Positions 1 to 64,000 of a stretch of 64,000 bases of DNA are shown piece after piece. A program made the position numbers and the translations under genes. The DNA comes from Pseudarthrobacter sp. ATCC 49987. GTDB lineage: Bacteria > Actinomycetota > Actinomycetes > Actinomycetales > Micrococcaceae. The notes beneath the pieces are model-generated. The model saw only the letters and a program-made list of their open reading frames with translations. It searched no databases and had not been told where the DNA came from. The DNA lies in assembly GCF_009928425.1 (NCBI RefSeq), contig NZ_JAABNS010000001.1, positions 372,001 through 436,000 of the forward strand, read 5' to 3'. The stretch's first letter is position 1. Each line of letters opens with the position of its first letter.

Positions 1-1
1 C

Positions 2-490
2 AGCCAGGACTCGCTTCCCGGGACGATTTCCGGGACGGGCCTCGACGGCGCCGACGTCACCGTCTCGATCGACGGGACGCCGGCCGGTGCTGCCCAGGCA
101 GGGGCCGGCGGTGCCGGGGCGGGGGCGCGCGCAGTGGTCCGCTCCCTGGTTCCGCACATCCTCGTGGCAGGCGGGCGCTGGAGTATCCCGTTCCCCTCCG
201 GCCTCGCCGTGGGGGCGCACACGCTTTCCGTCACCCAATCGGTCGACGGCGTTGCCTCGGACCCGCTGCTGCTGACCTTTACGATTGACGCCCCGGCCGT
301 TGCGCCCGCTGGGCCCGCTGTTCCGCCGGCCGGTCCAGCCGTGCTTCCGGCCGGCGCCGGCCAGCTGCCGGACACCGGCGCCGGGCAGCTGCTGCTGATG
401 GGAGCCTTCGCCGCGGGAGCGACCCTGCTGGGCGGCCTGCTGCTGGGTGGTTCCCAACTGGCCGCGGCACGGCGCCGGCTGGTCCGCTAA
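2..490 (+). CDS. Sortase-anchored surface protein, C-terminal part (5' end outside window)
   Basis: The reading frame is open from the window edge, so only the last 162 residues are visible. They contain an Ig-like beta segment (VTVSIDGTPAG ... AHTLSVTQSVDG), an Ala/Pro-rich spacer, the sortase signal LPDTG, a hydrophobic helix and a basic tail (RRRLVR). This is the standard order for a protein cleaved by sortase and linked to peptidoglycan. What the protein binds cannot be told from this part. The stop lies next to a decayed gene on the other strand. Confidence 0.85.
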   Translation, partial: SQDSLPGTISGTGLDGADVTVSIDGTPAGAAQAGAGGAGAGARAVVRSLVPHILVAGGRWSIPFPSGLAVGAHTLSVTQSVDGVASDPLLLTFTIDAPAVAPAGPAVPPAGPAVLPAGAGQLPDTGAGQLLLMGAFAAGATLLGGLLLGGSQLAAARRRLVR

Positions 491-640
491 CTGCCGCACC
501 GACTGGACGTCAGCCAGCCAGAGGTCCGGGCGGAACACCTCGTACTGGATGTCTTTGGCCCGGACGCCGCTTGCCACCAGCGCGCTCCGGACGGACTTCA
601 GGAACGGCAGGGGACCGCAGAGGTGCTGCGACCTCCAGCC
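491..640 (-). pseudogene. Remnant of a flavohemoprotein / ferredoxin-reductase C-terminus
   Basis: Directly after the thioesterase stop, the minus strand can be read as HLCGPLPFLKSVRSAL followed by VRAKDIQYEVFRPDLWLADV. CGPxPF and YEVFxPDLW are the NAD-binding and C-terminal signatures of flavohemoglobin (Hmp) and related reductases; the usual form is FGPDLW. There is no start codon, no FAD or globin domain and no stop at the expected place, so this is a leftover tail and not a gene. It implies that a deletion joined the thioesterase gene to the end of an hmp-like gene. Confidence 0.6.
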
Positions 641-642
641 CC

Positions 643-1059
643 TTAGTTCTTGCGGTCCAGCAACAGGTTGGTGATCCGCAGGGTGCAGAGCCGCTGCCCC
701 GCCTCGTTGGTGATCAGCACCTCGTGGGTGGTCACGGTGCCGCCGAGATGGATGGGGGTCGCGGTGATCGTGATGAGCCCCTCGCGGGCGGACTTGTGGT
801 GGGTGGCCGAGACGTCCACGCCGACGGCGGTCTTGCCCAGGGTGCTGGCGTGGATGACCGCAGCCCAGGAGCCCACCGCCTCCCCGACTGCCAGCGAGGC
901 GCCGCCGTGCAGCAGCCCGAAGGACTGCCGGTTGCCCTCCACCGGCATGGTGGCGACCACCCGCTCGACGGATTCCTCGACGATCTTCACGCCCATTTTC
1001 TCGTCGAGTTCCCCGAGGGTGATCTTCCACAGCTCGGTATTCCGGGGCTCAGGCGTCAT
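643..1059 (-). CDS. Hotdog-fold acyl-CoA thioesterase (PaaI/YdiI type)
   Basis: A 138-residue protein of the small hotdog thioesterase family, expected to hydrolyse aromatic or CoA thioesters in the cytoplasm. The segment RQSFGLLHGGASLAVGEAVGSWAA carries the HGG signature and the acidic catalytic residue (E in place of D) typical of the YdiI/EntH branch. The ATG at 1059 is chosen over the upstream one at 1140 because AGGAG stands just before it. It is divergent from paaZ and shares its intergenic operator, so it may belong to phenylacetate catabolism as a CoA-salvage enzyme. A second, PaaI-like thioesterase lies at 6935-7474. Confidence 0.8.
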   Translation of the reverse strand: MTPEPRNTELWKITLGELDEKMGVKIVEESVERVVATMPVEGNRQSFGLLHGGASLAVGEAVGSWAAVIHASTLGKTAVGVDVSATHHKSAREGLITITATPIHLGGTVTTHEVLITNEAGQRLCTLRITNLLLDRKN

Positions 1060-1154
1060 AAGGTCTCCTTTTTGGCCGGAAATCCAGGGGCTCAGGCCGG
1101 TCAGTGCCGCCGCAGCTAGTGTGCGGCAGGCCTCATTCATGTACTGTAGACATA

Positions 1155-1176
1155 TTACCGAACGGACGGTCAGTAA
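1155..1176. promoter_or_regulatory. Palindromic operator, probable PaaR site upstream of paaZ
   Basis: This 22-bp imperfect palindrome has half-sites TTACCGAAC and GGTCAGTAA. It lies between the divergent thioesterase and paaZ genes. Equivalent 22-bp sites occur at 7497-7518 and 28826-28847, each in front of a paa transcription unit. Size and symmetry fit a TetR-family operator, and the TetR gene at 4900-5505 is the obvious candidate repressor (inference). Confidence 0.7.
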
Positions 1177-1221
1177 TGCTGGCCGTGTTGATCTTGCCCC
1201 CGTTGGAAGGACCCGTCAACG

Positions 1222-3333
1222 ATGACCACCACTGCAACCGCTCCGGAACCCACAGTAGACACTGTCGAGATCGTTCCCAGCTTCATCCGGGATTCCTGGT
1301 GGACTCCCGACGCCGGCGCCGCAGCAGCCGCCGCGTCCGTTCTGGACGCCAGCACCGGTGAACTCCTCGCCAAGGTGAGCACCGAGGGACTCGACCTCGC
1401 CGCCGTCGTGGACTACGGACGCACCACCGGCCAGGCGGAACTGGGCAAGCTGACCTTCCACCAGCGCGCGCTCAAGCTCAAGGAGCTGGCGCAGTACCTC
1501 AACGGCCGGCGCGAGGAGTTCTACGCGCTCTCCTTCCAGACCGGCGCCACCAAGATTGACTCCATGGTCGACATCGACGGCGGCATCGGCGTGCTCTTCA
1601 CGTTCGGTTCCAAGGGCCGGCGTGAATTGCCCAACTCCCAGGTGATCGTGGACGGCCCCATGGAGGTGCTGTCCAAGGACGGTTCCTTCGCCGGCGAGCA
1701 CATCTACACCCGCATCCCCGGCGTCGCCGTGCAGATCAACGCCTTCAACTTCCCGGTCTGGGGCATGCTCGAGAAGTTCGCGCCCGCCTTCATCGCCGGC
1801 GTGCCCACCATCGTCAAGCCCGCCACTCCCACCGGCTACGTCACCGCCGCCGTGGTCAAGGCGATCATCGACTCCGGCATCCTGCCCAAGGGCTCGCTGC
1901 AGCTGATCTCCGGCTCGGTCCGCACCATGCTGGACCACCTCGACTACCGCGACATCGTGGCCTTCACCGGCTCCGCCTCCACCGCCAACACGCTCAAGTC
2001 CCACGTCAACGTGGTCAAGGGCGGGGTCCGCTTCACCTCGGAAACCGACTCCCTCAACGCCTCGATCCTGGGCCCGGACGCCGTCAAGGGCACGCCGGAG
2101 TTCGACGCCTTCATCAAGTCCCTCGTCACCGAGATGACCGCCAAGGCCGGCCAGAAGTGCACCTCGATCCGCCGGGCCATCGTGCCGCAGGAGCTGGTGC
2201 AGGACGTCATCGCCGCCGTGGGGGAGCGGATCAAGGAACGCATTGTCCTCGGCGACCCGCGCGCCGAAGGCGTCAACATGGGCGCCCTGGCGTCCCTGGA
2301 GCAGCTCGCCGATGTGCGCGCCGCCGTCCAGTCCATGCTCGACGCCGGCGGCGAACTCGCCTACGGCACGCTTGATTCGCCGAAGGTCACCAGCGCGGAC
2401 GGCACCGTCGGCGTCGTCGCCGACGGCGCGTTTATGTCCCCCGTGCTGCTGAGCTGGGCGGATCCGGAAGCCGACGAGGTCCACTCGCTGGAAGCGTTCG
2501 GCCCGGTTTCCTCGGTGATCGGCTACACGGACCTGGCCGACGCCGTCCGCCTCGCGGCCCGCGGCGGCGGTTCGCTCGTCGCCTCGGTCTGCACCAATGA
2601 TCCCGAGGTTGCCCGCGAACTGGTCACCGGCATCGCTGCCCACCACGGCCGCGTGCACATGCTCAACCGCGAGGATGCGCGCAGCTCCACCGGCCACGGT
2701 TCGCCGGTCCCGCACCTGGTCCACGGCGGCCCGGGCCGCGCCGGCGGCGGCGAGGAGCTCGGCGGCATCCGCTCCGTCCTGCACCACATGCAGCGCACGG
2801 CGATCCAGGGCTCACCGAACATGCTGACCGCCGTCACGGGCGTCTGGCACACCGGGGCCGACCGCAACTTCACGCTCGAGACCGAAGGCCAGCACCCGTT
2901 CCGGAAGCACCTGAGCACGCTGCACATCGGCGACGCGATCCGCTCCGGGCTGCGGGAAGTGACCCTGGACGAAATCACGAAGTTCGCCAACTCCACCGGC
3001 GACACCTTCTACGCCCACACCAACCAGGAGGCAGCGGCGGCCAACCCGTTCTTCCCGGGCATCGTGGCGCACGGTTACCTGTTGCTGGCCTGGGGCGCCG
3101 GGCTGTTCGTGGAGCCCGCACCGGGCCCCGTGCTGGCGAACTATGGCCTGGAAAGCCTGCGCTTCATCACCCCGGTGGCCGCAGGCGATTCCATCCGGGT
3201 CACCCTGACCGCCAAGAAGATCACACCCCGCGAGACGGACGAGTACGGCGAAGTGGCCTGGGACGCCGTCCTGACGAACCAGAACGACGAAATCGTGGCC
3301 ACCTACGACGTCCTCACCCTCGTGGAGAAGTAG
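1222..3333 (+). CDS. paaZ: PaaZ: oxepin-CoA hydrolase / 3-oxo-5,6-dehydrosuberyl-CoA semialdehyde dehydrogenase
   Basis: A 703-residue bifunctional enzyme that opens the oxepin-CoA ring and oxidises the resulting aldehyde in phenylacetate degradation. Residues 1 to about 540 are an aldehyde dehydrogenase with catalytic C313 (GQKCTSIRR) and general base E274 (FTSETDSLN). Residues about 560-703 are a MaoC-type hydratase domain with the paired D594 and H599 (DTFYAH) and the AAAANPFF stretch known from E. coli PaaZ. Length is normal (E. coli 681). It stands alone behind a palindromic operator, separate from paaABCDE at 28.9 kb, and is followed by a long intergenic palindrome. Confidence 0.96.
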   Translation: MTTTATAPEPTVDTVEIVPSFIRDSWWTPDAGAAAAAASVLDASTGELLAKVSTEGLDLAAVVDYGRTTGQAELGKLTFHQRALKLKELAQYLNGRREEFYALSFQTGATKIDSMVDIDGGIGVLFTFGSKGRRELPNSQVIVDGPMEVLSKDGSFAGEHIYTRIPGVAVQINAFNFPVWGMLEKFAPAFIAGVPTIVKPATPTGYVTAAVVKAIIDSGILPKGSLQLISGSVRTMLDHLDYRDIVAFTGSASTANTLKSHVNVVKGGVRFTSETDSLNASILGPDAVKGTPEFDAFIKSLVTEMTAKAGQKCTSIRRAIVPQELVQDVIAAVGERIKERIVLGDPRAEGVNMGALASLEQLADVRAAVQSMLDAGGELAYGTLDSPKVTSADGTVGVVADGAFMSPVLLSWADPEADEVHSLEAFGPVSSVIGYTDLADAVRLAARGGGSLVASVCTNDPEVARELVTGIAAHHGRVHMLNREDARSSTGHGSPVPHLVHGGPGRAGGGEELGGIRSVLHHMQRTAIQGSPNMLTAVTGVWHTGADRNFTLETEGQHPFRKHLSTLHIGDAIRSGLREVTLDEITKFANSTGDTFYAHTNQEAAAANPFFPGIVAHGYLLLAWGAGLFVEPAPGPVLANYGLESLRFITPVAAGDSIRVTLTAKKITPRETDEYGEVAWDAVLTNQNDEIVATYDVLTLVEK

Positions 3334-3351
3334 CCCGCCCTTTACTGCCGC

Positions 3352-3408
3352 CGAGGTGAGATTTCGCGCCCATTGTCCCCGCGGACATGGGCGCGAAGTC
3401 TCACCTCG
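3352..3408. repeat. Long intergenic inverted repeat
   Basis: Arms of 27 and 26 nt with a 4-nt loop; they differ at one substitution and one single-base gap. The arm begins CGAGGTGAGATTTCGCGCCC. It sits 19 nt after the paaZ stop with no T-tract, so it may be a dispersed palindromic element that also works as a transcript-end hairpin. No second copy of this exact sequence was seen in the window. Confidence 0.75.
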
Positions 3409-3475
3409 AGGCGTATATTGGCCGACTCTTTCCGCCCCGCTCCGGCGTAGAATTTTGATCGTAGGAGGTGGCGAA

Positions 3476-3883
3476 ATGACCCTATTGTTGAACAAAGCCA
3501 CAACGGTCCTGCCAGTCGATGATGCAGAGCGTGCCCACCGGTTCTATGCGGACACCCTGGGCCTCCCGCACCGTGGTGTGGCAGACGATGGAAGCGAACT
3601 ATTCGGCAGCGACGGCGGCCCCATGCTGCAGTTGATGCCCGTCAGGGACGGAAAGCATTCCGAGCACACCACCCTGAGTTTCGAAGTCTCGGAGATCGAA
3701 CGGACCGTCCAGGAGATGGAGTCCAAGGGCGTCCAGTTCCAGGACTACGACCTGCCGGATCTCAAGACCGAGAACCACATCTGTACGACGGATTCGGAGA
3801 AGTGCGCCTGGTTCATGGACACGGAGCACAACATCCTCTGCGTCCACGAGAACATCACGACGGCGGCTGACTACCAGCTCTGA
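3476..3883 (+). CDS. VOC (glyoxalase/dioxygenase-fold) family protein
   Basis: 135 residues with the beta-alpha-beta-beta-beta layout of the vicinal-oxygen-chelate superfamily: LLNKATTVLPVDDAERAHRFYADTLGLPHRG at the N-terminus and a closing WFMDTEHNILCVHE strand. Family members bind a metal or a small hydrophobic ligand; the substrate cannot be inferred here. The start is the ATG at 3476 preceded by AGGAGG, not the longer frame beginning at 3356, which would run through the palindrome. It is monocistronic and ends at a strong hairpin terminator. Confidence 0.8.
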   Translation: MTLLLNKATTVLPVDDAERAHRFYADTLGLPHRGVADDGSELFGSDGGPMLQLMPVRDGKHSEHTTLSFEVSEIERTVQEMESKGVQFQDYDLPDLKTENHICTTDSEKCAWFMDTEHNILCVHENITTAADYQL

Positions 3884-3914
3884 CGGCAGTTCCCGACACA
3901 CAAGGAACAGCACA

Positions 3915-3954
3915 CAAGGAACAGCGCCCCGGTCCGCCGGGGCGCTGTTCCTTG
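3915..3954. terminator. Strong bidirectional hairpin terminator
   Basis: A perfect inverted repeat of 18-nt arms around TCCG, beginning CAAGGAACAGCGCCCC. It lies between the convergent VOC and DUF427 genes and would serve both. Confidence 0.8.
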
Positions 3955-3975
3955 TCTTCGGGGCGGACGCGGCCC

Positions 3976-4833
3976 TCAAAGTGCCCCCGGACCGCTGGGG
4001 CGGGACCACGGAGTCACAGGCCGGGGCTGCACCACGCCCCCCACGCTCAGATCGACGCGCTCATTGAAGAAGCTGACGAGGCCGTGGATCTGCGCGGCGT
4101 CGCGGAACCGCCGGTCATAGCTCCACGCAATGTTCCGCCCGTGCTCCGAGCCCGGGACGCTCCAGTAGGTGGCCTGGCCCTTGTACGGGCAGACCGTCCG
4201 CTTGGGGCTCTCCTGCAGCAGGTCCAGCCGCACGTCCGCCTGCGGGATGTAGTACCGCACCGGGAGCAGCGTCTCGTAAAGCAGCTGCGCGCCGTGCGTG
4301 CTGGCCAGCGTCACGCCGTCGAGCGCCACCTGCACGTCCACGAACGATGCGCGGATATCAACGCGGTGGAACGGATCCCGCGGGTGGCCGATGATTTCCT
4401 CATCGTCCTCGAGCCAGTCGAAGGCCCCGAAATCCAGCGCCACATAGCCGGCCAGGTCGGGGTCCTCGGGCCGGAACGCGCCGCGGGGAACGGTCGCCGC
4501 AGCCGTCACGACGTCGAGTTCCTCACCGGCGCAGGTGTGGTTGCCAAACCCCGTTGTGGGGTCGAGGGACGTTGCAGCCGCGCCCTGCCGAAGCGCGAAA
4601 GGGTGCTCGTCGACAGAGGCCGCCGGCAGCGACGGTGTGGCGAGCCCGGCCAGCAGGTCCTGCTCCGGCACGGCGAAGATGGGCGTGATCCGCCGCGGTT
4701 CCCAGATCAGGCAGGCCTGCAGGGTATCGACGACGGTTGTCCGGCCGAGGCTCGCGCGGATCCTTTTGGCAGTGGGTTCGTAGCGCAGCCGGGGGAGAGC
4801 GCCCATGAGCACCTGGGAGAGTTTGGTGGCCAT
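3976..4833 (-). CDS. DUF427 domain protein
   Basis: 285 residues matching the DUF427 family, including the typical CPYKGQATYWSV and NIAWSYDRRFRDAAQIHGLVSFFNERVD blocks in the C-terminal half. The N-terminal half (CLIWEPRRITPIFAVPEQDL, then GFGNHTCAGEELDVV ... GYVALDFGAFDWLEDDE) resembles a second, weaker copy, so the protein appears to be a tandem of two DUF427 units. The molecular function of the family is not established. It is convergent with the VOC gene across the terminator at 3915-3954. No membrane segment or signal peptide is visible. Confidence 0.8.
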   Translation of the reverse strand: MATKLSQVLMGALPRLRYEPTAKRIRASLGRTTVVDTLQACLIWEPRRITPIFAVPEQDLLAGLATPSLPAASVDEHPFALRQGAAATSLDPTTGFGNHTCAGEELDVVTAAATVPRGAFRPEDPDLAGYVALDFGAFDWLEDDEEIIGHPRDPFHRVDIRASFVDVQVALDGVTLASTHGAQLLYETLLPVRYYIPQADVRLDLLQESPKRTVCPYKGQATYWSVPGSEHGRNIAWSYDRRFRDAAQIHGLVSFFNERVDLSVGGVVQPRPVTPWSRPSGPGAL

Positions 4834-4899
4834 CCTCCCAGCGTGGCCCGGGTGCCGGGCGCGGTCAATGGGATTCTGGTGGAGTCCCGAACCCCACGC

Positions 4900-5505
4900 C
4901 TAGCGGGCGACGTGGAGGCCGTGGAAGGCCATGGTGATGACGTCGTCGGCCAGTTTCTCGGGGGAGAGGGAGCCGCCGGGTTTGTACCACTCGACGATCG
5001 AGTTGATCGTGCCGAAGAGCAGCCGGGTCACGGTGCGGGGATCGATGTCCTGGCGGAGCGACCCCTCGTCGCGGGCCGCGGAAATCAGCGCCGCCACCTT
5101 GTGGTCGAACGTGCGCCGCCGTTCCATGGCGTCGCGTTCGATCTCGGTGTTGCCACGCAGGCGCAGCAGCAGGGTGACGAACGGAAGCCGTTCAACAAGC
5201 ACCGAAATGGTCTCGCGGAGGACGAACTCCAGCCGGGCTTCGGCGGTGCCGGTGTTGGCCTGCGGCTGGTCCAGGATGGCTTCGAGGCCGCCCAGGGCGT
5301 GGTCCAGCGCGAGCTTCAGCAGGTCGCCCTTGGACGGCACGTGATGGTAAATGGCTGACTTTGAAATGCCCAGGTTTTCAGCGAGGATGCCCATGGACGT
5401 GGCGTCGTAGCCGTGGCGGTTGAAGACGTCGACGGCGATCACCAGCACCGACTGCTGGTCATAGCCGGGACGGCCGCGTTTGGTGCTGCTTGCTGTTGTG
5501 GGCAT
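4900..5505 (-). CDS. paaR: TetR-family repressor, probable PaaR
   Basis: 201 residues with a TetR N-terminal helix-turn-helix at about residues 36-60 (TSMGILAENLGISKSAIYHHVPSKGDLL) and an all-helical ligand-binding C-terminus. It lies just downstream of paaK on the same strand, the place of the PaaR regulator in actinobacteria, where phenylacetyl-CoA is the usual inducer (family knowledge). It probably recognises the three 22-bp palindromes at 1155, 7497 and 28826. No such site is seen directly before its own start, so it may be read partly from the paaI-paaK transcript through the hairpin at 5537-5578. Confidence 0.82.
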   Translation of the reverse strand: MPTTASSTKRGRPGYDQQSVLVIAVDVFNRHGYDATSMGILAENLGISKSAIYHHVPSKGDLLKLALDHALGGLEAILDQPQANTGTAEARLEFVLRETISVLVERLPFVTLLLRLRGNTEIERDAMERRRTFDHKVAALISAARDEGSLRQDIDPRTVTRLLFGTINSIVEWYKPGGSLSPEKLADDVITMAFHGLHVAR

Positions 5506-5536
5506 AGTCGCTAGTTTCTCACGATCAGGAGAAGAG

Positions 5537-5578
5537 CCAGCCCGCCGGGCGGCCCGGGCGGGCCGGCCGGCGGGCTGG
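5537..5578. terminator. GC-rich hairpin between paaK and paaR
   Basis: 12-nt perfect arms CCAGCCCGCCGG / CCGGCGGGCTGG enclose an 18-nt GC-rich loop. It lies directly after the paaK stop on the minus strand and lacks a clear T-tract, so it may attenuate rather than fully end transcription into paaR. Confidence 0.5.
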
Positions 5579-5589
5579 ACATGATGTGG

Positions 5590-6918
5590 TCAGGCCTTGG
5601 GGCGCATGTCGTAGATCCGGCGGAGCTTGCCGTTGGACCGCTCCAGGGAGCCGGGTTCGACGACGTCGACGGCGCAGGAGGACCCGACGTGGATCTTGAT
5701 CTGCTGCTGCAGGACCTTGGCGGCCGAGGCGACACCCTCGACCGTGACGGACTCGCGGCGTTCGATCTTGACGGTCAGCTGGTCCATCCGCTGGCCCTCG
5801 GGACGGGTGAGCTCGAGCTGGAAGTGCGGGCTCAGCTCGGGGATGCGCAGCGCGATCTCCTCGATCTGCGAGGGGAACAGGTTCACGCCGCGCAGGATGA
5901 TCATGTCGTCGCTGCGGCCGGTGATGCGGCCCATGCGGCGGTGCGCGGGGCGCGCGGTGCCCGGCAGCAGGCGGGTGAGGTCCTTGGTGCGGTACCGGAT
6001 GATCGGCAGCGCTTCCTTGGTGAGCGAGGTGAAGACCAGCTCGCCGGGTTCGCCGTCGCCCAGGACCACGGAGGGGTCGAAGGCGTCGATGATCTCGGGG
6101 CGGAAGTGGTCCTCCCAGATGTGGCTGCCGTCCTGGGTTTCCACGGCCTCGCCGGCGACGCCGGGCCCCATGACCTCGGAGAGCCCGTAAATGTCGCAGG
6201 CCTTGATGTTCATCATCTCTTCGAGCTCGTGGCGCATTTCCTCGGTCCACGGCTCGGCACCCAGCACGGCGAACTTGAGCGAGGTGGAAGCCGGGTCGAT
6301 GCCCTGCTTCATCATCGCGTCGGCAATGGTCAGCAGGTAGGTCGGGGTGGCCAGGATCGCGTCCGGCTTGAAGTCCTGGATCAGGGTGATCTGGCGTTCG
6401 GTCTGGCCGCCGGAGATCGGGATGACGGTGCAGCCGAGGGCCTCGGCGCCGGCGTGGGCGCCCATGCCGCCGGTGAACAGGCCGTAGCCGTAGGCGTTGT
6501 GGACCTTCATGCCGGGACGGACGCCGGAGGCACGCAGCGAGCGGGCGACGAGCTTGGCCCAGTCGGCGAGGTCCTTCTTGGTGTAGCCAACGACGGTGGC
6601 GCGGCCCGTGGTGCCGGAGCTGGCGTGAATGCGGGCCACCTCGTGCTGCGGCACGGCGAACATGCCGAAGGGGTACTCCAGGCGGAGGTCCTCCTTGGTG
6701 GTGAAGGGAAACTTGCCCAGGTCGGAGAGCTCGCGGAGATCCCCGGGGCGGACGCCGGCCTCGTCGAACTTGCGCTTGTACAGCGGGACGCGGTCGTAGG
6801 CGTAGGCCACGGTGTGCTGCAGGCGGCTGAGCTGCAACGCCTCGAGCTCGTCGCGGGAGATGGTTTCTTCGCGGTCCAGGACAGCATCACTGGTGGGTGC
6901 GACGGTTTCTTGGGTCAT
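5590..6918 (-). CDS. paaK: Phenylacetate-CoA ligase
   Basis: A 442-residue adenylate-forming enzyme that activates phenylacetate with ATP and CoA, the first step of the pathway. The AMP-binding loop SSGTTGRATVVGYT is at residues 100-113. DIYGLSEVMGPG and the C-terminal ITGRSDDMIILRGVNLFPSQIEE hinge motif are both present, as in PaaK. Length is normal. It is 16 nt downstream of paaI on the same strand, so the two form an operon behind the operator at 7497-7518. Confidence 0.96.
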   Translation of the reverse strand: MTQETVAPTSDAVLDREETISRDELEALQLSRLQHTVAYAYDRVPLYKRKFDEAGVRPGDLRELSDLGKFPFTTKEDLRLEYPFGMFAVPQHEVARIHASSGTTGRATVVGYTKKDLADWAKLVARSLRASGVRPGMKVHNAYGYGLFTGGMGAHAGAEALGCTVIPISGGQTERQITLIQDFKPDAILATPTYLLTIADAMMKQGIDPASTSLKFAVLGAEPWTEEMRHELEEMMNIKACDIYGLSEVMGPGVAGEAVETQDGSHIWEDHFRPEIIDAFDPSVVLGDGEPGELVFTSLTKEALPIIRYRTKDLTRLLPGTARPAHRRMGRITGRSDDMIILRGVNLFPSQIEEIALRIPELSPHFQLELTRPEGQRMDQLTVKIERRESVTVEGVASAAKVLQQQIKIHVGSSCAVDVVEPGSLERSNGKLRRIYDMRPKA

Positions 6919-6934
6919 CTGGGGTTCCCTGTTT

Positions 6935-7474
6935 CTATTTCTTGGAGATGGTGCGGCTGCGGCCGCGGAACTCGGCGACGAGTTCGCCCGGGGCGATGTC
7001 GGTGGGGAGTTCGCCCGGGACCGTGGCAGCCGTGGCAGCCTGTGGCGTGCCGGCGGGTGCCGTGCCCGCAGGTGCAGTAGGCGCGCCCGTATTGGGATCG
7101 GCGGCGTAAATCTGGATGTCGTAGAGGCCGCTGCGTCCGGTGCTGGCGCGGCGGTTGGCGACGGCGGTCAGGATCTGGCCGCGGAAGGCCGGCTTGAGGA
7201 AGTTGATGTCGACGCCGGAGGCCACGGTGATGCTTCCCTCGTCAGCAGGTTTCGGGTTGGCGGGGTTGCAGGCCAGAGCGAACGCAGTGTCGCCGAAGGC
7301 GAAGATCATCCCGCCGTGGGCCATGCCGAATCCGTTCAGCATTTCCTGCCGGAGCGGCATGCGGATCGTGGCATGTCCGTCGTCCAGCGCCACAACTTCG
7401 ATGCCCATCCATTCCGAGGCATAGTCGTCTTTAAGGATGGGGTGGGTGTCACCGGAAATCGTCAGTTCAGCCAT
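6935..7474 (-). CDS. paaI: Hydroxyphenylacetyl-CoA thioesterase PaaI
   Basis: A 179-residue hotdog thioesterase with NGFGMAHGGMIFAFGDTAFALACN, containing the HGG turn and catalytic D62. It removes CoA from dead-end (hydroxy)phenylacetyl-CoA intermediates. It is longer than typical PaaI (about 140 residues) because of a low-complexity insertion of about 30 residues (GAPTAPAGTAPAGTPQAATAA) near the C-terminus, before a closing EFRGRSRTISKK strand. First gene of the paaI-paaK operon; its start is 23 nt from the palindromic operator. Confidence 0.9.
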   Translation of the reverse strand: MAELTISGDTHPILKDDYASEWMGIEVVALDDGHATIRMPLRQEMLNGFGMAHGGMIFAFGDTAFALACNPANPKPADEGSITVASGVDINFLKPAFRGQILTAVANRRASTGRSGLYDIQIYAADPNTGAPTAPAGTAPAGTPQAATAATVPGELPTDIAPGELVAEFRGRSRTISKK

Positions 7475-7496
7475 GCGTCATTGCCTCCAGCTTTAT

Positions 7497-7518
7497 TTAC
7501 CGAATGTTCATTAGGTAA
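7497..7518. promoter_or_regulatory. Palindromic operator upstream of paaI-paaK
   Basis: A 22-bp palindrome with half-sites TTACCGAAT and ATTAGGTAA, the same length and outer bases as the sites at 1155 and 28826. It lies just upstream of the paaI start, where a bound repressor would block transcription. Confidence 0.65.
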
Positions 7519-7697
7519 TCCCATTTGGGTGCCTTCTGTTAAGAGCCAGCGGGCGTATGAAGCTCCCGGCGAACACAGCCGGACAGTCAAAAAGCACCCC
7601 AAAACCCCGCAGAGAGCGGCCAGGAAGCCAGCTGCCCGGCAGGAGAAAGTAGGCTGGGAGGACCGAGCACCACCACGGCACAACCTAAGGGCAAACC

Positions 7698-9809
7698 ATG
7701 GCCAAAGGAATCTACGTCAGCGCGACCACCCCGGGCTCCGGGAAGTCCCTTATTGCCCTGGGCCTGGCGGACACGCTGCACCGGCATGCGGACCGGATCG
7801 GGTTCTTCAAGCCCGTCGTCAACGGCCACGACGCCGCCTCGGACCCCATGGTGGCCCTCATGAAGGCCCGGTTCGACCTTGACGACCAGCGCTGCCGCGG
7901 CGGCCTGACGTTTGTTGAGGTCCGCGGGCTGCTGGCCGAGGGGAAGCGGGCCGAGATCGACGCCCGCTGCGTGGAGATCTTCGCCGAGATGTCACGCCAC
8001 TGCGATGTGGTGATCGTGGAGGGAACGGACCTCACGGGCCAGGACGCCGCCGTCGAATTCGACCTCAATGCACGACTCGCGAACAACCTGGCCGCCTCCA
8101 TCGTGGCCGTGGTGGGCGCGAAGGGGCGGACGGTCGCGGAGACGACCGACGCCGTCGAGGTTGCCCGGAAGGAGCTCCTCGCCGAACGCTGCTCGCTCCT
8201 GGCGATCATGGTGAACCGGGCTGACCCGGAGGACCTGGAAGCCATTGCCGCGGCCGTCCGCCCGGGCGCCTCAGGCCGGCCCGTCTACGTCCTGCCGGAG
8301 CTGGAGTCGATCGCCAGGCCGACCACCGGCGAGGTCGCCTCCGCCCTCGGCTTGGGCCAGGTGGCCGGGCTGCCGGACCTGGAACGGGACGTGCATTCGG
8401 TCAAGGTGGCGGCGATGAGCGTCGCCAATTTCCTGCATGTGCTCGACGACGGCGCCCTGGTGATCGTCCCCGGTGACCGCGCCGACGTGCTGGTCGCGTG
8501 CCTGGCGTCGTCGTTCTCGCCCGAGTTCCCGGTCCCGTCCGCGCTGATCCTGACCGGCGGCCTGGCCCCCGATCCCACCATCTACTCGCTGCTGGCGCAG
8601 GCCCCGTTCCCGATCTTCGCCGCCCCGGACGACACCTACGTGACGGCCAAACGCGTCTCCGAGGTGCGCAGCGAGATCTGGTCCGGGCACCGCCGCAAGG
8701 TGGCCTCCGCCCTGGGCCTGTGGGCCAAGCGGGTGGACGAGGCCGAGCTGCTGGAACGGCTGCACCTGCCGCGGCCGGAACGGATGACGCCGCTGCGGTT
8801 CCTGCACGACCTCATCGAACGGGCCCGGCTGCAGCGCCGGCACATCGTCCTGCCCGAGGGGACCGACGTGCGGATCCTGCGTGCCGCTGAAATTCTGCAC
8901 CGGCGGGACGTCTGCGACCTCACGATCCTGGGCAACGAGTCCGAGGTCCGGGAACTGGCGTCCACGCAGGGCATCGACCTCTCGGGCATGAGCATCGTGG
9001 ACCCCGCGACATCGGAGCTGCGTCAGCAGTTTGCGGAGAAATACGCGCAGCTGCGGGCGCACAAGGGTGTGGACCTCGCCCGGGCGCTGGAACTCATGCT
9101 GGACGGCAGCTACTTCGGCACCATGATGGTGCAGCTGGGCGTGGTGGATGGCATGGTGTCCGGCGCCGCGCACACCACCGCCCACACCATCCGCCCCGCG
9201 CTGGAGTTCGTGAAGACCCGCGACGGCGTGAAGATCGTCTCCTCCGTGTTCCTGATGCTGATGCCGGACCGGGTGCTGGTCTACGGCGACTGCGCGGTCA
9301 ATCCGGACCCGAATGCGGAGCAGCTGGCGGACATCGCGCTGGCCTCGGCCGAGACCGCCGTCCAGTTCGGCGTGGAGCCGCGCGTGGCCATGCTGTCCTA
9401 TTCCACCGGCGGGTCCGGGACCGGCGAGGCCGTGGACAAAGTCCGGCAGGCCACCGAGATGGTGAAGGCGCGCCGCCCGGATCTCGCCGTCGAGGGCCCC
9501 ATCCAGTACGACGCCGCCGTGGACGCCGCGATCGCGCAGTCCAAGATGCCCGGTTCGTCCGTCGCCGGGCAGGCCACTGTGTTCATCTTCCCGGACCTCA
9601 ACACCGGCAACAACACCTACAAGGCGGTGCAGCAGTCCTCGGGGGCCGTCGCCGTCGGGCCCGTCCTGCAGGGACTCCGCAAGCCGGTGAATGACCTCTC
9701 CCGCGGCTGCACCGTGGAGGACATCGTGAACACGGTGGCCATCACCGCCGTCCAGGCGCAGTCCGCGGAGGCCGCCGCCGCGCCGGCCCCTGCGGCTGCC
9801 CGGGCCTAG
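7698..9809 (+). CDS. pta: Phosphate acetyltransferase (long form)
   Basis: 703 residues. It converts acetyl-CoA and phosphate to acetyl phosphate and CoA, working with acetate kinase. The N-terminal domain has a P-loop (TTPGSGKSL, residues about 9-17) of the dethiobiotin-synthetase-like type, followed by a DRTGG-type regulatory domain and the C-terminal PTA/PTB catalytic domain from about residue 370 (RARLQRRHIVLPEGTDVRILRAA ... SYSTGGSGTG). This three-domain form is the one found in actinobacteria and enterics. ackA follows, but one small gene on the opposite strand lies between them. Confidence 0.95.
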   Translation: MAKGIYVSATTPGSGKSLIALGLADTLHRHADRIGFFKPVVNGHDAASDPMVALMKARFDLDDQRCRGGLTFVEVRGLLAEGKRAEIDARCVEIFAEMSRHCDVVIVEGTDLTGQDAAVEFDLNARLANNLAASIVAVVGAKGRTVAETTDAVEVARKELLAERCSLLAIMVNRADPEDLEAIAAAVRPGASGRPVYVLPELESIARPTTGEVASALGLGQVAGLPDLERDVHSVKVAAMSVANFLHVLDDGALVIVPGDRADVLVACLASSFSPEFPVPSALILTGGLAPDPTIYSLLAQAPFPIFAAPDDTYVTAKRVSEVRSEIWSGHRRKVASALGLWAKRVDEAELLERLHLPRPERMTPLRFLHDLIERARLQRRHIVLPEGTDVRILRAAEILHRRDVCDLTILGNESEVRELASTQGIDLSGMSIVDPATSELRQQFAEKYAQLRAHKGVDLARALELMLDGSYFGTMMVQLGVVDGMVSGAAHTTAHTIRPALEFVKTRDGVKIVSSVFLMLMPDRVLVYGDCAVNPDPNAEQLADIALASAETAVQFGVEPRVAMLSYSTGGSGTGEAVDKVRQATEMVKARRPDLAVEGPIQYDAAVDAAIAQSKMPGSSVAGQATVFIFPDLNTGNNTYKAVQQSSGAVAVGPVLQGLRKPVNDLSRGCTVEDIVNTVAITAVQAQSAEAAAAPAPAAARA

Positions 9810-10058
9810 TCAGCTGTTTTCCGGCTCCGCCAGGCTGTAGGGATCTTCCTGCTGGGCGGGCTCATCTGACAGGCCGGCCGGCGTGAGGTCCAGGTCCTCC
9901 AGGTTCTCGGGAGCCTCGGGGGCTTCCCCGGTCTCGGCGGCCTTGAGCTTCCCCGTGTCGTCCAAGGCCGGGTTGGCGCCTTCGACGCCGGTGGGATCCG
10001 GTTTGCCGGACCCGCTGGCCGGCTCGGTGCTCTCAGGCTGGGTGGTGTCGTCAGTCAT
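9810..10058 (-). CDS. Small acidic, Pro/Glu-rich hypothetical protein
   Basis: 82 residues, rich in E, D, P, T and S (for example GEAPEAPENLEDLDLTPAGL), with no hydrophobic helix, signal peptide or cysteine. It is probably disordered and cytoplasmic. Its stop codon abuts the pta stop with no spacer, so the two genes converge tail to tail. The ATG follows a GAAGGGAA ribosome-binding stretch. No family was recognised; the acetate genes around it do not define a role. Confidence 0.6.
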   Translation of the reverse strand: MTDDTTQPESTEPASGSGKPDPTGVEGANPALDDTGKLKAAETGEAPEAPENLEDLDLTPAGLSDEPAQQEDPYSLAEPENS

Positions 10059-10252
10059 GGAATTCCCTTCGTGATTTGTCCAGTTGGTCCGCCGACTCTA
10101 GGCGCCCGCCGCGGCTTGCGCAACGGAGTGGCGGCTTCGCCAGCCCGGCAATTTATAGTGGAACCCAGGGAGCGCTCCGCCAGGCTCCGGCGTGATGCCA
10201 GTCCCGACGCGCCCTCCGGGGTCAGCGCAGCAGCCAAGGCATAGGAGGCCCC

Positions 10253-11422
10253 ATGCTCGTCCTCGTCATCAACTCAGGCTCGTCCTCGCTCAAGTTCCAG
10301 GTCCGCGACGTCGAGGCCGGCAGCGTGCTCGCCGAGGGGCTGGTCGAGAAGATCGGGATGGGCAACGGCGGCGAGGGCGACGGCCAGATCGAGGGCCCCC
10401 GCGACCACGCCGAGGCACTGGAACAGGTAGATGCTGAGATCCACGCCGCGCTGGGGAGCCGGACGCTCGACGCCGTCGGGCACCGGGTCGTGCACGGCGG
10501 GGAGCGCTTCTCCGCGCCGGTGCTGATCAACAACGAGATCACCCGGGCCATCGAGAGGCTCAACCCGCTGGCGCCCCTGCACAACCCGGCGAACGTGCTG
10601 GGCATCCGCGCGATCTCGAAGAAGTGGCCGGACATGCCGCAGGTCGCCGTGTTTGACACCGCCTTCCACCGCACCCTGCCGGAGCACGCCTGGCGCTACG
10701 CGGTGCCGGAGGAGCTCTACACCAACCACGGGATCCGCCGCTACGGCTTCCACGGCACCTCGCACGAATACGTCGCGCACCGGGCGGCGGCCCTGCTGGA
10801 TGTCCCGCTGGACGAGTTCGACGCCGTCATCGCGCACCTGGGCAACGGGGCCTCCGTCACGGCGATCCGCGGCGGCCAGTCCGTGGACACGTCCATGGGC
10901 TTCACCCCGCTGGAGGGCCTCGTGATGGGCACCCGCTCCGGTGACCTGGATCCGTCCATCCTGGTGTTCCTTGGCCGGGCCGGCTGGTCCCCGGAGGACC
11001 TCGATGCCATGCTCAACCGCCAGTCCGGGCTCAAGGGCCTGGCCGGCAACAACGACATGCGCTCCGTCGTGGAGGCCGCCGAAGCCGGCGACGCCAAATC
11101 GTCCATGGCGCTCGCCGTCGCGTCCTACCGGCTCGCGAAGTACATCGGCGGGTACCACGTGGCCGTCGGCGGGGCGAAGGCGCTCGTGTTTACGGCCGGG
11201 ATCGGGGAGAACTCGCACCAGTTCCGCGCCCTTGTAGCGGAGCGGCTGGGTGCCCTGGGCGTGCAGCTCGACGCCGGCCTCAACCGCGAACGCTCGAAGG
11301 AACCCCGGGTGATCTCCTCGGCGACCTCGGCCATCCCCGTGCTCGTGGTGCCCACCGACGAGGAGCGCGCCATTGCCGAGGCCACGGCTGCCGTCGTCAC
11401 CCCCTCATCGACTGCTCCGTAG
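10253..11422 (+). CDS. ackA: Acetate kinase
   Basis: 389 residues. It transfers phosphate between ATP and acetate and pairs with Pta. ASKHA-fold motifs are present: VLVINSGSSSLKFQV near the N-terminus, HRVVHGGERF, DTAFHRTLPEHAWRYAVPEELY, GFHGTSHEYV, HLGNGASVTAIRGGQSVDTSMGFTPLEGLVMGTRSGDLDP and FTAGIGENS. GGCATAGGAGG precedes the ATG. The last codons and the stop lie inside a palindromic repeat (11402-11469), so its extreme C-terminus (TPSSTAP) is repeat-derived. Confidence 0.96.
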   Translation: MLVLVINSGSSSLKFQVRDVEAGSVLAEGLVEKIGMGNGGEGDGQIEGPRDHAEALEQVDAEIHAALGSRTLDAVGHRVVHGGERFSAPVLINNEITRAIERLNPLAPLHNPANVLGIRAISKKWPDMPQVAVFDTAFHRTLPEHAWRYAVPEELYTNHGIRRYGFHGTSHEYVAHRAAALLDVPLDEFDAVIAHLGNGASVTAIRGGQSVDTSMGFTPLEGLVMGTRSGDLDPSILVFLGRAGWSPEDLDAMLNRQSGLKGLAGNNDMRSVVEAAEAGDAKSSMALAVASYRLAKYIGGYHVAVGGAKALVFTAGIGENSHQFRALVAERLGALGVQLDAGLNRERSKEPRVISSATSAIPVLVVPTDEERAIAEATAAVVTPSSTAP

Positions 11423-11469
11423 CGGCCCTTTTGGCGGCCCAAAACGGCACTTACGGAGCAACCGATGGG
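11402..11469. repeat. Palindromic intergenic repeat, copy 1 (imperfect), overlapping ackA stop
   Basis: An imperfect inverted repeat with the core TGCTCCGTA ... TACGGAGCA and outer ATCG / CGAT. It shares the core, outer arms and size with the perfect copy at 12159-12224. The ackA stop codon lies in its left arm. Confidence 0.75.
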
Positions 11470-11481
11470 TAGCCTTGGGCC

Positions 11482-12057
11482 ATGACGGAACTGAACTTGC
11501 CCCTCCGCACCGAACGGCTGGTGCTGCGCCGCTTCGAGGCCGGGGACCTGGACGCGTACCACGCCTATCATTCGCTGCCCGAGACCGCCCGGTTCCTGCC
11601 CGGGGAGGCGAAGAGCTACACCAAGTCCATGGAGTCCGTGGGCAAGTACGCCAACTTCGTCTTCGAGAAGGAGGGCGACTGGATCTGCCTGGCCATCGAG
11701 GCCGCGGACTCGCCGGGGCTGCTCGGCGAGGTTGTGCTGAAGTGGCTGCCGGGTTGCGGGCAGGCCGAGATCGGCTGGAGCCTCGCCCCGGCGGCGCGCG
11801 GCAAGGGCATCGCGTCCGAGGCCGCCGGTGCGCTGCTGAAGCTGGGCTTCGAGGAGCTCGGCTTCCATCGGATCGACGCCAAGCTGGATGCGCTCAACAC
11901 GGCCTCCGCGGCGCTGTGCGAACGCCTCGGCATGCGGCTGGAATCCACCCAGGTGGACAAGTGGCACTACAAGGGTCAGTGGGCCACGGAAGTCGTCTAC
12001 GCCATCCTCGCGGACGAGTGGAAGTCCCGGCAGCAGGCGAAGGACTCAACGGACTGA
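11482..12057 (+). CDS. GNAT acetyltransferase, RimJ/RimL type
   Basis: 191 residues with the start typical of the RimJ/RimL/SpeG-like group (LPLRTERLVLRRFEAGDLDAYHAYHSLPETARFLPG), the acetyl-CoA-binding AEIGWSLAPAARGKGIASEAAGALLKLGF (Q/RxxGxG/A form: ARGKGIA) and HRIDAKLDALNTASAALCERLGM. The acceptor (protein N-terminus or small molecule) cannot be inferred. It is flanked on both sides by palindromic repeats and appears to be a single-gene unit. Confidence 0.88.
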   Translation: MTELNLPLRTERLVLRRFEAGDLDAYHAYHSLPETARFLPGEAKSYTKSMESVGKYANFVFEKEGDWICLAIEAADSPGLLGEVVLKWLPGCGQAEIGWSLAPAARGKGIASEAAGALLKLGFEELGFHRIDAKLDALNTASAALCERLGMRLESTQVDKWHYKGQWATEVVYAILADEWKSRQQAKDSTD

Positions 12058-12059
12058 CG

Positions 12060-12097
12060 AAGATGGCCGGAACGGGTGGTCCCATTCCGTCCATCTT
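12060..12097. repeat. Intergenic inverted repeat downstream of the GNAT gene
   Basis: 17-nt arms, AAGATGGCCGGAACGGG and its near-complement CCCATTCCGTCCATCTT, with a 4-nt loop and two mismatches. It starts right after the GNAT stop and may act as its terminator. Confidence 0.6.
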
Positions 12098-12158
12098 TGG
12101 CAAAGGGCGTGCTCAGCCAGCGCCAGGTCGCGCGGCCGGGAACGCCCTCGCCGCCCGT

Positions 12159-12224
12159 CCCATCGATTGCTCCGTAACCGCCCTTATGAGGGCTCAAAAG
12201 GGCGGTTACGGAGCAATCGATGGG
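12159..12224. repeat. Palindromic intergenic repeat, copy 2 (perfect 27-nt arms)
   Basis: Perfect 27-nt arms, starting CCCATCGATTGCTCCGTAAC, enclose 12 nt. It lies 4 nt from the stop of oligopeptidase B and is the better-preserved relative of the repeat at 11402-11469, about 750 bp away. Confidence 0.85.
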
Positions 12225-12228
12225 GAGT

Positions 12229-14445
12229 TTACTTAACCCCGGCCCCCGGCAAGAGTTCCTTGGCGCCCAGGGAGTCGGCGACGAAGGCGTAGTCCCACGC
12301 GCGTTCCTTCCACTGCACGTAGCGGCCCGAGGCGCCGCCGTGGCCGCCCTCCATCTCGATCTTCATCACGATCGTCTCGCTGCCGGTGTTGAGTTCGCGC
12401 AGCCGCTGCACCCACTTGGCGGGCTCCACGTAGAGCACCCGGGTGTCATTAAACGAGGTGACCGCCGCGATCTTGGGGTAGGCCACCGCGCGGACGTTTT
12501 CGTACGGGGTGTAGGACTTCATGTACTCGTACACGGCGCGGTCGGTGATTGGGTTGCCCCATTCCTCCCACTCCAGCGCCGAGAGCGGCAGTTCGGGATC
12601 CAGGATGGTGGTCAGGGCGTCCACGAACGGGACGGCCGCCACGATCGCCGCGTACTTCTCCGGTGCCAGGTTGGCCACGGCGCCCATCAGCAGGCCGCCG
12701 GCCGAGCCGCCCATGGCCGCGATCCGTGCCGGGTCCACCCAGCCGGACTGCGCCAGCCAGTCCGTGGCCGCGATGAAGTCCGTGAAGGTGTTCTTCTTCT
12801 GCAGCTTCTTGCCGGTGTCGTACCAGTGCCGGCCCAGCTCCCCGCCGCCGCGGATGTGGGCGATCACGAACACGATGCCACGGTCCAGCAGGGAGAGCCG
12901 GGGGATCCCGAAGCTGGGATCCATGCTCATCTCGTAGGAGCCGTAGCCATACACCAGCCCGGCCGCCGTGGAATCGCGGGCCACCGAGGCGTGCCGCAGC
13001 ACCGAAAGCGGGATCCGGGTCCCGTCGGACGCCACCGCCCACTCGCGGGTGGCGACGTAGTCGGCGGCCGAGTAGCCGCCCAGGACGGGGCTTTCCTTGC
13101 GCAGCAGCAGTTCGCCGGCGGGCAGCTCCGCGGTGGGCAGCACAAAGTCGTAGACCCGGGACGGCGTGAAGTAGGAGGTGTAGCCCATCCGGATTACCGG
13201 GGCCTCGTAGTCGGAGCCGGCGACGCCCGCGGTGTAGAGCTCCTCCTCGAAGGCCGGCTCCACCGGCGCGCCCTGCTCCGGCGTGCCCAGGCCGGCCAGC
13301 GGCAGGACCTGCACGCGCTCGATAGTGTCCTTGCGGATGGAGACCACCAGATGCGTCGAGGTGACCCCGGCGCCGTTGACGCGCACCTGGTCGGAGTGTT
13401 CGACGACGGTGGTCCAGTGCTGCTCGGCGAGCGGTTTGGCGAGCTCGGCCGGGTCCACGAGGGAGACCATGGAGTTGATGGCGTCCCTGTTGTGGGTCAG
13501 GACGATGGCCTCGGCCTGCTTCCCTGCGGCGTCGGCCAGCAGGAACGGCTCGGCCTCGTAGAGGATGCGCTCGTCCCGGGAGATCACGGTGCTGAGTCCG
13601 GCGTCGAGCGCGTCGAAGCGCAGCAGGCGGGTCTCGCTGAATTCCGAGCAGCCGATGCCCAGCACCAGGTGGCGCCGGTCGGCGGAGAGCTCGAAGCCCA
13701 GCCACATGGCGACGTCGTCCTCCTGGTAGATGACCACGTCCCCCTCGACGGGCGTGCCGAGGACGTGGGCCTTGACCTGGTAGGGCCGCCAGGCGTCATC
13801 CACCACGGTGTAGAAGATCCGGGTGCCGTCGGGGGAGAAGGAGATGCCGTAGAAGACGTTCTCGATCACATCGGGAAGGAGCTCCCCGGTCCGCAGGTCC
13901 TTGATGCGCAGCGTGAACCGCTCGTCGCCGGCGTTGTCCACGGCGTAGGCGTAGAGGTTCCCGTCGATGGTCACGGCGGCGCCGCCGACGGCGAAGAAAG
14001 GCTTGCCCTCTGCCTCGACGTTGCAGTCCAGCAGGATCTCCTCGCCGGGGATGTCGACGCCGACCTCGACGGCGGGGGGAGTCCAGTCGGCGATGCGGTC
14101 ACCGGTGTCCTGGGCCCGGACGCGGCACTGGATGCCGTACTCCTTCCCTTCCACGGAGCGGGTGTAATACCACCAGCCGTCCTTGCGGTTGGGAACGGAG
14201 AGGTCCGTCTCCTGGGTGCGGCCCTTGATCTCCTGGAAGATGGCCTCGCGCAGCGGTTCCTGGTGGGCCGTCACGGCCTCCTGGTAGGCGTTCTCGGCCT
14301 TGAGCAGCTCCACGACCTCCGGGGATTCCTTGTTCCGCAGCCATTCGTAGTTGTCCTCGAAGGCGTCACCGTGGTGCGTGCGGACGGCAGGGATTTTCTT
14401 GGCCACGGGGGGCTGCGGGGACGGCTGCACGGGAGTCTGGGTCAT
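12229..14445 (-). CDS. ptrB: Oligopeptidase B (S9 prolyl-oligopeptidase family)
   Basis: 738 residues: an N-terminal seven-bladed beta-propeller and a C-terminal alpha/beta-hydrolase. It cleaves short peptides after basic residues in the cytoplasm. Catalytic S581 lies in GGSAGGLLMG and H702 in EGGHGGASGRY; the family Asp lies between them, in the RVLYVEPAKW region. The IAHIRGGGELGRHWYDTGKKLQKKNTFTDF block is characteristic of PtrB. No signal peptide. A single-gene unit whose stop borders a perfect palindrome. Confidence 0.93.
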   Translation of the reverse strand: MTQTPVQPSPQPPVAKKIPAVRTHHGDAFEDNYEWLRNKESPEVVELLKAENAYQEAVTAHQEPLREAIFQEIKGRTQETDLSVPNRKDGWWYYTRSVEGKEYGIQCRVRAQDTGDRIADWTPPAVEVGVDIPGEEILLDCNVEAEGKPFFAVGGAAVTIDGNLYAYAVDNAGDERFTLRIKDLRTGELLPDVIENVFYGISFSPDGTRIFYTVVDDAWRPYQVKAHVLGTPVEGDVVIYQEDDVAMWLGFELSADRRHLVLGIGCSEFSETRLLRFDALDAGLSTVISRDERILYEAEPFLLADAAGKQAEAIVLTHNRDAINSMVSLVDPAELAKPLAEQHWTTVVEHSDQVRVNGAGVTSTHLVVSIRKDTIERVQVLPLAGLGTPEQGAPVEPAFEEELYTAGVAGSDYEAPVIRMGYTSYFTPSRVYDFVLPTAELPAGELLLRKESPVLGGYSAADYVATREWAVASDGTRIPLSVLRHASVARDSTAAGLVYGYGSYEMSMDPSFGIPRLSLLDRGIVFVIAHIRGGGELGRHWYDTGKKLQKKNTFTDFIAATDWLAQSGWVDPARIAAMGGSAGGLLMGAVANLAPEKYAAIVAAVPFVDALTTILDPELPLSALEWEEWGNPITDRAVYEYMKSYTPYENVRAVAYPKIAAVTSFNDTRVLYVEPAKWVQRLRELNTGSETIVMKIEMEGGHGGASGRYVQWKERAWDYAFVADSLGAKELLPGAGVK

Positions 14446-14619
14446 GGCTCCAATCTACCGCCCCGCGGGGGCCAAGAACCGATGCCCAGGGTTCGCCCCG
14501 GCAGCGAGCAGCCGAAGATTTTGGGGCGTGTCGCGGAAGCTATGTTGCCCATTAGTCCAAATGCGTGATAATGAGCTACCGCCTGGGGGAGGTTACGAAC
14601 AAGTAACGAGGAGGTAATC

Positions 14620-15858
14620 ATGGAGCCACACATGAACGGCCGGTCGTTTCGCAAGATCTCAGTTGCGTTAGCGGCCACAGCAGTACTCGTCACAGGGTGC
14701 CAATCGGGGAACGCCAGCAACCCGACACTCTCACCCACCGCTTCCGGCACGGCACCAGCATCGGGTGCAGCCGCAGCACCGGCAACGGACATCCCCCACC
14801 ACAAGGACGGCGGCCTCATCATGGCCGATTCCCTGCCCCACGGGAGCGATCATCCGGTGGACATGTCCCCGCAGCAGATCTATGGGGTCGGCGAACAGGC
14901 GGTCTTCGCCATCGAGGGGCGCCGCCCGGACGACTTCCTGGGGTTCGGCACGGGGTTCCTCGTCGACAAGGAGGGAGGCATGGGTGTCACCAACGCGCAC
15001 GTCGTGGAGGGCCTGGCCGCGATTTCCGGTCGCTTCAACAGCGGCGAGAAAGCTGCGCTCCACGTCATCGGGTCGGACCCGTGCTCTGACATTGCCGTGG
15101 TCCACTTCTCCTCCCCGCTGCCGGAAAAGTCCGATGCTGTCATTTTCGGCAACTCCGCTGACGTCAAACCCGGGGACACCGTCACTGTTCTTGGCTATCC
15201 GGATACCCTGACCCAGAGCCCCTCGGAACAGAAACTGCTCATTTCCTCGGGCCTCGTCAACGCGACCAACGTGGCGGCCCGCCCCCCGGGATTGCCCGAA
15301 TACAAGGACACCATCCAGCACGGGGCGACCATCAACTACGGCAATTCGGGCGGCCCCTTGCTCGATCACCACGGCAGGCTGGTGGGGATCAACACACTGA
15401 CTAATCCAGGCACGCCGGGCGCGCCCGTGCAGGGCCAGTTCTATTCGATCGCCATTGACTCGGCCAAACGGGAGATCGTGGACAAGCTGCTCAAGGGCGA
15501 GTCTCCCAACAACATGGGATGGGCGGTCGAGGAGTACTACCCCGGCTACTTCAAGTCCCTGGACCGCGTCAAGGGCCCTGCTCTTGACGCGCAGCTGGCC
15601 AAGGCGGGCGTGCAGGGCGGCCTGTACGTCAAGGCGGTCACCCCGGGCTCGGGAGCCAGCAAGGCCGGGATCCAGTCCGGCATGCTGGTGACGAAGTTCC
15701 AGAACACGTCCACCTACACCATCGCCGAGATGTGCGCTATTTCCGAGTCCATTCTTCCCGGCTCGGCAGCCGAGGTCGAAGGGTTGTATCTCCTCTCGGA
15801 ACCCTCAAAATTCAGCACTCCGTTCAAGGCTGAATTCGTTGTCCCGGGCAAGCACTGA
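14620..15858 (+). CDS. Trypsin-like HtrA/DegP-type serine protease, lipoprotein with PDZ domain
   Basis: 412 residues. The N-terminus is a lipoprotein signal with lipid-attachment C27 (ATAVLVTGC), then a low-complexity linker. The chymotrypsin-fold domain has the triad H127 (TNAHVVEG), D157 (CSDIAVVHF) and S243 (YGNSGGPLLD). A C-terminal PDZ-like region follows (VQGGLYVKAVTPGSGASKAGIQSGM). It probably handles damaged proteins on the outer face of the membrane. GAGGAGG lies just before the ATG. It converges on the Hsp70/dynamin module, which may be chance. Confidence 0.9.
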   Translation: MEPHMNGRSFRKISVALAATAVLVTGCQSGNASNPTLSPTASGTAPASGAAAAPATDIPHHKDGGLIMADSLPHGSDHPVDMSPQQIYGVGEQAVFAIEGRRPDDFLGFGTGFLVDKEGGMGVTNAHVVEGLAAISGRFNSGEKAALHVIGSDPCSDIAVVHFSSPLPEKSDAVIFGNSADVKPGDTVTVLGYPDTLTQSPSEQKLLISSGLVNATNVAARPPGLPEYKDTIQHGATINYGNSGGPLLDHHGRLVGINTLTNPGTPGAPVQGQFYSIAIDSAKREIVDKLLKGESPNNMGWAVEEYYPGYFKSLDRVKGPALDAQLAKAGVQGGLYVKAVTPGSGASKAGIQSGMLVTKFQNTSTYTIAEMCAISESILPGSAAEVEGLYLLSEPSKFSTPFKAEFVVPGKH

Positions 15859-15879
15859 AAGGCATCGCACCGATTGACA

Positions 15880-15901
15880 CCCGGCCGGGCACCCGGCCGG
15901 G
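15880..15901. repeat. Tandem CCCGGCCGGG palindromes between convergent genes
   Basis: Two copies of the self-complementary 10-mer CCCGGCCGGG, 2 nt apart, between the protease stop and the Hsp70-like gene stop. They can fold as alternative hairpins and are a possible shared terminator; there is no T-tract. Confidence 0.5.
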
Positions 15902-15903
15902 CG

Positions 15904-17754
15904 TTACCACTTCGTCGTCCACCACTCGTGCAGCCTCGGCACATCCGCGCCGGCGGACACCGCCCGGTACTCCACGAGCGAGTCCTGGTCATTCCACACC
16001 AGGTAGTTCTCCCCGTCCTTCGAGGCACCCAGGATCCGGCCCTTGACCGCCGAGTCCCCCCGTGACCAGTCCTGCCAGCCCGGTGGGTTCTCCGGCGCCC
16101 GTTCGGCTGCCCCGTACTGCTGGACCAGGTCATCAAACGCGGCGTTCATCGCGTCTGCGGTGGCATATCCGTAGACGGAGATCTGCGGTTTCTCCATGGC
16201 GTTGAAGCCGCTGTCGGCGGGTGGCTCGCAAACAAGTCCGAAACTCGCTGCCACCAGGTTCTTGTTCGGCGCGCAGCTGTCCGGGGACACTTGGCCGCGG
16301 GAGGCTGCCGTGGTGAGCAGGGTGCATTCGCCGTCCGTCAGTCTGGGCCGCACCTCGCCCGCGCACTTCCTGGACGTCGGCGCCTGGGACGTGGCGCTGG
16401 ACAGGGGATTGGGCGGGAAAGGGAAACCGCCCGCCAGCGCGATCGCGGTCCCGAGCAGCACCACTGCCGCGCTCACGCCGCCTCCGATCAGGATCCGCTT
16501 GGTAAGCCGCGACGGCTTCCTGCCGCGTGGAGGGGCGGCTGGAACATCCGCACGCTGATGCCCGACGGCGGCACCCGGCTGGTCCGCACCGTCACCGGCA
16601 CCCGCGCCGTCGGCCCCGCCAAGAGCAGCGTCCGCGCTTCCTCCAGGGCCCGCAGAGATCCCGCTCGACGCCGGCGCCTCCAGTGCCCCGACGCTGGTGA
16701 TCTGTTTGGGATCCCCCATCAACCCCAGTTTCATCGGCAGGATTTCCCCGAGCCGGGCCTGAAGCGCCGGGATGTGGCTGGACCCGCCGGTGAGGTAGAC
16801 CCGGTGGAGTTGCTGGGACGAGGGCAGCGCCTCCTGGATGACCCGCTGGACCAGTTCCACGGCACGGCCGATCTGGCCGTCGATCAGTTGCTCAAACTCG
16901 GCGCGGGTCACGGTGCAGACCCATTCGTGCCCGCCAGAGCGGACACCGATGGGAGCCGCCCCGTGGAAGCTCAGGGCATGCTTGGCTTCCCGCACCTGGT
17001 CCTTCAGCGCGGCTTTGTCGGCGCTGGAACGCTCTGACGCCAGGCCCTGCAGGAGGTTCGTCTTTCCTTCGGCGGCGAGCTGTGCGTAGACCCAGTTCTC
17101 CAGTTGTGCATCGAAGTCATGCCCGCCCAGGGGGTCGATGCCGGCCGAGGCCACAACGCGAAAGGCCCGCCCGTCGGGGGTTTCGGCGAATTCCAGCACT
17201 GCGGCGTCGCAGGTGCCGCCCCCGAAATCCAGCACGGCCACGTGCGCGCCCACGCCGACGTCGGAGCTGGCCGCATAGTGCCAGCCGGCCGCGATGGGTT
17301 CGGCCATCAGGACGATGCCTTCTTCCGGGATGCCGGCCTTCACCGCGGCGGCGGACAGGCGGCCCTTCAGGTATTCGTCCCAGGACTCCGGGTGGGTCAG
17401 GACCACCTCGAACGGGAACCCGCCGCCCACAAAGCGGATGGCCTGTCCGACGACGAACCGCAGTACCGCTGCGACGAGGTCGACCGGATCGAAGACGGCG
17501 TCGCCGAGCACCACCGCATCCTCGCCGAGGCGGCGCTTGGGCGTCGGTTCGAACGCCGCGGGGTAGATGCCCGCGATTTGGCGTGCGGCGTCGCCCGTGA
17601 GGATCTCACCGTTGTAGGCGGCCACGCAGGAAGGGATGGCGTCCGAGCGCGTGCCCAGCCTGAGAACAAGAGCGCTGCCGGCTGCCGGCGCGACGGCGGC
17701 TGCCGTGTTTGAGGTCCCGAAGTCGATGGCCAATCGCCAGGGGATTTCCTCCAT
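15904..17754 (-). CDS. Membrane-anchored Hsp70-family ATPase without a substrate-binding domain
   Basis: 616 residues. Residues 1 to about 360 form an Hsp70/actin-fold ATPase: phosphate-1 loop AIDFGTSNTAAAV, phosphate-2 AVLDFGGGTCDAAVLE (about 173-188) and adenosine loop RVYLTGGSSHIPALQARL (about 318-335). In place of the usual peptide-binding domain there is a low-complexity linker (about 361-410), a basic stop, one transmembrane helix (about 421-441) and an external domain of about 170 residues with several cysteines. The ATPase therefore sits inside and the tail outside. It follows the dynamin-like gene on the same strand; AAGGAG precedes its ATG. Such Hsp70s beside dynamins occur in actinobacteria, but their role is unknown to me. 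Confidence 0.88.
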   Translation of the reverse strand: MEEIPWRLAIDFGTSNTAAAVAPAAGSALVLRLGTRSDAIPSCVAAYNGEILTGDAARQIAGIYPAAFEPTPKRRLGEDAVVLGDAVFDPVDLVAAVLRFVVGQAIRFVGGGFPFEVVLTHPESWDEYLKGRLSAAAVKAGIPEEGIVLMAEPIAAGWHYAASSDVGVGAHVAVLDFGGGTCDAAVLEFAETPDGRAFRVVASAGIDPLGGHDFDAQLENWVYAQLAAEGKTNLLQGLASERSSADKAALKDQVREAKHALSFHGAAPIGVRSGGHEWVCTVTRAEFEQLIDGQIGRAVELVQRVIQEALPSSQQLHRVYLTGGSSHIPALQARLGEILPMKLGLMGDPKQITSVGALEAPASSGISAGPGGSADAALGGADGAGAGDGADQPGAAVGHQRADVPAAPPRGRKPSRLTKRILIGGGVSAAVVLLGTAIALAGGFPFPPNPLSSATSQAPTSRKCAGEVRPRLTDGECTLLTTAASRGQVSPDSCAPNKNLVAASFGLVCEPPADSGFNAMEKPQISVYGYATADAMNAAFDDLVQQYGAAERAPENPPGWQDWSRGDSAVKGRILGASKDGENYLVWNDQDSLVEYRAVSAGADVPRLHEWWTTKW

Positions 17755-17889
17755 GTTGGCTCCTTAAGTCCACGTTCCCCCGCACGTGAGTAGCCGGGGC
17801 AGGGCGCCAGGGCGAACCCGGGGCGGGAATCGCCGGTCCCCAACCCATAGTGTGCTCCCGCATCCGTGCATCGCGGTAGTCCCGGGCAG

Positions 17890-17925
17890 CCTGACCGTGG
17901 TGCAGGCCCCTGACCGTGGTGCAGG
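17890..17925. repeat. 17-bp tandem direct repeat after the dynamin-like gene
   Basis: Two copies of CCTGACCGTGGTGCAGG, 2 bp apart (period 19), ending directly at the dynamin-like gene's stop codon. Origin is unclear; it may reflect slippage duplication. Confidence 0.55.
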
Positions 17926-19617
17926 TCAGAGGTGATGGAGGTGTGCCAGGCTCTCATCGATTTCCGCGACTTGCTTGTCGATCGTGGCGACTTCGCGTTG
18001 GAGTTCCTCAATGCGCCGCTGCGACTCCTCGGCAGAGAGCCGTTCCTGGGCCTGGCTCTCCTGGATGAGCTGCTGAAGTCCGCCCAAAGATGCCTGCAGC
18101 TGGGTGCGGTAAGTGACCACCAGCTCGGGCTTGAGCCTGCGCACCCGGGCGTCCAGATAGTCCGCAATCACCGCGCGTTCCAGCTGGGCGAGTCGAGGGA
18201 CTTCCGCCTGCAGCCGGGTTCGCTCCAAGACGTTCTGGCGGTAGTACCGGTTGAACGCAAACCAGCCGCCGGCTCCAGCGACTGCCAGCGGAACGGCGGC
18301 GCCCGACACGGCGACACCGAGCAGGCCGGCGATGGAGGTTCCGATGCTGGATCCCATCACCACCGACATCACCACGGTGGGATCGAAGCCGGCCCCGCGC
18401 CGCTCGCTGCCAAGGTGCGGCTGGTCGGCGGGGGCACCGGCGGCACTGAGTAGCTCGTTGAGCACCGCCGGCAGCGGAACCTCGCGGAAGAATCCGTGGG
18501 TGAGAATGGCCAGCCGCTCCTCGGCTTCCGCGATGAGGTCGGCGCGCAGTGCCAGGAGTTCAGCGATCATGTCGCTGCTCAGTTGACGCATCTTTTTCTG
18601 GTCCCGGAGTCCCCGGGCCGCCTGGATCCGGTTCCGCCACAGGGAGATCCAGTCGTCAAACGCCGCGGCGGCGCTGCGCAGGACACCCGCGCGGAGTTCC
18701 CCGAGGTCCCTTTCCAGGTCCAGGGCCCAGCGCTGCTGCTCCTCCTTCAGCTCCGAGAACCGCTGCCGCTCGGCCAGCATTCCCGCCCGGGTTTCTGCCG
18801 GCGCACCGGCCACAGCCAGTTGGGTGAGCCGGGCCCGGCGGTAGCCGTCCAGCGCTGTCCGCGCCAAGCGGAGCGCGTTGGCTGTGGGGGCCAGGCCGGC
18901 GTGGGCAAGTTCCGTTTTCAAGGCCTCCACGAAGCGGGAAAGTCCGGAGGCGGCCAGGAGTTGGTCGCGCACGGCCGGATCCGTGGCCGTGGCCGCAGCC
19001 GCAGCAGTGACGGGCGAAACGCCAAGCACGAACGTGTCCGCGAGCCGGGGAATCCGCGCCCGGAGCAGGGCCGCGTTGCCGGCGGCGACGTTCTGCCAGG
19101 AGCCCGGAAAGAGGTCAGTCTTGGTGATGACTATGCCCAGCGATTCCACCTGGGCCGAGCATTGTTCCAGGTAGGCCAGCTCGCCGCTGGACAGCTGGGC
19201 GCCGGCGTCAGTGACAAAAACGGCGAGCGATGCCGCTTCCAGGAACTTCAGGTTGAGCTGCGACTGGGGTGCGTCCAGGCCTCCCGGGCTCGGGGCATCG
19301 AGCAGGACCGCGTCACCGAGCAGCCCCTTTCCTCCGGCCGTGTCCGGCGTAACCAGGCGGTAGAGGGCCTCTCCTGCTGCGTCGGCATCCCGGCCCGCCA
19401 GGTCGGGTGCCAGCAGGTTGACCAGTGAGGTCTTCCCCCGGCCGCTCTCGCCGAGAAAGACGACGACCGGAGCGTGGCCGACGTCCGTGGCCTGCCGGAT
19501 GGCCCGGTCGGCGGCGTCGGGATATCCGACCGAGCGCAGCAGGCGGGTAGAGGTGCTGAGCACTGCCCGGGCCGAGGCCAGGGCGGCAAGCTGCGGGACC
19601 TCAGTATTGGACGTCAT
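17926..19617 (-). CDS. Dynamin-like GTPase with membrane-inserting hairpin (IniA/DynA type)
   Basis: 563 residues from the ATG at 19617, which overlaps the end of the upstream acidic gene by 17 nt; the longer frame from 19770 only reads through that gene. The GTPase domain has P-loop GESGRGKTS (56-64), a G3-like DAPSPGG (107-113, not canonical DxxG) and G4 TKTD (165-168). A long helical region follows, then a glycine/alanine-rich hydrophobic double segment (about 425-465, VVMSVVMGSSIGTSIAGLLG ...) that could insert into membrane. A C-terminal coiled coil comes last (about 510-563). The layout matches bacterial dynamins such as IniA. Partners are probably the Hsp70 downstream and the second GTPase at 20619. 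Confidence 0.85.
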   Translation of the reverse strand: MTSNTEVPQLAALASARAVLSTSTRLLRSVGYPDAADRAIRQATDVGHAPVVVFLGESGRGKTSLVNLLAPDLAGRDADAAGEALYRLVTPDTAGGKGLLGDAVLLDAPSPGGLDAPQSQLNLKFLEAASLAVFVTDAGAQLSSGELAYLEQCSAQVESLGIVITKTDLFPGSWQNVAAGNAALLRARIPRLADTFVLGVSPVTAAAAATATDPAVRDQLLAASGLSRFVEALKTELAHAGLAPTANALRLARTALDGYRRARLTQLAVAGAPAETRAGMLAERQRFSELKEEQQRWALDLERDLGELRAGVLRSAAAAFDDWISLWRNRIQAARGLRDQKKMRQLSSDMIAELLALRADLIAEAEERLAILTHGFFREVPLPAVLNELLSAAGAPADQPHLGSERRGAGFDPTVVMSVVMGSSIGTSIAGLLGVAVSGAAVPLAVAGAGGWFAFNRYYRQNVLERTRLQAEVPRLAQLERAVIADYLDARVRRLKPELVVTYRTQLQASLGGLQQLIQESQAQERLSAEESQRRIEELQREVATIDKQVAEIDESLAHLHHL

Positions 19618-19966
19618 CGCCGTCGCCTGGGGCCTCGTCCCCGGAGTTCCAGCCATCGGAGCCGGACTCGTCGCCGTCGAACGGCTGATCCGGCGTGGCC
19701 GCGAAGCCGTATCCCGGCCCCCCGTCCCCGCCGGGATCATCGTCGTCGGCGTCTGGATCATCCCCGTCATGGTCGTCGGCGTCGAAGTCGGCGTCTGGAT
19801 CGATTCCGACGGCGGCTGCGGCGACGGCGGGGGAGGCGCCGTCCGGGCCGTCCTCCTGTCCGGCGGCGAAGGTGGCCTCCAACGCGCGTTCCCAGACGGC
19901 GGCCGGCGGCCCTTCGGGAACCAGCAGCATTTCTTTCAGCGAGATTTCAGGGACTTCGTGGCTCAT
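19601..19966 (-). CDS. Small Asp-rich protein heading the dynamin-Hsp70 operon
   Basis: 121 residues. The first 35 look folded (SLKEMLLVPEGPPAAVWERALEATFAAG); the rest is extremely acidic (DPDADFDADDHDGDDPDADD and similar). No signal peptide or membrane helix. AGGAGG stands close upstream of the ATG. The end overlaps the dynamin gene by 17 nt, so translation is probably coupled and the product likely works with that GTPase. The N-terminal part could be a docking helix and the acidic tail a cation-binding or repulsive linker (inference). No family recognised. Confidence 0.7.
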   Translation of the reverse strand: MSHEVPEISLKEMLLVPEGPPAAVWERALEATFAAGQEDGPDGASPAVAAAAVGIDPDADFDADDHDGDDPDADDDDPGGDGGPGYGFAATPDQPFDGDESGSDGWNSGDEAPGDGDDVQY

Positions 19967-20076
19967 TTTCCTCTTCCTCCTGTGTAAGGGTGGTCGAACA
20001 TTTTGTGCGGGTCTATAGTGGCCCTAATATCGGCTAGTGCGGGGGGCACGGCGACCTGAACCCGAGTGGGGGACGC

Positions 20077-20607
20077 ATGGACGCGACCGTGGCCCAGAGG
20101 CAGCTGTTGGATGCCGCAATCCGGGGCGATGAAAAGGCTTTTGAGGCCCTGGTGACCGAGTCCCGGACCATGATCTGGTCGGTCTGCCTGCGGATCACCG
20201 GGAACACCTACGACGCCGAGGACGCCCTGCAGGACACCCTGCTGGCTGCGTGGCGCGGGATGGGGAATTTCCGCCGCGAGTCCGGCTTCGGGACGTGGGT
20301 CTACAAGATTGCGGCCAACGCGGCGTTGACCATTGTCCGGGCCAGGAAGAGCACCGAGGTCGAGGTGGACGAGACGTACTCCCCGGAACGCGACTTCGCC
20401 GAAAGGCTCGCGGAGGCTGACCTGGTCCAGCAGGCGATGAAGACCATGCCGGCGGATTTCCGTGTGGCCCTGGTGCTGCGGGAGCTGTGTGACTTCACGT
20501 ATGCGCAGATCGCCGATTACCAGGGCGTGGGGGTGCCCACGGTGAAGACCAGGATCAGCCGCGCACGGCAGGCTTTCGAGGCCGCCGTGACCTCCGGTGT
20601 TGCGTAA
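20077..20607 (+). CDS. ECF-type RNA polymerase sigma factor
   Basis: 176 residues with sigma region 2 (FEALVTESRTMIWSVCLRITGNTYDAEDALQDTLLAAWRGMGNF) and region 4 (MPADFRVALVLRELCDFTYAQIADYQGVGVPTVKTRISRARQAF). No region 3, as expected for ECF factors. It is divergent from the acidic/dynamin/Hsp70 operon and convergent with the second dynamin gene. No anti-sigma factor is encoded next to it, so control is by another route, perhaps through the module itself. The two matching promoter arrays at 22072 and 22970 are its likely targets (inference from position and motif type). Confidence 0.92.
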   Translation: MDATVAQRQLLDAAIRGDEKAFEALVTESRTMIWSVCLRITGNTYDAEDALQDTLLAAWRGMGNFRRESGFGTWVYKIAANAALTIVRARKSTEVEVDETYSPERDFAERLAEADLVQQAMKTMPADFRVALVLRELCDFTYAQIADYQGVGVPTVKTRISRARQAFEAAVTSGVA

Positions 20608-20618
20608 CCTCCCGCCCG

Positions 20619-22037
20619 TCATGGCCGGCTCCCGGCAGTTCCGGAACGGATCAGCAGGGAACGGGCGATGACCCTGGCAGCCCGGGCCTCTGCGCCCGTT
20701 GATGCGGTGGAAACCATCGACTGATAATGGGCGGCCAGCCCCAGGTAGCCGCTGCTTCCGGAAATATCCGGCAGAACTCCGTCCAGTTCCGGATCATCCC
20801 GGGTAAGGCCCTGCAGCACCGCCACCATTTCATGCCCGGGGGCGTCCGCTTTCAGCAGGTCCAGCGCGGCTTCCTCGTGCAGGCGGTGAAAGGCCGGGGC
20901 ATGCCGTGCCGCTTCGATCAGGCGACGCGCGTCAGCGGGCCAGGACCGGGAGCGCGCTGCAGCCAGGAGGCCGGTGAGCATCCCGTCCACGCGGGCACTT
21001 TCCGTCGGGCCGATCACCGCCGATTGCAGGGTCCGTTCCAGCGCTGCCAGTCCGGACCGTTCGTGCAGCCACCGGGTGAGCTGCCCGGCAGATCCGCACT
21101 GCTCCCTTCCATATCTGATTCCGTACGGTCCGATCAGTCCGGTGAGCCGCAGGAAATCCTCCCCGGACACCTCCGGGGGAGCGCCCAGCTGGTCGGCGAA
21201 CTGGAGACGCAGATCGTCCGCTCCCTGCAGCAGGCGGAGATTCCGCACGTCCTGTTCGCGCAGCGCCCCGGTCTGCACCGTTTCGGCGAGCAGGGCCGAG
21301 ACGGGAAGCACGGCGGTGAGCTGCGGCATCCTGCCGGAAAGTTCGGCTGCGGCCGTTTGGGCCTGGTCCACCGGCTCCGCCCCGTGCCACGGGCCGCCGC
21401 CGAAGTTATCGGCGTGTGCCACGAGACCAACCACGGTGGATCGCCCCGGTCCGGCGCCGGGGCGGGCCTTGAACCGGGCAATGAATTCCTCATCGTCCGG
21501 GCGGAAGGAGTCCCGGACCAGGTAGAGCAGCGCGTCGGGGCTGTCCGGATCTGTGCCCCCCAGCATCCGGGCCTCGGTCCGGCGCGAATTGTCCGTCGCC
21601 GCCGAGCCCAGCCCGGGGGTGTCCACGATTGTGGCGGGCCGCAGCACGGCCGCCTGCACGTGGACCTGCAGGTAATCGATGGTCTCGGGGGGGATATCTT
21701 CCAGGACCGGCCCGGATCCGGTGAGCGGTACCGGCACCACATTCCCGGTGTCCAGCACGGCTTCGGCGCGGGCCGGCGAACCGTAGACGTAGCGGCACAG
21801 CAACGCGGTGGTTTCCTGCGTTGAGGTGGGCGCCAGTTTGGCGCTGATCAGGCTGTTCACCAACGTCGACTTGCCCGTATTCACCCGGCCCGTCACCGCA
21901 ATGACGGCCGGACGCCGGAGCGCGGTCCGGAAATCGGCAATCACCCGGCCGCCGGACAGCCCCAGCAGCGTATCGACGTCGTCCAGCAACTGCTCCGCGC
22001 TGGAGCGAAGGCCCGAATGGCCCTCGGGAGCATTCAT
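20619..22037 (-). CDS. Second dynamin-family GTPase (soluble, IniC/DynB type)
   Basis: 472 residues from the ATG at 22037 (AAGAGG just upstream). The GTPase domain has P-loop GRVNTGKST (50-58), switch-II DTPGLGS (139-145) and a degenerate G4 (AHAD, 207-210). The C-terminal half is helical, without a convincing membrane segment or paddle, as in the partner half of bacterial dynamin pairs. It is on the same strand as the first dynamin operon but separated from it by the divergently oriented sigma gene. The intergenic region before its start contains one arm of the two-way promoter (GGGAAC-N18-ATCAAAC read on the minus strand), so it is probably co-regulated with the acidic repeat genes. Confidence 0.85.
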   Translation of the reverse strand: MNAPEGHSGLRSSAEQLLDDVDTLLGLSGGRVIADFRTALRRPAVIAVTGRVNTGKSTLVNSLISAKLAPTSTQETTALLCRYVYGSPARAEAVLDTGNVVPVPLTGSGPVLEDIPPETIDYLQVHVQAAVLRPATIVDTPGLGSAATDNSRRTEARMLGGTDPDSPDALLYLVRDSFRPDDEEFIARFKARPGAGPGRSTVVGLVAHADNFGGGPWHGAEPVDQAQTAAAELSGRMPQLTAVLPVSALLAETVQTGALREQDVRNLRLLQGADDLRLQFADQLGAPPEVSGEDFLRLTGLIGPYGIRYGREQCGSAGQLTRWLHERSGLAALERTLQSAVIGPTESARVDGMLTGLLAAARSRSWPADARRLIEAARHAPAFHRLHEEAALDLLKADAPGHEMVAVLQGLTRDDPELDGVLPDISGSSGYLGLAAHYQSMVSTASTGAEARAARVIARSLLIRSGTAGSRP

Positions 22038-22071
22038 GGCCGAACCTCTTTTCGGGTGGACGTCTTTATCC

Positions 22072-22154
22072 GTTTGATGCCCGCGGCGGCGGAAATGTTC
22101 CCGGAAGATCCAATTTTCTTTTTGGGAACTTTTCGGGGGCCCGGGGCCTCTAAT
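22072..22154. promoter_or_regulatory. Two-way ECF-type promoter region, copy 1
   Basis: Minus-strand elements are GGGAAC (22102-22097), 18 nt, then ATCAAAC (22078-22072), pointing to the dynamin gene. Plus-strand elements are GGGAAC (22124-22129), 18 nt, then CTCTAAT (22148-22154), pointing to the repeat-protein gene at 22206. GGGAAC with an A/T-rich -10 is the general form of ECF promoters. The same four elements with identical 18-nt spacers recur at 22970-23051. Confidence 0.7.
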
Positions 22155-22205
22155 CACCATCAGCAAAACAGGGAGCAAGAGCTTCCACTACATAAGGAGA
22201 TCATC

Positions 22206-22439
22206 ATGTACGTCAACGCAACAGTTCTCGCGGAAGTAGATCGCAGTGGCGACGGCTGGGTCGACTGGATCGCCGGCGACACCAACGGCGACCGGATCGC
22301 GGACGTCTTCCTGAAGGACGACAACTTCGACGGGTATTTCGAAACCATCGGCTACGACTTCAACGAAGACGGCTGGCTGGATCAGGAGCAGGTGGATATG
22401 AACGGTGACGGCTACATCGACACCGTTCTCTACTACTAG
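22206..22439 (+). CDS. Small D-x-N-x-D-G repeat protein 1
   Basis: 77 residues consisting almost wholly of five units of the form D-x-[NDS]-x-D-G-x-x-[DE]: DRSGDGWVD, DTNGDRIAD, DDNFDGYFE, DFNEDGWLD, DMNGDGYID, spaced about 12 residues apart. Such loops bind calcium in EF-hands, dockerins and thrombospondin type-3 repeats; binding here is inferred. No signal peptide or membrane segment. TAAGGAG precedes the ATG. First gene behind the plus-strand arm of promoter copy 1; the next repeat gene follows after 55 nt. Confidence 0.8.
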   Translation: MYVNATVLAEVDRSGDGWVDWIAGDTNGDRIADVFLKDDNFDGYFETIGYDFNEDGWLDQEQVDMNGDGYIDTVLYY

Positions 22440-22494
22440 TCGCAGCAGTCATAAACGCATCAGCACATCCCTTCCCATTCTTAAGGAGAGCATC

Positions 22495-22854
22495 ATGTCA
22501 CTGGAAGCTTTTACATTCATCGATACCAACGGCGACGGCCTCGGAGACTTCGGCGGCGCTGACCTCAACGGCGACGGCATCCTCGATGCCTATGCCCTCG
22601 ACAGCAACTTCAACGGCGTGGTCGATCAGTACGCCGAAGATGCCAACCAGGACGGCTTCCTGGACAGCGTCTTCATCGACAACAACGAAGATGGAGTCTT
22701 CGAGTCCGCCATCTGGGATTCGGACGGCGACGGCGTCATGGACAGTTTCCTTGAGACCGTCAGCCAGGACGGGACCGACCCGGGATCATCGGAGGCCGGG
22801 CAGGCCACTGACCCGTCACCGACTCTCTTCCAGGCCGGGTTCAGGGGCCCCTAA
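22495..22854 (+). CDS. Small D-x-N-x-D-G repeat protein 2
   Basis: 119 residues from the ATG at 22495, preceded by AAGGAGAG; the longer frame from 22405 is rejected because it overlaps repeat gene 1. Six repeat units cover residues about 9-88 (DTNGDGLGD, DLNGDGILD, DSNFNGVVD, DANQDGFLD, DNNEDGVFE, DSDGDGVMD), followed by a Ser/Pro/Thr tail ending FQAGFRGP. Unit by unit it matches protein 3 at 23108, including the odd third unit with N in place of D, so the two are recent duplicates. No export signal. It ends at a perfect hairpin. Confidence 0.8.
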   Translation: MSLEAFTFIDTNGDGLGDFGGADLNGDGILDAYALDSNFNGVVDQYAEDANQDGFLDSVFIDNNEDGVFESAIWDSDGDGVMDSFLETVSQDGTDPGSSEAGQATDPSPTLFQAGFRGP

Positions 22855-22869
22855 CCCCAATGGACAACC

Positions 22870-22900
22870 GAGAGGGTGCGCACCATGTGCGCACCCTCTC
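22870..22900. terminator. Hairpin after repeat gene 2
   Basis: Perfect 14-nt arms GAGAGGGTGCGCAC / GTGCGCACCCTCTC around CAT. An almost identical hairpin follows repeat gene 3 (23497-23527). Confidence 0.8.
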
Positions 22901-22969
22901 GCTGTGCCCGGAGCTTTCCGCCGGAGCAGTGCCGCCGCACGCGTGGACAGTGCAGGCACACTCTTGTCA

Positions 22970-23051
22970 GTTTGATGCTGCCGAGGGCCGGAAAGTTCCC
23001 GGAAAATGACGCTCGTTTGCGGGAACTTTAAGCGGTTCCGCGACCTCTAAT
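22970..23051. promoter_or_regulatory. Two-way ECF-type promoter region, copy 2
   Basis: Same elements as copy 1. Minus strand: GGGAAC (23000-22995), 18 nt, ATCAAAC (22976-22970). Plus strand: GGGAAC (23021-23026), 18 nt, CTCTAAT (23045-23051), followed by a shared CATCAGCAAA leader. The plus arm serves repeat gene 3. The minus arm points into the terminator and 3' end of repeat gene 2, so it is either a duplication relic or gives antisense RNA. Confidence 0.7.
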
Positions 23052-23107
23052 AGTCATCAGCAAACAGGCAAAGGAAGCCCCCGCTTCCCCTTCAGAAGGA
23101 GAACATC

Positions 23108-23473
23108 ATGTCACTCGACGGATTTATATTCATCGATACCAATGGCGACGGCATGGGCGACCTGGGCGCCGGCGACGCCAACGGCGACGGCATCTTCGAT
23201 ACTTATGCCTTCGATATCAACTTCAACGGCGTGATCGATCACTATGCCTCAGACGCCAATCAAGACGGCTTCCTGGAGCTCGTCATCGGTGACAACAACG
23301 AAGACGGAACCTTCGGTGCCAGGTTCTGGGATTCCAATGGCGACGGCGTCATCGACAGTTCGGCTCAGACCGTCGAGGACGGCGGCAAGTACGGAGGGCC
23401 AACGGTGGTGGGCCCCGCCACAGACCCGGGACCTGAACTGACTCTGATCTACGCCGGTTACAGGGCCTTCTAA
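23108..23473 (+). CDS. Small D-x-N-x-D-G repeat protein 3
   Basis: 121 residues with six repeat units (DTNGDGMGD, DANGDGIFD, DINFNGVID, DANQDGFLE, DNNEDGTFG, DSNGDGVID) and a tail ending LIYAGYRAF. A paralogue of protein 2 with its own copy of the promoter, leader, AGAAGGAGA ribosome-binding site and terminator. This shows that a complete expression cassette was duplicated. The fifth unit has lost its last acidic ligand (TFG). No signal peptide; a cytoplasmic Ca2+- or cation-responsive protein is the simplest reading. Confidence 0.8.
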   Translation: MSLDGFIFIDTNGDGMGDLGAGDANGDGIFDTYAFDINFNGVIDHYASDANQDGFLELVIGDNNEDGTFGARFWDSNGDGVIDSSAQTVEDGGKYGGPTVVGPATDPGPELTLIYAGYRAF

Positions 23474-23496
23474 GCCAGGCTTCGGGGGATCAGCTT

Positions 23497-23527
23497 GAGA
23501 GGGTGCGCACCATGTGGGCACCCTCTC
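23497..23527. terminator. Hairpin after repeat gene 3, shared with rfbA
   Basis: 14-nt arms GAGAGGGTGCGCAC / GTGGGCACCCTCTC (one mismatch) around CAT. It abuts the stop codon of the convergent rfbA gene and so ends both transcripts. Confidence 0.75.
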
Positions 23528-25465
<1,938 letters not shown>

Positions 25466-25468
25466 ATT

Positions 25469-26878
25469 ATGCCGATCGAGTTCTCGAAACAGCTCACCGC
25501 GCACGACACCCCGATTCCCGGCGTCGTCCTCTACGACCTTCCGGTCCACGGCGACAACCGGGGCTGGTTCAAGGAGAACTGGCAGCGGGACAAGATGGTG
25601 GCCCTCGGGCTGCCGGACTTCCGGCCGGTGCAGAACAACATCTCCTTCAACGAAAAGGCCGGCACCACCCGCGGCATCCACGCCGAGCCGTGGGACAAGT
25701 TCATTTCCGTCGCCACCGGCCGGATTTTCGGGGCGTGGGTTGACCTGCGCGAAGGCCCCACGTTCGGTGCCGTGTTCACCGCCGAGCTCGACGCCAGCCA
25801 GGCCATCTTCATCCCCCGCGGGGTGGGCAACGGCTTCCAGACCCTCGAGGACAGCACCGCCTACACCTACCTGGTCAACGACCACTGGTCCGCCGACGCC
25901 CAGGGCCAGTACACCTTCCTGAACCTCGCCGACGAGACCGCCGCGATCGCCTGGCCGGTCCCGCTGGAGGAGGCCGAACTCTCGGACAAGGACAAGAACC
26001 ACCCCCGGCTCGCGGACGTTACCCCGATGCCGCCGAAGAAGACCCTCGTCGTCGGCGCCGACGGCCAGCTCGGCAAGGCACTGCGGAAACTCTACGACGG
26101 CGACCCTTCCGTTGAGTTCGCCGGCCGGGCGGAGTTCGACCTCAGCGACGAGGATGCGTTTACCGCCCGGAACTGGACGAACTACGCCACGATCATCAAC
26201 GCGGCCGCCTACACCGCCGTTGACGCCGCCGAGACCCGTGAAGGCCGCAGGGCTGCCTGGGCGGTCAACGTCACCGCCGTCGCCCGGCTGGCCCGGGCCG
26301 CCGTCGACCACGACCTCACGCTGGTGCACGTCTCGTCGGACTACGTCTTCGACGGCACCCGTGAGGTCCACGCCGAGGATGAACCGTTCTCCCCGCTGGG
26401 CGTCTACGGCCAGACGAAAGCGGCGGCTGACGCCGTCGTCAGCGTCGTGCCGCGCCATTACATCGTGCGGACCAGCTGGGTGATCGGCGACGGCAGCAAC
26501 TTTGTCCGCACCATGGCCTCGCTGGCCGAACGCGGCATCGAACCGTCCGTCGTCAACGACCAGATCGGCCGGCTCAGCTTCACCGAAGACATCGCCGCCG
26601 GCATCCGGCACCTGCTCCAAACGGGCGCCGAATACGGCACCTACAACCTCAGCAACGACGGCGAACCACAGACCTGGGCAGACATCGCCGCCGACGTCTA
26701 CGAACTCTCCGGGAGAACACGCACAGCGGTGACAGGCGTCAGCACCGAGGAGTACTTCCGGGGCAAAACGGCGGCTCCACGGCCCCTCAACAGTGTGCTG
26801 CCCCTGGACAGGATCCAGGCAACGGAGTTCCAGCCGAGCCACGCGAAACAGGCCCTCGCGGACTACCTCGCTGAGTAG
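25469..26878 (+). CDS. Fused dTDP-4-dehydrorhamnose 3,5-epimerase / reductase (RmlC-RmlD)
   Basis: 469 residues combining the last two steps of dTDP-L-rhamnose synthesis. Residues 1 to about 185 are a cupin-fold RmlC ([53 protein letters not shown]). From residue 187 an RmlD-like reductase begins ([16 protein letters not shown]), with [12 protein letters not shown] and the YGQTKAA catalytic pair. The usual RmlC motif RGLHxQ appears as [10 protein letters not shown], the form seen in these actinobacterial fusions. Fusion ensures equal amounts of both activities. Confidence 0.93.
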
Positions 26879-26932
26879 ACCTCCCGGCTGGCCAGCGCTG
26901 CACCTGGCGCCGCCGCAGGCGCCCGGACAAAC

Positions 26933-28012
26933 TCAGTTGCCGTTCTGCAGCCCGTTGGCGGCGATGTAGTCGGGCAGGGTCCCGGAGGCCAGCGCGGCGG
27001 CAACGGCGGCGGTGGCTGCGGGGTTCTGCACGACGATGGACTGGCCGTCCCTGCTGGTCCCGGTGCCGGCGGTGGGAAGTGTGAAGAACACGCCGTTCCC
27101 GGGGGCCGTGCTGCGCAGGCTGAACGCGAGCCGTTCCAGCGTTTCCACCGTCAGCCCCGGGTCCACCGTGACGTGGGGGAGGACGGTCGTCACCAGCTGC
27201 TTTACGGTGTTGCGGTCCGACAGCCCGCCTTCAGCCGCCATCTTGGCCATCACGGATTTGAGGAAGGTCTGCTGGTTCCGGACCCGCTGGTAGTCACCGT
27301 CCGCGAACGCCTTGCGCTCCCGGACAAAGGACAGCGCCTGCGCACCGGTGAGCCGGTTCACCCCCGCTGGAAAATACACGTAGTCGTCGATGGTGCCCTG
27401 GAAGGGCTGCTTGATGTCGACGTCGACGCCGCCGAGGGCATCCGTCATGGCGGCGAAACCCTGGAAATCCAGCATGACGGTGTGGTCGATGTGCTGGCCC
27501 AGCAGGGATTCCACCGTCTGCGTCATCAGCGGCACCCCGCCGAGCTCAAGCCCGGCGTTGACCTTGGCTGCCCCGTAGCCGGGGATGTCCACCCAGAGGT
27601 CGCGCATGATGGAGATGCCGTAGACACTCTGGCGGTCGGCCGGGAGATGGATGAAGACGAGGGCGTCACCGCGCTGGTCGGAGGTTCCGCCGGAGGCCGC
27701 GACGGCCCGTTCGTTCACGCGGCTGTCGCTGCCGATCAGCAGGATGTTCAGTGCGGTGGGCGGCGGATCCGGGGTGGGGGTCGGTGTGGGAGTCGGCGTC
27801 GGGGCGGGTGATGTCTCCGGCGCCGGGGCGGACGTTTGCACCGGGGCCGCGGTTTCGGTGCGGGGCCGGTTCAGGAGGAACGCCGCAGTGGCCACCGCGA
27901 GGACCACCAGCCCTGTAATGACGGCGATGACAATTGTCCGACGGCGGTGCATTCCGCCCGGTGCCGCGGCTGGGCCTGCGGCTGCTTCTGATGGTTCCGG
28001 CGTCGTTCCCAT
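26933..28012 (-). CDS. LytR-CpsA-Psr (LCP) family glycopolymer ligase
   Basis: 359 residues: a short cytoplasmic N-terminus, one transmembrane helix (about 26-46, IVIAVITGLVVLAVATAAFL), a Thr/Pro spacer (TPTPTPTPDPPP) and the extracellular LCP domain beginning LNILLIGSDSR. Conserved ISIMRDLWVDIPGYGAAKVNAGLELGG and DYVYFPAGVNRLTGAQALSFVRERKAFADGDYQRVRNQQTFLKS are present, with the Arg residues that bind polyprenyl pyrophosphate. It attaches a rhamnose-containing or related glycan to peptidoglycan. Convergent with rmlCD; a phosphatase gene lies upstream on the same strand. Confidence 0.92.
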   Translation of the reverse strand: MGTTPEPSEAAAGPAAAPGGMHRRRTIVIAVITGLVVLAVATAAFLLNRPRTETAAPVQTSAPAPETSPAPTPTPTPTPTPDPPPTALNILLIGSDSRVNERAVAASGGTSDQRGDALVFIHLPADRQSVYGISIMRDLWVDIPGYGAAKVNAGLELGGVPLMTQTVESLLGQHIDHTVMLDFQGFAAMTDALGGVDVDIKQPFQGTIDDYVYFPAGVNRLTGAQALSFVRERKAFADGDYQRVRNQQTFLKSVMAKMAAEGGLSDRNTVKQLVTTVLPHVTVDPGLTVETLERLAFSLRSTAPGNGVFFTLPTAGTGTSRDGQSIVVQNPAATAAVAAALASGTLPDYIAANGLQNGN

Positions 28013-28098
28013 GGCCGGACACTACCACCGCCATCAGCCAATCGGGCGTCCGGCGCGATGGCGAAAAACGGTGGCAAAAAAACAGTGGCGGAAAGCGG

Positions 28099-28689
28099 TC
28101 AGCTGTGCTGGCGGGCGAACCGCAGGATGGCAAGGATGGCCGGGGCCAGCTCGTCCTCCATCTGGTTGTACAGTTCCGGCCCGCGCCGGTAGGGGTCCAC
28201 GACGTCGTTGTCGGCGGACTCCGGGGCCAGCGCCAGGTGCCGCACGGAGGCCGCACGGGCGGGAAGTTCCCGCCAGAACGCTGGAAGGTCGACGGCGGCG
28301 GCCGGCGCGTCGCGCTGTTCCAGGACCTGCAGCATCCGGGCAAATTCACGGATGGTGAAGGTCCGCTTCAGCAAGGAGGCGTCCATCTGCATCACGTCGC
28401 CGCGGTGTTTGGCGGTCATCGCCAGCACCAGGTCGGACTCCCTGAGGATTCTTGGCGTCAGTAGGCGGGCCGCAAAGCCGTCCGGGGTCCCGCCGTACGT
28501 CCTGATGATCTCGGCGGAGGGCGGCTGGATCGGGTCGCCCACCATGGCCCGGGTTCCGGCGCTGCGCACCACAAAGCCGCCGGGCTGCACCTGGTCCAGT
28601 CCCGCCTGCAGCAGCCGCTCGGCGACCGGTGAGCGGCAGATGTTGCCCGTGCAGACGGTCAGGATGCGAACAGGGTGCGGCGATTCCAC
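28099..28689 (-). CDS. Low-molecular-weight protein-tyrosine phosphatase
   Basis: About 196 residues from a GTG at 28689; an ATG at 28722 is an alternative, with neither having a strong ribosome-binding site. The CX5R phosphate loop CTGNICRS is at residues 13-20, and the acid loop appears as VDPYRRGPE near the C-terminus. Such enzymes dephosphorylate BY-kinases in capsule systems; a BY-kinase is encoded at 51944-53473. It lies 86 nt upstream of the LCP gene on the same strand. Confidence 0.88.
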   Translation of the reverse strand: MESPHPVRILTVCTGNICRSPVAERLLQAGLDQVQPGGFVVRSAGTRAMVGDPIQPPSAEIIRTYGGTPDGFAARLLTPRILRESDLVLAMTAKHRGDVMQMDASLLKRTFTIREFARMLQVLEQRDAPAAAVDLPAFWRELPARAASVRHLALAPESADNDVVDPYRRGPELYNQMEDELAPAILAILRFARQHS

Positions 28690-28825
28690 GTGGAGGCTCT
28701 TTCGGGAGAGGGGGCGGATCATCGTGACCCGGAGGCTCCAACTTAACACGGGGGCCGCGGCGGGCACCGGCGAACACCCCCAACCGGAGCGCCGTGGTGC
28801 TTGACGCATCTCCCGCCTTCCGCAT

Positions 28826-28847
28826 ATCCTGAACGAACGGTCGGTAA
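28826..28847. promoter_or_regulatory. Palindromic operator upstream of paaABCDE
   Basis: A 22-bp site whose right half, ACGGTCGGTAA, nearly equals that of the paaZ site (ACGGTCAGTAA); the left half (ATCCTGAACGA) is weaker. It lies about 30 nt before the paaA start and completes a set of three sites. Confidence 0.65.
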
Positions 28848-28876
28848 TTATTTATCGGAAATGCATAGGAGCAACC

Positions 28877-29904
<1,028 letters not shown>

Positions 29905-29908
<4 letters not shown>

Positions 29909-30210
29909 CCACCCCCGAACCGCACGCAGGAAACGTCTGGCCCATCTGGGAAGTCTTCGTCCGCTCCAGCCGCGGCCTTTCCCACGTCCACGCCGGCTCC
30001 CTGCACGCCCCGGACGCCGCCATGGCCCTGCGCAACGCCCGTGACCTCTACACCCGCCGCAACGAAGGCGTGTCCATCTGGGTTGTCCCGGCGGACGCCA
30101 TCGCCTCCAGCGATCCGGACGCCAAGGGCTCGTTCTTCGAGTCGCCCCAGGGCAAGGACTACCGGCACGCGACGTACTACACCAAGAGCGAGGGCGTGAA
30201 GCACCTGTGA
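29905..30210 (+). CDS. paaB: Phenylacetyl-CoA epoxidase subunit B
   Basis: 101 residues with the family's [51 protein letters not shown] core. A small bridging subunit of the epoxidase. It overlaps the paaA stop by 4 nt (ATGA), so translation is coupled. Confidence 0.97.
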
Positions 30211-31115
30211 GCACCACACCTGAAACGGCCGGCCACGGGGACATCTCCGTCGGGGTCAAGGGAGCCAGCGGCAGCGGCGAGGCCACTGCCAGCGCCACCC
30301 GCATCACCCCCGGCAACGCCCTCCGCCCCGAGGACATCGCCCTCGCCGTCAGCCGCGGCACCGCGAAGCCGAGCGAGGACGTCGCCGAGTTCGCCCTGCG
30401 CCTGGGCGACGACGCCCTGATCCTCGCGCAGCGGCTCGGCCACTGGATCTCCCGCGCCCCGGAGCTCGAGGAGGACATCGCCCTCGGCAACATCGCCCTG
30501 GACCAGCTGGGCCATGCCCGGTCCTTCCTCAGCTACGCCGGCGGCCTTGACGGCCGCAGCGAGGACGACCTCGCGTACTTCCGCCGCGAGCCTGAGTTCC
30601 GGTCCGTCGAGATTTTCGAGATCCCGAATGGCGACTTCGCCGTCACCATCGCCCGCCAGTTCGTCGTCAGCTACTACCAGTTCGAGCTCTACCGCCGACT
30701 GACGCAGTCCACCGACGCCACCCTGGCCGGCATCGCCGCCAAGGCCGTCAAGGAAGTGGACTACCACCGCGACCACAGCGCCCAGTGGGTGCTGCGCCTG
30801 GCCCAGGGCACGGACGAGTCCCGCGAGAAGATGATCCACGGCTTCAAGGTCATCTGGCCCTACGTCGACGAGCTCTTCCGCGACGACGAGCTCACCGCCC
30901 GCCTCAGCGAGTCCGGTGCCGCCGTCGAGCCCTCCAGCCTGCGCGCCGACTTCGACCGCCTCACCGGCGAGGTCCTCGCCGCAGCCGAACTCGACGTTCC
31001 CAAGGTCCAGCCCGCCCCCGGCGGCGGACGCAAGGGGCTGCACTCCGAACACCTCGGCTACCTCCTCGCCGAAATGCAGGTGCTCGCCCGCGAGTACCCC
31101 GGAGCAAGCTGGTAA
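30207..31115 (+). CDS. paaC: Phenylacetyl-CoA epoxidase subunit C
   Basis: 302 residues of the ferritin-like structural subunit that pairs with PaaA: LGDDALILAQRLGHWISRAPELEEDIALGNIALDQLGHARSF and EVDYHRDHSAQWVLRLAQGTDES are typical. It begins with GTG overlapping the paaB stop (GTGA). An N-terminal extension of about 45 residues rich in S, T, G and E precedes the conserved part, so translation could also start further in. Confidence 0.96.
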   Translation: MSTTPETAGHGDISVGVKGASGSGEATASATRITPGNALRPEDIALAVSRGTAKPSEDVAEFALRLGDDALILAQRLGHWISRAPELEEDIALGNIALDQLGHARSFLSYAGGLDGRSEDDLAYFRREPEFRSVEIFEIPNGDFAVTIARQFVVSYYQFELYRRLTQSTDATLAGIAAKAVKEVDYHRDHSAQWVLRLAQGTDESREKMIHGFKVIWPYVDELFRDDELTARLSESGAAVEPSSLRADFDRLTGEVLAAAELDVPKVQPAPGGGRKGLHSEHLGYLLAEMQVLAREYPGASW

Positions 31116-31117
31116 CC

Positions 31118-31654
31118 ATGCCTGAGATGGACACCAAGACGGCCGAGCAGAAGGCCTGGGACATCGCGGCCACGGTCTGCGATCCGGAAATCCCCGTCCT
31201 CACGGTTGCGGACCTGGGGATTCTCCGGAACGTCCAGTTGTTCGACGACGGCGGGCAGGTTCCCGCCGTCCAGGTCACCATCACGCCGACCTACTCCGGC
31301 TGCCCCGCGATGGACGCTATCCGGGACGACCTGACGGCGGCGTTCCACACTGCCGGATACCCGCACGTCCGCGTCGAACTGGTCCTCTCCCCGGCGTGGA
31401 CCACCGACTGGATGACCGAGTCCGGCAAGGCCAAGCTGCAGGAATACGGCATCGCCCCGCCGTCGGGCCACACTGCTGTTGATGGGAAACCAGTCCGGCA
31501 TGCCGGGCCGGTCCGCTTGTCTCTCGCGGTCAAATGCCCGCAGTGTTCATCGCTGAACACCAAGGAACTCACCCGCTTCGGTTCCACCTCCTGCAAGGCG
31601 CTGTACGTCTGCCAGGACTGCAAGGAACCGTTCGACTACTTCAAAGTTTTGTAA
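31118..31654 (+). CDS. paaD: PaaD, MIP18-family iron-sulfur assembly protein for the epoxidase
   Basis: 178 residues. N-terminal DUF59/MIP18 fold (VCDPEIPVLTVADLGILRNV ... TPTYSGCPAMDAI) and a C-terminal zinc-ribbon-like segment with four cysteines (CPQCSSLNTKELTRFGSTSCKALYVCQDC). It matures or supports the PaaABCE complex. The ATG at 31118 is 2 nt after paaC; an internal ATG three codons later (31127) is also possible. Confidence 0.95.
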   Translation: MPEMDTKTAEQKAWDIAATVCDPEIPVLTVADLGILRNVQLFDDGGQVPAVQVTITPTYSGCPAMDAIRDDLTAAFHTAGYPHVRVELVLSPAWTTDWMTESGKAKLQEYGIAPPSGHTAVDGKPVRHAGPVRLSLAVKCPQCSSLNTKELTRFGSTSCKALYVCQDCKEPFDYFKVL

Positions 31655-31664
31655 GGAAGCACTC

Positions 31665-32897
31665 ATGCCTGTTGTCCGCCAGACCGCCGCTGAAACGGCT
31701 GCAGCCACCGGCCGCCGTCGCGCGTCCTTCCACCCGCTGACGGTGGATGAGGTCCGCCGGCTCACCGATGACGCGATCGAGGTGACCTTCGGGGTCCCCG
31801 CTGAGCTCGCAGGCCAGTTCGACTACCTCCCGGGCCAGTACGTCGCCCTGCGCACCACCCTCCGGGATGAGTCCGGCGAGCCGAAGGAAATCCGGCGCAG
31901 CTACTCGATCTGCGCCGAACCGCGGAGCTTCGCGGACGGCAGCAGCGAAATCCGGGTCGCCATCAAGAAGGACCTGGGCGGGCTGTTCTCCACCTGGGCG
32001 AACGCCGAGCTCAAGGCCGGCGACGTCCTGGACGTGATGAGCCCGATGGGCGCGTTCGTGTCCAAGCACGGCCGTGACGGCAAAGAGCAGAACCTGATGA
32101 CCTCGATGAACCATCCGCAGGATATGGAAACTGCGCTCGCGGGGGAGCCCGGCTCCTTCGTCGCGATCGCCGCCGGTTCCGGCATCACCCCGGTCATCGC
32201 GATTGCCCGGACGCTGCTCGCGGCGCACCCGGAAACCCGCTTCGACCTGGTCTACGCCAACAAGGCCGCCATGGACGTGATGTTCCTCGAGGAACTTGCC
32301 GACCTCAAGGACAAGTACCCCGCCCGGCTCGCCCTGCACCACGTGCTCTCACGCGAACAGCGCATCGCCCCGCTGCTCAGCGGCCGGATCGACGCCGAGA
32401 AGCTGCAGGCCCTGCTGGGAACCGCCATCCACGCCGACGACGTCGACGAGTGGTTCCTGTGCGGCCCGTTCGAGCTCGTCCAGCTGTGCCGGGACACCCT
32501 GGCCGAGCGCGGCGTCAACCCGGACCACACCCGCTTCGAACTGTTCACCACCGGCAAGCCGGACCGCCCCGAGGGCAACGCCGGCCGCCCCGTGATTGTG
32601 GACGAGTCCCAGGCCACGTACAAGATCACGTTCAAGCTGGACGGACTCCAGGGCGAGGTGGCCAGCCCCACGCACGCCCGCGAATCGATCCTCAACGCGG
32701 CCCTGCGGGTCCGCCCGGACGTGCCGTTCGCGTGTGCCGGCGGCGTCTGCGGAACCTGCCGCGCCAAAGTGGTCACCGGTGCCGTCACCATGGACGAGAA
32801 CTACGCGCTGGAGCAGGACGAACTGGACAAGGGCTACGTGCTCACCTGCCAGTCCCACCCCACCACGCCGGAAGTCACCGTCGACTTCGACGTCTAG
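31665..32897 (+). CDS. paaE: PaaE, NADPH-dependent reductase of the epoxidase
   Basis: 410 residues: ferredoxin-NADP-reductase-like FAD domain (RRSYSICAEPRS), NADP domain (IAAGSGITPVIAIARTLL, DEWFLCGPFELVQ) and a C-terminal plant-type 2Fe-2S ferredoxin with CAGGVCGTC and a final Cys in YVLTCQS. It delivers electrons to the di-iron centre. Ten nt after paaD. Somewhat longer than E. coli PaaE (356), partly from a 24-residue insertion around GRDGKEQNLMTSMNHPQD. Confidence 0.96.
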   Translation: MPVVRQTAAETAAATGRRRASFHPLTVDEVRRLTDDAIEVTFGVPAELAGQFDYLPGQYVALRTTLRDESGEPKEIRRSYSICAEPRSFADGSSEIRVAIKKDLGGLFSTWANAELKAGDVLDVMSPMGAFVSKHGRDGKEQNLMTSMNHPQDMETALAGEPGSFVAIAAGSGITPVIAIARTLLAAHPETRFDLVYANKAAMDVMFLEELADLKDKYPARLALHHVLSREQRIAPLLSGRIDAEKLQALLGTAIHADDVDEWFLCGPFELVQLCRDTLAERGVNPDHTRFELFTTGKPDRPEGNAGRPVIVDESQATYKITFKLDGLQGEVASPTHARESILNAALRVRPDVPFACAGGVCGTCRAKVVTGAVTMDENYALEQDELDKGYVLTCQSHPTTPEVTVDFDV

Positions 32898-32934
32898 CAG
32901 CCCAGCCCGCTTCCCGCCCCGACCCAGGAGCCCC

Positions 32935-33714
32935 ATGATTTCCCTCTCCATCGCCGACGGCGTCGCCGAGATCGTCCTTGACGCCCCCCACAAGCTCAAC
33001 TCGCTGGACGAGCAGGCCCTCCGGGATCTGTCACGGGCGTACGACGACGCCGCTGCCGCCGCCTCGCGCGGCGAGGTCCGGGCGCTGCTGCTGCGGGGAG
33101 AGGGCCGCGCCTTCTGCGCGGGCCGGGACATCGCCGGCGTCACGCCGGAGACGGACGACGTCCAGGGGTACCTGGGCGGGCTCCTGCGGCCGCTGCTCAA
33201 GAAGATGAGCGCTTTCCCGGCCCCCACCTTCGCGGCGGCCCAGGGCGCCTGCCTGGGCGTCGGGCTGGGGCTGTTGCTGGCGACGGATGTGGTCTACGTG
33301 GCGGAGAACGCCAAGTTTGGCTCGCCCTTCGCGAACCTGGGTGCCACACTCGATTCCGGCGGCCACTGGTACTTCACCGAACGCCTCGGGATGCACCGGA
33401 CCCTGGACCTGATTTACACGGCCGAGCTCATGAGCGGGGCGGACGCCGTGGCGCAGGGAATGTTCAGCCGGGCCATGCCCGCAGCGGATCTCCTGGAGAA
33501 CACCCGCGCCATCGTTGCCAAGGCCGCCGCCGGCGCCACCAGTGCGTTCACGGCCAGCAAGGAACTCGTGGCGCACATCCGGGACCAGCGCCTGGGCCTC
33601 TGGGAGTCCATGGAGGAAGAGAATGCCGAGCAGGCACGCCTCTGCCAGACCGCGGACTACGCCGAGGGATTCCAGGCCTTCCAGGAGAAGCGCAAGCCGG
33701 TCTTCAAGGGCTAA
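32935..33714 (+). CDS. Enoyl-CoA hydratase/isomerase of the phenylacetate pathway (PaaG-like)
   Basis: 259 residues of the crotonase family: oxyanion-hole segments ALLLRGEGRAFCAGRDIAG and FAAAQGACLGVGLGLLLATDVVYVAENAKFG. It follows paaE by 37 nt with AGGAG before the ATG, so it belongs to the paa operon. The candidate reactions are ring-epoxide isomerisation (PaaG) or dehydroadipyl-CoA hydration (PaaF); sequence alone does not decide. The thiolase PaaJ and dehydrogenase PaaH are not in the window. Confidence 0.85.
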   Translation: MISLSIADGVAEIVLDAPHKLNSLDEQALRDLSRAYDDAAAAASRGEVRALLLRGEGRAFCAGRDIAGVTPETDDVQGYLGGLLRPLLKKMSAFPAPTFAAAQGACLGVGLGLLLATDVVYVAENAKFGSPFANLGATLDSGGHWYFTERLGMHRTLDLIYTAELMSGADAVAQGMFSRAMPAADLLENTRAIVAKAAAGATSAFTASKELVAHIRDQRLGLWESMEEENAEQARLCQTADYAEGFQAFQEKRKPVFKG

Positions 33715-33812
33715 CGGCACCAGAGTACGGGCTACGCGGGACCAAGTTGTCTCGCTACTTGTCTTTCAGGCCAGCCATTCTCATTTCGAAGGTGCCCTTG
33801 TAAGGTTCGGTT

Positions 33813-34703
33813 ATGACTTTGGGGAAACCAGTAACTAAAGCTGTCATTCCTGCCGCCGGACTGGGAACACGGTTCCTGCCCGCCACCAAAGCGATGCCCA
33901 AGGAAATGCTGCCGGTGGTCGACCAGCCGGCCATCCAGTACGTTGTCGAGGAGGCCGTCCGTGCCGGCCTGACCGACCTGCTGATGATTACCGGCCGGCA
34001 GAAGCGTGCGCTCGAGGACCACTTCGACCGTGAGCCCAGCCTGGAACGCGCCCTGGAACTCAAGGGCGATCTTGAGAAACTCGAAGCCGTCCAGCACGCT
34101 TCTTCCCTGGGGCCCCTCTACTACGTGCGCCAGGGGGACCCGAAGGGACTGGGCCACGCTGTCCTGTGCGCCCGCCAGCATATCGGTGACGAGCCGTTCG
34201 CTGTGCTGCTCGGCGATGACCTGATCGACGAACGCGATGAGCTGCTGAGCACCATGATCGAGGTGCAGGCCCGGACCGGCGGCTCGGTGGTCGCCCTGAT
34301 TGAGGTGGATCCTGCAGAGATCAGCGCCTATGGCTGCGCCGATGTTTCAGCCGTCGACGGCGAGGGCCACGTGCGCGTCAACCGGCTCGTGGAAAAGCCG
34401 TCCATCGCCGATGCCCCCTCGAACCTGGCCGTCATTGGCCGCTACGTGCTCCACCCGGCGGTCTTCGACGTGCTGGAGGAGACAGAGCCCGGCCGCGGCG
34501 GGGAAATCCAGCTCACCGATGCCCTGCAGACGCTTGCCACGTCGGACTGCCAAGGCGGGGGTGTGTACGGGGTGGTCTTCAAAGGCCGCCGCTATGACAC
34601 CGGCGACAAGCTGAGCTACCTCAAGGCGGTCATCTCCATCGCCGCCGAACGGGTCGAATTCGGCGAGGAGCTCAAGGCCTGGATGAAGGCGTTCGTCAGC
34701 TGA
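33813..34703 (+). CDS. galU: UTP-glucose-1-phosphate uridylyltransferase
   Basis: 296 residues. It forms UDP-glucose for glycan synthesis. The GLGTRFLPATKAMPKEMLPVVDQPAIQYVVEEAV signature, DDLIDERDELLSTMI, and GRYVLHPAVFDVLEETEPGRGGEIQLTDAL are diagnostic. It overlaps the convergent VanZ-like gene by 8 nt at the 3' end. Confidence 0.96.
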   Translation: MTLGKPVTKAVIPAAGLGTRFLPATKAMPKEMLPVVDQPAIQYVVEEAVRAGLTDLLMITGRQKRALEDHFDREPSLERALELKGDLEKLEAVQHASSLGPLYYVRQGDPKGLGHAVLCARQHIGDEPFAVLLGDDLIDERDELLSTMIEVQARTGGSVVALIEVDPAEISAYGCADVSAVDGEGHVRVNRLVEKPSIADAPSNLAVIGRYVLHPAVFDVLEETEPGRGGEIQLTDALQTLATSDCQGGGVYGVVFKGRRYDTGDKLSYLKAVISIAAERVEFGEELKAWMKAFVS

Positions 34704-35127
34704 CCACCACGTCATTGCGCCGGTACATAAATGTCCTGGCCAGGAGGAAACCCAACAGCGTTCCGAAGGTGTTTGTGGCGACGTCAATAAGGCTCGGGAA
34801 ACGGTGCTGGAGGAACAGCAGCTGGCCCAGCTCCATGCATGCTGAGGCCAGTGCGCCCAGAACCACGGTTTGCCGCCAGTTGGAGCCTAAGCCAAGCGTC
34901 GCGGCGAGCCCCAAGGGAACAAAAAGAAGCACGTTCGCCGTTGCTTCCACGGTGCCGTAGCTGAACCAACCCGGTACTCCCGCTGAGTGCAAACGTGAGA
35001 GTACGTCGGCCAGCACGCCCTGTGCCGGGGCATCCACGGGCGTCGGCCAGAAGCCAATGAGGGCCAGGACTGCCAGATACCCGGCTAAGAGCCATCCCCA
35101 CAATGCTATGGGCCTAGGAGTCGTCAT
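34696..35127 (-). CDS. VanZ-family membrane protein
   Basis: About 143 residues from the ATG at 35127 (start of MTTPRPIALWGWLLAGYLAVLAL), with four predicted membrane helices and the VanZ-like ATANVLLFVPLGLAATLGL and ELGQLLFLQHRFPSLIDVATNTFGTLLGFLLA segments. The function of VanZ-like proteins is mostly unknown apart from low-level teicoplanin resistance in the founding member. A longer start at 35172 would overlap the small upstream gene. Its end overlaps galU. Confidence 0.8.
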   Translation of the reverse strand: MTTPRPIALWGWLLAGYLAVLALIGFWPTPVDAPAQGVLADVLSRLHSAGVPGWFSYGTVEATANVLLFVPLGLAATLGLGSNWRQTVVLGALASACMELGQLLFLQHRFPSLIDVATNTFGTLLGFLLARTFMYRRNDVVVS

Positions 35128-35134
35128 CCGCGGC

Positions 35135-35323
35135 TCAGGCTGTTCTGGCCAACGCCAGGACGGCAACGCCAAGGGAAACTACGGCGAGCAATCCCAGTGC
35201 AAGGTAGGGGAGTGCGGCCCACGGAAATCCACCGAGGGAGAACCGCGGAAACGGGGGAAGGGACAGCCGAGGCAGGTGCCGTCTGGTCCGCCAATGTCTC
35301 CCCATACTTCCCATAGATATCAC
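35135..35323 (-). CDS. Possible small basic membrane protein upstream of VanZ
   Basis: 62 residues: a strongly basic N-terminus (GRHWRTRRHLPRLSLPPFPRF) and one hydrophobic helix (LPYLALGLLAVVSLGVAVLAL). Its stop is 7 nt before the VanZ ATG, so the two may be translated together. No family recognised, and no clear ribosome-binding site, so it is less certain than its neighbours. Confidence 0.4.
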   Translation of the reverse strand: MISMGSMGRHWRTRRHLPRLSLPPFPRFSLGGFPWAALPYLALGLLAVVSLGVAVLALARTA

Positions 35324-35359
35324 AGGTCCGCCGCAGCAGTGGGCGCTGCCTTAAAACAA

Positions 35360-35411
35360 AACGAAGGGTGGCTGTTTCTGCGGGACTTCACAGAAACAGC
35401 CACCCTTCGTT
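35360..35411. terminator. Strong hairpin terminator downstream of the LANTG protein gene
   Basis: Perfect 21-nt arms (AACGAAGGGTGGCTGTTTCTG and complement) with a 10-nt loop. It follows the surface-protein gene on the minus strand; AAAACAAAACG gives a T-rich tract in that direction. Confidence 0.85.
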
Positions 35412-35421
35412 GGGGTAATGC

Positions 35422-36018
35422 TTAGGCTGCTACCGGTGCCTTGGCACGGCGGCGAACCACAACTACCGAGGTGATGCCGGCTGCGAGGGCGCCGCCGCCC
35501 ACCAAGGACCAGAGGAGCAGGCTGGTGTCTGCGCCGGTGTTGGCCAGTGCGGTTCCGTTGCCCGTGTCTGCAAGGCTGGTGCCGACTGCCGCGCCGGAGA
35601 CCTTCACCGTGGCGGTCACGGTCTTGCCGGAGGTCTGTCCGGTTGCGGTCAGGGTGTAGGTACCGGCTTCGCTGATGCTGACCGGGAACGCGAAGTTGCC
35701 GTTGGCGTCAGCCTTGGTGCTGAAGGTCTGCGTTGCGAGCGGCAGGTTGATCTTGGCGGGGACAGCCATGCTGACACCACCGCCGAAACCGCCGCTCGAG
35801 GCCTGCGGAGCACCGGTGAGGGTGACCGTGACGGTGATGGATTCGCCAGCGGTGAAGCCCGAGCCGGAGAAAGTAAAGGTTTCGCCCGGGGCTACGGTTC
35901 CGTCGGAGACAGTGCCCTCCGTTACCGGTGCCGGGTAGGTGTTGGCTGCCATGGCCGGAACCGCACCAACCATTGCTATGGATCCGGCAAGCGCGATTGC
36001 TGCAAGTGATTTCTTCAT
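35422..36018 (-). CDS. Secreted Ig-like protein with LANTG sortase-type anchor
   Basis: 198 residues from the ATG at 36018 (MKKSLAAIALAGSIAMVGAVPAMA), a signal peptide ending AMA|ANT. Next comes one Ig-like beta domain (about 40-140), then LADTGNGTALANTG, a membrane helix and the tail RRRAKAPVAA. LANTG at 158-162 takes the position of LPXTG; the Pro is replaced by Ala, a variant used by actinobacterial class E sortases (LAXTG, family knowledge). AGGGGG precedes the ATG. A sortase gene is not seen nearby. It may be a surface pilin-like or coat protein. Confidence 0.85.
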   Translation of the reverse strand: MKKSLAAIALAGSIAMVGAVPAMAANTYPAPVTEGTVSDGTVAPGETFTFSGSGFTAGESITVTVTLTGAPQASSGGFGGGVSMAVPAKINLPLATQTFSTKADANGNFAFPVSISEAGTYTLTATGQTSGKTVTATVKVSGAAVGTSLADTGNGTALANTGADTSLLLWSLVGGGALAAGITSVVVVRRRAKAPVAA

Positions 36019-36186
36019 GTGTCCCCCTGAGACCGTAAATACGCGTGTTACGTCAATGGTGGAGATTTCGGGTCCACGAATGGTCCCAGGATGAAATCTC
36101 ATAAGTTAAGTCCTTGCAGACACTAGCATCTGGAACCTGTGTTACCAAAGTTACGCAAGTTACTTTACCAACTGTTTACTCAACGG

Positions 36187-38076
36187 TTACTTTGACGCAC
36201 CGCACCCAGCGTTCTCCGGGGGCAGAATGACCTCTTTGAGAGCCTGGACCGTGGGCGTCACAACCACTGTAGGGTCGGTGTGCTGGACGATTTTTCCGAA
36301 GGTGAATTCCACTTCACTGCTTTGGCCAGGAGCCAGCGTGACTGTTAGCGTGCCCACCGGCCGATTGGCGTGGTGTTGGGCGGAGAAGTTCGCCTTCTTG
36401 CCGTCAACGAGGGCAGTTTCCACATCAGCTTGGGTGGGGCCGTAGGCGATCACATTGGTGCGGACAGAGCCAGCCCGCACTCCAAAGGCACCGCCTCCAG
36501 TTACGTACTCGGGAAGGGATGCGGCTGCGTCTGCTGGGGCGGCATTGGTGCTCGTGATGCGCACCTTGACCTGCCGGTAGCCGTCACCCGTGCATTCCTC
36601 CACGAGTTGCACAGTCCGTTTGACGTAATAGTCCATTTTGGCGCCGGTGCCGTCGTTGAAGTAGACGCCGAACTGAGCGGGGGAGTTGCTGGGGCCGGCG
36701 ATTGAGCCGCTGAGGGGATACTTCGCGATGATGTCTTGTTCAGCGCTTGTGCCGGACCAGACGAGGACCCGGCCCTCTGCCGTTCCGCGCGAGAGGCTTT
36801 CGATCAGACCCTTGGCTTCGCCCGTTCCGCTCGAAAGGGCGGCGAAGATTTCCTTTGCCACGCCAGCGAAGTACAGGTCCTGGAGTTGGGGCCGTTCGAT
36901 CTTGGCATAAACGTCCGAAAGGAGAGTCGCGACAACATTCTTGCCGTTCAGCTCAGCCGGGAGGCCGGTCTTGGTCAACGCGAGCAATTCTGGACTGCGG
37001 ATCTTTACCGGCCCGGTCGCGTCCAGGACGTAACCCAGAGCGACGGGGTCCAAGGAAATCACGCCGTCCACGTGCTGGCCGGTCTTTTTCTCCCACATGG
37101 CCTGCGCCGTGCTGGCCGCGGTGGGGAAGTCCGGCGTCAGGTTGACGTCCTGCATGTACATGCCCAAACGCGGGGAGTAGATCTGCTGCTGCTCCGGATC
37201 CACCGGGAACGTCGGGGACATGATCCCCACCTCGGCTGCGCTGCTCTGCGCACCCAGCGTCAGCTTGCCCTTGTCCAGCGTGAGAACCGCCAGCGCTCCG
37301 GGAATGCCTCCCGAGGCCCGGGACTCAGCGTTGTTCTGGATCATGAGCAGATAGTTCCGTTGCCCGTCGGATCCCAACATGCCGGGCGCGACATCTGCGA
37401 CGCTCGCCGTGGCATCCAGGGCTCCGGTCACGGCCTGCAGCTGCTCCCGGGCGCGCGTCAGCGGTTCAGCTACTTGCGGCCAGAGACTGTCGGCATCGAT
37501 GTTGCCCAGCCGTTCGGCAGAGGCCCGGACGGCGTGGGCTGCGGCCGAAACACTGGGGGAGGCGGCGTGGATGGGCCCGAGGTCTGTTCCCCCGCTGCCT
37601 GGCAGCAGGCTGTCCCAATTGAGGGATTCGAACACTTTCACCAGCGGGGCAACACCCAGTGTGGAGACATCGTCGGCTGAACGGGCAACTTCAGCGACGG
37701 CGCTGAAATTGGCTCCGATCCACGGGGTAGAAGCGGCTAGAGTCCAAAGCGGATCCCCGGCTGCCTGGCGGGCCGCGGCCGTGTGGGCTCGAAGTTTTTC
37801 CGAAGTAGCAGCCGCCTCTTGTGGCCTGTCGGCAGCAATATTGTCTTTGAGTTCGGAGATGAGGTGGGTGGTTGCATCCAGTTCATCCTTAATGATGGTG
37901 GCCCGCGTGCTCAGCCAAGCCGCTGAAGCCACAGTGAGGACTGCCGTGAGCACCAGCCCCAATGAAGCACTTAGGATGCGGCGGCGCTGCGACTCCCCGC
38001 CAGAAGTTGACTCGGTGCGCCTAGGTTGCCCATTGGTTTTGAGTGCGGCCCCGGTGGGCGCATTAAAATTCTCCAT
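36187..38076 (-). CDS. DUF4012 membrane-anchored protein
   Basis: 629 residues: a cytoplasmic N-terminus, one transmembrane helix (about 33-52, SASLGLVLTAVLTVASAAWL) and a large extracellular domain with DUF4012 features (PWIGANFSAVAEVARSADDVS, YLLMIQNNAESRASGGIPGALAVLTLDKGKL, VDGVISLDPVALGYVLDATGPV). Its C-terminal segment is beta-rich. Such genes commonly sit in actinobacterial exopolysaccharide clusters, as here next to a sugar transferase. The biochemical role is not established. Confidence 0.85.
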   Translation of the reverse strand: MENFNAPTGAALKTNGQPRRTESTSGGESQRRRILSASLGLVLTAVLTVASAAWLSTRATIIKDELDATTHLISELKDNIAADRPQEAAATSEKLRAHTAAARQAAGDPLWTLAASTPWIGANFSAVAEVARSADDVSTLGVAPLVKVFESLNWDSLLPGSGGTDLGPIHAASPSVSAAAHAVRASAERLGNIDADSLWPQVAEPLTRAREQLQAVTGALDATASVADVAPGMLGSDGQRNYLLMIQNNAESRASGGIPGALAVLTLDKGKLTLGAQSSAAEVGIMSPTFPVDPEQQQIYSPRLGMYMQDVNLTPDFPTAASTAQAMWEKKTGQHVDGVISLDPVALGYVLDATGPVKIRSPELLALTKTGLPAELNGKNVVATLLSDVYAKIERPQLQDLYFAGVAKEIFAALSSGTGEAKGLIESLSRGTAEGRVLVWSGTSAEQDIIAKYPLSGSIAGPSNSPAQFGVYFNDGTGAKMDYYVKRTVQLVEECTGDGYRQVKVRITSTNAAPADAAASLPEYVTGGGAFGVRAGSVRTNVIAYGPTQADVETALVDGKKANFSAQHHANRPVGTLTVTLAPGQSSEVEFTFGKIVQHTDPTVVVTPTVQALKEVILPPENAGCGASK

Positions 38077-38160
38077 TGCCTGAAGCCCTCAATCCAAAGT
38101 TACTGATGGTTGGTATGAGCATTTTTTCCTTTTGGAGGACTGTTGGCAGCGCCATTCGCC

Positions 38161-39597
38161 TTAGTAAGCGCCTGCGCCACGAAATACGGCCCGAAAAGTC
38201 TTCAGCAGGATCATTAGATCTCCAGCGAGGGACCAGTTCTCCACGTAGTAGAGGTCGAGCCTGACTGAGTCCTGCCAGGATAGATTCGAGCGCCCGCTAA
38301 CCTGCCATAGCCCAGTGAGACCGGGCTTGACCAATAGCCGGCGACGAACGTCATGCTCATACGCTGCGACTTCGGATGGTAAAGGCGGGCGCGGTCCGAC
38401 GAGACTCATGGAGCCAATGAAGACGTTGAACAGTTGGGGAAGCTCGTCCAAGCTGAACCTCCTGATGAACTTCCCCACGCGAGTGACGCGAGGATCGTTC
38501 TTCATCTTGAACAGAAGTCCGTCTCCGTCGCTAAGCTCCGCTAGCTCAGTCAGCCGTTGCTCAGCGTCGACAACCATGGACCTGAATTTCAGCATTTCGA
38601 AACGCTGCCCCTCCATCCCTACTCGTTGTTGCTTGAAGAGGACCGAACCCCGGCTTTCCATTCTTATGAGCAAAGCCACCGTCAACATGGCAGGCGAAGC
38701 GATGACGATGATTAGCGCTGACGCTAGAACGTCGAACAGACGCTTTGCGACACCCTGACCGCCATCCAGGGTCGGCGTTGTAACATGAATCAGGGGTAGC
38801 CCCGCAACCTGTTGAGTGTGAATTCGAGGTCCTGCGATGTCAGTTAAAGCTGGCGCCATGATCAATCCGACGTTGCGGGAGGCCAGTTCCCAGCCCAAGT
38901 GCCGAAGCGTTTGGGGATGCAGCTGGACTCCAGCGGACACGGCTACGGCATCAGCGCCGCACGCGTCGATTGAAGCGATAATGGTGCGCACATCCGGGGT
39001 GCTGCCCAACACTGGTAATCCGGACTCCGGTTCGATTCCGGTGTCCGTGTGTGTACCTGGCGTATAGGCCGCAATCGGTAGATATCCCGCATGCTTGGCT
39101 CGGACGAGGGAGGCTGACAGGTGGGCCACGGCGCTGGGACCTCCCAAAATGAGCAGACGTGACATGCTGTGGCCGCTCTGACGGGTGACATTGAGGTGCT
39201 GTCGAACAAGCCAGCGGCCGAGCAGTAGCCCCACCACCCCTACCGGAAGCGCAACCCCAACATAGCCTCGTGCGGTATCGATGTGGAGGACGTAGGAAAC
39301 GATGGCGATAAGCCCAAAAAGCCAGAGTGAGGCTGCCGCGACGCGCTTGTACTCGTCGGGACCAGCCCCAAGAACTCGAGGCTGTCGGCTGTTCCAGGCA
39401 CCAAGCATGAGCCACCAGACGACAGCCAGCGCCACGGAGAGCCAAGCGTAATTAGGTTCCTGCCCAGCGACCAAGAAGTTCGGTTCAACACCGAATCGAA
39501 TGGTGAACGCCCCAGCCACAGCCCAAACCACGACAAAAGCGTCCACAATTCGCAAACGGCGTGAGGATCGTGCTCGCCAATCAGTGCCCGCAGGCAT
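38161..39597 (-). CDS. Polyprenyl-phosphate sugar-1-phosphate transferase (initiating transferase)
   Basis: 478 residues. N-terminal membrane helices and a nucleotide-fold middle (LLILGGPSAVAHLSASLVRAKHAGYLPIAAY) precede the catalytic PF02397-type domain (KRLFDVLASALIIVIASPAMLTVALLIRMESRGSVLFKQQRVG, FEMLKFRSMVVDAE, SLDELPQLFNVFIGSMSLVGPRPPLPSEV, KPGLTGLWQVSGRS). It transfers the first sugar phosphate to undecaprenyl phosphate, starting the repeat unit. Close in layout to WbaP/CpsE. The sugar used is not deducible. Confidence 0.93.
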   Translation of the reverse strand: MPAGTDWRARSSRRLRIVDAFVVVWAVAGAFTIRFGVEPNFLVAGQEPNYAWLSVALAVVWWLMLGAWNSRQPRVLGAGPDEYKRVAAASLWLFGLIAIVSYVLHIDTARGYVGVALPVGVVGLLLGRWLVRQHLNVTRQSGHSMSRLLILGGPSAVAHLSASLVRAKHAGYLPIAAYTPGTHTDTGIEPESGLPVLGSTPDVRTIIASIDACGADAVAVSAGVQLHPQTLRHLGWELASRNVGLIMAPALTDIAGPRIHTQQVAGLPLIHVTTPTLDGGQGVAKRLFDVLASALIIVIASPAMLTVALLIRMESRGSVLFKQQRVGMEGQRFEMLKFRSMVVDAEQRLTELAELSDGDGLLFKMKNDPRVTRVGKFIRRFSLDELPQLFNVFIGSMSLVGPRPPLPSEVAAYEHDVRRRLLVKPGLTGLWQVSGRSNLSWQDSVRLDLYYVENWSLAGDLMILLKTFRAVFRGAGAY

Positions 39598-39980
39598 CAG
39601 ATTTCCCCCAATTCCAAGTCATGACTACTCATCGACTTTAGCGTGGAGAACGAGTTCAACAGGCTTACTGAGTAGTCGTGTACAACAATAGCCGGAGCGT
39701 GTTCTGCTCGCGTGCACCAGCGGACGGCTCGACTGAGGTTCCAGGCGCTGAGATTCGCAGAATGGTCGCGTGCTGGTCACCTCAGTCTTGCAGGCCGCGA
39801 GCAATACCGGCCCTTCGCATGAAGGGCCGCAATACCTTCCCAAGATGCTCACGACGCGAACAGTGATTTCGCATCGCGAATTCTGGGAACTTTCATCGGC
39901 TGTTCGCGTTCGGAGCGGGGGAGCCTGTCGATGTGGTTGGTTTTCGGCAGCTGGCATCGGGCATGGGTTGACCACTACTG
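39598..39980. other. Gap between sugar transferase and flippase genes
   Basis: No supported gene. A 130-codon minus-strand frame covers it but overlaps the flippase gene, is Arg/Cys/Ser-rich and matches no family I know. Contains the hairpin at 39809-39828 and probably the promoter for the sugar transferase gene. Confidence 0.5.
39809..39828. terminator. Small perfect hairpin between flippase operon and sugar transferase gene
   Basis: GGCCCTTC / GAAGGGCC with a GCAT loop. It lies downstream of the flippase stop on the minus strand; no T-tract, so modest confidence. Confidence 0.45.
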
Positions 39981-41411
39981 TCAACTCAACACTCTGGGTG
40001 CTAATTCTTCTTGCCAACTATTCAACACAACAGTAAATACCCTCAGTGCTTTCAAGCTAGCGAAGGCCACAGGAAAAACCAAGAAGATAGTGGTGAGGAT
40101 GCTGCCGCGAAAACCTAGTGTTGAAATTAGCACTACTATTCCCGCAACTATAGAAGTAGCAAGAGCAGGAAAGAAAACCAAGCCGGCGGTCCGCCGGAGA
40201 CTCCATGCGAAAGCCCTCTGTGAGACAATTAGCGATTGAATCATAAAAGCAGCTAAAGTCACAATGCCGCCACCGATGATGCCAAGAGAGGGAATTAGGA
40301 GCAAGGCCGTCACAACAGTAAAGGCAGCGCTGACCATCGTTGACATCATGACGGCGGTTGAACGACCTTCATTTAGTAGACCGGCGATGGCCACAAAGTA
40401 AATTGCCCGGGGGAGGGCTGATAGGGCTACAAGTGAAACCAGAACGTAATCGATCGCATAAGACGGAGCCGCGAGGGGCAGAATAATAGGTGCGACACTT
40501 ACCAGGAGCAGCACCATGCAGGAGGTCAGCCAGAGACTTGGCGAAAGCAATTTTACGAGGACTTCTTTCTTCTCTTTATTTCTTGACCTATGAAAACGAG
40601 GAGCCCAAGCGGCCTGCAGTCCCTCGAGAATCATTCCAATCATGCTCCCGGCCATATAAGCTACTTGGTAGCCGCCCACCTGCGTGGCGCCGAGGATTAC
40701 TCCGATGACAATTCTATCGAAGAGTGCCAGAAGCCACGTGGACAGACCTTGCCCTATGAAGGGAACGGCCAGACGCAACCCCGATCGGACACCGAAGACG
40801 TCCCAGTCCGGTTTCGGGTGACGAAACGCAATTAGCATCGCGGTGGCTGCAGTCGACGAGATTACGAGCGCGTAGATGTAGCCCGCGCCTCCAAACGCCT
40901 CTGACAGCACTTGAGCTAAAGTCAAGCCTAAAACCAGCTGGAGCAGGGTTGCGGCCAACAGGCGTGAGCTCGCCCCCCGAGCGATGGCGAGACCCTGATA
41001 GGTCATTTGTATTGAAGAAATAACGGCCAGAAACAGTGTAGGCGTCACAAGCGCATTGAATTGAGGGCCAAAAATGCGCGGGCCAATTATTAGCGTTCCA
41101 CAGCCAGTTGCGGCTAGTAGCACGACGGCGAAAGAGATTTGAACAACGACGAGGCTAACCCAAGCCGCACGGTCGGAATTCAGGCGGGGCTGAGCATAGA
41201 GCCGGGGCATCGCCGCATTAATACCGAGCGTCATTATGACGCTCAATACGGAGCCTACTGAAATTGCTAGAGATGCCGCACCGTATTCGAATTGTGTCGT
41301 CGCGCGCGAAACAATAGGCAACGCCAAGAATGGGAGGCCGCGCTGCGCCGCCAAACTAAAAACGTATGACAGACTCGACACTGCAAAGTGGGGACGTTTC
41401 TTACTCGCCAC
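39981..41411 (-). CDS. Polysaccharide flippase (Wzx-like, MATE/MOP superfamily)
   Basis: 476 residues with 12-14 predicted membrane helices and the family's N-terminal pattern (LSYVFSLAAQRGLPFLALPIVSRATTQFEYGAASLAIS). It moves lipid-linked oligosaccharide units across the membrane. It starts with GTG at 41411 inside the end of the upstream gene (11-nt overlap). Base composition is clearly less GC-rich than the housekeeping genes around the window, as is common for transferred capsule genes. Confidence 0.88.
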   Translation of the reverse strand: MASKKRPHFAVSSLSYVFSLAAQRGLPFLALPIVSRATTQFEYGAASLAISVGSVLSVIMTLGINAAMPRLYAQPRLNSDRAAWVSLVVVQISFAVVLLAATGCGTLIIGPRIFGPQFNALVTPTLFLAVISSIQMTYQGLAIARGASSRLLAATLLQLVLGLTLAQVLSEAFGGAGYIYALVISSTAATAMLIAFRHPKPDWDVFGVRSGLRLAVPFIGQGLSTWLLALFDRIVIGVILGATQVGGYQVAYMAGSMIGMILEGLQAAWAPRFHRSRNKEKKEVLVKLLSPSLWLTSCMVLLLVSVAPIILPLAAPSYAIDYVLVSLVALSALPRAIYFVAIAGLLNEGRSTAVMMSTMVSAAFTVVTALLLIPSLGIIGGGIVTLAAFMIQSLIVSQRAFAWSLRRTAGLVFFPALATSIVAGIVVLISTLGFRGSILTTIFLVFPVAFASLKALRVFTVVLNSWQEELAPRVLS

Positions 41412-42498
41412 TTGTGTACTCGCTGGCGAGAGATTCTAAAGCATTCGCGGTCACCCGGGCAGAAGAGCCGATATTACATAGATAATCACGAGCGAGCGCC
41501 GAAGGCCCGGCTAGGCCGGGAATTTTCATCATAATATCTGCTTTATTCCAGCGCGCAACGGAAATACGCCTATCGGCGAAAAATGGCGTTCTTTGCGCCT
41601 GCTTATCAAAAGCATCGTCGGCGCTGAGTGCAAAGAATGTGCGATCGGCCGCCAAAGCTTCCACCAGAACGGTCGAGAATGGCGATGCCACGTGAGATGC
41701 CCATTCAATGTCAGCCTCCAATGGGTGAGCGATATGTGCAGTTCGCAGACGCGCGGGGATGGCGGAATCATATACTTCGGCCGGATGAAGTCGAACCCGA
41801 ACCATACAGCCCTCAATGTCCTGGTCGAGTAGCGATTCGAGGAACGCATACCACTGGGGCGCATATCGTCTTGACCACGCAGGGATGCCGAGCGGTTGGC
41901 TGCAGACTAACAATTTTATAGGCTTGGTCTCAGCCGCAGTTATCATCGCATACTTATCCATGCGTGGACAGCCCGTGTGCCGGAACTGAGAACCATCTCC
42001 CACGGAAAAGGCAGCATCCCACCCAGGCCCCCAGCTGAGAACTATATGGGGACTGGAACTCCCCATCTTTCCCGCAGACCCTTCCACTAGACCGGAGAGC
42101 CTGAGGCCAGCGTCGAGGACTGTCCTGGCAAAGACCCTGGCCCAGGATCCATTCGCATTTGCGCCTCTGGCCGCGACGCCGTCGGGCATCAGAATGACCG
42201 TACTGCCGGCTCGCTTCGCCTGTCGGGCCAGGAGCCGCTGGAGTAGGCCGACGTCCTGGGGCAGCACCGTTATGTCCGTCGACGCAATAGGGGACCTTAG
42301 CAGTGTGGCGCTTACTCGCCTCAACGAGACGTCGGGGGAGTGGCCGGTAAAACTAACGGGCGAATCGTGGAGGGATCCCGTCCACAGATTCAGATACCTA
42401 ACCCCAATCGATGAAATATGTCCAGCAACGGCGAGGGCATTCTCCTGCTGAATGCCATTGCCCACGACAAAAATGACTCGGGGCTCGTTCAAGTTCAT
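41401..42498 (-). CDS. Glycosyltransferase-like protein with sialyltransferase-type motifs; candidate legionaminic-acid transferase
   Basis: 365 residues from the ATG at 42498, which overlaps the WecG-type gene stop (ATGA). The longer frame from 42612 is rejected. Overall similarity to a named family was not recognised by eye. It has, in order, an MPDG element (104-107), VRVRLHP (233-239) and SPFSTVLVEALA (272-283). This is the D/E-D/E-G ... HP ... S-S/T arrangement of bacterial sialyl/polysialyltransferases (GT38/GT52/GT80), with P in the first position of the acidic motif. No signal peptide. Its place between a WecG-type enzyme and a flippase, next to nonulosonic-acid genes, supports a CMP-legionaminate-using transferase (inference). 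Confidence 0.6.
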   Translation of the reverse strand: MNLNEPRVIFVVGNGIQQENALAVAGHISSIGVRYLNLWTGSLHDSPVSFTGHSPDVSLRRVSATLLRSPIASTDITVLPQDVGLLQRLLARQAKRAGSTVILMPDGVAARGANANGSWARVFARTVLDAGLRLSGLVEGSAGKMGSSSPHIVLSWGPGWDAAFSVGDGSQFRHTGCPRMDKYAMITAAETKPIKLLVCSQPLGIPAWSRRYAPQWYAFLESLLDQDIEGCMVRVRLHPAEVYDSAIPARLRTAHIAHPLEADIEWASHVASPFSTVLVEALAADRTFFALSADDAFDKQAQRTPFFADRRISVARWNKADIMMKIPGLAGPSALARDYLCNIGSSARVTANALESLASEYTSGE

Positions 42499-43292
42499 AG
42501 AGCGCCGAGTCTCTTGGACACGATCTTCACGGCCATTGAAATGCTGACGAAGACTCCTTTGCCGTACCGGGACGCGAGGCGGCGAGGATCCTGCGCCAGG
42601 CGGCCGATCCATTCAACACCTAAAACGCGCAAAACTGCTGGGGCGCGCCGCTCTTCGCCCGCAAGAAAACCGAACCATCCTCCACATGTCATGACCAGCG
42701 CGGGAGGCAGAGCATGTAGGTTGCGATCAGCAAAAACCAACTCGTGGGGTGAGCCTAATCCAAGAAGTACAATATCTGGATTTACACTTCGCAATTCGGC
42801 CAGTACTGCCTCCCAATGGTCGTCATCTTTGTAGCCGTCGGTTGCAAAAACGACTTCTCCGTACCCAGTCTCTTCGAGACTCGACCCGGCTGCCTCGGCA
42901 AGGCCGGCCTTTCCGCCGACTAAGGCCAACCGAACGGGCCGACCGACCAGACTGCCAATAGCCTCAATAACGGGAACCCCTATGTCCGTGGTGGCTGCAC
43001 GCTGAATATCCGCGCCGCCGGCCAGCTTGCCTAGCATGACCACTGCTATTCCGTCTGCATAGACCAGCCGGGCACGTTGCAGGGCAGCAATGAACCCATG
43101 TGTTGCCAGTGAGTTCAGTCCGCCAACATGAAGGGCTGTGGCGATCTTGGCTATTCCAGTAGCGCGGGCTTCGGTAAACGCTGCAGCAGCGTCCTCAACG
43201 ATAGAAGACCGATTGGCGTCTGCCACACGCGCAGATTCGGAAATTGCCACGTACCTCAGTCTCACTTCAGGTTGCAGCTCTAGCGACTCCAT
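42495..43292 (-). CDS. WecG/TagA/CpsF-family glycosyltransferase (GT26)
   Basis: 265 residues with the GT26 pattern: ALHVGGLNSLATHGFIAALQRARLVYADGIAVVMLGKLAG (the VxxDGxGVV-like motif as YADGIAVV), RLALVGGKAGLAEAAG, NPDIVLLGLGSPHELVFADRNL and a C-terminal GVEWIGRLAQDPRRLASRY. It normally adds an N-acetylmannosamine-type sugar to the lipid-linked first sugar. First gene of a three-gene overlapping unit with the transferase candidate and the flippase. Confidence 0.9.
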   Translation of the reverse strand: MESLELQPEVRLRYVAISESARVADANRSSIVEDAAAAFTEARATGIAKIATALHVGGLNSLATHGFIAALQRARLVYADGIAVVMLGKLAGGADIQRAATTDIGVPVIEAIGSLVGRPVRLALVGGKAGLAEAAGSSLEETGYGEVVFATDGYKDDDHWEAVLAELRSVNPDIVLLGLGSPHELVFADRNLHALPPALVMTCGGWFGFLAGEERRAPAVLRVLGVEWIGRLAQDPRRLASRYGKGVFVSISMAVKIVSKRLGAL

Positions 43293-43889
43293 TTGGTACC
43301 TTCTTGACGAGTGAGTGGACTTTGAATGAATCGAGTTTCACGAGGTGGGATCTGATTTGCATGGCCAAGTTTGTGCATTTCATCTCCTATTAGTGAGGGA
43401 AGTATTGCGCATGCGGCGCTTGAGAGCATGAAATCTTCGCGTTGCGAATCGGAATGTGGCGTGAAGCGAATCAAGCCGTTGACGTCTAACGACGTGGCTA
43501 TCCGGTACCGACCCTGGTCGCTCAAAATGAGCGAGAGCTGCCTTATGGTGACGCACACCGAAGCCGCCCCATCGTGTCTCGGACAGCACAGAAGAAGTAG
43601 CCATTGCCAGCTTGAAGCCCCCCAAGTAGCCGGTATCGGATCTGAAAGGATTCTACCAAGGCAAGAAGGCTCGGCTGTCATGCGCCGCCGGGCGCGCCAG
43701 CTGACTGGTGTCAAATTGGAACACGTCCGTGCTTTTCGTCAATGGGCTGCCCAATAATGGCGCTTGGTTGAATGGCGACGGCAGTGTCATCAGCGAGAAG
43801 TATCGGACCGGCGAGAGCCATCGTTTGAGTTTAGGAAAGGATGACCAAGTCTTCTCTCATGAGTTTCGCGTTTGGGCGTCCCGACGATA
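43293..43889. other. 600-bp gap between WecG-type and legC genes
   Basis: No supported gene. A 144-codon minus-strand frame (43280-43714) overlaps the WecG start, is rich in Arg, Ser and Cys and lacks recognisable motifs. It probably holds the promoter of the 43292-39981 unit and degenerate DNA from past rearrangement. Confidence 0.5.
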
Positions 43890-45041
43890 CTAGTTACATT
43901 CGAGCTGCAGCCATTCGTGTACTCGGTCGATTACACGCTGCTGGTCAGCCTCCGTGAGCTCCGTCGAACACGGGAGAGACAGACCTCGGGCGAAAAGATC
44001 TTCGCCGACGACTCCGCCGACCACGGGTTCGTCCTTGAGCGGCTGCTGCATGTGCAAGGGCCGCCACAGCGACCTAGATTCAATCCCGGCCTCTTCAAGG
44101 AAATCCTGAAGCTCGTCGCGGGCAGCCGGTCCGCGGTCGGCCGGAACCTGGATCGAATACAGCCAGTAGGTTGACTCCTGTCCTGGGAGGGTGGGAGGCG
44201 TCTGAATGGCCGTTCTGGCGAAAGCAATGTTGTAGCGCTCGGCAACTGCTCGCTTGGCGGCAACGAAATCGTCGAGGCGTTCAAGCTGGGCGACGCCAAG
44301 CGCGGCAGCGATGTTGGTCAGCCGGTAGTTGAAGCCGATATCGTCGTGCAGGTACCCACGGTCCGGGAGCCGGGCTTGGGTCGAAAGGTGCTTGGCGCGG
44401 CGGGCCAGATCCTCATCGTCGGTGGTGAACATGCCGCCGCCGCCGGTGGTCATGATCTTGTTTCCGTTGAACGAGAAAGCGCCCATATCGCCCACGGTAC
44501 CCACGTGCCTGCCGGCCAGCGGGCCGGACGTCCACGTTGCCCCTAGCGCCTCGGCGGCGTCCTCGATCACGATGATTCCGTACTCGCGGGCAAGTTCCAC
44601 CGCCGCCGCGACGTTGGCAGGCTGGCCTAAGATGTGAACAATTTCGATGGCCTTCGGGAGCTTCTCACCCGCAGCCGCTCGGCGCTCCAGTTCTTTGCGG
44701 AGCAGATCGACGTCCATGCACCATGACTCTGCCTCAGAGTCGACTAGCAGCAGTTCCGCAAACTGGTAAGATGCGGCGTTCGAGCTCGCCATGAAGGTGA
44801 AGTCCGAGACGGCTACCATGTCCCCCGGCTGAATATTGGCCAGCCGCATAGCGATATGCAGCGCGGCCGTACCCGAAGCACAGGCGACGGCATGCCTGGC
44901 GCCGACGTATTCGGCGAAGCGGTTTTCGAACTCAATCACGAATTTCCCCACGGAGGAGACGAAGCCAGAGCTGATGGCTTCGTTCATCAGTTCCGCCTCG
45001 CGGGCTCCGATGTTGGGAATGGCTAGGGGGACTCGCGTCAA
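43890..45041 (-). CDS. legC: LegC-type PLP aminotransferase (DegT/DnrJ/EryC1/StrS family)
   Basis: 383 residues from a TTG at 45041 with GAAAGG upstream; no in-frame ATG fits the conserved start RVPLAIPNIGAREAELMNEAISSGFVSSVG. It aminates the 4-keto sugar made by LegB. PLP-enzyme features are ACASGTAALHIAM, VIEDAAEALGATW, and the internal-aldimine Lys in GAFSFNGNKIMTTGGGGM. Twenty nt downstream of legB in one operon. Gene symbol given by pathway context. Confidence 0.85.
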   Translation of the reverse strand: MTRVPLAIPNIGAREAELMNEAISSGFVSSVGKFVIEFENRFAEYVGARHAVACASGTAALHIAMRLANIQPGDMVAVSDFTFMASSNAASYQFAELLLVDSEAESWCMDVDLLRKELERRAAAGEKLPKAIEIVHILGQPANVAAAVELAREYGIIVIEDAAEALGATWTSGPLAGRHVGTVGDMGAFSFNGNKIMTTGGGGMFTTDDEDLARRAKHLSTQARLPDRGYLHDDIGFNYRLTNIAAALGVAQLERLDDFVAAKRAVAERYNIAFARTAIQTPPTLPGQESTYWLYSIQVPADRGPAARDELQDFLEEAGIESRSLWRPLHMQQPLKDEPVVGGVVGEDLFARGLSLPCSTELTEADQQRVIDRVHEWLQLECN

Positions 45042-45061
45042 GGTGTGCCTTTCTGGCGGTG

Positions 45062-46078
45062 TTAGCGGGAGTATGTTGCGGCTGCCGACGCGTCGACGCC
45101 CCGGGTCTGGATCCACTCAGCCGTCCTGCGTAGACCGTCCTCAAGACTGATTTGGGGTGTCCATCCGAGTTCCGCGAGTGCTTGGGAGGGGTCCGAAAGC
45201 AGGCGCATGACCTCGCTGGCTTCGGGACGCACTCTCTCGTCCTGCGTAATGATTTTGGCCGTTGAGCCGGTGACTTTCGCGGACATTTCTACTAGTTCAC
45301 CGATGGTGACGTCGTAGCCGGTACCGAGCTGGATAACCTGGCCCTGAAGGGGGATGTCCGCGGTTGCAGCTTTGAAGAAGCCATCAGCGGTGTCGGAGAC
45401 AAAAGTAAAGTCGCGGCGGGGAGCCAGAGAGCCGAGGTGGATCTTCTCGGCGCCGGCAACCATCTGCTGGAGGACGGTGGGGATGACTGCACGGGCGGAC
45501 TGGCGGGGTCCGTAGGTATTGAACGGGCGCAGGACCATAACCGGCGTCTCGAAGGAGCTGGCCCAGGCCTCGCAGAGCTTGTCGGCAGCGATCTTCGTTG
45601 CGCTGTACGGCGACTGGCCACGGAGTTCGTTGTCGACCGTGATCGGGACGGTTGTAGGGGTCCCGTAAACCTCGGACGTGGAGGTGCTGACCAGCCGTCC
45701 GACGTCGTGCCGGCGCACACCTTCGAGAACGTTGAGCGTCCCGACGACGTTCGTCTCTACGTAGGAGCGGGGCGCTTGGTAAGAGTACGGGATGGCGATC
45801 AGAGCGGCCAAGTGGAGGACGACGTCGGAGCCCCTGACCAGATCCGAAACGAATTCCGCGTCTCGTATATCGCCCAGCTGCAGGTCCACGGCGTCGCGTT
45901 CGGCCGGGCTCAGCTCGTCCAGCCAGCCGTAGGAACCGTTGGAGTTGTACACGCACAGGGCCCGGACATTGGCACCCTCTGCGATGAGTCGCTGGGTGAC
46001 ATGGCTGCCGATGAAGCCATCGGCGCCGGTAACGACCACTGTCTTGCCCTTAATGTCCTGGTAGTTCACGGATATCAC
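45062..46078 (-). CDS. legB: LegB-type NAD-dependent sugar-nucleotide 4,6-dehydratase
   Basis: 338 residues, starting with GTG that overlaps the ptmE stop (GTGA). Extended SDR fold: KTVVVTGADGFIGSHVTQRLI, STSEVYGT, and the YSATKIAADKLCEAW catalytic pair. It makes the 4-keto-6-deoxy amino sugar for legionaminate. The LALI..PYSYQAPRSYVETNVVGTLNVLEG block is characteristic of the LegB/SpsA-type subgroup. Confidence 0.87.
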   Translation of the reverse strand: MISVNYQDIKGKTVVVTGADGFIGSHVTQRLIAEGANVRALCVYNSNGSYGWLDELSPAERDAVDLQLGDIRDAEFVSDLVRGSDVVLHLAALIAIPYSYQAPRSYVETNVVGTLNVLEGVRRHDVGRLVSTSTSEVYGTPTTVPITVDNELRGQSPYSATKIAADKLCEAWASSFETPVMVLRPFNTYGPRQSARAVIPTVLQQMVAGAEKIHLGSLAPRRDFTFVSDTADGFFKAATADIPLQGQVIQLGTGYDVTIGELVEMSAKVTGSTAKIITQDERVRPEASEVMRLLSDPSQALAELGWTPQISLEDGLRRTAEWIQTRGVDASAAATYSR

Positions 46079-47133
46079 TGGCCTTTCGCTGTTGCTAGAT
46101 CTTTGGGAGTTCCGACATCGATCCAGTCGGACTCAATGGGCCATGCGGCCACGTTCTTAGTGTCGTCTATGCAGGCCTTGACCAATTCCGGCATGGAGAA
46201 CGGTTCCATGTACGGCACCATGGCCAGAGCCTCGGGCGAAACGGCGTAGATTCCGGTGCTGATTTCGAATTCGACAATCGGCTTCTCCGCCACTGATCTG
46301 ATCGACCGGCCTTCGCCGATCTCCAGCACGCCGAAAGGCACTTGGTGTGTGTAGGCACGCACCGCGACGGTTACGGCGGCGTGCTTGGAACTGTGGAAAG
46401 CCAGGAGGTCCGCCGCGGAGTAGCGGACCATCAGGTCCGCGTTCGTCACGATGATCGGCTCCTTGATATCAGGCATTTCGTGGTGCAGGAGGCTGAGTGC
46501 TCCCGCGGTGTTTAGGGGCGTCTCGGGATCCTCGTAAAGGTATCTGATCTTGCAGCCGAGCTGGGAGCCGTCACCGAGGTGGTTCGTGATTTTCGCCGCT
46601 AGGTGCGCGACGGAGACGTAGATGTTGGTGATTCCGGACTCGACCAGGCCGAGGATGATCCACTCGATGATAGTGCGGTCGGCCACCTTCATCAGCGGTT
46701 TTGGAGTGTCTTTGGTCAAGGAACCAAGCCTGGTCCCCTTGCCCCCGGCCATGATCACAGCGACGTTGCTCAGCAGCTTGCGACCGACGATGTCATTAAG
46801 TGTGTGAAGCCCCACGAGTGTTCCGGACGCGTCAACGACCGGCACCTCACTAATGCGCAGGCTACGCATCAGGTCCAGCACCGAGGCACGGGTTGCCTCC
46901 GGGCGGACCACATGTGGGTTGCAGTTCGCAAATGGGATCATCGGGGAGTCGAGTTGCGCTCCGCTCAGCAGCCCGCGTCGGACGTCGCCGTCTGTGATGA
47001 CCCCGCGGAGGCGGCCGTCCTCGTTGGTGACGAGCGCAATCGCTGAAGCACCACGGTCTATTGCTTCCAATGCATGGCGAACGGTGGCTTCAGGTCCCAC
47101 GCAGACGCTGCTCAGGGGTCCATTAATGGTCAT
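46075..47133 (-). CDS. ptmE: Nucleotidyltransferase with tandem CBS domains (PtmE type)
   Basis: 352 residues from the ATG at 47133. Two CBS domains fill about residues 1-115 (SSVCVGPEATVRHALEAIDRGASAIALVTNEDGRLRGVITDGDVRRGLL and HVVRPEATRASVLDLMRSLRISEVPVVD). Next is a sugar nucleotidyltransferase (AVIMAGGKGTRLGSLTKDTPKPLMKVADRTIIEWII). In Campylobacter, PtmE activates glucosamine-1-phosphate as a GDP-sugar for legionaminate; its presence points to the GDP-linked route here (inference). CBS domains suggest control by adenine nucleotides. Confidence 0.85.
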   Translation of the reverse strand: MTINGPLSSVCVGPEATVRHALEAIDRGASAIALVTNEDGRLRGVITDGDVRRGLLSGAQLDSPMIPFANCNPHVVRPEATRASVLDLMRSLRISEVPVVDASGTLVGLHTLNDIVGRKLLSNVAVIMAGGKGTRLGSLTKDTPKPLMKVADRTIIEWIILGLVESGITNIYVSVAHLAAKITNHLGDGSQLGCKIRYLYEDPETPLNTAGALSLLHHEMPDIKEPIIVTNADLMVRYSAADLLAFHSSKHAAVTVAVRAYTHQVPFGVLEIGEGRSIRSVAEKPIVEFEISTGIYAVSPEALAMVPYMEPFSMPELVKACIDDTKNVAAWPIESDWIDVGTPKDLATAKGQ

Positions 47134-47137
47134 GGAT

Positions 47138-48298
47138 TCAACTCTCCACCGGTAGGTCAACAAAGGTCTTGATCAGTCCCGTGGCATGGCTACCCACAAT
47201 CACTCGTTCGATTGGCGCAGCCGAGCGGGAACTCCCATACGGGTTGATCACGCTTTGGCACATCATTTGGAACTGCGGACTCAGGGCCTTCTCGATACTG
47301 GCGTGCAATGCGTTTGGTTCTTCCCGACAGTGCAACACATTGGCCCCATGCTCGCGGCCCTGCTGTCGGTCGCCGACGTTCACCACAGGCACCTGGAACG
47401 ACGCCGCCTCGAGGATCCCTGAAGACGAATTCCCGACCAGCGCCCGCACCGTGGCCATGACGCGGGGGTAGAGCGGCCCGAGGCTCTCGCGCACGACTAC
47501 GCCAGGGAGGTTCCGGCTCTGGATCTCCTCGAGGACTGCAATTATGTCCTCCCGGCCGGCGTCGAAACCTGGGTACGTAAGGATGGCGGTGCCGGCTTGG
47601 GCGAGGGTTTCCTCGAAGACCTCGCGGCAACGCTCGCCGGCGTCCGTTCCCGTTTCGGCGGTCGGCGGATGATATGTGGCCATCACCAGTGGCTGCACGA
47701 GCGGAACGCCGAATTCAGCGTGGAATTCGTCGTCGCTCAACGGCACAGGGTGGGCGAATCGGTCGAGGCCAGGAGCGCCGGTCTGGTGGATCCGCTCGGC
47801 GGATTCGCCCAGCTGGGCAACCCTGCGAGCAGCTTGGGCTGTGCTAACGCAGTGCTGGTCCGCCAGCTTGGTCACTGCGTGGCGGACCCGCTCATCCAGG
47901 GAGCCCTCGGTGACCTCGCCACCGTGCAGGTGGATCAGGCGTATGCCGTTGATCACCATGGGCGGCAGCACATACAGCAGTTCCCAGCGGTCGCCTAGTA
48001 CGACGGCGGCGTCCGGCTGCACTTCGGGCAGCAGCTTCGCCATGGCGGTGGACAGCGCGCCGCCGATCAGCGACTGTCGATGCGCCGACGGATTTTCCAA
48101 GTAAAGTCCCAGCTCGTGATGGGTGAACGTGTCAGGTGGCAGCCCAGCCTCTATTAGCCTAGACAGCGCTGTGCCGCTCGGGAACCCGACGGCCGTGGCC
48201 ACATGTAGCTGGACGCTGGAGTCGGCGGCCAGGGCTGCCAGTACCGGACCCAGCGGAAAGAGATCCGCCCGGGTGCCGGCGAACGCAAGGACTTTCAT
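47138..48298 (-). CDS. legG: Hydrolysing NDP-sugar 2-epimerase (LegG/NeuC type)
   Basis: 386 residues from the ATG at 48298. It releases the 2-epimerised free sugar (a ManNAc-type bacillosamine) that feeds LegI. The hydrolysing UDP-GlcNAc 2-epimerase pattern is present: MKVLAFAGTRADLFPLGPVLAALAA, VVLGDRWELLYVLPPMVINGIRLIHLHGGEVTEGSLDERVRHAVTKLADQHCVST, and RALVGNSSSGILEAASFQVPVVNVGDRQQGREHGANV. It starts 1 nt after the legI stop. Confidence 0.9.
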   Translation of the reverse strand: MKVLAFAGTRADLFPLGPVLAALAADSSVQLHVATAVGFPSGTALSRLIEAGLPPDTFTHHELGLYLENPSAHRQSLIGGALSTAMAKLLPEVQPDAAVVLGDRWELLYVLPPMVINGIRLIHLHGGEVTEGSLDERVRHAVTKLADQHCVSTAQAARRVAQLGESAERIHQTGAPGLDRFAHPVPLSDDEFHAEFGVPLVQPLVMATYHPPTAETGTDAGERCREVFEETLAQAGTAILTYPGFDAGREDIIAVLEEIQSRNLPGVVVRESLGPLYPRVMATVRALVGNSSSGILEAASFQVPVVNVGDRQQGREHGANVLHCREEPNALHASIEKALSPQFQMMCQSVINPYGSSRSAAPIERVIVGSHATGLIKTFVDLPVES

Positions 48299-48299
48299 G

Positions 48300-49352
48300 T
48301 CAGGCGAGGTCCCCTGCAGTGACGGGTGAGCCTGCGACGATGGCGCGTTTGGTCTGTCGTCCGATGACCAGGGCCGAAGGTGAGAGTCCGCCTTCGGGGC
48401 GCAGGATGGCGACGTCGTCGGCCGTGATTGTGGCTCCAGCAGGGATCTCCCGTACGGCGTGGAAGGAACGGCGCACCAGAGCCGCGTTGGCTTCCTCACT
48501 GGGCATGCGTCGTTTGTTGCCGTCCCCGACCGCGAAGTGCACTTCCCGGACAAGGCGCACGTAGTCCGTAAATTCTGCCCGCTCCAGGGATGCGGAATGA
48601 TCCGGACCTCTGCGCGTCTTGTCCATGGTGATGTGTTTTTCAAGCAGCGTGGAGCCGAGCGCGGTGGCAGCGATGGCCGTCACTGACCCCGGGGTGTGAT
48701 CCGACCATCCGACCTCGACGCCAAATTCCTTGCGCAACGCAGGAATGGCACGGAGGTTGGCTTCCGCGAGGGGTGCGGGGTATGCGGAAACACAGTGCAG
48801 CAATACCGTAGCCGGCGCGTTGGCCGTCGCCTCGAGTGCCGCGGCGATTTCCTCGCGGGTGCCCATGCCGGTTGACACGATCATCGGGATGCCGAACTCG
48901 GCGATCGCCGCCAGGTATGGGGTGTTGGTGAGCTCCCCGGACCCGATCTTTAGCCCGGGCACGCCCAGTTCCGCCAGCATCAGGGCGCTGTCGTAGTCGA
49001 ACGGTGTGGAAAGGAACGTGATGCCACGTTCCGTACTGTGGTCCCGCAGTTCGGACCAGGCGGACTCGGGCAGGGTGAGCCGGGCCAGCATCTCCGACTG
49101 GGATTCCGAAAATCCTGCTGCCTTCTGGTACGGCGTCGTATCGGCGGACCCGGTGACCAGAGCTTCCGGCTTGAAAGTCTGGAACTTGACCGCGTTTGCA
49201 CCCGTATCAGCTGCCAGGTCGATGAGTTCATGGGCCACGGCCACATCACCGTCGTGGTTAACGCCGGCCTCCGCAATGATGAAGATCTCCTCGGAAGGGC
49301 CGATGCGGTGGCTGCCAAAAACCACGGAGGAGGAAATCGGGTCATGAATCAA
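48300..49352 (-). CDS. legI: Legionaminic/neuraminic acid synthase (LegI/NeuB type)
   Basis: 350 residues from a TTG at 49352 that overlaps the upstream stop (TTGA). It condenses the released hexosamine with phosphoenolpyruvate to the nine-carbon acid. NeuB motifs are IFIIAEAGVNHDGDVAVAHELIDLAADTGANAVKFQTFKPEAL, LKIGSGELTNTPYLAAIA and GWSDHTPG. A C-terminal SAF (antifreeze-like) domain follows from about residue 285 (RRSFHAVREIPAGATITADDVAILRPEGGLSP). Choice of legionaminate over sialic acid rests on the neighbouring legB, legC and ptmE genes. Confidence 0.93.
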   Translation of the reverse strand: MIHDPISSSVVFGSHRIGPSEEIFIIAEAGVNHDGDVAVAHELIDLAADTGANAVKFQTFKPEALVTGSADTTPYQKAAGFSESQSEMLARLTLPESAWSELRDHSTERGITFLSTPFDYDSALMLAELGVPGLKIGSGELTNTPYLAAIAEFGIPMIVSTGMGTREEIAAALEATANAPATVLLHCVSAYPAPLAEANLRAIPALRKEFGVEVGWSDHTPGSVTAIAATALGSTLLEKHITMDKTRRGPDHSASLERAEFTDYVRLVREVHFAVGDGNKRRMPSEEANAALVRRSFHAVREIPAGATITADDVAILRPEGGLSPSALVIGRQTKRAIVAGSPVTAGDLA

Positions 49353-50068
49353 CTGGCTGGACCTTTCGTAGATACAAGTCGCTGTGCGGGCACTCCCACA
49401 TATGTTGTCATACCGGCCAACGGCCGTGTGGCCACCGCACCTGCCCCGAGCACCGCGAAGTCTCCGACGGAGATGCCGGGCAGGATGCGGGCGCCGGAGC
49501 CCAGAAACACTTGGAGTCCTGTGACTGCCGCCCCAAGCAAGACGGCGCCCGGAGCAATGTGAGCACCGGCTCCAACGACCGCATCGTGTTCAACGACAGC
49601 GCTGGTGTTTATGACCGCTGCATCGCCGATCCGGGCCAACGCACTCACGTGCGCGTGCTCGCAGACCTGGCTAAGGCCGCCGAGGACTGCGGTGCTGTCT
49701 ACGGTCGCGCTGCGGGCTACAAGCGGAACGGCCAGTCCGGCGAAGCGAGAGTCCAAAAGGATCGAGTCGGCCACCCTGGATCGGACGGCGTTGTCGCCGA
49801 TTCCGATGGCAATGGCGAGTGAATGGCGCGCTGCGTAATCCAGGGCCTCTACGTCATTCCCAAAACAGACCGGGAGGATGCCGTCATGGCCCGCAAAGGC
49901 GGGGGCCAAGTCCCGATCATCCTCGGGCGCTCCCGTCTTACCAAAGGATCGGTCGCTGACCGCGGCGATTCGTTCGCCGCGGCCACGGATTATGGCGGCC
50001 ACGCTGCGTCCGTGGCCGGAAGCGCCGATGATTAGCCACGCCGTTTTCTGTTGGATTTGCCCATCCAT
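49349..50068 (-). CDS. PglD/NeuD-type sugar O/N-acetyltransferase (candidate LegH)
   Basis: 239 residues from the ATG at 50068; an ATG at 50119 gives 17 more residues, and neither has a strong ribosome-binding site. The N-terminal Rossmann-like part (TAWLIIGASGHGRSVAAIIRGRG) and C-terminal left-handed beta-helix of hexapeptide repeats (INTSAVVEHDAVVGAGAHIAPGAVLLGAAVTG) match PglD/NeuD enzymes. It probably acetylates the 4-amino group before epimerisation. First gene of the leg operon, divergent from legF. Confidence 0.82.
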   Translation of the reverse strand: MDGQIQQKTAWLIIGASGHGRSVAAIIRGRGERIAAVSDRSFGKTGAPEDDRDLAPAFAGHDGILPVCFGNDVEALDYAARHSLAIAIGIGDNAVRSRVADSILLDSRFAGLAVPLVARSATVDSTAVLGGLSQVCEHAHVSALARIGDAAVINTSAVVEHDAVVGAGAHIAPGAVLLGAAVTGLQVFLGSGARILPGISVGDFAVLGAGAVATRPLAGMTTYVGVPAQRLVSTKGPAS

Positions 50069-50305
50069 ATAAGTCGCAGCGCCTTTGAGAATAGAGTTGA
50101 CATGTGACCGTTTCATCATATGGGTAAAGGTCCAAGGCGGGCGCTTGGACCTCCCGAAACACGCTAATGCAACTCGGAAACGTCTGAAGGTGACTTCGTT
50201 TGCGCGAACGTCCCAAGAAGGAGGTCATAGCCTCCGATAGTATGCTTGCCACAAAGCTGTCCCCCTGCCAGCGAATAAATAGGACCCTGAGGATCACAAG
50301 AACCA

Positions 50306-51079
50306 ATGAGTGACAAAGTTCGCACACCCAAAATTCTCGCGGTCATTCCCGCGCGCGGAGGCTCCAAGGGACTTCCGGGCAAGAATATCAGGCCCCTCAT
50401 GGGTAAGCCGCTGATTGCCCATACCATCACACTGGCCGCTCAGCTGGGTGCAAACGTTCGTTACATTGTCTCCACCGATGACCCAGAGATAGCTGCTGCT
50501 GCCACCCTTGCCGGTGCCGACGTTCCCTTCCTTCGTCCGGCCGCACTGGCCAATGACACGGCCCCCATGACGGTTGTGCTCCGCCACGCGCTGGAGACTA
50601 TGGAGGACTTGGATAACTGCCAGTACGACATGGTCCTCCTACTGGATCCCACCAGCCCCACCAGGACCGCGGAAAGCGTGCTTGAGGCCATAGCCCAGCT
50701 GAACTCTAGTTCCGGGTTGGACGGAGTGATCGCGGTGTCCGAACCAACTTTTAACCCCGTCTGGGTCGGAGTTCGCCATAAGGGGGGGAAGAGCAACGAA
50801 CTGGAACGGTACTTCCCTGAGGGCACCGGTGTTGTCCGGCGTCAGGACGTGCCCCGCTTTCTTCGAATCAACGGAAGCTTTTACGTCTGGTGGGCACAGT
50901 ACGTCCGCAGAATGGAATCGAGCTGGTTTGACGAAGGAACTCACGGGTACATTGAAATTTCAGAACTTCGAGCGTTCAGCATCGATGATGAGAGTGAGTT
51001 CCGGCTGGTCGAAGCGGCCGTAAAGACCGGTCTCTCGCCATTGCCAGGCTACGACGCAGCATCTGGTCTCCAGGGCTAA
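50306..51079 (+). CDS. legF: CMP-legionaminate (acylneuraminate) cytidylyltransferase
   Basis: 257 residues. It activates the nonulosonic acid as the CMP-sugar used by the transferase. Motifs are ILAVIPARGGSKGLPGKNIRPLMGKPLIAHTI (nucleotide binding), VSTDDPEIAAAA, FLRPAALANDTAPM, LLDPTSPTRTAESV and the closing EISELRAFSIDDESEFRLVEAAV. Divergent from the other leg genes, with 186-237 bp between depending on the chosen legH start. Confidence 0.92.
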   Translation: MSDKVRTPKILAVIPARGGSKGLPGKNIRPLMGKPLIAHTITLAAQLGANVRYIVSTDDPEIAAAATLAGADVPFLRPAALANDTAPMTVVLRHALETMEDLDNCQYDMVLLLDPTSPTRTAESVLEAIAQLNSSSGLDGVIAVSEPTFNPVWVGVRHKGGKSNELERYFPEGTGVVRRQDVPRFLRINGSFYVWWAQYVRRMESSWFDEGTHGYIEISELRAFSIDDESEFRLVEAAVKTGLSPLPGYDAASGLQG

Positions 51080-51943
51080 TTAAGCAGCATCCCTGCACAT
51101 TGAGGGCTGGTTCCCATGAGATGGATTGGGAATTCAGTTCTTGTTAGCGGTAGCACGTCAGCCACGTAATTTTGTGGCCAGGAACGTTGGCTTAAGCATC
51201 GATATTGTTTCGTTTGAGCATCTCCCTTGGACCTCATCCTTCAGGCCCGAACCTGTCCCTCGGACTGTTGGGTTTAACTACAGGAAGGGTCCGACGTGCT
51301 GGCGGGGTCCCGTTTTGCGATAGTCCGTGGGCTGCCATGACCGCAAATGGCCCCCAGTGGTAGGGCCACATTTGAAGGTGTGGGCGCAGCTAGAAGGCTG
51401 CGGTTGCTTCCGTTGTCCCTTGATCTCTTCGAGGGCGCGGTGTCCGCTGTCCGGGATGCGTCCGAGCTACTTGATGCCCAGATGAACCCAGTACTCGGGG
51501 CCAGATCGCTGGCCTTGCCGGGGACCGTCATGATCCGGCCCCGGTTCGGTCAGCCTTGAGGACCATCTGGACGAGTTTCCCCCGGGGCTTCCGTGGCAGG
51601 TCGGCGTTGGCTTAGGACATAAGGAAAGAGTGCCTCGCGGACTTTCAAATGAGTATATGTCTCACCGATGCCGCAGGCGATCCTCTTACGTCAGCGGCCG
51701 GTTTTCGTCGTGATGTAGACATTCCCTTGAGGTCACCCCAACATTCAGGCTGGTGTCCGTATTGCCACCGCCGCCGGGGGCAGCGACCCCACACACAAAG
51801 TCTGTAACCCGTCTTGCCGGTCCGTTAGAGGACATTAGTGCGGTAAGAACTAATCTTGCCCGCCAGAGCCGAACGCTTCTAGGGTGCTTCCGCCGGATGC
51901 ACCCAGAGCGACTCAGCCTATGCACTGCTCTAGACTCTGATGG
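51080..51943. other. 860-bp non-coding or decayed stretch
   Basis: Short frames on both strands (for example 51274-51531 minus, 51126-51323 plus) are serine/arginine-rich, lack ribosome-binding sites and match nothing I recognise. The minus-strand segment near 51560-51620 can be read NADLPRKPRGKLVQMVLKAD and could be a gene fragment. It looks like a rearrangement scar between legF and the BY-kinase gene. Confidence 0.5.
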
Positions 51944-53473
51944 TCATCTCCAGGATGAATTACCAGTCACCGATTTCGATCCGGGAAAGGACGTCGGTGG
52001 ACGTTCCTGATCCTCGAGAATTGTCGCCCTAAAGTCGCCGACTGGCCAGGCATCTGCAGACGCGGCTTCCGATGCCGTCGAGTTTTTTTTCCCTTGACCT
52101 CTACCTGCTGTATCAACCGCATTGTCGGTTTGGCCGTAGTAGGCATAAGCATAGGCGTCCGGCCCCTTGGCGGGCACCCGATTGAGAACAATTCCCAGAA
52201 GGTTGGCATCAACCATCTGCAGGGCCTTAAACGACTTCTCTAGATCGTGAAGTTTAGTCTTGAGTGCGCCGACGACGACTATCACACCGCCGACGTGCCG
52301 GGACAGCACTGCGGCGTCAGTGACCGGCAGCAGAGGAGGCGCATCGATGATCACCATATCGAAGGCTTGATCAAGGCGTTCCACGAGTTGTTTCATTGCG
52401 TCGGATCCCAGTAGTTCACTAGGATTCGGCGGAAGTTCGCCTGATGTTAGAACGTAGAGAGTGTCTTCGCCCCACTGCTGAAGCAGGTCATTCACATCCG
52501 CGAGTCCAACGAGTGCTGTGGTTAGCCCTGCGTTGCGGTCGAGCCCCAAATAGTCATTGATCATGGGACGTCGCAGATCGGCGTCGACTAAGCAAACTGT
52601 CTGACCAGCCTGGGCTAGGGCTATCGCCAGATTCGTGGCGGTCGTGCTCTTGCCCTCTCCAGGGAGCGAGGAAGTTACTACCACCGATGTGGCCCTGCCG
52701 GATACATTGGCGAACTGTAAGTTCGTCCGAAGCTGGCGAAATGACTCCGCTCTGGGACTTTGTGCCGGAGCCTGAGTCAGCAGCGGCTTCTTGGTTGCGT
52801 CCTGACTAAAAGCAACCACGCCCAGCAGCGGAGCATCGGTCACGCGTCGAAGTTCGATTTCACCGCGAACGCGGGAGTCCAGGGTCGACCGGAGAATAGC
52901 CGCAGCAACACCGAGTGAAAGTCCTACAAGTAATCCCAAAATCAGGTTGAGATGAGTGTTCGGGGCGGCCGGACTAGAGGGCGCCACTGCCGGTTTTGTT
53001 AGCGATAGGCGTACAGGCGAAGATCCGCCAGTCTTTGGCTTCTCGAGTGAGTCCACTGCTTGGATGAGGCTGTTGGCGACGGCTTGCGCTAGTCCAGCAG
53101 CTTGGACTGGAGATCCGTCGTCTACGGCGATGTTGATCAGGACAGTACTGGCATCGGACGAGGCTTTTATGCGCCCCGCCAGCTCGTTTGCTGTTATAGA
53201 CAGTCCAAGCGTGTCAATAACAGGTTGAAGAACAGCCGGAGACTCGACGATCTTCACATATGACTGCACACGCGCTTGACTGAAAGTATTTCCTTGCTGC
53301 AGCTCCTGAATTGAGCCTGAGCCCTGAATGGCTACGAACAACTGGGTGTCCGCTGTGTAGGTTGGCTTGGTCAGGGCAGAAGCGAGACCGCCGACCAACA
53401 GCCCAACCAAGGTCGCCGCCGTGATGATTACCCAGTTACGGCGTAGCATGTGCAGATAGTTGTGAAGTTCCAA
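51944..53473 (-). CDS. Polysaccharide co-polymerase / BY-type tyrosine autokinase (Wzz-Wzc fused form)
   Basis: 509 residues. Residues about 1-190 are a Wzz-like chain-length domain between two membrane helices (NWVIITAATLVGLLVGGLAS and LILGLLVGLSLGVAAAIL). The cytoplasmic kinase has Walker A VTSSLPGEGKSTT, Walker A' VCLVDADLRRP and Walker B MVIIDAPPLLPVTDA. A tyrosine cluster DAYAYAYYGQ lies about 70 residues from the end, a likely autophosphorylation site. It controls length and export of the polysaccharide; the phosphatase at 28099 could reverse it (inference). Confidence 0.93.
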   Translation of the reverse strand: MELHNYLHMLRRNWVIITAATLVGLLVGGLASALTKPTYTADTQLFVAIQGSGSIQELQQGNTFSQARVQSYVKIVESPAVLQPVIDTLGLSITANELAGRIKASSDASTVLINIAVDDGSPVQAAGLAQAVANSLIQAVDSLEKPKTGGSSPVRLSLTKPAVAPSSPAAPNTHLNLILGLLVGLSLGVAAAILRSTLDSRVRGEIELRRVTDAPLLGVVAFSQDATKKPLLTQAPAQSPRAESFRQLRTNLQFANVSGRATSVVVTSSLPGEGKSTTATNLAIALAQAGQTVCLVDADLRRPMINDYLGLDRNAGLTTALVGLADVNDLLQQWGEDTLYVLTSGELPPNPSELLGSDAMKQLVERLDQAFDMVIIDAPPLLPVTDAAVLSRHVGGVIVVVGALKTKLHDLEKSFKALQMVDANLLGIVLNRVPAKGPDAYAYAYYGQTDNAVDTAGRGQGKKNSTASEAASADAWPVGDFRATILEDQERPPTSFPGSKSVTGNSSWR

Positions 53474-53697
53474 ACCTTGGGTCCCCCCGGGATAATCGCT
53501 GGGGGCTGCTTGCAGCGGTCCACCAGTGCGGCAAGATTCTTGCCTCGGTCAACTGTACCGGCCCGCGGGCGGATCGTGCGGAAGTTTGCATCGCGTCGCT
53601 CCGGCGCCTACTGATACTTGCTGCGTCATGGTTCGGCGCAGCCGGCAGGAAAGGGGTTCGGCCTGACCAAAAACCCACATTCCCCGGTTGGTTCCGG

Positions 53698-54162
53698 CTA
53701 CCGAGTATCCAAATCCTCAAACACCAGGAAAGTCTGGGTGTCCAGCACCCCGGGCATGGACTGCAGCTGGTCGAAGATCACCCGGCGCAGATCGATGTTG
53801 TCCACGGCTCGCACCAGCAGGATCACATCGAAATCCCCGCCCACCAGCGCGATGTGGTGCACCTCCGGAATGGCGCGGAGCAGTTCCCGCAGCTCCCGCC
53901 AGGAATGCTGCCGGACTTTCAGGGTGACGTAGGCCGAGGACTTGAGGCCTGCCTTGATCGGATCCACCAGTGCCGTGAACTTGGTCAGCACGCCCTCGCC
54001 GGTCAGCCGCGCAATCCGCGTGTAGGCGTGGGCGCGCGAGATGTGGACGTTCTCCGCGACCTGCGTAACGGACATCCGGCCGTCCCTGGTCAGTTCGGCA
54101 ATGATGTTCCGGTCCACCTCATCCAGCGGCACCGCCGTCTGGTCCGCCTCGTCTTCTGCCAT
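53698..54162 (-). CDS. Lrp/AsnC-family regulator, probable BkdR
   Basis: 154 residues from the ATG at 54162; the longer frame to 54285 lacks conserved sequence. N-terminal helix-turn-helix (LDEVDRNIIAELTRDGRMSVTQVAENVHISRAHAYTRIARL) and C-terminal effector-binding RAM domain (SSAYVTLKVRQHSWRELRELLRAIPEVHHIALVGGDFDVILLV). Divergent from the branched-chain oxoacid dehydrogenase operon, the usual position of its activator or repressor, with a branched-chain amino acid as likely effector. Confidence 0.88.
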   Translation of the reverse strand: MAEDEADQTAVPLDEVDRNIIAELTRDGRMSVTQVAENVHISRAHAYTRIARLTGEGVLTKFTALVDPIKAGLKSSAYVTLKVRQHSWRELRELLRAIPEVHHIALVGGDFDVILLVRAVDNIDLRRVIFDQLQSMPGVLDTQTFLVFEDLDTR

Positions 54163-54321
54163 TCGTCCACAACCCCCGCCGGTAATCCAGCTCACACTAT
54201 CGATTCGTCTTCCAGAATAGGGTAAAAGCCTAGACTTCTCCACGATTTTTGCGGGAGCTGGATACGAAACATCGCCCCACCGCATACTTGGAAGGAATAG
54301 TGGCTACAGAAGGACGGACCA

Positions 54322-55518
54322 ATGACGATCTCCGCAGACCAAACTGCGCAGCCCCCGGCAGCGCCGAGCAATGCGGCCAGCGAGGCCGTCCGCAAGTTCG
54401 GCATCACTGTCGAGGACTACATGCTGCCGGCCCGGCATCAGATCCAGATGGTGGGTCCGGACGGCACCCTGAATCCGCACACTGAACAGGGCACCCAGCC
54501 CGGCCACGAATACAACCTCCCCGGCGATGAGGAACTGATGGCCGCCTACGAGCAGCTCGTCATCGGACGCCGCGTCAACGACCAGAACTCCGCCCTGGTC
54601 CGGCAGGGCCGGATGGCCGTGTACCCCTCCAGCCACGGCCAGGAGGCCTGCCAGGTCGCCGCCGCCCTGTGTTTGTCAGGGGGCGACTGGATGTTCCCCA
54701 CCTACCGCGATTCCGTGGCCGTGATGGCCCGCGGTGTGGATCCCGTCCAGACCATGACGCTTTTCCGGGGCGACTGGCACGGCGGATACAACCCGGCCGA
54801 GCACAAGGTCGGCATCCAGTGCACGCCGCTGACCACCCAGCTGCTGCACGGCGTCGGCGTGGCCCATGCCGCCAAGCTGCGCGGCGAGGACACGGTTGTC
54901 CTGGCCATGTGCGGCGACGGCGCCACGAGTGAGGGCGACTTCCACGAGGCGCTGAACTTCGCCGCGGTGTTCCACCTCCCGGTGGTCTTCTTCGTCCAGA
55001 ACAACCAGTACGCGATCTCCGTGCCGCTCGCCCACCAGTCCGTCGCGCCGTCGCTCGCCCACAAGGCCGTGGGCTACGGCATGGCCGGCGAACGCGTCGA
55101 CGGGAACGACATCGTCGCGCTCCTCGCCGTGCTGGACCGCGCCGTCAAGCTGGCCCGCGGCGGTTCGGGCCCCCTGCTGGTGGAGGCCCACACCTACCGC
55201 ATGCAGGCCCACACCAACGCCGACGACGCCACCCGGTACCGCCAGGACAGCGAAGTCGCCGAATGGGTTGCGAAGGACCCGTTGAGCCGGATGAAGACCT
55301 ACCTGACGGATCGCGGACTGCTCGACGACGACCGCTCCGCGCGGATCGCCGAGAAGGCCGAAGCCGTGGCCGCCCAGCTCCGGGAAGGCCTGAGCGAGGA
55401 CGTGCCGGTCGACCCGCAGGACCTCTTCAAATACGTCTTCTCCACCCCCACACCACAGCTCAAGGAACAGTCCGCCATGCTCGCCGACGAGCTCTCCCGG
55501 GAAGAGGCCGCGAAATGA
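54322..55518 (+). CDS. bkdA: Branched-chain 2-oxoacid dehydrogenase E1 alpha subunit
   Basis: 398 residues, thiamine-diphosphate dependent. The TPP-binding motif is GDGATSEGDFHEALNFAAVFHLPVVFFVQNNQYAIS, and the conserved YRMQAHTNADDATRYR phosphorylation-loop-like segment follows. With the beta subunit it decarboxylates Val/Leu/Ile-derived 2-oxoacids, supplying branched primers for anteiso/iso fatty acids. Pyruvate dehydrogenase E1 alpha is the alternative, but the Lrp neighbour favours the branched-chain enzyme. Confidence 0.9.
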   Translation: MTISADQTAQPPAAPSNAASEAVRKFGITVEDYMLPARHQIQMVGPDGTLNPHTEQGTQPGHEYNLPGDEELMAAYEQLVIGRRVNDQNSALVRQGRMAVYPSSHGQEACQVAAALCLSGGDWMFPTYRDSVAVMARGVDPVQTMTLFRGDWHGGYNPAEHKVGIQCTPLTTQLLHGVGVAHAAKLRGEDTVVLAMCGDGATSEGDFHEALNFAAVFHLPVVFFVQNNQYAISVPLAHQSVAPSLAHKAVGYGMAGERVDGNDIVALLAVLDRAVKLARGGSGPLLVEAHTYRMQAHTNADDATRYRQDSEVAEWVAKDPLSRMKTYLTDRGLLDDDRSARIAEKAEAVAAQLREGLSEDVPVDPQDLFKYVFSTPTPQLKEQSAMLADELSREEAAK

Positions 55519-56627
55519 GCCCCACCATCACCACGTCCTCCGAGGCGAACGGCAACGTCAGTTCTGCCACGGCCCGTGCGGCCGCCAAGGCGGCAGTTGT
55601 GGCTGAACAGGCCGGCCCGCAGACCATCACGCTGGCCAAGGCCCTGAACACCGCCATGGCCGACGCCATGCACGCGGACCCCTCGGTCCTGGTCTTCGGC
55701 GAGGACGTCGGCATGCTCGGCGGCGTCTTCCGGATTACCGACGGGCTCACCAAGACTTTCGGGACAAGCCGCTGCTTCGACACCCCGCTGGCCGAGTCCG
55801 GCATCGTCGGCATGGCCGTGGGAATGGCGATGAACGGCATGCGGCCGGTCATCGAGATGCAGTTCGACGCCTTCGCCTACCCGGCGTTCGAACAGATCGT
55901 CAGCCACGTCGCGAAGATGCACAACCGCACCAAGGGCGCCGTGAAGCTCCCGATGGTCATCCGGGTCCCGTACGCCGGCGGCATCGGGGGAGTGGAGCAC
56001 CACTGCGACTCTTCCGAGGCCTACTACGCCCACACCGCCGGGCTCAAGGTCTTCACCCCGGCCACCGTCGCCGACGGCTACCGGATGCTCCGTGAGGCCA
56101 TCGATTCCGATGACCCCGTCATGTTTATGGAGCCGAAGAAGCTCTACTGGTCCAAGGACCAGGTGGACCTGGACGCCCTCCGCACCGAGCACACCGTGAA
56201 CACCGAACGCGGGACCTCCTCCGAAGGCCGGGCCGCCGTCGCCCGCCCCGGCACCGACGCCACGCTGATCGCCTACGGACCGGCCGTCCCGACGGCCCTC
56301 GCCGCCGCTGCTGCGGCGGCCGAGGAGGGCCGCTCGCTGGAAGTGATCGACGTCCGCTCGATCGTGCCGTTCGACGACGAGACGGTCTGCGCCTCGGTCC
56401 GCAAGACCGGCCGCGCCGTGGTCATCGCCGAGGCCCACGGGTTTGCCTCCGTCTCCTCCGAGATCGTGGCCCGGGTCCAGGAACGCTGTTTCCACCACCT
56501 CGCCGCGCCGATCCGCCGTGTTACGGGCTTCGATGTCCCTTACCCGGCGCCGAAGCTCGAGCACTACTACCTGCCCGGCGTGGACCGCATCCTCGACGCC
56601 GTTGACGACCTCCAGTGGGAAGACTGA
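55515..56627 (+). CDS. bkdB: Branched-chain 2-oxoacid dehydrogenase E1 beta subunit
   Basis: 370 residues from the ATG at 55515 that overlaps the alpha stop (ATGA). Transketolase-type motifs are FGEDVGMLGGVFRITDGL, DTPLAESGIVGMAVGMAMNGMRPVIEMQFDAFAYPAFEQIVSH and VIAEAHGFASVSSEIVARVQERCF. An N-terminal extension of about 35 residues rich in Ala/Ser precedes the conserved part. Followed after 2 nt by the E2 gene. Confidence 0.92.
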   Translation: MSPTITTSSEANGNVSSATARAAAKAAVVAEQAGPQTITLAKALNTAMADAMHADPSVLVFGEDVGMLGGVFRITDGLTKTFGTSRCFDTPLAESGIVGMAVGMAMNGMRPVIEMQFDAFAYPAFEQIVSHVAKMHNRTKGAVKLPMVIRVPYAGGIGGVEHHCDSSEAYYAHTAGLKVFTPATVADGYRMLREAIDSDDPVMFMEPKKLYWSKDQVDLDALRTEHTVNTERGTSSEGRAAVARPGTDATLIAYGPAVPTALAAAAAAAEEGRSLEVIDVRSIVPFDDETVCASVRKTGRAVVIAEAHGFASVSSEIVARVQERCFHHLAAPIRRVTGFDVPYPAPKLEHYYLPGVDRILDAVDDLQWED

Positions 56628-56629
56628 CC

Positions 56630-58087
56630 ATGAGCGAACCGAAAGTATTCCTCCTCCCGGACCTCGGCGAGGGACTCACCGAAGCCGAACTCGTGAGCTG
56701 GCTCGTCGCCGTGGGCGACGAGATCCGCGTGGACCAGCCGATCGCCGAGGTCGAGACCGCCAAGTCCATGGTGGAGGTGCCCTCCCCGTATGCCGGTACC
56801 GTCGCCGTGCTGCACGGCGAGCCCGGCCAGACCCTCGACGTCGGGAAGCCGCTGATCTCGGTGATGCCGGTTGGTGTCGCCGGTTCCGTTGGTGGGGCCG
56901 CCGCGGATGATGCCGCTGTCGACTCTTCCGCCGCTGTTGCCGCTGAGGTTTACCGCGAGGAAGAGAAGGCCGGGTCCGGGAATGTCCTGATTGGGTACGG
57001 GACTCCGGGCGGTCATGGGGTTGCGCGGCGGACCCGGCCACGGAAATCTTCGGCCGCGCCCGTGGTGGCAGAGCCGGTGGCGCAGGTGTCTGCTGCCGAG
57101 AAGGCTGCCGATGACCTGGTGCTGATGCGGACCCGGGTTCCCGGGAAGCTGGGGGCCGTTATTTCCCCGCTCGTCCGGCGGATGGCGCGGGACCATGGGG
57201 TTGATTTGGGGGAACTCCAGGGGTCCGGGGCCAGCGGGCTCATCATGCGGCGTGATGTCGAGGCGGTCATCAAGCCCGCGGTGGCGGGGCGTGCGGCCGT
57301 GGCGCCGGCCGAGGCCCCGGCGGCATCTGCGGTCGCGGGGGCCGGGGACACCGATGCCCGCACCGGGCTGGGCATTACCGGCCGGACCGCCGTCCGTGGC
57401 GTGCGCAAGGCCGTCGCGGCGAACATGACCCGCAGCCGGTCGGAGATCCCGGAAGCCACGGTGTGGGTGGATGTTGACGCCACCGCCCTCGTGGAACTGC
57501 GTGCCGCGCTGAAGAAGGCGGATCCGCACCATACACCGGGCCTGTTGGCGTTCATCGCCCGCTTCGTCACCGCCGGGCTGAAGAAGTTCCCGGAACTGAA
57601 CTCCCGGATCGTCACCACCGAGGACACCACCGGCGGAGCGTCCCAGGAGATCGTGGCTTTCGACGGCGTGAACCTCGGCTTTGCGGCCCAGACCGACCGC
57701 GGCCTGATGGTGCCGTCGGTGCGCAACGCGGACAAACTCAGCGCCCGCGGACTGGACGCCGAAATCCGGCGGCTCACCGGCGTCGTGCGCGATGGCAAGG
57801 CGACCCCGGCGGAGCTCGGCAGCGGCACCTTCACGCTGAACAACTACGGCATCTTTGGGGTGGACGGCTCGGCCGCGATCATCAACCACCCCGAGGTGGG
57901 AATCCTCGGCGTCGGGCGGATCATCGACAAGCCCTGGGTGGTCAACGGCGAGCTCGCCGTCCGCAAGGTCACTGAACTGACTCTGACCTTCGACCACCGC
58001 GTCTGCGACGGTGGAACCGCCGGCGGCTTCCTGCGCTACGTGGCGGACGCGATCGAGAGCCCGGGCTCGGTGTTGGCGGATTGGTGA
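56630..58087 (+). CDS. bkdC: Dihydrolipoamide acyltransferase E2 (branched-chain complex)
   Basis: 485 residues. One lipoyl domain with lipoyl-Lys K45 (VETAKSMVEV), a flexible linker with about 85 low-complexity residues, a peripheral-subunit-binding domain (VISPLVRRMARDHGVDLGELQGSGASGLIMRRDVE) and a C-terminal acyltransferase core ending in the catalytic FDHRVCDGGTAGGFL. It moves the acyl group from E1 to CoA. Its last 197 bp (57875-58071) are repeated at 60072-60267 downstream of a polymerase gene, so this 3' end may have been replaced by recombination; the protein appears intact. Confidence 0.93.
   Translation: MSEPKVFLLPDLGEGLTEAELVSWLVAVGDEIRVDQPIAEVETAKSMVEVPSPYAGTVAVLHGEPGQTLDVGKPLISVMPVGVAGSVGGAAADDAAVDSSAAVAAEVYREEEKAGSGNVLIGYGTPGGHGVARRTRPRKSSAAPVVAEPVAQVSAAEKAADDLVLMRTRVPGKLGAVISPLVRRMARDHGVDLGELQGSGASGLIMRRDVEAVIKPAVAGRAAVAPAEAPAASAVAGAGDTDARTGLGITGRTAVRGVRKAVAANMTRSRSEIPEATVWVDVDATALVELRAALKKADPHHTPGLLAFIARFVTAGLKKFPELNSRIVTTEDTTGGASQEIVAFDGVNLGFAAQTDRGLMVPSVRNADKLSARGLDAEIRRLTGVVRDGKATPAELGSGTFTLNNYGIFGVDGSAAIINHPEVGILGVGRIIDKPWVVNGELAVRKVTELTLTFDHRVCDGGTAGGFLRYVADAIESPGSVLADW
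57875..58071 (+). repeat. Direct repeat, left copy (3' end of bkdC)
   Basis: 197 bp that match 60072-60267 with roughly 90% identity by eye and in the same orientation. This copy lies in the intact reading frame. The pair brackets the O-antigen-polymerase-like gene. Confidence 0.85.
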
Positions 58088-58423
58088 CGAGTTTGAAGAC
58101 GGCCTCGTTCTGGCTCATCCGCATCAAAATGATAACTACGGTGATACCGTCTGGTCGTCGCACGGTACGTCATGACTTGGGAGTCACTCTAGGCGTCGGG
58201 TGCCCGTAGGCAGCTACCGGAGATTTGTCCGGGACGCGTGCCCGGGAGTACCTAGCCGGTCGCTCCTGACCCGTAGAATCAGTGCATGTCTAACTGGGGG
58301 TCGGTCGTCTGCCGCGTCGCTATCATGTGTGCCATGCACCAATTGACTGGGTTCGACACGCCTGGCGCCGACGCAGCTCAAGGCCCGCGGCCACATAAGC
58401 AAGATGGCGGGGAGTGCTCCTAA
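58088..58423. other. Leader region of the inserted polymerase gene
   Basis: 336 bp without a supported gene, between bkdC and the Wzy-like gene. It has several in-frame stops in all plus frames and a possible -10 (TATCAT near 58321-58326). It probably arrived with the inserted gene. Confidence 0.45.
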
Positions 58424-59713
58424 ATGACGATCCTCGAGAGTCAAGGAACCGCGCAGGCCAAGCACGAACAGGGGAGGCCCCGAGTTGCTGCGGGTTTTAT
58501 AGGCTTGTGGCTTGCCGGATTGGGCTTTGCGTGGTGGGCCGTCGTTCCCGCACTCATGGCAGCGCGCGGATCGGGAGTTTCGCTGAAGGCGAGCGCCGAG
58601 TCGAAGCTGTTGGTCGCTCTCGGGATATGGCTCCTTGCGATTCTCGGCGGTTCCGTATTTGGCGGGGCCGTGGCGATGAACCGCGTGCCCGGCGCGGCGT
58701 ACGCGGCGATCGTGTGGATCGCCGCCGGCATCATGTTCCACGTCTTGCGTAGACTCACGCCGGAACAGAACTCTTTCTTCATCCGAAGCCTCATCTTTGT
58801 GGGCTCCGCGCAAGGATTCCTGGCGTTCGCCGCGGTGATGGCGCACCCTTCGCCCCTGAGCAAGTTCGCGCTTCCATCGAACCCCATTATTGGCGGTTCA
58901 TCCGGTGTTGGCCTCTGGTCGCAGGCCAACCTCGCTTACGTAGACTACTTTGGCGGCGGAATCGTCCGTAGTGCTGGCCTTATGGGGACGGCGGCATGGT
59001 CGGGGGGCTTTGCCTGCCTAATCCTAATCCTTCTGGTCGTGGGCCGGCGAAAGCTCATTGCCTCCGGTATGTCGCGGTTCAAGTGGATCGTCGCGGCGAC
59101 GCTCAACTTCAGCAGCCTCTATTTTGCGTACTCGCGGGTATCGCTGGCCATACTAATCGTCGTCCTTGTGACCTGTGTCACATACAGGGCATGCTCCATC
59201 CTGGCGGCCGGTGGGCTTCTCGCTACGGTGACTGTGTTCACCGGGGCGGTTCTGATATTCGCGCTACTGCCCTGGCAGGACTACGTGCTTCAGCAGGACG
59301 CTCTGCGCCCAGGGTCCTCTGATGCCAGGTTCACGTCCTACCTTGAGGGGTTTGACGCAGCATCTCAAAGTGGGCCGCTTGTGCTCATCGCCGGCAACGG
59401 CGCGAAACCGTTCCTGGAAGAACTCGGACGCGGCGCTGGCAGTGAAAGTACCTATGTGAGCCTACTCGTGCGCGGCGGGATCATCGCGGTAATGCTATTC
59501 GTGATCTTCCTACTCGTCCGCATGCGCGGGGCTATCAAGAGTAAGGACTGGACTGCCGTTCTACTGCTTGTCGCGTTGGTTATCCACGCGGTTGTGGAGG
59601 ACCTTGACGTTGGAACTCTAACGCTTTTGCTGGTACTCATCGAGCCGGTGCGCACGATCTTGGCGCCCAGAATTCCTGCCTCTGGGATGCGGCAGAGCGT
59701 GTCCCCCGCCTAA
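58424..59713 (+). CDS. O-antigen ligase/polymerase-like membrane protein (Wzy-type)
   Basis: 429 residues with about ten hydrophobic helices. It has a large loop in the second half (LLPWQDYVLQQDALRPGSSDARFTSYLEGFDAASQSGPLVLIAGNGAKP), the GSSDxRxxxY-like element and placement typical of O-antigen ligase/Wzy proteins. It would link lipid-linked repeat units outside the membrane. Polymerases vary so much that the call rests on topology. The gene stands apart from its likely partners (flippase, BY-kinase) and is flanked by copies of the bkdC 3' end, so it was probably gained separately. Confidence 0.72.
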   Translation: MTILESQGTAQAKHEQGRPRVAAGFIGLWLAGLGFAWWAVVPALMAARGSGVSLKASAESKLLVALGIWLLAILGGSVFGGAVAMNRVPGAAYAAIVWIAAGIMFHVLRRLTPEQNSFFIRSLIFVGSAQGFLAFAAVMAHPSPLSKFALPSNPIIGGSSGVGLWSQANLAYVDYFGGGIVRSAGLMGTAAWSGGFACLILILLVVGRRKLIASGMSRFKWIVAATLNFSSLYFAYSRVSLAILIVVLVTCVTYRACSILAAGGLLATVTVFTGAVLIFALLPWQDYVLQQDALRPGSSDARFTSYLEGFDAASQSGPLVLIAGNGAKPFLEELGRGAGSESTYVSLLVRGGIIAVMLFVIFLLVRMRGAIKSKDWTAVLLLVALVIHAVVEDLDVGTLTLLLVLIEPVRTILAPRIPASGMRQSVSPA

Positions 59714-60071
59714 CGCCCCTTCCTTGCGCGGCGGCAGTCGGGAGATGCGGCTTCACGGCAGGGAACGTTCGCTTGGGATGATGATCGTGTTCGATTACGT
59801 CGCGCTGACGATGAAGACTTGCCCGCTAGGGTGGATGCAAATGTCCAACGCGTAGCGGACCGCCCCAGGATTCTGCATAAGCGTTCGCCGTGGAGGCGGA
59901 ACGGAAGCGGATAGGTGGCGTTCAGAAGATGGGACTAGGAGTTAGGGTGTCTGACTTCGCGGCCCCGTCAAGTACCATCATGCCGTCTGGGGTGGGCGCC
60001 GCGCTCGGGGGTGCACGGAGACCGCGAAGCGCGATCCAAGCGTTCCGGAGCGTGATGTTCTGCCTTTGAGG
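59714..60071. other. Gap between polymerase gene and second E2 fragment
   Basis: 358 bp with no supported gene or recognisable motif. Its right edge is the recombination junction, where sequence unrelated to bkdC changes abruptly to the E2 repeat at 60072. Confidence 0.45.
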
Positions 60072-60267
60072 GCGATCTTCAACCACCCCGAGGTGGGAAT
60101 CCTCGGCGTCGGGCGGATCATCGACAAGCCCTGGGTGGTCAGCGGCGAGCTCGCCGTGAGCAAGGTCACCGAACTGACACTTACTTTCGACCACCGCGTC
60201 TGCGACGGCGGAACCGCCGGAGGTTTCCTGCGCTACGTGGCCGACGCGATCGAGAACCGGGCTCGGT
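60072..60267 (+). repeat. Direct repeat, right copy (E2 3' fragment)
   Basis: 196 bp, one base shorter than the left copy at 57875-58071, offset 2197 bp. Differences are mainly at third codon positions (for example GTCAAC/GTCAGC, CTGACTCTGACC/CTGACACTTACT), the pattern of two diverged but once functional alleles. Confidence 0.85.
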
Positions 60268-60310
60268 CCTGGTGGACCTCCGATCTGGCGCTGAACTGGG
60301 CGCGGACCGT
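60072..60310 (+). pseudogene. Duplicated 3' fragment of the E2 (bkdC) gene
   Basis: The segment reads FNHPEVGILGVGRIIDKPWVV and on through FDHRVCDGGTAGGFLRYVADAIEN, nearly the same as the end of bkdC. It lacks the first 400 or so residues and any start. One base is missing in the GAGAACCGGGCTCGG stretch compared with bkdC, so the final codons are frameshifted and run on (RARSWWTSDLAL). It is probably the original bkdC terminus, left behind when new DNA carrying a polymerase gene and a replacement 3' end recombined in. Confidence 0.85.
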
Positions 60311-60431
60311 GAGGGAGGAAAGTCCTCCCACGCGGTGCCGGCTTCCAGCGTCCGGCCAGCTCCGGTGGGTACAATCGAGGGCAGAACATCGCACCAACGA
60401 CGCCGGAGCACCCCCGGAATACGGAGATTTA

Positions 60432-61247
60432 ATGTCACGATGGCTCGAGGTTGGCCCGGACAACTACGTCCTGGCCACCCAAGGTTTCCTGCTCAACACC
60501 GGCCTGGTGGTCGGCTCCGAACGCGCCCTGGTGATCGACACCGGCAGCGGACCCCGGCAGGGACGCGAGATCCTTGACGCCGTGCGGGAAAAGACGCAAT
60601 TGCCGCTGGTCGTCGTCAACACGCACGCCCACTACGACCACTTCTTCGGTAACGCCGTGTTCGCCGAGGCGGGAGTGACCGAGTTCTGGGCGCACGAGAA
60701 CTGTGCTGCGGAAATCGAGGAAAACGGCGACAGCCAGCGCCGCGCCGTCGCCACCGATGAGCCGGAAATGGCTGCCGGCGAGGGCCCTAATACCGGGCTC
60801 GTGGTGCCGAACGCGATCGTGAAGGACCAGCCGGTCCTCGTGGACCTCGGCGGACAGAGCGTCACCTTCTTCTACCTCGGCCTGGGACACACCGACGGCG
60901 ACCTCCTCGTGGGAACGGCAACCACCCTCTACGCCGGAGACCTGGTGGAGCAGGGATCGCACCCGTCCTTCGAGGATTCCTACCCCGAGGAATGGGCCGA
61001 CGTCCTCAGGCACGTCTCGGCACTGCGCCACAGGTACGAATTCCTGATTCCCGGCCACGGCGAACCGTGCAGCGACCAGTTCGTCAAGACCATGGCCAAC
61101 ACCATGACCACGGCGGTCCGGCAGGCCACCCAGGCAACGCGGGAAACCCCGGATGACGCCACCAAGGCCATCCCGATCCTGCCCTACGGGCCGGAGCAGT
61201 CGCGCTGGTTCATCAGGCGCCTGCAGGAGACCCGGGCGCACCACTGA
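60432..61247 (+). CDS. Metallo-beta-lactamase-fold hydrolase
   Basis: 271 residues from the ATG at 60432 (GGAG upstream); the frame runs open into the E2 fragment but conserved sequence starts here. Zinc-binding motifs are NTHAHYDHFFGN (HxHxDH), LGHTDGDLL and IPGHGEP. The N-terminus DNYVLATQGFLLNTGLVVGSERALVIDTGSG is typical of the glyoxalase-II-like/MBL group. Substrate unknown. It originally followed bkdC directly; the polymerase insertion now separates them. Confidence 0.88.
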   Translation: MSRWLEVGPDNYVLATQGFLLNTGLVVGSERALVIDTGSGPRQGREILDAVREKTQLPLVVVNTHAHYDHFFGNAVFAEAGVTEFWAHENCAAEIEENGDSQRRAVATDEPEMAAGEGPNTGLVVPNAIVKDQPVLVDLGGQSVTFFYLGLGHTDGDLLVGTATTLYAGDLVEQGSHPSFEDSYPEEWADVLRHVSALRHRYEFLIPGHGEPCSDQFVKTMANTMTTAVRQATQATRETPDDATKAIPILPYGPEQSRWFIRRLQETRAHH

Positions 61248-61434
61248 CGCTGCGGAAATCCTGCGCAAACGCTTCGGCAGCACGTCGCGCAGTAAATGGA
61301 CAACAACCGTAGCCCTGCGTAACCTCGTGGAGGATCCGAACGCAGGGTCCAATCCCGTTAGCGCTCAGCTCGCCCGGAGGATGGGGATCCCGGCCGCGCA
61401 TCAATGATGCTGCTGCTCCCAGGAGGTCTCATCC

Positions 61435-61569
61435 GTGACACTGCCCGGCTATATCCTCGCCCTCTGTATTCTTTTGGGCAGCCTGCTGGTCCTCGCTAGC
61501 GTTTTCTATGTCGCAATTTGCGTGAAGCGCAAGCGGCAAGCGTCCGCCCTTCAACGTCAGGTGCCCTGA
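61435..61569 (+). CDS. Tiny membrane protein, 44 residues
   Basis: Begins GTG at 61435 with a perfect AGGAGG eight nt upstream. Nearly all of it is one hydrophobic helix (YILALCILLGSLLVLASVFYVAICV) followed by a basic tail (KRKRQASALQRQVP). Function unknown. Two nt separate it from another tiny membrane protein, so they form a pair. Confidence 0.6.
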   Translation: MTLPGYILALCILLGSLLVLASVFYVAICVKRKRQASALQRQVP

Positions 61570-61571
61570 CT

Positions 61572-61691
61572 TTGCCGTACATCGAAATCAACCCCCACCG
61601 CACCAAGCCGAAATGGTGGGCCTACGTGGGCCTGACGATCCTCGCCGTGGTGACTGTCGTCGTCGTGGTTCTGGCGCTGACCCCGCGCTGA
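61572..61691 (+). CDS. Tiny membrane protein, 39 residues
   Basis: Starts at TTG 61572, 2 nt after the previous stop. A polar/basic N-terminus (PYIEINPHRTKPKWW) and one helix (YVGLTILAVVTVVVVVLAL). It has no ribosome-binding site of its own beyond AGGTG in the preceding gene, consistent with translational coupling. No family recognised. Confidence 0.5.
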   Translation: MPYIEINPHRTKPKWWAYVGLTILAVVTVVVVVLALTPR

Positions 61692-61910
61692 CCGCTGTGC
61701 ACCCACGTGGCTCGGCTGAAAACCCGAGTAGCGGGTACGCGTGTGAACTGGCTGTCCGCTCAATACGCTCGGGCTAAGTCCGGAACTGTACGGAATCTCC
61801 TGCCGGGTTCGGGGCGTCTGCCACCGAGTTTTGACGGCGTGCGGCCACCTTGAAGTGTTGAGCTCGATTCGAGGCCAGGTCCCGGTTGGCGCTGGTCATG
61901 AATCGGGCTG

Positions 61911-62837
61911 ATGCAGATGGTTCCGAACGAGTACGGTCTCCCGGGCAATCGCAGGACGACACACGCGTCCAGGTCCGTGATCGCCGCAAGGTCCTTGGTG
62001 ATTGCCTCCCTGGCTGTCTTACTGGCGCTTCCACCGGCTGCCGGAGTGACCACAACAGCCGCCAGCACCAGCATTTCGGCTCCGGAGACTTCATCACCGG
62101 CAGCGGAGAATGCATCGCCCGAGCCGGCTGAGGTCCAGACTGCAGTTGCAAAGCCTTCAGCGGCAGCTCCTGCGGCAGCTCCTCCGGAGGCCACCAGCGG
62201 CGTAGCTTCTGACCCTCCACCGGCGGTACCGCCGGCTCCTCCGGAGGACCCCGCCGCTAGCGTCGATGCCAACCAGTACGTCGTTGCTCGGGGGGACACG
62301 GTCGGCGCCATCGCTGCACGCTTCGGCGTCGACGTCTACAGCATGCTGGCAGCCAACGGGCTGGACGTGTCCAGCATCATCCAGCCGGGCCAGACACTGA
62401 TGCTGACAGGACCCCCAGTTGCCGTTCCCGCGGTGGCTCCTGCAGCCCCGGAACCGGAACCAGCCGCGGCTCCTGCCGCTCCTGCGGCGGCTCCTCCGGC
62501 CGCTCCCGCTGCGCGCACCATCTACGTGGCGGGCTCGGGCGGCCAGGCCATGGTGGACAGGTGCATCGGCCCCATCCACTTCACGCCAACGGACGCCTAC
62601 TCGCTGTTCATCACCGAACACGACTTCTGCGGGGGGTGGGCGCGGTTCTCGGGGATCGGCGTCGGCGAAACCGTGATCATCGCCGGCTACGGGACCTACA
62701 CCGCAACCGGCCGCGGACAGGTTCCCCAGGGCGGCACAACCAACGCCGTCTCTGCCGTGTTCGGGGGCTTCCCCCGGGCGATCCTGCAGACCTGCATTCC
62801 GGGCACGAACCAGATGCTCCTGATCGCGCTGAACTGA
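61911..62837 (+). CDS. Secreted LysM protein with a sortase-like C-terminal domain
   Basis: 308 residues. Signal/anchor helix (about 22-45), Ala/Pro/Thr-rich spacer, one LysM peptidoglycan-binding domain (about 122-166, YVVARGDTVGAIAARFGVDVYSMLAANGL), a second Ala/Pro spacer and a C-terminal domain (about 203-308). The last resembles sortases: H237 (FITEHDFCGGWARFSGIGVGETV) and C294 (ILQTCIPGTNQMLLIAL). The Arg that normally follows the catalytic Cys is replaced (QML), so activity as a transpeptidase is doubtful. The ATG at 61911 has a weak ribosome-binding site; an internal GTG before IAARSLVIAS is possible. Confidence 0.72.
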   Translation: MQMVPNEYGLPGNRRTTHASRSVIAARSLVIASLAVLLALPPAAGVTTTAASTSISAPETSSPAAENASPEPAEVQTAVAKPSAAAPAAAPPEATSGVASDPPPAVPPAPPEDPAASVDANQYVVARGDTVGAIAARFGVDVYSMLAANGLDVSSIIQPGQTLMLTGPPVAVPAVAPAAPEPEPAAAPAAPAAAPPAAPAARTIYVAGSGGQAMVDRCIGPIHFTPTDAYSLFITEHDFCGGWARFSGIGVGETVIIAGYGTYTATGRGQVPQGGTTNAVSAVFGGFPRAILQTCIPGTNQMLLIALN

Positions 62838-62960
62838 CCGGATCACTATTTGCGGGCGCCTCCTGTCCGCCTCCCACTGCGTCTGCGCCTAGAATTGCGG
62901 TTGGACCAATTCAAACGAGCACCGCAGCGGCCTGCGCTGTGAGTCCCAGGGGGGACCAAT

Positions 62961-64000
62961 ATGCCCGATCCGGTGGACAACAACACAGCCCATGCTGCCG
63001 CGGAGGCAGAACAACCCGAACTCCGTCGCCGGCGTGACCGCCGCCGCGGCGAGGGCTCCGACGCCCGGACAGGAACCATGCCCATCATCACGCCCAACGA
63101 CGTCGCCAGTGAAGCACCGCGCACCGTCCGCAGCAGCTCATGGGCAGAGGCCGCAGCTGCGGCCGATGCGCCGCAGGAACCGACCCGTCCTCCGATTGAC
63201 GCTGTCCCGCAGGCTCCCGCTCCCGTTCGCGCGGACCTGCCTGCCGCCCCCGAGACGGCACCTTCCATCCCGGCGCTGCCGAGCCGGGCCGCCCGCTCGG
63301 CCAGCCGGGCCGCCGCCCTGTCCGCCCCTGCACCCGATTTCATCAGCTCGCCGGGCCTCTTTGTCCGTGAGCAGAAGCCCCGGCCGGTCGGCGGCCTCCG
63401 CGGCGCCCTCTACGCCCTGACCGGGGGCGGACTGAACCTGGGCCCGAGCGCCCGGCAGCGAGAAGAGGACGAACTGGCGCGGCGCATCTCCCGCCAGCTC
63501 CAGGGCAGTTACAACACCGCCGTCCTGAGCCTGAAGGGCGGCATCGGCAAGACCTCCACGACGGTCGGCGTCGGGCTGACCCTGGCCGAGTTCCGCGGTG
63601 ACCCGCCGTGCGCCATCGACGCGAACCCGGATTCCGGCGACCTCGTCGAGCGCGCCCTCGGCGAGGGCATTTACCAGCAGCAGAGTCCGCGCACCATCAC
63701 GGACCTGCTGCAGAACATCGACTCCATCGATTCCCTCACCGCCCTGGCGCGGTACATGCACCACGCGGGCCGGCTGCACCTGATTGCCGGTGAACAGGAC
63801 CCCGAGGTCTCCGACTCCCTGACCGCGGAGGAATACCTGCGGATCCGCAAACTCATCTCCGGCTACTACTCCGTGGCCCTGACCGACTGCGGCACCGGCG
63901 TCACCCACAACGCCATGAGCGGCATCCTGCAGTCCGCGGACAACCTGATCATCGCGGCGGGGTATGCGGTCAGCGGCGCCAAGCGCGCCCGCAGCACCCT
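62961..64000 (+). CDS. ParA/MinD-like ATPase (3' end outside window)
   Basis: The frame opens at ATG 62961 (GGGGGG before it) and stays open to the window edge, 346 residues so far. Residues 1 to about 155 are a Pro/Ala/Arg-rich region. From about residue 190 a deviant Walker A P-loop appears (AVLSLKGGIGKTSTT), followed by CAIDANPDSGDL and ALTDCGTGVTHNAMSGIL, the MinD/ParA fold. Such long N-terminal tails are typical of the actinobacterial ESX-associated EspI/MinD-like ATPases, so a type VII secretion locus may continue beyond the edge (inference). Confidence 0.8.
   Translation, partial: MPDPVDNNTAHAAAEAEQPELRRRRDRRRGEGSDARTGTMPIITPNDVASEAPRTVRSSSWAEAAAAADAPQEPTRPPIDAVPQAPAPVRADLPAAPETAPSIPALPSRAARSASRAAALSAPAPDFISSPGLFVREQKPRPVGGLRGALYALTGGGLNLGPSARQREEDELARRISRQLQGSYNTAVLSLKGGIGKTSTTVGVGLTLAEFRGDPPCAIDANPDSGDLVERALGEGIYQQQSPRTITDLLQNIDSIDSLTALARYMHHAGRLHLIAGEQDPEVSDSLTAEEYLRIRKLISGYYSVALTDCGTGVTHNAMSGILQSADNLIIAAGYAVSGAKRARST

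Follow-up and report, generated by a model that had tools for sequence, protein, structure and literature searches.

A dynamin–Hsp70 gene set with an ECF sigma factor and Asp-repeat proteins in Pseudarthrobacter and on plasmids

We asked whether a compact group of genes in Pseudarthrobacter sp. ATCC 49987, encoding two dynamins, a membrane Hsp70, an ECF sigma factor, an acidic protein and three Asp-repeat proteins, belongs together as one system, and what such a system might do. Analysis covered 64,000 nt of contig NZ_JAABNS010000001.1, referred to here as the window (Table 1). To our knowledge, clear physiological roles and partners are lacking for the IniA/IniC-type bacterial dynamins, and no description of the whole gene set as one system was found in the literature searched. 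An earlier note, based on the sequence of the window, had proposed a single set. ORF and family searches recovered every gene that it named, and an HtrA-like protease that it had missed also belongs to the list. The genes are not scattered among relatives, an outcome that the note had named as a refutation: the order HtrA–Hsp70–DynB–acidic–sigma–DynA–repeat gene was preserved in all five orthologous clusters of the genus, the repeat genes and DynA share promoter-like elements, and plasmids from other genera carry the set as well. The overall reading of the note is partly supported: the genes form one set, and envelope stress as the signal, Ca2+ binding and a complex of the acidic protein with the GTPase are hypothetical. 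The note had also passed over the promoter-like system, the link to the iniBAC-Hsp70 operon, and the GrpE and C39 peptidase genes found in relatives.

Table 1. Features of the locus, in window coordinates
Feature	Position	Strand	Evidence or remark
HtrA-like serine protease, lipoprotein-type N-terminus, weak PDZ; conserved first cluster gene	14620-15858	+	Pfam Trypsin_2 2e-23
Hsp70 ATPase domain, one TM segment, C-terminal domain	15904-17754	-	Pfam HSP70
DynB, IniA-like bacterial dynamin with membrane segment	17926-19617	-	P-loop GESGRGKT, TM-like stretch at residue 429
Acidic protein, conserved N-terminus GPPxxVWxxAxxxA, overlaps DynB	19601-19966	-	Net charge -32
ECF sigma factor	20077-20607	+	Pfam region 2 E 4e-16, region 4 E 2e-13
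DynA, IniC-like soluble dynamin-type GTPase	20619-22037	-	Family and sequence searches; TM-like stretch absent
ECF-type promoter-like site before DynA, GGAACATT-N15-ATCAAAC	22072-22101	-	Motif search
ECF-type promoter-like site before rep1-rep2, GGAACTTT-N16-TCTAAT	22125-22154	+	Motif search
Leader stem-loop before RBS of rep1, tentative	22171-22186	+	Covariation
rep1, 13-residue Asp-repeat protein, 77 aa	22206-22439	+	
rep2, 13-residue Asp-repeat protein, 119 aa	22495-22854	+	
Terminator-like hairpin after rep2	22870-22900	+	-31.1 kcal/mol, z -7.4
Second leftward promoter-like site, no gene seen downstream	22970-22999	-	Motif search
ECF-type promoter-like site before rep3	23022-23051	+	Motif search
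rep3, 13-residue Asp-repeat protein, 121 aa	23108-23473	+	
Terminator-like hairpin after rep3	23497-23527	+	-26.4 kcal/mol, z -5.3

The Hsp70 had been described as membrane-anchored and devoid of a peptide-binding domain, and this was borne out. Its Pfam match stops at profile position 351 of 599 and covers the ATPase domain only; where DnaK/Hsp70 proteins have a substrate-binding domain, it has a single TM-like stretch (at residue 421) followed by a C-terminal domain of ∼150 residues, in which four cysteines are invariant among five orthologues. The predicted structure of the whole protein was poor (pLDDT 57.6), with the C-terminal domain modelled at better confidence. The HtrA-like protease carries the motifs TNAHV and GNSGGPL, matches the NCBIfam model degP_htrA_DO at 1.6e-38 (under that model's cut-off), and has a copy 63%–75% identical in each of the four other clusters. 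Four of the five same-genus clusters also encode a GrpE-domain protein (Pfam, above cut-off), three of these with a membrane stretch. A GrpE-domain gene was not found in the window cluster, which implies that GrpE is dispensable or was lost. A membrane-GrpE search of 178 phylum genomes (E 1e-8), in which the distant relative G522 was part of the query, matched eight; seven matches cover the GrpE part alone (37–42 bits) and are taken to be ordinary GrpE.

The dynamins form a membrane-type and soluble pair as first read, with a TM-like stretch in DynB and none in DynA. Streptomyces DynA/DynB, paired sporulation dynamins, resemble them, and we know of no Hsp70 or sigma set that accompanies that pair. 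DynB is 25%–32% identical to the IniA-like genes of iniBAC-type loci (L038–L056), and DynA 29%–32% identical to their second dynamin over about 240–370 residues. The sole PDB match of DynB at E 0.01 was IniA (6j72, E 1.7e-7), reported to carry out membrane fission in vitro (PMC6715688).

The mechanically called DynB ORF, reaching 19770, is too long: translation probably begins near 19617, where the gene overlaps the acidic one. Such an overlap is seen in the window and in most same-genus clusters. The association of the acidic protein with sigma is no weaker than that with the dynamin: acidic and sigma genes adjoin in seven of the eight opened plasmid loci that have a sigma gene (the exception is L105). 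This adjacency points to the acidic protein as a possible sigma partner. The sigma factor itself combines sigma-70 regions 2 and 4 within one short protein and is 47%–48% identical to plasmid sigma factors of Rhodococcus and Gordonia. In a family search for an anti-sigma, the acidic protein matched no Pfam or NCBIfam family, and the claim of an ECF sigma without an anti-sigma holds for the named families searched. A profile of the acidic N-terminus matched the window alone among 178 phylum genomes; since plasmid relatives exist, this profile is too narrow.

The three small proteins do consist of D-x-N-x-D-G-type repeats: the motif D-x-[ND]-x-[DN]-G occurs 3, 6 and 6 times in rep1, rep2 and rep3, far above shuffled sequences (1000 shuffles per protein; means of 0.10–0.15, largest counts 2, 3 and 3). 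The period is exactly 13 residues, with 10, 12 and 10 Asp pairs at lag 13 versus 2.2–2.9 expected. Thrombospondin type 3 Ca2+ loops have the spacing D-x-[ND]-x-D-G-x-x-D. The repeats share this spacing with TSP3, dockerin and EF-hand loops and differ in being strictly 13 residues long, in having one strand each by structure prediction, and in not reaching the family cut-offs (EF-hand scores of 10–18 bits against cut-offs of about 25). Their fold had no PDB match at E 0.001. The proteins are probably cytosolic, as neither a TM-like stretch nor a signal peptide was seen. Upstream of rep1, both sides changed in four of the six pairs of the leader stem-loop across nine leaders; we call this element tentative because covariation is its support and single-sequence folding was unremarkable (z of -1.4 and -0.9).

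How widespread is the set? In the genomes sampled the system is rare, with a DynA orthologue in five of 206 genomes of the same genus and in one of 197 genomes of the family sample, the window itself; across the phylum, two of 396 genomes matched at E 1e-50, the window and G522. Four of the five same-genus clusters lie on contigs >4 Mb, and protein identity across clusters is 49%–76% (HtrA, Hsp70, DynB, sigma and DynA). Another genome, G227, has the sigma and a repeat gene, and DynA was not found there at E 1e-60. A scan of named genomes with two narrow peptide patterns, which gives no measure of rarity, returned one locus, in Pseudarthrobacter sp. NamE2. Among 72,556 plasmid records searched, 33 had a close DynA relative, with a sigma relative ≤11 kb away in 32. 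Of eight Rhodococcus and Gordonia plasmid loci that we opened, all encode Hsp70 and Asp-repeat proteins and seven the acidic protein. Residence on plasmids is as compatible with defence or transfer as with stress.

The strongest hint of common control comes from a promoter-like motif, GGAACNTT-N16-TCTAAT, upstream of the repeat genes, of which a sister form lies upstream of DynA (in four of the five clusters; the fifth has the first form there). The TCTAAT form was present in six of 206 same-genus genomes, namely all five cluster genomes and one with sigma and repeat genes (P = 2e-9 for the association of motif and cluster, kinship of the genomes ignored). All 15 sites in the 206 genomes lie at or ≤7 kb from cluster genes, compared with one site for the reversed control, and the sigma gene adjoins the motif in six of six motif genomes. 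This restriction of the motif suggests that the ECF sigma runs the locus, an assignment of sigma to motif made by association only. The motif search gave no strong site for the acidic–DynB–Hsp70 genes, sigma or HtrA of the window. The second leftward site resembles a duplicate of the DynA/rep1 control region. Plasmid relatives carry the same -35 element (GGGAAC[ACT]TT; 21 sites vs. one reversed, in 202 kb) with -10 parts unlike TCTAAT. Twelve of the 21 lie ≤300 nt upstream of a listed gene, including D-repeat, acidic, Hsp70 and DynB genes. At locus L100, on a Rhodococcus plasmid, the element stands at DynB only, with none at the C39, acidic–sigma or Hsp70 genes.

We favour an inducible module for membrane repair or conflict that is related to iniBAC-Hsp70 and separately regulated; its function and calcium binding are inferred. 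We put at even odds that the locus works as a self-contained membrane module, inducible and under its own ECF sigma factor. In such a module, a partner would sequester the sigma, with the small acidic protein as the likeliest candidate. A surface signal would reach the outward-facing domain of the Hsp70-TM protein, the HtrA protease or both, and would alter the state of the tethered ATPase, for which the GrpE-domain protein found in most relatives would be the exchange factor. Released sigma could then transcribe the repeat genes and DynA from the paired back-to-back sites. Judging from IniA, DynA would team with membrane DynB in a two-dynamin machine of the usual kind that reshapes or seals the membrane. 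The repeat proteins, probably abundant, would take up a divalent cation and gather at the site of damage, acting as IniB may in the iniBAC operon. Here a dynamin pair is accompanied by an energy-using partner (Hsp70, plus GrpE in relatives) and by repeat proteins, and the probable dedicated sigma has a regulon small enough to read with ease. The set occurs in a soil genus and on plasmids from soil bacteria, and it makes the partners and the signal of these dynamins directly accessible to experiment. Should this Hsp70 act as a dynamin motor or switch, that role would be new for an Hsp70 without a substrate-binding domain.

A bolder reading, a cation-triggered machine that seals membrane breaches, is a long shot. 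Here the repeat proteins would be unfolded in the low-calcium cytosol and entering Ca2+ would turn them into stiff beta-sheets that mark or plug the spot, the dynamin pair would close the membrane, the membrane Hsp70/GrpE motor would run the pair, and the ECF sigma would replenish the stock. Such a design, mobile on plasmids, would if true be an unrecognised prokaryotic membrane-repair or immunity system.

The foremost rival, to which we give perhaps one chance in four, is a conflict system against phages or other elements, with sigma, Hsp70 and GrpE setting the threshold and the dynamins and the relatives' C39 peptidase as effectors that target the membrane or cause cell death. Kaur et al. 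(2020) class GTPase systems with Hsp70, GrpE and Hsp70 lacking the peptide-binding domain as conflict systems (PMC7159879). The module resembles these DO-GTPase/GAP1 systems in its GTPases (often membrane-linked in theirs), Hsp70, GrpE (in relatives of the window cluster), truncated Hsp70 and actinobacterial hosts; it differs in having dynamins rather than DO-GTPases, its own ECF sigma and repeat proteins. No Pfam match to DO-GTPase or GAP1 appeared among the window proteins scanned, and the main text of that paper has 0 occurrences each of "Dynamin" and "C39". An Anabaena plasmid combines Hsp70 with two DO-GTPases, a dynamin pair and a C39 protein that bears two Asp-repeats, and in a distant relative a DynA-like GTPase, in our reading fused to a CHAT-like domain, adjoins Hsp70 and a GrpE-domain protein. 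Plasmids of varied type carry the module (MOBP, MOBF, MOBF with MPF_T, and non-mobilizable), and annotated neighbours include a PemK/MazF toxin gene, a PDDEXK nuclease adjoining sigma and, farther off, RES and HEPN-associated proteins. Against this, neither a C39 nor a CHAT gene was found in the window cluster, and PADLOC detected no known anti-phage system among seven cluster proteins, only dynamin, AAA/GTPase and protease matches, the best (1.9e-17) to the protease domain of RT-protease. A weak PADLOC LeoA match to DynB (1.5e-8) might favour the conflict reading, but is general dynamin likeness. No DynA relative occurred among 50,697 phage records, which says little, and 41 pattern stretches on viral contigs included no relative.

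Distinctly less probable is a plasmid-derived helper of conjugation or upkeep, now also chromosomal, whose dynamins and Hsp70 would prepare the envelope for DNA passage. The set is present on many large plasmids of Rhodococcus and Gordonia, and 22 of 37 plasmid DynA records were typed as mobilizable and one as conjugative, but 14 are non-mobilizable and the opened records are of diverse mobility types. Rhodococcal plasmids are moreover reported to employ different transfer systems (PMC6852188), and no transfer gene was recognised among the called genes of the same-genus clusters.

The iniBAC operon responds to cell-wall inhibitors (PMC5760070). Together with IniR and a dnaK-like gene, it shares with the module IniA/IniC-type dynamins, a membrane Hsp70-like protein, an acidic or repeat-rich partner and a dedicated regulator. 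The module has an ECF sigma and acidic protein where iniBAC has the ATPase regulator IniR, replaces IniB by the 13-residue Asp-repeat proteins, adds HtrA (and GrpE or C39 in relatives), and has dynamins only about 25%–32% identical to those of iniBAC. That it is a mere divergent iniBAC-Hsp70 copy with repeat genes as chance neighbours, as the homologous dynamin pair and Hsp70 might suggest, is already disfavoured and highly improbable, given repeat genes kept in 5/5 clusters and 8/8 opened actinobacterial plasmid loci, shared promoter elements, and no tblastn match to the IniB N-terminus (three queries) or IniR (L038 IniR-like query) in the window or four related clusters. The same genus also carries Hsp70–IniR–IniB–IniA–IniC operons, with an IniA-type gene in 100 of 206 genomes; this gene occurs in one of five cluster genomes and 99 of 201 others (P = 0.37), and we claim no mutual exclusion. 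On plasmid L103, the IniR query gave one weak match, to the DNA-binding end.

The dynamin-Hsp70-sigma cluster is real and conserved. Its soluble, IniC-like dynamin-type GTPase, DynA, was found in five of 206 genomes of the genus at E 1e-60, the window's own genome counted. The four other clusters (loci L037, L060, L061, and L062) hold HtrA, Hsp70, the IniA-like membrane dynamin DynB, the acidic protein, the sigma factor, DynA, and at least one Asp-repeat gene in identical order and orientation, a conserved co-occurrence of the kind that the earlier note had proposed to look for. Further small genes separate DynA from the repeat gene in L060; in L062 that gene is only weakly repeat-like. Contigs longer than 4 Mb carry four of the five clusters; the fifth, in genome G172, is on a 190-kb contig and is adjoined by transposase-like genes (judged from their sequences). 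Surroundings vary: with E 1e-20 as threshold, a LytR-like and a phosphatase-like gene were the only two of the tested genes flanking the window cluster that lay near another one, in genome G059. Three clusters have extra sigma copies or fragments. A sixth genome with the promoter motif (G227) gave no DynA hit at E 1e-60; its 7.5-kb contig carries a 78% identical sigma, a repeat gene, and a partial HtrA-like gene. Near two clusters there are putative neutral zinc metallopeptidases (Pfam PF04228); L060 also has a DUF805 membrane protein nearby, and L061 a similar-looking one.

Every gene named in the earlier note is present in the window, together with an HtrA-like lipoprotein-type protease. The Hsp70 match is limited to the ATPase domain (profile up to 351 of 599) and a TM-like stretch lies at residue 421, in agreement with the proposed membrane-anchored ATPase lacking a peptide-binding domain. 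A C-terminal domain follows, with four cysteines invariant across five orthologues; because basic residues precede the TM stretch, we infer that this domain may lie outside the cell. Both dynamins have a P-loop. DynB also shows a TM-like stretch; DynA shows none and carries DTPG and AHAD motifs. The repeat proteins rep1-rep3 have an exact 13-residue period (10, 12, and 10 lag-13 Asp pairs vs. 2.2-2.9 in shuffles); an AlphaFold model of rep2 (mean pLDDT 69.7) has one strand per repeat and matched no PDB fold at E 0.001. Genes rep2 and rep3 are each followed by a strong terminator-like hairpin, the two nearly identical, which suggests that a unit of promoter, repeat gene, and terminator was duplicated in tandem.

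The cluster is probably regulated as one locus. The motif GGAACTTT-N14..18-CTCTAAT occurs upstream of rep1 and rep3 and nowhere else in the 4.4-Mb genome. Across the 206 genomes, GGAACNTT-N16-TCTAAT gave 15 sites in six, every one at or within 7 kb of cluster genes (reversed control, one site), and the sister form GGAACNTT-N15-ATCAAAY gave six sites in five (control 0): four genomes have five of these at the cluster, and G201 has one elsewhere. In four clusters, the first base of the sister site lies 58-64 nt upstream of the DynA start codon; in the fifth, a TCTAAT form lies 90 nt upstream of DynA. With two back-to-back site pairs at near-equal spacing, the control region of rep3 resembles a duplicate of the DynA/rep1 one. 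Site-to-start distance tracks gene type: repeat genes begin 80-86 nt from their site, and in four of the six genomes the promoter is also followed, at 105-115 nt, by genes of another small-protein family (YRYSDFYCYMSLADFTAYI-like, roughly 48-55 aa). A 6-bp stem upstream of the RBS is common to nine leaders, those of repeat genes or weakly repeat-like ones, and four of its six pairs are changed on both sides across them; single-sequence folding of the two window leaders was not unusual. The window's acidic-DynB-Hsp70 genes had no clear promoter-like site.

As a tblastn query, DynA hit 36 of 72,556 plasmid records, mostly from Rhodococcus, Prescottella, and Gordonia; a Rhodococcus DynA hit 37 (33 at at least 56% identity) and the sigma 35 at E 1e-30. 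These counts are not independent because many of the plasmids nearly duplicate one another (one species supplies 12 of the 33). DynA and sigma occur together in 32 records, 2.6 to 11.0 kb apart. NZ_CP096038 has DynA without sigma, and three records the reverse; the one opened, L105, has GrpE, Hsp70, and a repeat protein beside sigma. All eight actinobacterial loci opened (L100-L105, L107, and L109; L101 nearly duplicates L100, and L102 and L104 are close) contain Hsp70, by annotation, and Asp-repeat proteins, which the locus boundary truncates in L100 and L101. In seven, all but L105, sigma adjoins an acidic protein with a PxxxWxxxL-type N-terminus. The -35 element GGGAAC[ACT]TT, found 21 times in 202 kb of plasmid loci against once reversed, precedes D-repeat, acidic, Hsp70, and DynB genes (in L100, DynB alone has a site), with -10 parts that vary between genera. 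MspA-family porin genes follow the same element in Gordonia plasmids, which may place outer-envelope channels in the regulon. A lipoprotein-like family, DUF7373, is a frequent plasmid neighbor (by Pfam in L100, similarity in L102 and L109, and near identity to L109 in L105); the window cluster showed no member of it.

Locations of individual features in the window and in related loci
Locus	Positions	Strand	Feature
Window	14620-15858		HtrA-like protease
Window	15904-17754		Hsp70
Window	22072-22101, 22125-22154		Site pair 1, -35 boxes facing apart, gap 23 nt
Window	22970-22999, 23022-23051		Site pair 2, -35 boxes facing apart, gap 22 nt
Window	22870-22900		Hairpin after rep2
Window	23497-23527		Hairpin after rep3
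L060	869-1906	-	PF04228 protein
L061	15743-16669	-	PF04228 protein
L060	12691-13143	+	DUF805 protein
L060	12348-12515	+	Second small family, YRYSDFYCYMSLADFTAYI-like
L061	about 17050 and 18524	both -	Second small family, YRYSDFYCYMSLADFTAYI-like
L062	1880-2026	-	Second small family, YRYSDFYCYMSLADFTAYI-like
L077	about 5654	-	Second small family, YRYSDFYCYMSLADFTAYI-like, longer reading
L102	15574	-	MspA-family porin
L104	23177	-	MspA-family porin
L100	4622-5881		DUF7373
L102	4214-6649		DUF7373
L105	12375-13667		DUF7373
L109	13780-15072		DUF7373
L108	1-10470		Anabaena plasmid stretch
L083	6047-11359		Hsp70/GrpE/CHAT-like stretch

We regard the cluster as a new variant of dynamin-Hsp70 modules; the literature searched contained no account of the whole gene set. 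The nearest solved relative of DynB is IniA, which cuts membranes in vitro (passages of PMC6715688). According to passages of PMC5760070, iniBAC is a cell-wall stress operon under IniR, Mycobacterium smegmatis has a dnaK-like gene beside iniR, and its authors suggest that IniB is produced in excess. An Hsp70-IniR-IniB-IniA-IniC operon was read in two genomes of the window's genus; the IniA-type gene of this operon occurs in 100 of the 206, including one cluster genome (G172). Compared with this operon, the window module retains the dynamin-Hsp70 core, whereas regulator and repeat protein differ. Sequence establishes which genes make up the set, the order in which they stand, the promoter-like elements that they share, and each enzyme's family match; the link between sigma and motif is a tight association. 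In the mechanism we propose, the sigma would read the cluster's promoter-like sites with the acidic protein as its partner, the Hsp70-TM protein, with or without GrpE, would switch or drive the dynamins, and the repeat proteins would bind a cation.

A GrpE-domain protein lies between Hsp70 and DynB in four of the five clusters, each above the Pfam cut-off and three with a strongly hydrophobic N-terminal stretch, absent from the called gene of L062. The Hsp70-DynB gap in the window is only 172 bp, and a profile search at E 1e-8 found no GrpE-domain protein in its genome. The G059 cluster has a C39-like peptidase with two Asp-repeats downstream of a weaker promoter site. C39 was found in 27 plasmid records, all within the 37 DynA records and including a distant one from Anabaena; the Anabaena C39 used as query hit the same number. 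Anabaena sp. 90 plasmid pANA01 has Hsp70, two DO-GTPases, a C39 peptidase with two Asp-repeats, and a dynamin pair, with no sigma factor annotated in the stretch examined. These DO-GTPases, toxin- or nuclease-type neighbors on some plasmids, and the Hsp70 and GrpE of the conflict systems of Kaur et al. (passages of PMC7159879) make the best argument for defense, which we tentatively rank below membrane repair or stress. The plasmid habitat is compatible with defense and also with a role in transfer. In a locus from a different class of the window's phylum (L083), Hsp70 and a GrpE-domain protein accompany what we read as a CHAT-like domain joined to a DynA-like GTPase.
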